NCBI GenBank assembly: GCA_046727435.1
Contig: JBKPCR010000056.1
Coordinates: forward strand, 1 to 11,419
Length of the DNA stretch: 11,419 bases
Direction: 5' to 3'
Source: CAVPRW01 sp046727435 [NCBI: bacterium]
GTDB taxonomy: Bacteria > Tectomicrobia > Entotheonellia > J063
Of this stretch, positions 1-11,419 are shown piece after piece (positions within the stretch are counted from its first letter, which is position 1; each line of letters starts with the position of its first letter). The notes under the pieces were generated by a model, which worked only from the letters and a program-made list of their open reading frames with translations, made no database searches and was not told the origin of the DNA. The position numbers were made by a program, and so were the translations under genes.

Positions 1-17
1 TACTACAGTGGTAACAA
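1..17 (+). repeat. Terminal inverted repeat of the IS, transposase 3' side
   Basis: TACTACAGTGGTAACAA, identical to the reverse complement of 1486-1502 over all 17 bases. After base 17 the two ends diverge (gatc here, aagc at the other end). The repeat starts at the first base of the window. Confidence 0.9.
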
Positions 18-22
18 GATCA

Positions 23-268
23 TTATGCCGCCACGGCCCCCACCAGCGCTTGACGACGCCTATAGTGGTAGTATGGGGCGGTGGCCTGGTGCCACCGACG
101 CCATTGCGACCAACGCAGGATGTGACGGGCCGGCTGCGGCACGGCCAAGACCAACCGCCACAGCAACCGACGCCACTCGGGAATGCTCAGCGGGAGGCAA
201 GGCCGCGGCCGGCCTTGAACGCCGCTAGCGGCCTTGCCTCTCGTCGGGGCCGCAGACTTTTTTTTCAC
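23..268 (-). pseudogene. C-terminal fragment of the IS701 transposase, out of frame
   Basis: Reading from 268 in the -1 frame gives VKKKSAAPTRGKAASG, then SIPEWRRLLWRLVL and a basic end HYRRRQALVGAVAA, stopping at TAA 5 bp before the inverted repeat. This is what I would expect for the end of an IS701 transposase (a WRRLLW segment, then WSQWRRWHQ and a basic HYRRR tail). Restoring one G, so that GCGTG becomes GCGGTG at 266-270, would join it seamlessly to the main frame as a protein of about 470 aa. It has no start signal of its own. A programmed frameshift seems unlikely because the in-frame stop comes before the A8 tract; mutation or sequencing error is more likely. Confidence 0.75.
194..240. 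repeat. 13-bp inverted repeat inside the transposase C-terminal region
   Basis: GAGGCAAGGCCGC (194-206) is the exact reverse complement of 228-240, with a 21-nt loop that is itself GC-rich and partly self-complementary. On the transposase transcript it lies 17 nt downstream of the A8 tract. It has no T-run after it on the minus strand, so it does not look like an intrinsic terminator. Its role is unknown; it may only be a by-product of GC-rich coding sequence. Confidence 0.55.
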
Positions 269-1434
269 GCCTCGACGGCGATCGGGCCTGCGCGCATGAC
301 CGTCAGCAGGGCCAACGCCCACATGGCGAGGGTGATATGCCGGTACCAGCCCGTCCAGGTCCGCCCTTCATCGTGATCCAGGCCCACCTCCCCCTTGGCC
401 GCCTCAACGCCGCTCTCGATGGTCCAGCGGCTCCCCGCCACCTGTACGACCTCCTCCAAGGGGGTAGCCTGCGGGGCAAAGACTATATAAGCGGTCAGCT
501 CTGTGGGATCGTTCATACGCCGCCGGACCAGCAACCAGCGGCACCAGCCTGGCTCCAGCGGCGCGGCCAGGGGCAGCCAGCGCCAGTCATACCACCGCGG
601 CCCTTTGGCCCCGTCGCCCGCACTGAGGCGCGTCCACCCCTCCACGGGCCGGCTGGCCAGGATCGTTTTCACCTGGCCTTGCTGCGAGCTCACCCAGACA
701 TATTCCTTGCCCGACACGGCGAGGACGTAGGGCTGCGACCGGCCCTCCAGCCACAGCCGCCGGGGCCGGTCGTTACCATACACGCTGTCGCCGGTGACCC
801 ACGCCGCGGGGACGCCGGCCGCGAAGGCCCGGGCCAGCAGCTGGCGGGCCAGCTGCGGCTTGGTAGCAAAAGGCCGCTCTGCGGGGATCCCGGCCTGCCG
901 GCCGCGCTCCCGATCATCGGTCCAATCTTTAGGCAGAGACAGCTCGCGAGCCAGCAGGGCATGGCCCAGCGGCCTGGCATAGCCCAGAAACACGCCGATT
1001 TGGCCGTTCTCCACGTGGCCGATCGTACCAGTATACTGGCGGGCCACCCCAGCCGAGTGGCGCCCTTTTTTCACAAAGCCGGTTTCGTCGAGGACCAGTA
1101 CCCCGTTGGGGTCTCCCAAATGTTGGATGCTGGAGATGCGCAGGGCATCGCAGACGGCATCGGCCTCCCAGTCGGCCCGGGCCAGCAAGTATTGGACGCC
1201 ATATGGGGTGGGCTCGCCGCAGACTTCCGCCACTTGCCAGCTGTTCTTGCGCTCAGTCTCACTGAGCAGGCCGTGCAGATATGCCATAACCCGTTGGCGG
1301 GACTGCGAGCGGGTGCAAGGCGGGGCCAACCGCCGCGCAATATCCGCTAAGTAGGCCCGGCCGCCCTCAAGGCTGCTGGCTGGTGCATCGGTCATCGGTA
1401 GCGCTGTATCAGTCGCTTCATTGATCCGTTGCAT
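265..1434 (-). CDS. IS701-family DDE transposase, main frame (389 aa, truncated by frameshift)
   Basis: This protein would cut and rejoin the IS ends. The three catalytic residues of an IS701 transposase are visible: D116 in VLVLDETGFVKKG, D216 in AWVTGDSVYG and E340 in SRWTIESGVEAAKGEVGLD. The segment HSAGVARQYTGTIGHVENGQ is also typical of the family. I chose the ATG at 1434 because GGAGG lies 8 nt upstream; the frame could also open at a TTG at 1467. The frame ends in PIAVEA followed by TGA at 265-267, directly before an A8 tract. The rest of the usual C-terminus continues in the -1 frame (see the fragment at 23-268). All catalytic residues precede the break, but loss of about 80 C-terminal residues probably inactivates it. 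Confidence 0.9.
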   Translation of the reverse strand: MQRINEATDTALPMTDAPASSLEGGRAYLADIARRLAPPCTRSQSRQRVMAYLHGLLSETERKNSWQVAEVCGEPTPYGVQYLLARADWEADAVCDALRISSIQHLGDPNGVLVLDETGFVKKGRHSAGVARQYTGTIGHVENGQIGVFLGYARPLGHALLARELSLPKDWTDDRERGRQAGIPAERPFATKPQLARQLLARAFAAGVPAAWVTGDSVYGNDRPRRLWLEGRSQPYVLAVSGKEYVWVSSQQGQVKTILASRPVEGWTRLSAGDGAKGPRWYDWRWLPLAAPLEPGWCRWLLVRRRMNDPTELTAYIVFAPQATPLEEVVQVAGSRWTIESGVEAAKGEVGLDHDEGRTWTGWYRHITLAMWALALLTVMRAGPIAVEA

Positions 1435-1485
1435 GGTTCCGTCCTCCGTCCATGAGTCCGGAACCAAGATACCAGCGTTCAGCTT

Positions 1486-1502
1486 TTGTTACCACTGTAG
1501 TA
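1486..1502 (-). repeat. Terminal inverted repeat of the IS, transposase 5' side
   Basis: TTGTTACCACTGTAGTA, the exact reverse complement of 1-17. It lies upstream of the transposase start, so the transposase promoter should sit in or next to it. Sequence after 1502 is not part of the element. Confidence 0.9.
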
Positions 1503-1534
1503 CTATCCTGCAGGCATCTGCCGAGGAATACAGC

Positions 1535-1681
1535 ATGTTCGAACATTTTAAACGATACCCTTGGGTTTTGGAGACCTATCGGTACGAAAGTTCTCAGGAG
1601 GTCATCGTGGCTCTGACGGAAAAAGTCATCGTACCTGCTGAAGTAAAAGCCAAGGAATTCTTAGGGCCGATGAGGCAGTAA
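1535..1681 (+). CDS. Small hypothetical protein (48 aa) beside the IS
   Basis: I do not recognise it. The start at ATG 1535 is supported by AGGA seven nt upstream (1524-1527). The product begins MFEHFKRYPWVLETYRY and is a mixed charged and aromatic soluble peptide without a membrane segment or Cys motif. The frame stays open upstream into the IS, so it could instead be the 3' end of a gene interrupted by the insertion, with the good-looking ribosome binding site being chance. Codon use is less GC-biased than in the neighbouring genes. Confidence 0.4.
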   Translation: MFEHFKRYPWVLETYRYESSQEVIVALTEKVIVPAEVKAKEFLGPMRQ

Positions 1682-1785
1682 GATAGCTGCCGTAACTCAA
1701 GGCTCTTTGGTTATTTCCGTCACTCGCCACAGCTGAGGACATCGATATTTGACAGACGCCCGCAAGAAGCACAATGGAGGATGTC

Positions 1786-2043
1786 ATGGGTAAGGCGGGG
1801 GGTGTAGGGCTGCGCGCCGGCGTCCGATGGGCCATTCCTATGCTCGGGCTGGTGGCGACCCTCAGCCTTGAGCCTTCGCTCGTCTATCAGGATTTGCAGA
1901 CGCTGTGCCCGCCAGCCTACCGTGCGGCGCTACGGGGGGCCCCACCCGAGTGTCTGCACGAAGCTGTGCAGCGCAGCCGCGCGCAACTGGAGCGCACCTT
2001 GCGGCGGCTACAAGAGCCGCGAGAATGGCCGCCTCCGCAATGA
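1786..2043 (+). CDS. Small hypothetical exported or membrane-anchored protein (85 aa)
   Basis: GGAGG at 1776-1780 lies 5 nt before ATG 1786, which makes this start better than the in-frame ATG at 1774. Residues 13-31 (VRWAIPMLGLVATLSLEP) form one hydrophobic segment after a basic N-terminus, like a signal anchor or signal peptide. The remainder has two cysteines (CPPAYRAALRGAPPEC) and then an Arg/Glu-rich helical tail. The family is not recognised. Its stop overlaps the ATG of a possible 43-aa downstream ORF in an ATGA arrangement. Confidence 0.55.
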   Translation: MGKAGGVGLRAGVRWAIPMLGLVATLSLEPSLVYQDLQTLCPPAYRAALRGAPPECLHEAVQRSRAQLERTLRRLQEPREWPPPQ

Positions 2044-2171
2044 TTGGAAGACGGTTCGAGGAGGACGACCCCCTGCAAGCCGGAGCGGAGTTCATTTATT
2101 GTCACTCCAGAAGCCTATCGGGCCAGTCGACCATGACGCCGAGGTGGCTGCAACTTCTGGATGAACCTTGA
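2040..2171 (+). CDS. Possible small hypothetical protein (43 aa), ATGA-coupled
   Basis: It starts MIGRRFEEDDPLQAGAEF at the ATG that overlaps the preceding stop (ATGA at 2040-2043), the same arrangement seen at 4061 and 4222. There is no clear Shine-Dalgarno sequence, so it would depend on translational coupling. No domain is recognised. It may be a chance ORF in GC-rich DNA. Confidence 0.25.
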   Translation: MIGRRFEEDDPLQAGAEFIYCHSRSLSGQSTMTPRWLQLLDEP

Positions 2172-2495
2172 CCACCACGAGCAAGCGTGTGGCCCATCGT
2201 GGACCTACAGCACTGAATGTGCGATATCACGCCATAAGCCTTATCCCTTTGCGAGGAAAGGATTTAGCGTCTTAATGGGTCTACCAGACAATTTCCGCTA
2301 TTTGCCGGAACCGATACTTTTTCGCCGGTTTCGAAGCTCAAAAGGCCCTTTTACTGACTGCTTTCGCAACAAATTGCCAGGTCCAGATGTAAAAACAGTA
2401 ATGCTACGGGCTTGCTCCACCTTTATGGCGTCTGAGCGCAGCTACCGTGCCATAGGTCCAAAAACAGCAAGAGCGATACCTACCCGCATCGCCTC
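2172..2495. other. Lower-GC stretch without a convincing gene, upstream of the primase-helicase
   Basis: Base composition falls clearly relative to both sides, with A and T runs. No frame here looks protein coding. Visible structure: a 13-nt palindrome AAAAGGCCCTTTT at 2340-2352, ATAAGCCTTAT at about 2232-2242, and an imperfect direct repeat in which AGGTCCA followed by an AAAACAG-type tract occurs at 2379-2398 (with a 5-nt insert) and at 2454-2467. Next to a primase-helicase gene this could be a replication origin or control region, but two repeats are too few to call iterons. It could equally be the scar of a deletion or insertion that removed the 5' end of the primase gene. Confidence 0.35.
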
Positions 2496-4064
2496 GTGGG
2501 CGACTGCCGCTGTGGGATGCGCCATGACCCGAACCCACTACGGGAGAAGTCCCGCCAGACAGGCGGCACTCGCCGGCGCCCGTCCAAGGGGACCATCGTG
2601 GCCACCTATGATTACACCGACGAGCAGGGCACCGTACTCTCCCGCGCGGTGCGCTATCAGCCGAAAGGCTTCAGTCAGGAGCGGCCCGACGGCCACGGCG
2701 GCTGGATCCCAAATATGGACGGGGTGCGGCGCGTCCCGTACCGGTTGCCCGAGTTCCTCGCTGCCATCCAGGCCGGTCGGCGCATCGTCATCCCGGAAGG
2801 GGAGAAGGACGTCGGTCGGCTCATCGACCTCGGCCACGCCGCCACCTGTAACGCCATGGGGGCTGGGAAGTGGCCCGAGGACTTCGCCCGCTATTTCGAG
2901 GGCGCCACGTCGGTCGTGGTGCTCGCCGATCACGACCCCGATGGCGATCGGCATGCCACCCAGGTCTGCGCCAATCTGTGGTCCGTGGTGCCGAAGATCC
3001 AACGCCACGACTTTACCGATCTGCGCAAAGGCGGTGACGTCAGCAACTGGCTGGACGACGCCGGTCATACGCCCGAGGCGTTAGAGACCCTGCTGACCCA
3101 CGCCACCGTCGTGACCACGAAGCCGACCTCCTCGTCGACGACCGTGCCCCAGGGCCGGCCCGTCGTCGTCACCATGAGCGACGTCGATCGGGAGGCGATC
3201 GAGTGGCTGTGGTGGCCCTACATCGCTGTTGGCAAGCTGTGTATGCTCGATGGCGATCCCGGCATCGGGAAATCGCTCCTGATGACCCAGGTCGCCGCGA
3301 GTCTCAGTCAGGGCCAGCCGCTACCAGACCAGCAGGGCAAGCCCACGCTGGCCCCCGACAGTCCGCAGGAGACGCTCCTGCGGACCGCTGAAGACGGACT
3401 CGGGGACACCCTGAAGCCACGCCTCGAAGCCGCCGGGGCCGACTGTACCAAGATTCACGTGCTCACCGGCTGGCGGGGGTCGGAAGACCAGGACGAGATG
3501 TTTTATTTCACCTTGCAGCACCTCTGGGTGCTCGAGGATGCCCTGAAGCAGTATCAGCCCCGCCTCGTGGTGCTCGACCCGATCCAGGCCTACGTCGGCG
3601 ACATCGACATGCATCGGGCCAACGAGACGCGGCCGCTCCTCGCCGCCCTGGCACGGCTGGCGGAACAGTACCACTGCGCCATCGTCTGTATCCGGCACCC
3701 CAGCAAGCCCGGGCAAGCCCTCGGCAAGATGATCCATCGCGGTCTGGGGAGTATTGATTTCATCGGTGCCGCCCGCACCGGCCTCTATGTTGAGCAACAC
3801 CCCGTCGACGTGAACAAGGTGTTGCTGCTGCACATCAAAAGTAACATCGGCCCGAGGGGCCGGACGCAGGTCTATGCCAAGGCGAACGGGTTGTTCCAGT
3901 GGTGTGCGGCGTCGCGGCTCACCGTCGAGCTCCTGGAGGGCAGCGGTCGCGGCCCGGACCCACGCGTCTCGCTGGAGGTGTTCTGCTGGCTGGAAACGCA
4001 CATGACGCCAGGGGTGGCACGACCCGCCACAGCGACGAGCACGCCACAGGAAGCGCCACGATGA
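2496..4064 (+). CDS. TOPRIM primase / RepA-like AAA helicase fusion (522 aa)
   Basis: A plasmid or phage-type replication protein that should make primers and unwind DNA. The TOPRIM part (about residues 95-190) has the catalytic glutamates in PEGEKD (E101, E103) and the DxD motif in LADHDPDGD (D145, D147). The helicase part has Walker A GDPGIGKS (253-260), Walker B LVVLD (357-361) and RHPSK (400-404), typical of RepA/AAA_25 ATPases. The conserved VATYDYTDEQG that normally follows the zinc-binding N-terminus begins at residue 35, and no CHC2-type zinc finger precedes it, so the protein looks N-terminally truncated. The tail after GVARPATA also looks shorter than usual. GTG 2496 has no clear ribosome binding site; GTG 2598 has AGGGGA 5 nt upstream and is an alternative (488 aa). 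The stop overlaps the next ATG. Confidence 0.85.
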   Translation: MGDCRCGMRHDPNPLREKSRQTGGTRRRPSKGTIVATYDYTDEQGTVLSRAVRYQPKGFSQERPDGHGGWIPNMDGVRRVPYRLPEFLAAIQAGRRIVIPEGEKDVGRLIDLGHAATCNAMGAGKWPEDFARYFEGATSVVVLADHDPDGDRHATQVCANLWSVVPKIQRHDFTDLRKGGDVSNWLDDAGHTPEALETLLTHATVVTTKPTSSSTTVPQGRPVVVTMSDVDREAIEWLWWPYIAVGKLCMLDGDPGIGKSLLMTQVAASLSQGQPLPDQQGKPTLAPDSPQETLLRTAEDGLGDTLKPRLEAAGADCTKIHVLTGWRGSEDQDEMFYFTLQHLWVLEDALKQYQPRLVVLDPIQAYVGDIDMHRANETRPLLAALARLAEQYHCAIVCIRHPSKPGQALGKMIHRGLGSIDFIGAARTGLYVEQHPVDVNKVLLLHIKSNIGPRGRTQVYAKANGLFQWCAASRLTVELLEGSGRGPDPRVSLEVFCWLETHMTPGVARPATATSTPQEAPR

Positions 4065-4225
4065 TCACCATCGAGGTCCGTAACGGCCTCTATCTCGTCC
4101 GCTTACCCAAGCAGTGTGTGCTCGTACTCACCAAGGCCGAATTCATCCAGGCCCTGCGGCGCGGCAAGTGGTGGCGCCGGCGACGAGCCCTGCAGGCGCG
4201 CACAGAGGAGGCGACACGCCCATGA
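4061..4225 (+). CDS. Small basic hypothetical protein (54 aa), coupled to the primase-helicase
   Basis: It begins MITIEVRNGLYLVRLPKQC at an ATG overlapping the primase-helicase stop (ATGA), with AGGAA 8 nt upstream. An N-terminal beta-rich segment is followed by a helix (KAEFIQALRRGKWWRRRRAL) dense in Arg and Trp, which suggests nucleic-acid binding. I do not know a function; the coupling suggests co-translation and a role in replication of the same element. Its stop again overlaps the next start. Confidence 0.65.
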   Translation: MITIEVRNGLYLVRLPKQCVLVLTKAEFIQALRRGKWWRRRRALQARTEEATRP

Positions 4226-4461
4226 GTGTCCGATGGGTCGGCGTCATCGAGGCGGATCCGCAGCCGGGCCCGGGTGGCACCACGACCCTGCCGCTGGCGG
4301 CTGAGGCCCAGCTGTTCGAGGTCTCCGTGAGTGGCTGGCATGCGCGGTGGGTGGGATCGATCGACCCCGGCACCCTGGTGGAGGTGGTCGGTGAGCTGGC
4401 GGCGCCTGGCCTCGTGCATGCCCGGTGGGTGTGGCCGGTCGCCGAGGACCTGGCCGATTGA
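4222..4461 (+). CDS. Small hypothetical protein (79 aa), possible OB-fold-like beta domain
   Basis: It starts MSVRWVGVIEADPQPGPG at the ATG that overlaps the previous stop (ATGA), with GAGGAGG about 10 nt upstream. It is almost all beta-type sequence; GTLVEVVGELAAPGLVHARWV resembles the strand pattern of small OB-fold nucleic-acid-binding domains, but this is only an impression. A single-stranded-DNA-binding accessory protein would fit the replication context and remains a guess. It is third in a tightly overlapping series after the primase-helicase. Confidence 0.6.
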   Translation: MSVRWVGVIEADPQPGPGGTTTLPLAAEAQLFEVSVSGWHARWVGSIDPGTLVEVVGELAAPGLVHARWVWPVAEDLAD

Positions 4462-4495
4462 GGGGAGGATCGCCACACGAAAGGAGGGCCCATCC

Positions 4496-4648
4496 ATGCC
4501 TAGCAACGGCTCGGTGAAAGCGTACGCGCATCAGCTCACCCTAGAGCAGCATACCGAGGTGGCGTCGACGCTGCTACAGGTGCGGGGCGAGGTCCTGACC
4601 CTCGTCGACACCCTACGCGAGCACTATGGGCCCACCGATGCGACGTAG
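4496..4648 (+). CDS. Small hypothetical protein (50 aa)
   Basis: A strong AAGGAGG sits 8 nt before ATG 4496. The product (MPSNGSVKAYAHQLTLEQHT at its start, ending REHYGPTDAT) is mainly helical with no Cys and no membrane segment. It follows the previous gene by 34 nt, so it is likely in the same transcript as the primase-helicase. The family is not recognised. Confidence 0.6.
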   Translation: MPSNGSVKAYAHQLTLEQHTEVASTLLQVRGEVLTLVDTLREHYGPTDAT

Positions 4649-4650
4649 CG

Positions 4651-4664
4651 CTCGCGCGCGCGAG
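4651..4664. repeat. 14-bp alternating GC palindrome after the replication block
   Basis: CTCGCGCGCGCGAG is its own reverse complement and lies 2 nt after the stop of the 50-aa gene, followed about 20 nt later by an A7 run. There is no T-run directly after it, so a simple intrinsic terminator is not evident. It could be a protein-binding palindrome or marks the end of the transcript. Confidence 0.4.
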
Positions 4665-4716
4665 ATGCGTGCAACATTGATTTAAAAAAACTTTCGGCAC
4701 AATAGTGGAGGCCGTC

Positions 4717-5460
4717 ATGCCAAATGCTATCTATCGGAACCGGATAATCAACAGCATTCAGTATGCGGTGAGCGAAGCCCGCAATGCTGCACTAGTGGGA
4801 CATCCCGGTCTCGTCGGTAAGATAAGGGAGCTTGCTGCCGAACAGATTCTGCGGCCGCTCCTCCCTGCTGCTTACGACATTGGCTCCGGCAAGATCACCG
4901 ATAGGAACGGCGCCCTTAGCGCCGAAGTTGATCTAGTTATCTATAATCGATCCCTGCTACCGGCATTGATGTACAGCACTCGAGACGGAATCTACCCCAT
5001 CGAGTCAACTTACTATGCGTTCGAGATCAAAAGCGAATGCAGTGCAGGCAACCTTCGCGACGCCATCGAGAAGTCGCGCCAGATCAATGGCCTCGAGTAT
5101 TCCCGAAAGGAGAGCTTCCCAGGGAACCTATCACCTGCTTTCATGATCTTTTTCGCCTTCGGCTCTGATTTATCCCCGGAGGGCAAGACTGAGTTGGATC
5201 GCTATGTAGAACTCGATTCTGCCTGGGAGAATGATCCGTTCATCAGAGTGATGTGTGTTGTGGGCCGAGGCTTTTGGTATTTCTCAGCTGAGAAACGTTG
5301 GCACTACCAGCCTGCCACCAGCACGTTCGACGAGATACTTGTTCTTCTGTCCCAGATGGTTGTTACCCTTGTGCGACACTCAAGCTTCAAGCGCGGCCCG
5401 GAACCACTCTTTGGGGACTATCTCCGGCCGCCCGACGAGGAGACCGAGGCGGCGAAGTAA
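4717..5460 (+). CDS. DUF6602-type protein with PD-(D/E)xK nuclease-like residues (247 aa)
   Basis: The order of motifs matches the DUF6602-type proteins I recall: a helical N-terminus, then LLPAAYDIGSGKITD (48-62), AEVDLVIYN (69-77), and YPIESTYYAFEIKSE (93-107). D72 with E103 and K105 form a D...ExK set like the active site of PD-(D/E)xK nucleases, so a metal-dependent DNA cleavage role is plausible but unproven. The start is ATG 4717 with GGAGG 5 nt before it. Base composition and codon use are clearly less GC-rich than in the preceding replication genes, which suggests separate acquisition. No methyltransferase or helicase partner sits next to it, so it is not an obvious restriction system. 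It could be a stand-alone defence or DNA-repair gene. Confidence 0.7.
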   Translation: MPNAIYRNRIINSIQYAVSEARNAALVGHPGLVGKIRELAAEQILRPLLPAAYDIGSGKITDRNGALSAEVDLVIYNRSLLPALMYSTRDGIYPIESTYYAFEIKSECSAGNLRDAIEKSRQINGLEYSRKESFPGNLSPAFMIFFAFGSDLSPEGKTELDRYVELDSAWENDPFIRVMCVVGRGFWYFSAEKRWHYQPATSTFDEILVLLSQMVVTLVRHSSFKRGPEPLFGDYLRPPDEETEAAK

Positions 5461-5689
5461 CAGAAGAAAAACGTCACCAAAAGCGTCAGGCAGGCAGGCT
5501 TGCTACGAAGTGAAATAGAATTGGTAATCCTCTTTCAGTTTTGCACACCACAGCCGTGTGCCGAAGCAGCACATGAGTTCCTCCGGCGCTTCTGGCACCC
5601 CAGAGATGAAGGGGATGATCGGAGAACGCTTTCATTCCTCAGATTTTAGCGCCCCATGATGCCTTAGTGCCCCGGGTGACACGCTTGTT

Positions 5690-5789
5690 GACACTGGTGG
5701 CGAATTGTCTACCACTGCTCGGAACCCATGATTTTATGCGGCTGACCTCGGTAGAAGAATGAGGGTTTTGTGAATTCGCCACCAGTGTC
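5690..5789. repeat. 100-bp nested inverted repeat, MITE-like or structured RNA
   Basis: GACACTGGTGGCGAATT (5690-5706) and 5773-5789 are perfect 17-bp inverse complements around a 66-nt interior. Just inside the left arm, TCTACC (5708-5713) is the reverse complement of GGTAGA at about 5750-5755, so the fold can continue inward with a bulge on the right side. A TTGACA overlaps the left arm (5688-5693), but there is no good -10 at 16-18 nt. No clear target duplication flanks the arms. It may be a miniature inverted-repeat element, the two ends of a lost insertion, a structured transcript, or a recombination site. Confidence 0.65.
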
Positions 5790-5813
5790 CATGTTGGGTT
5801 TGGGCCAACATGG
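5789..5813. repeat. 9-bp stem hairpin adjoining the long inverted repeat
   Basis: CCATGTTGG (5789-5797) and CCAACATGG (5805-5813) are perfect inverse complements with a 7-nt loop. It abuts the right arm of the 100-bp inverted repeat, sharing base 5789. No T-run follows, so it is not a plain terminator. Confidence 0.5.
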
Positions 5814-5922
5814 GGGACTTGCCGTGGGGGTGATCGGCGCTCTGATCAAGCGGCAACATCACCGCCTGATCATCTCCGCGCGCGTGGGATGGTGGGAGAT
5901 CGATGCCGTTCTGGAGCGCACC

Positions 5923-6177
5923 ATGACGCTGACGCGGACACAGTGGCGCACCTACACCGACTGGCCGAGCGTCTGCCGCCGCGCGGCCGGACGTCGGAAG
6001 TACAACGAGGAGCGTCAGCGATATGCTGGCGCGCGGGCTGATCTCGTCTGCAAATTGTTGCTGGAGTACGGCGTCGATTGCTGGGGCGTGTGTGCGCGAA
6101 TCGCCCGGGAGCTCTCGGTCTCACGGGCGACGGTCTGCCGGGACCGGCAGCGCCTCGTGCGGAGCCTGATGGGGTAA
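5923..6177 (+). CDS. Small helix-turn-helix DNA-binding protein (84 aa)
   Basis: ARIARELSVSRATVCRDRQRL near the C-terminus is a clear helix-turn-helix: helix 2, a turn at SVS, and a recognition helix with SRATVCRD. It is preceded by AGRRKYNEERQRYAGARADL, a basic helix I associate with a family of small HTH proteins from environmental high-GC bacteria. I chose ATG 5923 (GGAG 6 nt upstream) because this matches the compact form; the frame is open back to GTG 5770, but that extension would run through the inverted repeat. It is a likely transcriptional regulator of unknown target, possibly of its neighbours. Confidence 0.62.
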   Translation: MTLTRTQWRTYTDWPSVCRRAAGRRKYNEERQRYAGARADLVCKLLLEYGVDCWGVCARIARELSVSRATVCRDRQRLVRSLMG

Positions 6178-6229
6178 CTGGCGGCGGCGTTGGTGGTAAG
6201 CATCAGCGCCACCAGCTGGAGGTGATGAA

Positions 6230-6646
6230 ATGGACTGGAATAGCATCGTCTCTGGTCTGATTTCTGGGCTTATGACCGGGACGTTGACCTGCTGGGTATT
6301 CTACTGGCTAGCAGGCAAGGATCTGAAGCGAGAGGCCAGCGACCTCCGCAAGCTCAATATCCTGACAATCAGGGCGCTGGAGCAGGTGGGGCTCGCGGAG
6401 GTACACATGGACGCCCAGGGCAATCCCGTGGGGCTGAAGTACAACCTTGACCCTGCGGAGACGCTGACGCTTACGGGGTCGGTGACGAACATTAAGAACG
6501 CCGACCTTGACGCCGCGGGGACACTTAAGCTCAGCGGGTCGGTGACGAACGTTAAGAACCCTGACAAGCCGCCAGACGAGGGTAGCTCGTCCCCCATCCC
6601 TCCCCGAGACCAGGGCGCAGGGACACCCTCTCCCCCCGCTCCCTGA
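6230..6646 (+). CDS. Single-pass membrane protein with two 20-residue repeats (138 aa)
   Basis: GGAGGTGA lies 5 nt before ATG 6230. Residues 7-28 (VSGLISGLMTGTLTCWVFYW) form a transmembrane helix, followed by basic residues, so the rest is probably cytoplasmic. Residues 73-92 and 93-112 are two copies of a repeat (LDPAETLTLTGSVTNIKNAD and LDAAGTLKLSGSVTNVKNPD), beta-strand-like and also near-identical at DNA level (6446-6505 and 6506-6565). A Pro/Ser-rich tail ends the protein. No family is recognised; the layout (anchor, short helix, repeats) resembles the coiled-coil gene at 9279 only in general design. Confidence 0.65.
   Translation: MDWNSIVSGLISGLMTGTLTCWVFYWLAGKDLKREASDLRKLNILTIRALEQVGLAEVHMDAQGNPVGLKYNLDPAETLTLTGSVTNIKNADLDAAGTLKLSGSVTNVKNPDKPPDEGSSSPIPPRDQGAGTPSPPAP
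6446..6565 (+). repeat. Two tandem 60-bp repeats within the membrane-protein gene
   Basis: The 60-bp units at 6446-6505 and 6506-6565 share GGGTCGGTGACGAAC exactly at the same offset (6476 and 6536) and differ at scattered, mostly conservative positions. They keep the reading frame (20 codons each), so copy number could vary by slippage without breaking the protein. Confidence 0.75.
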
Positions 6647-6695
6647 CGTTAACGGAAGATTAGGTCCACATCTCGTGCAGGGCTATTGGGAGGGT

Positions 6696-6717
6696 TATGT
6701 GGAAACATTTCCACATA
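6696..6717. promoter_or_regulatory. 22-bp perfect palindromic operator candidate upstream of the 6754 gene
   Basis: The arms TATGTGGAAA (6696-6705) and TTTCCACATA (6708-6717) are perfect inverse complements with a 2-nt centre. The palindrome ends 4 bp before AATAAT (6721-6726), a 5/6 match to a -10 box, so a dimeric repressor bound here would cover the -35/spacer region. The -35 at 17 nt (TGTGGA) is poor, which is usual for regulated promoters. No T-run follows, so it is unlikely to be a terminator of the gene before. Confidence 0.6.
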
Positions 6718-6753
6718 CTCAATAATTCGGCTGCAGGTTAGAGGAGTACAGCA

Positions 6754-7521
6754 ATGACCCTTTCCGAAGAGGTCAGAAGACGTCGCCACAGCGAGATGGC
6801 GGAGTGCTTTGCCGTCGTTGAGACCTGTCTGGCGTGCTACTACGGCGGGGCAAAGCACATGTACCGCCCGCTTGCTGGCCAACTGCGGATCCTCTTCTGC
6901 GACAAACGCCCGCTGCTTGGCAGGGTCTTCCCAGACCTGAAGATTCCCGCTGTGCGCAAGATTGAGTGGTCAGTTCCCGATCAGGCGACGCTCTTCGGTG
7001 GTACCAACGCCCTGCTGACGGTTCAGCATCCGCCAGGTCAGGAGTTTCGCCTCGCCCGAATGTCGTTCCTCATTACCGAGTACGAGAATGGACTCCAGTC
7101 GGAGGACCTGGAGTTCGACCAAGACGGCCAGCTGCTGCCGCTTGATGATTGGCTGAACCAACTTGTAACTGTCTACCCCTCAGATCTGTCGCTGCGCGAA
7201 GTTATGAGATCTGTTGCCGACAAGGGCGGTGGCGCACATGTCGACGACACGGCGAATAAGGCCTTGCACGACATGTCCGTTACAGGACCGGCTGGCGTTG
7301 GAGTCCATGTGCTTTTCAGCATTGCGCTGGGTCGCTTCGCTCAGAAGATCGGACTGCACTACATTCAGTTTCGCGAGCGCTTTGGCTATCGAGGAAGGCT
7401 CCAAGACCTCACCTTTGACCCTCAACACCCGACCGTCGAGGCGTGTGCAAAGGTGCTGCCAGAGCTGGAGGAAGGCCCACGAAAGCAGTTTGCTCTGACA
7501 TCGCTGAAGCGGATTCGATGA
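6754..7521 (+). CDS. Hypothetical protein with DKGGGAHVDD motif (255 aa)
   Basis: GAGGAG lies 7 nt before ATG 6754. I cannot assign a function. There is no signal peptide or membrane helix, so it is cytoplasmic. The N-terminus (AECFAVVETCLACYYGGAKH, residues 16-35) is helical and Cys-containing. Residues 149-165 (EVMRSVADKGGGAHVDD) carry an R-x(3)-DK-GG-AH-D motif that I recall from uncharacterised proteins with xRDKxGGAHxD signatures, where conserved Lys, His and Asp suggest an active or binding site. It is less GC-rich than the membrane-protein gene before it and has its own palindromic operator, so it may be a regulated cargo gene. It converges with the HAF-repeat gene. Confidence 0.6.
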   Translation: MTLSEEVRRRRHSEMAECFAVVETCLACYYGGAKHMYRPLAGQLRILFCDKRPLLGRVFPDLKIPAVRKIEWSVPDQATLFGGTNALLTVQHPPGQEFRLARMSFLITEYENGLQSEDLEFDQDGQLLPLDDWLNQLVTVYPSDLSLREVMRSVADKGGGAHVDDTANKALHDMSVTGPAGVGVHVLFSIALGRFAQKIGLHYIQFRERFGYRGRLQDLTFDPQHPTVEACAKVLPELEEGPRKQFALTSLKRIR

Positions 7522-7546
7522 ACGCGATAATAGGCCTGCCGGGCCC

Positions 7547-7648
7547 ATCCATCACCGTCCCCGACACCATGACGTCGACCCGTTTCCCGTTGGGCGGCGA
7601 CAGCGTCGCGGGGCTGGCGGAGACGGTAATCGCGGGCGGGATCGTATC
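7547..7648 (-). pseudogene. Remnant of an Ig-like/PKD-like C-terminal domain of the HAF-repeat protein
   Basis: Directly after the HAF gene stop, a different minus-strand frame reads DTIPPAITVSASPATL, then SPPNGKRVDVMVSGTV. The pattern TxPPxITVSASPATLxPPNGKxVxVTVSGT is, as I recall, a common C-terminal module of secreted proteins, including HAF-repeat ones, in these bacteria. Adding one base near 7648-7653 would fuse it to the HAF protein as ...FLATPE-x-VDTIPPAITV. After about 7547 the similarity stops, close to the 3' end of the convergent 6754 gene, so the rest of the domain has been lost. It is therefore a frameshifted and truncated tail rather than a gene. Confidence 0.7.
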
Positions 7649-8388
7649 TACCTCTCAGGTGTCGCCAGAAAGCCATGGAACCCATCTCTTGTGGGATCAA
7701 AGACCCATCCCACGAGCTGGCCCACCACATTGATCCCCTGGAGATAGGTGTTCGTGGCACCGGGAACGTCGATGGTCGTATATATGGCGCCGTCTTTGAG
7801 AAAACCATGGGGAAAGGGTGGGTCCTCCGTGTAATCATCGAACTGCCCCACAATCTGGCCCACCGCATTAATCCCATAGGCCCAGGTGTTCGTGGCGCCG
7901 GGAACAGCGATAGTGGTGAACGTGGCGCCGTCTGTCAGAAAGCCCTTGATGTGCCCCATGGCATCATCGAAGGCCCCCACGATCTGGCCCACCTTGTTGA
8001 TCCCATAGGCCTGGGTGGTCGGGGCACCGGGGACATCGATGGTCGTGAAGGTGGCGCCGGTTTTCAGAAACCCATGGTACTCCCCTGCAGCATCACGGAA
8101 TTGGCCCACGATCCGGCCCCCCGCGTTGATCCCGAAGGCCTGGGTGTCTGCAGCGTTGGGGACAGCGATGGTCGTGAACGTGACGCCGTCTGTTAAAAAT
8201 CCATCGGACCTTGTGACAGCATCGAACGTCCCCACGATCTGGCCTGCTGTATTGATCCCATAGGGAATGGTGCTTCTGGCGCCGGGGACATCGATCGTGG
8301 TGAAGGTATACGAGGCGTCTTGGGCCGAGACAAGGGTACTGAGCAGGACACACAGGGATAGCACAGCCGGCAGTAGCGAGCGGCGCAT
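7648..8388 (-). CDS. Secreted HAF-repeat protein (246 aa)
   Basis: The N-terminus MRRSLLPAVLSLCVLLSTLVSA is a standard signal peptide with likely cleavage after VSA (residue 22), so the product is exported. The mature part is five HAF-type repeats of about 40 residues, each with a TFTTIDVPGA-like strand, then YGIN..GQIVG and a (H)GFL segment; the last ends GFHGFLATPER. The role of these beta-propeller-like repeats is not known. I chose ATG 8388 (AGAGG 7 nt upstream) because the signal peptide starts there; upstream in-frame sequence is not coding-like. On the minus strand TATACT at 8475-8470 is a -10 candidate without a convincing -35. The C-terminal domain appears lost by a frameshift. Confidence 0.85.
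   Translation of the reverse strand: MRRSLLPAVLSLCVLLSTLVSAQDASYTFTTIDVPGARSTIPYGINTAGQIVGTFDAVTRSDGFLTDGVTFTTIAVPNAADTQAFGINAGGRIVGQFRDAAGEYHGFLKTGATFTTIDVPGAPTTQAYGINKVGQIVGAFDDAMGHIKGFLTDGATFTTIAVPGATNTWAYGINAVGQIVGQFDDYTEDPPFPHGFLKDGAIYTTIDVPGATNTYLQGINVVGQLVGWVFDPTRDGFHGFLATPER
7660..8330 (-). repeat. Five diverged tandem repeats (~120 bp each) encoding HAF motifs
   Basis: Motifs such as GGGGACATCGATGGTCGTGAA-like strings (plus-strand view), followed by conserved cattgatcccatagg-like segments, recur about every 115-130 bp across the coding region. They correspond to the five TFTTI..VPGA / YGIN..GQIVG protein repeats. The repeats are diverged, so they look old and under protein-level constraint. 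Confidence 0.7.
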
Positions 8389-8522
8389 GGGAGGACCTCT
8401 TTCTATTCGTAGGGGTCGGGTCAGTAGACACAGGAGACATGGGGTGAGGCTATCCGACTGGGCGGAGAAAGTATAGAAAAATCGATATTTATGGCGGGTA
8501 GAGGGGTCTTGGAGGCGCTGGT

Positions 8523-8789
8523 CTACTGAGATGCCGCGCACAGGACACGCAGTCCAGGCCCACCCCCGGGCGCCGCGGCGAAATGCCCCTCGACCCACGC
8601 CAGCACGTCGTCGATGACGGCCAGGTCGCGCCGCTCCCTGCCGGCGGTCATGAAATCGAGCTGGGCCGCTTGGGTCCCGCCACAGATGGCGGCATGGACG
8701 ATCACCTGCAACACCGCCTCCCGGTTGGCGCCGGGTGGCAGCTGCGCCACCACCTGCTGACGTAAGATCCGATACCGTGTCTCGGGCAT
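8523..8789 (-). CDS. Hypothetical protein (88 aa)
   Basis: ATG 8789 has GGAGG 8 nt upstream, which makes it better than the in-frame start at 8885. The product (MPETRYRILRQQVVAQLPPG onward) is an all-helical small soluble protein with a Gly/Ala-rich C-terminal end and one internal Cys (AAICGG). No motif allows a function. It lies 134 nt upstream of the HAF gene in the same direction and divergent to the excisionase-like gene, with which it shares a roughly 290-bp control region. A TATACT at 8881-8876 could be its -10. Confidence 0.5.
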   Translation of the reverse strand: MPETRYRILRQQVVAQLPPGANREAVLQVIVHAAICGGTQAAQLDFMTAGRERRDLAVIDDVLAWVEGHFAAAPGGGPGLRVLCAASQ

Positions 8790-8960
8790 GGCCTGGTCCT
8801 CCAGATCGTCATCACGGCCCCTGGTCGCCGCGAGGCGCGACGATCGCCACGGGGCCGACGTGGGTATCCCCCCCGAGTATATCAAAATTGATCAGGGTGA
8901 CGCGCCTGGTATCCGGAATCCCATAACGGCAGAATTGTCAACTCGCCTTCGTCGCCTTTC

Positions 8961-8974
8961 GATCACTGGTGATC
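8961..8974. promoter_or_regulatory. Palindrome in the divergent control region
   Basis: GATCAC-TG-GTGATC is a perfect 6+6 palindrome, and GTGATCAC at 8969-8976 is a second, overlapping palindrome. A weaker one, ATCAA-AA-TTGAT, lies at 8881-8892. All sit between the divergent 88-aa and excisionase-like genes, about 30 bp upstream of the -35 of the latter. A site for a regulator of either gene is plausible. Confidence 0.4.
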
Positions 8975-9004
8975 ACGGCTCGCAGCCGCGCCAAACGATG
9001 CTTC

Positions 9005-9033
9005 TTGACGGCTCTATAAGGATCAGATAGAAT
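9005..9033 (+). promoter_or_regulatory. Sigma-70-type promoter for the excisionase-like cassette
   Basis: TTGACG (9005-9010, 5/6 match to the -35 consensus), a 17-nt spacer, and TAGAAT (9028-9033, 5/6 match to the -10 consensus). Transcription would start near 9040, leaving a leader of about 40 nt before ATG 9080. This is the best-scoring promoter I see in the window. Confidence 0.65.
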
Positions 9034-9079
9034 CATCGACACGGCAGCAGACGTGAACCATCAGCAGAGGAGTTTCGCC

Positions 9080-9286
9080 ATGCCTACCTTACTGACCCTG
9101 CCCGAAGTCCAGGCGCACTTACGCGTCAGTCGTGCCACGGTGCGGCGCCTGATCATCCGCGGGCAGCTCCCGATCGTCAAGGTCGGGCGGCGCACCCTCG
9201 TCACCCGCCAGGCGTTGGACGCCTTTGTGCGGCACCAGCAGGTGCGGCGTGAACCCGACGCCCGCACGGAGGACGGCCATGCCTGA
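9080..9286 (+). CDS. Excisionase-like helix-turn-helix protein (68 aa)
   Basis: MPTLLTLPEVQAHLRVSRAT followed by VRRLIIRGQLPIVKVGRR and LVTRQALDAFV is the classic MerR/HTH_17 excisionase fold: a recognition helix (VSRATVRRLI), a wing with GQLPIVKVGRR, and a C-terminal helix ending at DAFV. Such proteins bend DNA and control direction of site-specific recombination, or act as regulators, in mobile elements. Start ATG 9080 has GAGGAG 7 nt upstream. It is the first gene of an overlapping cassette driven by the promoter at 9005-9033. No integrase is present in this window, so a regulator role is equally possible. Confidence 0.85.
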   Translation: MPTLLTLPEVQAHLRVSRATVRRLIIRGQLPIVKVGRRTLVTRQALDAFVRHQQVRREPDARTEDGHA

Positions 9287-9638
9287 GCTGACCTGGACGA
9301 CCGCGCTGGCTTGGTTCGGGGTGCTCGCCAGCGCCGCCAGCATCGGCGGCCTCATCCTGGGCGCTGTCCTGGGGCTCGTCACCTGGCGGCAGAACCGCGC
9401 CACCACCAAGCTGATCGTCGACGGGCACGCCGCCACGCAGCTCACCCTGAAGGATGTCCACGCCACGACGCAGGAGACCTTGAAGGCGATGCACACCGCC
9501 ACCCAGGACACCCTGCGCACCCTGGGCGAGGGCCAACAGCGCCTGGGCGCCATCCTCGACCGCATGGACCAGCAGGCCGAGCAGCGCTACCGCGACCTGA
9601 AGGACCGCCTCGACGGCGAGGAGGGCCCCCGATGTTGA
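9279..9638 (+). CDS. Membrane-anchored coiled-coil protein with three 11-residue repeats (119 aa)
   Basis: Start ATG 9279 overlaps the previous gene by 8 nt and has GGAGG 6 nt upstream. Residues 9-35 form one transmembrane helix (ALAWFGVLASAASIGGLILG and on), followed by WRQNR, so the rest is likely cytoplasmic. Residues 50-60, 61-71 and 72-82 are three copies of an 11-residue repeat (HAATQLTLKDV, HATTQETLKAM, HTATQDTLRTL), a hendecad pattern that suits a helical coiled coil. The tail is rich in charged heptads (DRMDQQAEQRYRDLKDRLD). No family is recognised; holin-like or scaffold roles are only guesses. Confidence 0.65.
   Translation: MPELTWTTALAWFGVLASAASIGGLILGAVLGLVTWRQNRATTKLIVDGHAATQLTLKDVHATTQETLKAMHTATQDTLRTLGEGQQRLGAILDRMDQQAEQRYRDLKDRLDGEEGPRC
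9426..9524 (+). repeat. Three tandem 33-bp repeats in the coiled-coil gene
   Basis: The 33-bp units starting at 9426, 9459 and 9492 each begin CAC and encode the H-x-A/T-T-Q-x-T-L repeat. They are diverged at DNA level but keep strict 11-codon phasing, so they arose by duplication and have been held in frame. Confidence 0.7.
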
Positions 9639-9937
9639 CCGAACGGGTGCGGACCTGCGAACACTTTCAGTGCGACGATCGCGCCACGGTGCGCTTTCGC
9701 TGGCCGCAGGGCACGGTCTATTACTGTGCGACCCATGCCGCGAGCGCCGAAGCGAATTATCAGCGGTCAGCGGGCGCTCAGCCCATCCGCGAAGAGGGCC
9801 GATGGCCCTCCCTCTGGGCGGAGGAGCCGGCGGAGCCCCCGCCCGACACGCCGCTGCCCGAGTGGTGCGTGGGGATGAACGCCCTCCTCCGGGAGTTGGG
9901 GGAGTCCGATGCTGGAGGCCTTCCTGGTGGAGCCTGA
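9632..9937 (+). CDS. Small Cys/His protein, possible zinc-binding domain (101 aa)
   Basis: It starts MLTERVRTCEHFQCDDRATV at ATG 9632, overlapping the previous stop by 7 nt, with GGAGG 7 nt upstream. C9-x(4)-C14 and C32-x(2)-H35 (in YYCATHA) are spaced like the two knuckles of a small zinc finger. The second half is Pro- and acid-rich with Trp residues and looks disordered. It is the last certain gene of the overlapping cassette that starts at 9080. The role is unknown. Confidence 0.6.
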   Translation: MLTERVRTCEHFQCDDRATVRFRWPQGTVYYCATHAASAEANYQRSAGAQPIREEGRWPSLWAEEPAEPPPDTPLPEWCVGMNALLRELGESDAGGLPGGA

Positions 9938-10051
9938 GCTCACACTAGCAGGGCGTGATCGGGACAAAAGGGCATGAGAGGCATTAGATAACGTCAGCAG
10001 TCAAGGTGTAGCCCCAGGCAGCAGTACAGCACGCGTCATTGGAGCCCAAGC

Positions 10052-10762
10052 GTGGCCGCCAGGCTTTTCGAGATAGCTGCTCAAATCGCGACACCATTAG
10101 GTCTAGCCGGCGTCGTTGTAATCGTGCTCTTTCTGGAATACCGGCAGTTAATCAGGGGCCCTCTCGCGGCCCAGCTATCCAGGAGCCACAGCTTCCATGT
10201 GATCAACCGGATAGTTACTTTCGTCTTTGTTCTCGGCACAGTCGCAATAACTCTCAGCATCGGAGCATTCGTAGTATGGAAGCTTCTGCCGGTACCGCAG
10301 GATGCAGTGTTGCGTATGCAAAAGCACATAGAATCGGTTCAGACTGGGGGAGATGCTTATGCTTATTTCATGCTGTACTACTTTGATATGCAGGGGTCGT
10401 TCGCGCGCGACTTCGTCATCATTCACAAGGGTCAATACCCCTTGTATGACGTTCGGATGAGGATCCGCGACATGGACGCGGGCAGAGACTTACTCGACCG
10501 ACCATGGGGGGAAATCAGCGCTCCCGCGGAATACATACGTGGTGGTGTAAGATGGCCACTTCCATCGTCGGTTTATTACCGAGTGTTCTTCCACGCGCGC
10601 AACGGTCAGTGGCATCAGGATCTGATCTTGAAGAGATCTGACGCGGCCCAATGCTGGCTCGCCGCGACCCAGGTTTTTGACAAGCATGGAAAGGACGTTG
10701 TTTTCGAATATAAAGACCCTGGATTCGTCAAAGAGTTTGGAGCACCAGTGTGGCGTCAGTAA
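10052..10762 (+). CDS. Two-span membrane protein with a soluble C-terminal domain (236 aa)
   Basis: A GTG start with GGAG 7 nt upstream; the protein begins MAARLFEIAAQIATPLGLAG. Transmembrane helices lie at about residues 14-30 and 53-79, joined by an Arg-rich loop (EYRQLIRGPLAAQLSRSH) that should be cytoplasmic, which places both ends outside. Residues 80-236 form a beta-rich domain with many aromatic residues (AYAYFMLYYFDMQG, VYYRVFFHARNGQWHQD). I recall similar N-terminal hairpins (IATPLxLAG) on uncharacterised proteins of many bacteria but know no function. The gene is less GC-rich than the cassette before it and probably a separate insertion. Confidence 0.65.
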   Translation: MAARLFEIAAQIATPLGLAGVVVIVLFLEYRQLIRGPLAAQLSRSHSFHVINRIVTFVFVLGTVAITLSIGAFVVWKLLPVPQDAVLRMQKHIESVQTGGDAYAYFMLYYFDMQGSFARDFVIIHKGQYPLYDVRMRIRDMDAGRDLLDRPWGEISAPAEYIRGGVRWPLPSSVYYRVFFHARNGQWHQDLILKRSDAAQCWLAATQVFDKHGKDVVFEYKDPGFVKEFGAPVWRQ

Positions 10763-10889
10763 ACGGCCTTCTACATGGAGAACATAAAAAATGGACGCGG
10801 CGCCGGTGACGTGTCCGGGGCGCGTGTGACATGGCGGCCCAGCGGCTGAGCGCCACTGGCGGGCAGCTGGGGTACACACGGAGGGGGCG

Positions 10890-11231
10890 ATGGCGCGCAA
10901 GACGTGGTGGGTTGGCCTCCTAGGCACGCTGGCCTTGATCGTGATTGCCTCGGGGTGCGGACCACCGCGCCCCTGGGGCGAGGAATATCCAGGCCCCTGG
11001 CAGGAGGATCCCTCGACGGAGGATTTCAGGGCTATCGTTAAGGCGCTCAGCGTGAATGACGTCCGCGGCTGCGGCGAATTCCACTACCGCCCCAGTGCCC
11101 ACCACAGCGATGAGTATCTCGTCTATTGCACCCGCGATGGCAAGGTCTGGCGGGCCTATCAGGTCTGGCCACGTATCACCCAGGTGACCGGTCCACAGCC
11201 GCCTGCCGTGGGTGTTCCCCCGCCATATTAG
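10890..11231 (+). CDS. Small lipoprotein (113 aa)
   Basis: MARKTWWVGLLGTLALIVIA then SGC is a type II signal peptide: basic N-terminus, hydrophobic core and lipobox IASGC with the lipidated Cys at residue 23. The mature part has two further Cys (VRGCGEFHYR and VYCTRDG) that could form a disulfide, the segment DEYLVYCTRDGKVWRAYQVW of beta character, and a Pro-rich tail. Start ATG 10890 has GGAGGGGGC directly upstream. No family is recognised; it is likely attached to a membrane facing the periplasm. Confidence 0.7.
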   Translation: MARKTWWVGLLGTLALIVIASGCGPPRPWGEEYPGPWQEDPSTEDFRAIVKALSVNDVRGCGEFHYRPSAHHSDEYLVYCTRDGKVWRAYQVWPRITQVTGPQPPAVGVPPPY

Positions 11232-11300
11232 CTCTAAACGCGGGGCTTATGCGGGCGTCCAGCCTGACGTCTAGTTGTGAATCAGGAGGGGACCTCACCG

Positions 11301-11419
11301 ATGGAGAGTTTACGCGGGGATGAGTCGACATGCGTCTGGTGTGGGGAAGCGCTGGAGCCCGAGTGGCAGGGGTGCGTCGTCATCGACGAGGATGAGCGCT
11401 GCTACGCCGAGCACCCTGA
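11301..11419 (+). CDS. N-terminal part of a Cys/His zinc-ribbon-like protein, cut by the window end
   Basis: GGAGGGG lies 9 nt before ATG 11301, and the frame is open to the last base (39 codons plus 2 nt). C11-x(2)-C14 (CVWCGEALEP) and later C34-x(3)-H38 (CYAEHP), with C25 between, resemble a small treble-clef or zinc ribbon. It is acidic, with DEDER. The protein continues beyond the window, so size and role cannot be judged. Confidence 0.45.
   Translation, partial: MESLRGDESTCVWCGEALEPEWQGCVVIDEDERCYAEHP

Follow-up and report, generated by a model that had tools for sequence, protein, structure and literature searches.

We conclude, with a probability of about 0.9, that positions 5690–5789 of the window (the whole 11,419-nt stretch of DNA analysed here) form a 100-bp MITE of a subgroup of the IS1182 family, a subgroup whose ends read GAYACTGGTGGCGAA or close to it. 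Judged from their sequence, the two arms of the palindrome are the ends of IS1182-family elements. At least two distant genomes each contain several elements of similar size with these ends, many of them lying between direct repeats of 6–8 bp. An earlier sequence-only reading had remarked that the arms look like transposon ends and had listed a MITE, a structured RNA and a recombination site as possibilities. The MITE is supported, given that the same ends are found on insertion sequences and that related copies have flanking direct repeats; the candidate RNA or recombination site is struck off the list. The cause of the palindrome can now be named: in kind it is a common sort of genomic parasite, not a novel RNA or recombination device.

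The left terminal inverted repeat, GACACTGGTGGCGAATT (5690–5706, + strand), pairs at 17/17 positions with the right one, AATTCGCCACCAGTGTC (5773–5789, − strand), as the sequence-only reading had it. Between them lies a non-coding interior of 66 nt (5707–5772), so that the element, at 100 bp and with no transposase gene, is of MITE size (<500 bp). With up to three mismatches allowed, no further copy of the arm was found in the window (shuffle mean 0.01 matches). At the setting used, the window contained two perfect inverted repeats, the second being 1–17/1486–1502. The latter forms the 17-bp ends of an IS701-family element (1–1502), and the window starts exactly at the end of that element. It encodes a 400-aa transposase (NF033540, 396 bits; cut-off 150), and an imperfect 26-bp near-palindrome (81%, 1-nt gap) is present at 191–243 in its non-coding end.

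The description of the surroundings as free of genes held for about 5461–5829, small overlapping frames excepted. The next likely gene after the element is an open frame that runs to 6177, with a possible GTG start at 5830, about 40 bp past the element’s end. This frame matched no protein family, and a search of the viral collection gave no confirmed relatives; its C-terminus, read by eye, looks HTH-like. Just upstream of the MITE, 4705–5460 encodes a DUF6602 protein that is possibly a nuclease, judging from its matches to a PADLOC CRISPR-associated PD-DExK nuclease model (1.6e-29) and to PADLOC NucC-like effector models (8.6e-17 and 2.4e-14). Positions 2496–4064 encode a protein of primase/helicase type, with an AAA_25 domain and kinship to the primase/helicases of phages; its distant relatives are on plasmids (75 records) and viral contigs (22 loci). 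Together with an excisionase-like HTH protein at 9053–9286, it suggests an integrated mobile element. A HAF-repeat protein (TIGR02913) is encoded on the − strand at 7648–8598.

Full-length insertion sequences with the same ends, which the sequence-only reading had proposed looking for, were found in two genomes, neither of them the window’s own. In Ktedonobacter sp. SOSP1-85, L057:1416–3174 is 1,759 bp long, is bounded by two arms and has a single open frame of 555 aa, whose product matched the IS1182 family model NF033551 at 321 bits (cut-off 270) and the Pfam domains DUF772 and DDE_Tnp_1_6. At its end, GTTACTGGTGGCGAAGT, 14/17 positions are those of the window arm, with differences at positions 2, 3 and 16, and its boundary direct repeat measures 6 bp, which becomes 8 bp when the end is moved inward by one base. 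Being full-length with an open transposase, it is unlike the gene-less window element. The second element, L125:836–2621 (genome G328), is 1,786 bp long, has the window’s 17 bp exactly in both ends, and is flanked by perfect 7-bp direct repeats, CGTTCCT. The likeness of the arms to transposon ends is thus an identity at 17/17 positions with both ends of this element, although its transposase is frameshifted and split over two overlapping frames, both of whose products are IS1182-like, and its subterminal DNA has no match to the window interior.

Remains of similar transposases were found beside such arms elsewhere. Among the seven genomes first searched, the L057 protein had matches in three and none in the other four, and it was complete and open in Ktedonobacter only. 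The Lamprocystis MAG (L095) and a Thiodictyon MAG (L096) each have one IS1182-like transposase piece directly inside an arm. The NF033551 scores of these fragments, 84 bits for L095, 106 for L096, and 140 and 190 for those of L125, are all below the cut-off of 270. In Ktedonobacter, a 53%-identical transposase piece (L098) lies inside a one-mismatch arm, and a 48%-identical transposase (L097) has no such ends. Transposase matches were present in 4 of 60 genomes from the Lamprocystis order (Lamprocystis, G316, G363 and G328); the G363 piece is short and weak and lies inside an arm, and the weak G316 match has no such end. A search for the IS1182 family in the phylum of Lamprocystis found 27 of 249 genomes over the cut-off. 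Because exact CTGGTGGCGAA was absent from all 30 best-match family loci that were fetched, we take this end to mark a subgroup of IS1182. Two of the 30 loci (L142 and L149) have one single CTGGTGGCGAA match each, with one mismatch and not as paired ends; many of the 30 show another paired repeat, and some have no readable paired end.

Short elements with these ends were sought as well. A two-arm pattern, in which each arm was shortened to 11 bp and the gap was 55–85, was scanned over the genome contigs and gave 23 stretches, where arithmetic for an even base composition predicts about 0.5. Twenty of the 23 continue as, or near, GAYACTGGTGGCGAA at one or both ends; the other three (L010, L022 and L025) are probably coincidental and were left out, since their bases beyond CTGGTGGCGAA misfit. 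Ten of the 20 are in the Lamprocystis MAG and five in Ktedonobacter sp. SOSP1-85, with one each in Chromatiaceae, Thiodictyon and Thiotrichales MAGs and in two Ktedonobacterales-type MAGs. MITEs of the subgroup are found in at least the Chloroflexota and the Gammaproteobacteria. Counts of the 12-mer ACTGGTGGCGAA against its reversed pattern in seven genomes were 23/0, 54/1, 9/0, 2/0, 5/1, 0/0 and 9/2. Some single 12-mer matches fall within genes and are coincidences, as in G005. Multiple copies per genome were seen in the relatives from Ktedonobacter and Lamprocystis. Units of 88–99 bp with these ends recur in one and the same genome, nearly identical inside but flanked by different sequence, which shows that elements of this size do move.

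The distribution of the elements is patchy. The exact two-arm pattern matched 1 of 301 Ktedonobacter-phylum genomes and 1 of 96 Lamprocystis-family genomes, both of them genomes from which such elements had already come. These sparse counts are lower bounds, since the strict pattern missed known elements: those of G005 (L026) and G006 (L006) were lost through gap length or one base, and in Lamprocystis the exact pattern gave 5 elements where the looser one had given 10 stretches. Two further arrangements were seen among the copies. At L062:295–574 on a Ktedonobacter contig, two MITEs about 100 bp apart lie inside a larger palindrome with 18-bp arms, which suggests repeated insertion into one repeat. 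Four Lamprocystis loci (L067, L068, L070 and L072) have a second class of MITE, about 230–250 bp long, whose ends are the same but whose interior differs.

Across the viral collection, no stretch had two-arm elements. The 17-mer alone matched three times there (L001, L002 and L003); we regard these as coding coincidences because the 17-mer falls in a DTGGE frame (DTGGEF in L002 and L003, DTGGEL in L001) with no second arm. Two viral matches to the GAY variant (L157 and L158) are both inside open frames. By DNA similarity, the element itself had two short, weak matches among plasmids. The wider region had weak matches to plasmids and phages, and no match covered the element among the 20 of 128 plasmid matches and 20 of 21 phage matches listed. 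The whole window had no near match among plasmids or phages.

Flanking duplications, a second feature that the sequence-only reading had proposed seeking, were examined with the ends set at G[A/T][C/T]ACTGG and a direct repeat defined as 6–8 bp with at most one mismatch. After removal of repeat copies with the same flanks, 40 rows remained, from which 19 elements with the motif at both ends were kept; with the two full insertion sequences they make 21. Direct repeats at the exact boundary were found in 13 of the 21 (10 perfect), as against 0–4 at twelve shifted boundaries. The composite L062:295–574, which spans two elements, was counted as a miss among the 21. The window element counts among the 13: CTTGTT (5684–5689) and CATGTT (5790–5795) agree at 5/6 positions and are a possible target-site duplication, imperfect and short, which 0.9% of random position pairs in the window would equal. 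Among the elements that have no direct repeat are three with perfect palindromic flanks directly at their ends (L012, 17 bp; L019, 17 bp; L026, 8 bp). For the window we propose that a DDE transposase of the IS1182 family, acting in trans, would have recognised both 17-bp ends and transferred the 100-bp element to its present site. Insertion would have duplicated about 6 bp of target, and one of the two copies would since have mutated.

Each of the other accounts of the palindrome has something in its favour. The window interior was compared by local alignment against shuffles with 17 other interiors and with five subterminal stretches of full or partial insertion sequences; none of the 22 comparisons gave a match (lowest p 0.055). 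An interior unlike all the copies compared makes a private origin possible, that is, an IS1182-type element that lost its interior in place and was never mobile as a 100-bp unit. The recurrence of 88–99-bp units within genomes tells against such a history, as does the lack of any match between the 66-nt interior and the subterminal sequences compared, which need not represent the window’s own parent insertion sequence; we hold a remnant formed in place to be quite improbable. A site-specific recombination site, whether attC-like or a resolution or attachment site, would suit the neighbouring genes, which resemble parts of an integrated mobile element (the primase/helicase and the excisionase-like HTH protein). 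However, in full-length elements flanked by direct repeats these arms enclose a gene for a DDE transposase, and the site is dispersed over unrelated contexts, so that this option of the sequence-only reading falls away with hardly any probability left to it.

The predicted fold is a point in favour of a structured regulatory RNA or an RNA-processing hairpin, with the adjoining hairpin included. When folded as RNA, as had been advised, 5680–5820 did better than 200/200 shuffles (z −4.3); 5690–5813 folded as DNA also did better than 200/200 (z −5.8). A transcript through the palindrome may fold, and the element ends close ahead of the possible GTG start. Nevertheless, we rejected an RNA role as the cause of the palindrome, because no Rfam family reached the gathering threshold for the element region, no promoter or terminator consensus was found in 5450–5950, and only the ends are conserved among unrelated copies. 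In an alignment of 11 elements, agreement in the interior was limited to sister copies. Neither a known RNA family nor a conserved interior was therefore found, and no comparable hairpin was seen by eye beside the other listed copies. An RNA of this kind is accordingly given next to no chance, and we keep to a MITE moved by an IS1182-family transposase.

Two smaller features of the region can be placed in the same light. The abutting hairpin (5789–5813) is present in the predicted folds, with an 8-bp stem (5790–5797/5805–5812) and a 7-nt loop; the stem reaches the 9 bp first claimed for it only if C5789 and G5813 pair. It is separate from the MITE, beyond the element’s boundary and having the base C5789 alone in common with it, and is probably part of the target site or merely a neighbour of the insertion point. 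The inner 6-bp pair of the sequence-only reading is presumably TCTACC (5708–5713) with GGTAGA (5750–5755). It was given no weight: by arithmetic, a 66-nt stretch should contain about 0.3 pairs of this kind at random, and the pair is absent from both predicted folds.

The flanks of the copies bear on how this subgroup chooses its targets. At 8 of 15 sites a flanking hairpin has the direct repeat as its loop (stem p<0.05), the 15 having been picked for having a direct repeat and coming from four genomes, with the Lamprocystis sites, and likewise the Ktedonobacter sites, not independent among themselves, and with two (L047 and L076) having an imperfect end. At the window site the direct repeat is not in a hairpin loop (p 0.63); its right copy, CATGTT, opens the first strand of the adjoining hairpin. 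A model that includes hairpin replacement, hairpin duplication or loop duplication is given in the available portion of PMC5678879. We tentatively suggest, at rather under even odds, that the GAYACTGGTGGCGAA-ended subgroup inserts into the loops of DNA hairpins and duplicates the loop, and that the palindrome-flanked copies arose by the same mechanism through its “hairpin replaced” branch. Insertion into the loop would correspond to the “loop duplicated” branch of the model figure in PMC5678879, one of three outcomes in the part of that paper available. The copies are natural insertions with which duplication of a hairpin loop and palindrome-flanked insertion can be compared within one transposon subgroup, and the set should be mildly interesting to specialists in the target choice of insertion sequences.

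The end studied here is not described in the available parts of PMC4923244, PMC3852290, PMC5678879 and PMC3281130; on that footing its novelty is not claimed. The 12-mer ACTGGTGGCGAA also occurs in five papers, whose titles (mouse, rat, liver and bone-marrow studies) suggest primers. A close parallel in kind is in Methanosarcina acetivorans, where the accessible text of PMC3852290 reports MITEs of 160 bp (14 copies) and 169 bp (7 copies) with the IS1182-family partner ISMac2. Those MITEs are likewise short and non-autonomous with an IS1182-family partner; their arms are 25–26 bp, compared with 17 bp in the 100-bp window element, and the comparison is one of size, arm length and partner. IS1272 and TnSha1 have transposases of the same family and insert at hairpins or inverted repeats, according to the parts of PMC4923244 and PMC5678879 available. 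IS1272, an IS1182-family element, is described in the former as inserting into hairpins with partial deletion and no duplication. In the excerpts on IS1272 and TnSha1 there is no target duplication and the hairpin is lost, whereas here 13 of 21 elements have 6–8-bp direct repeats. Both MITEs of the IS1182 family and hairpin targeting are already published, and the window element is another instance.
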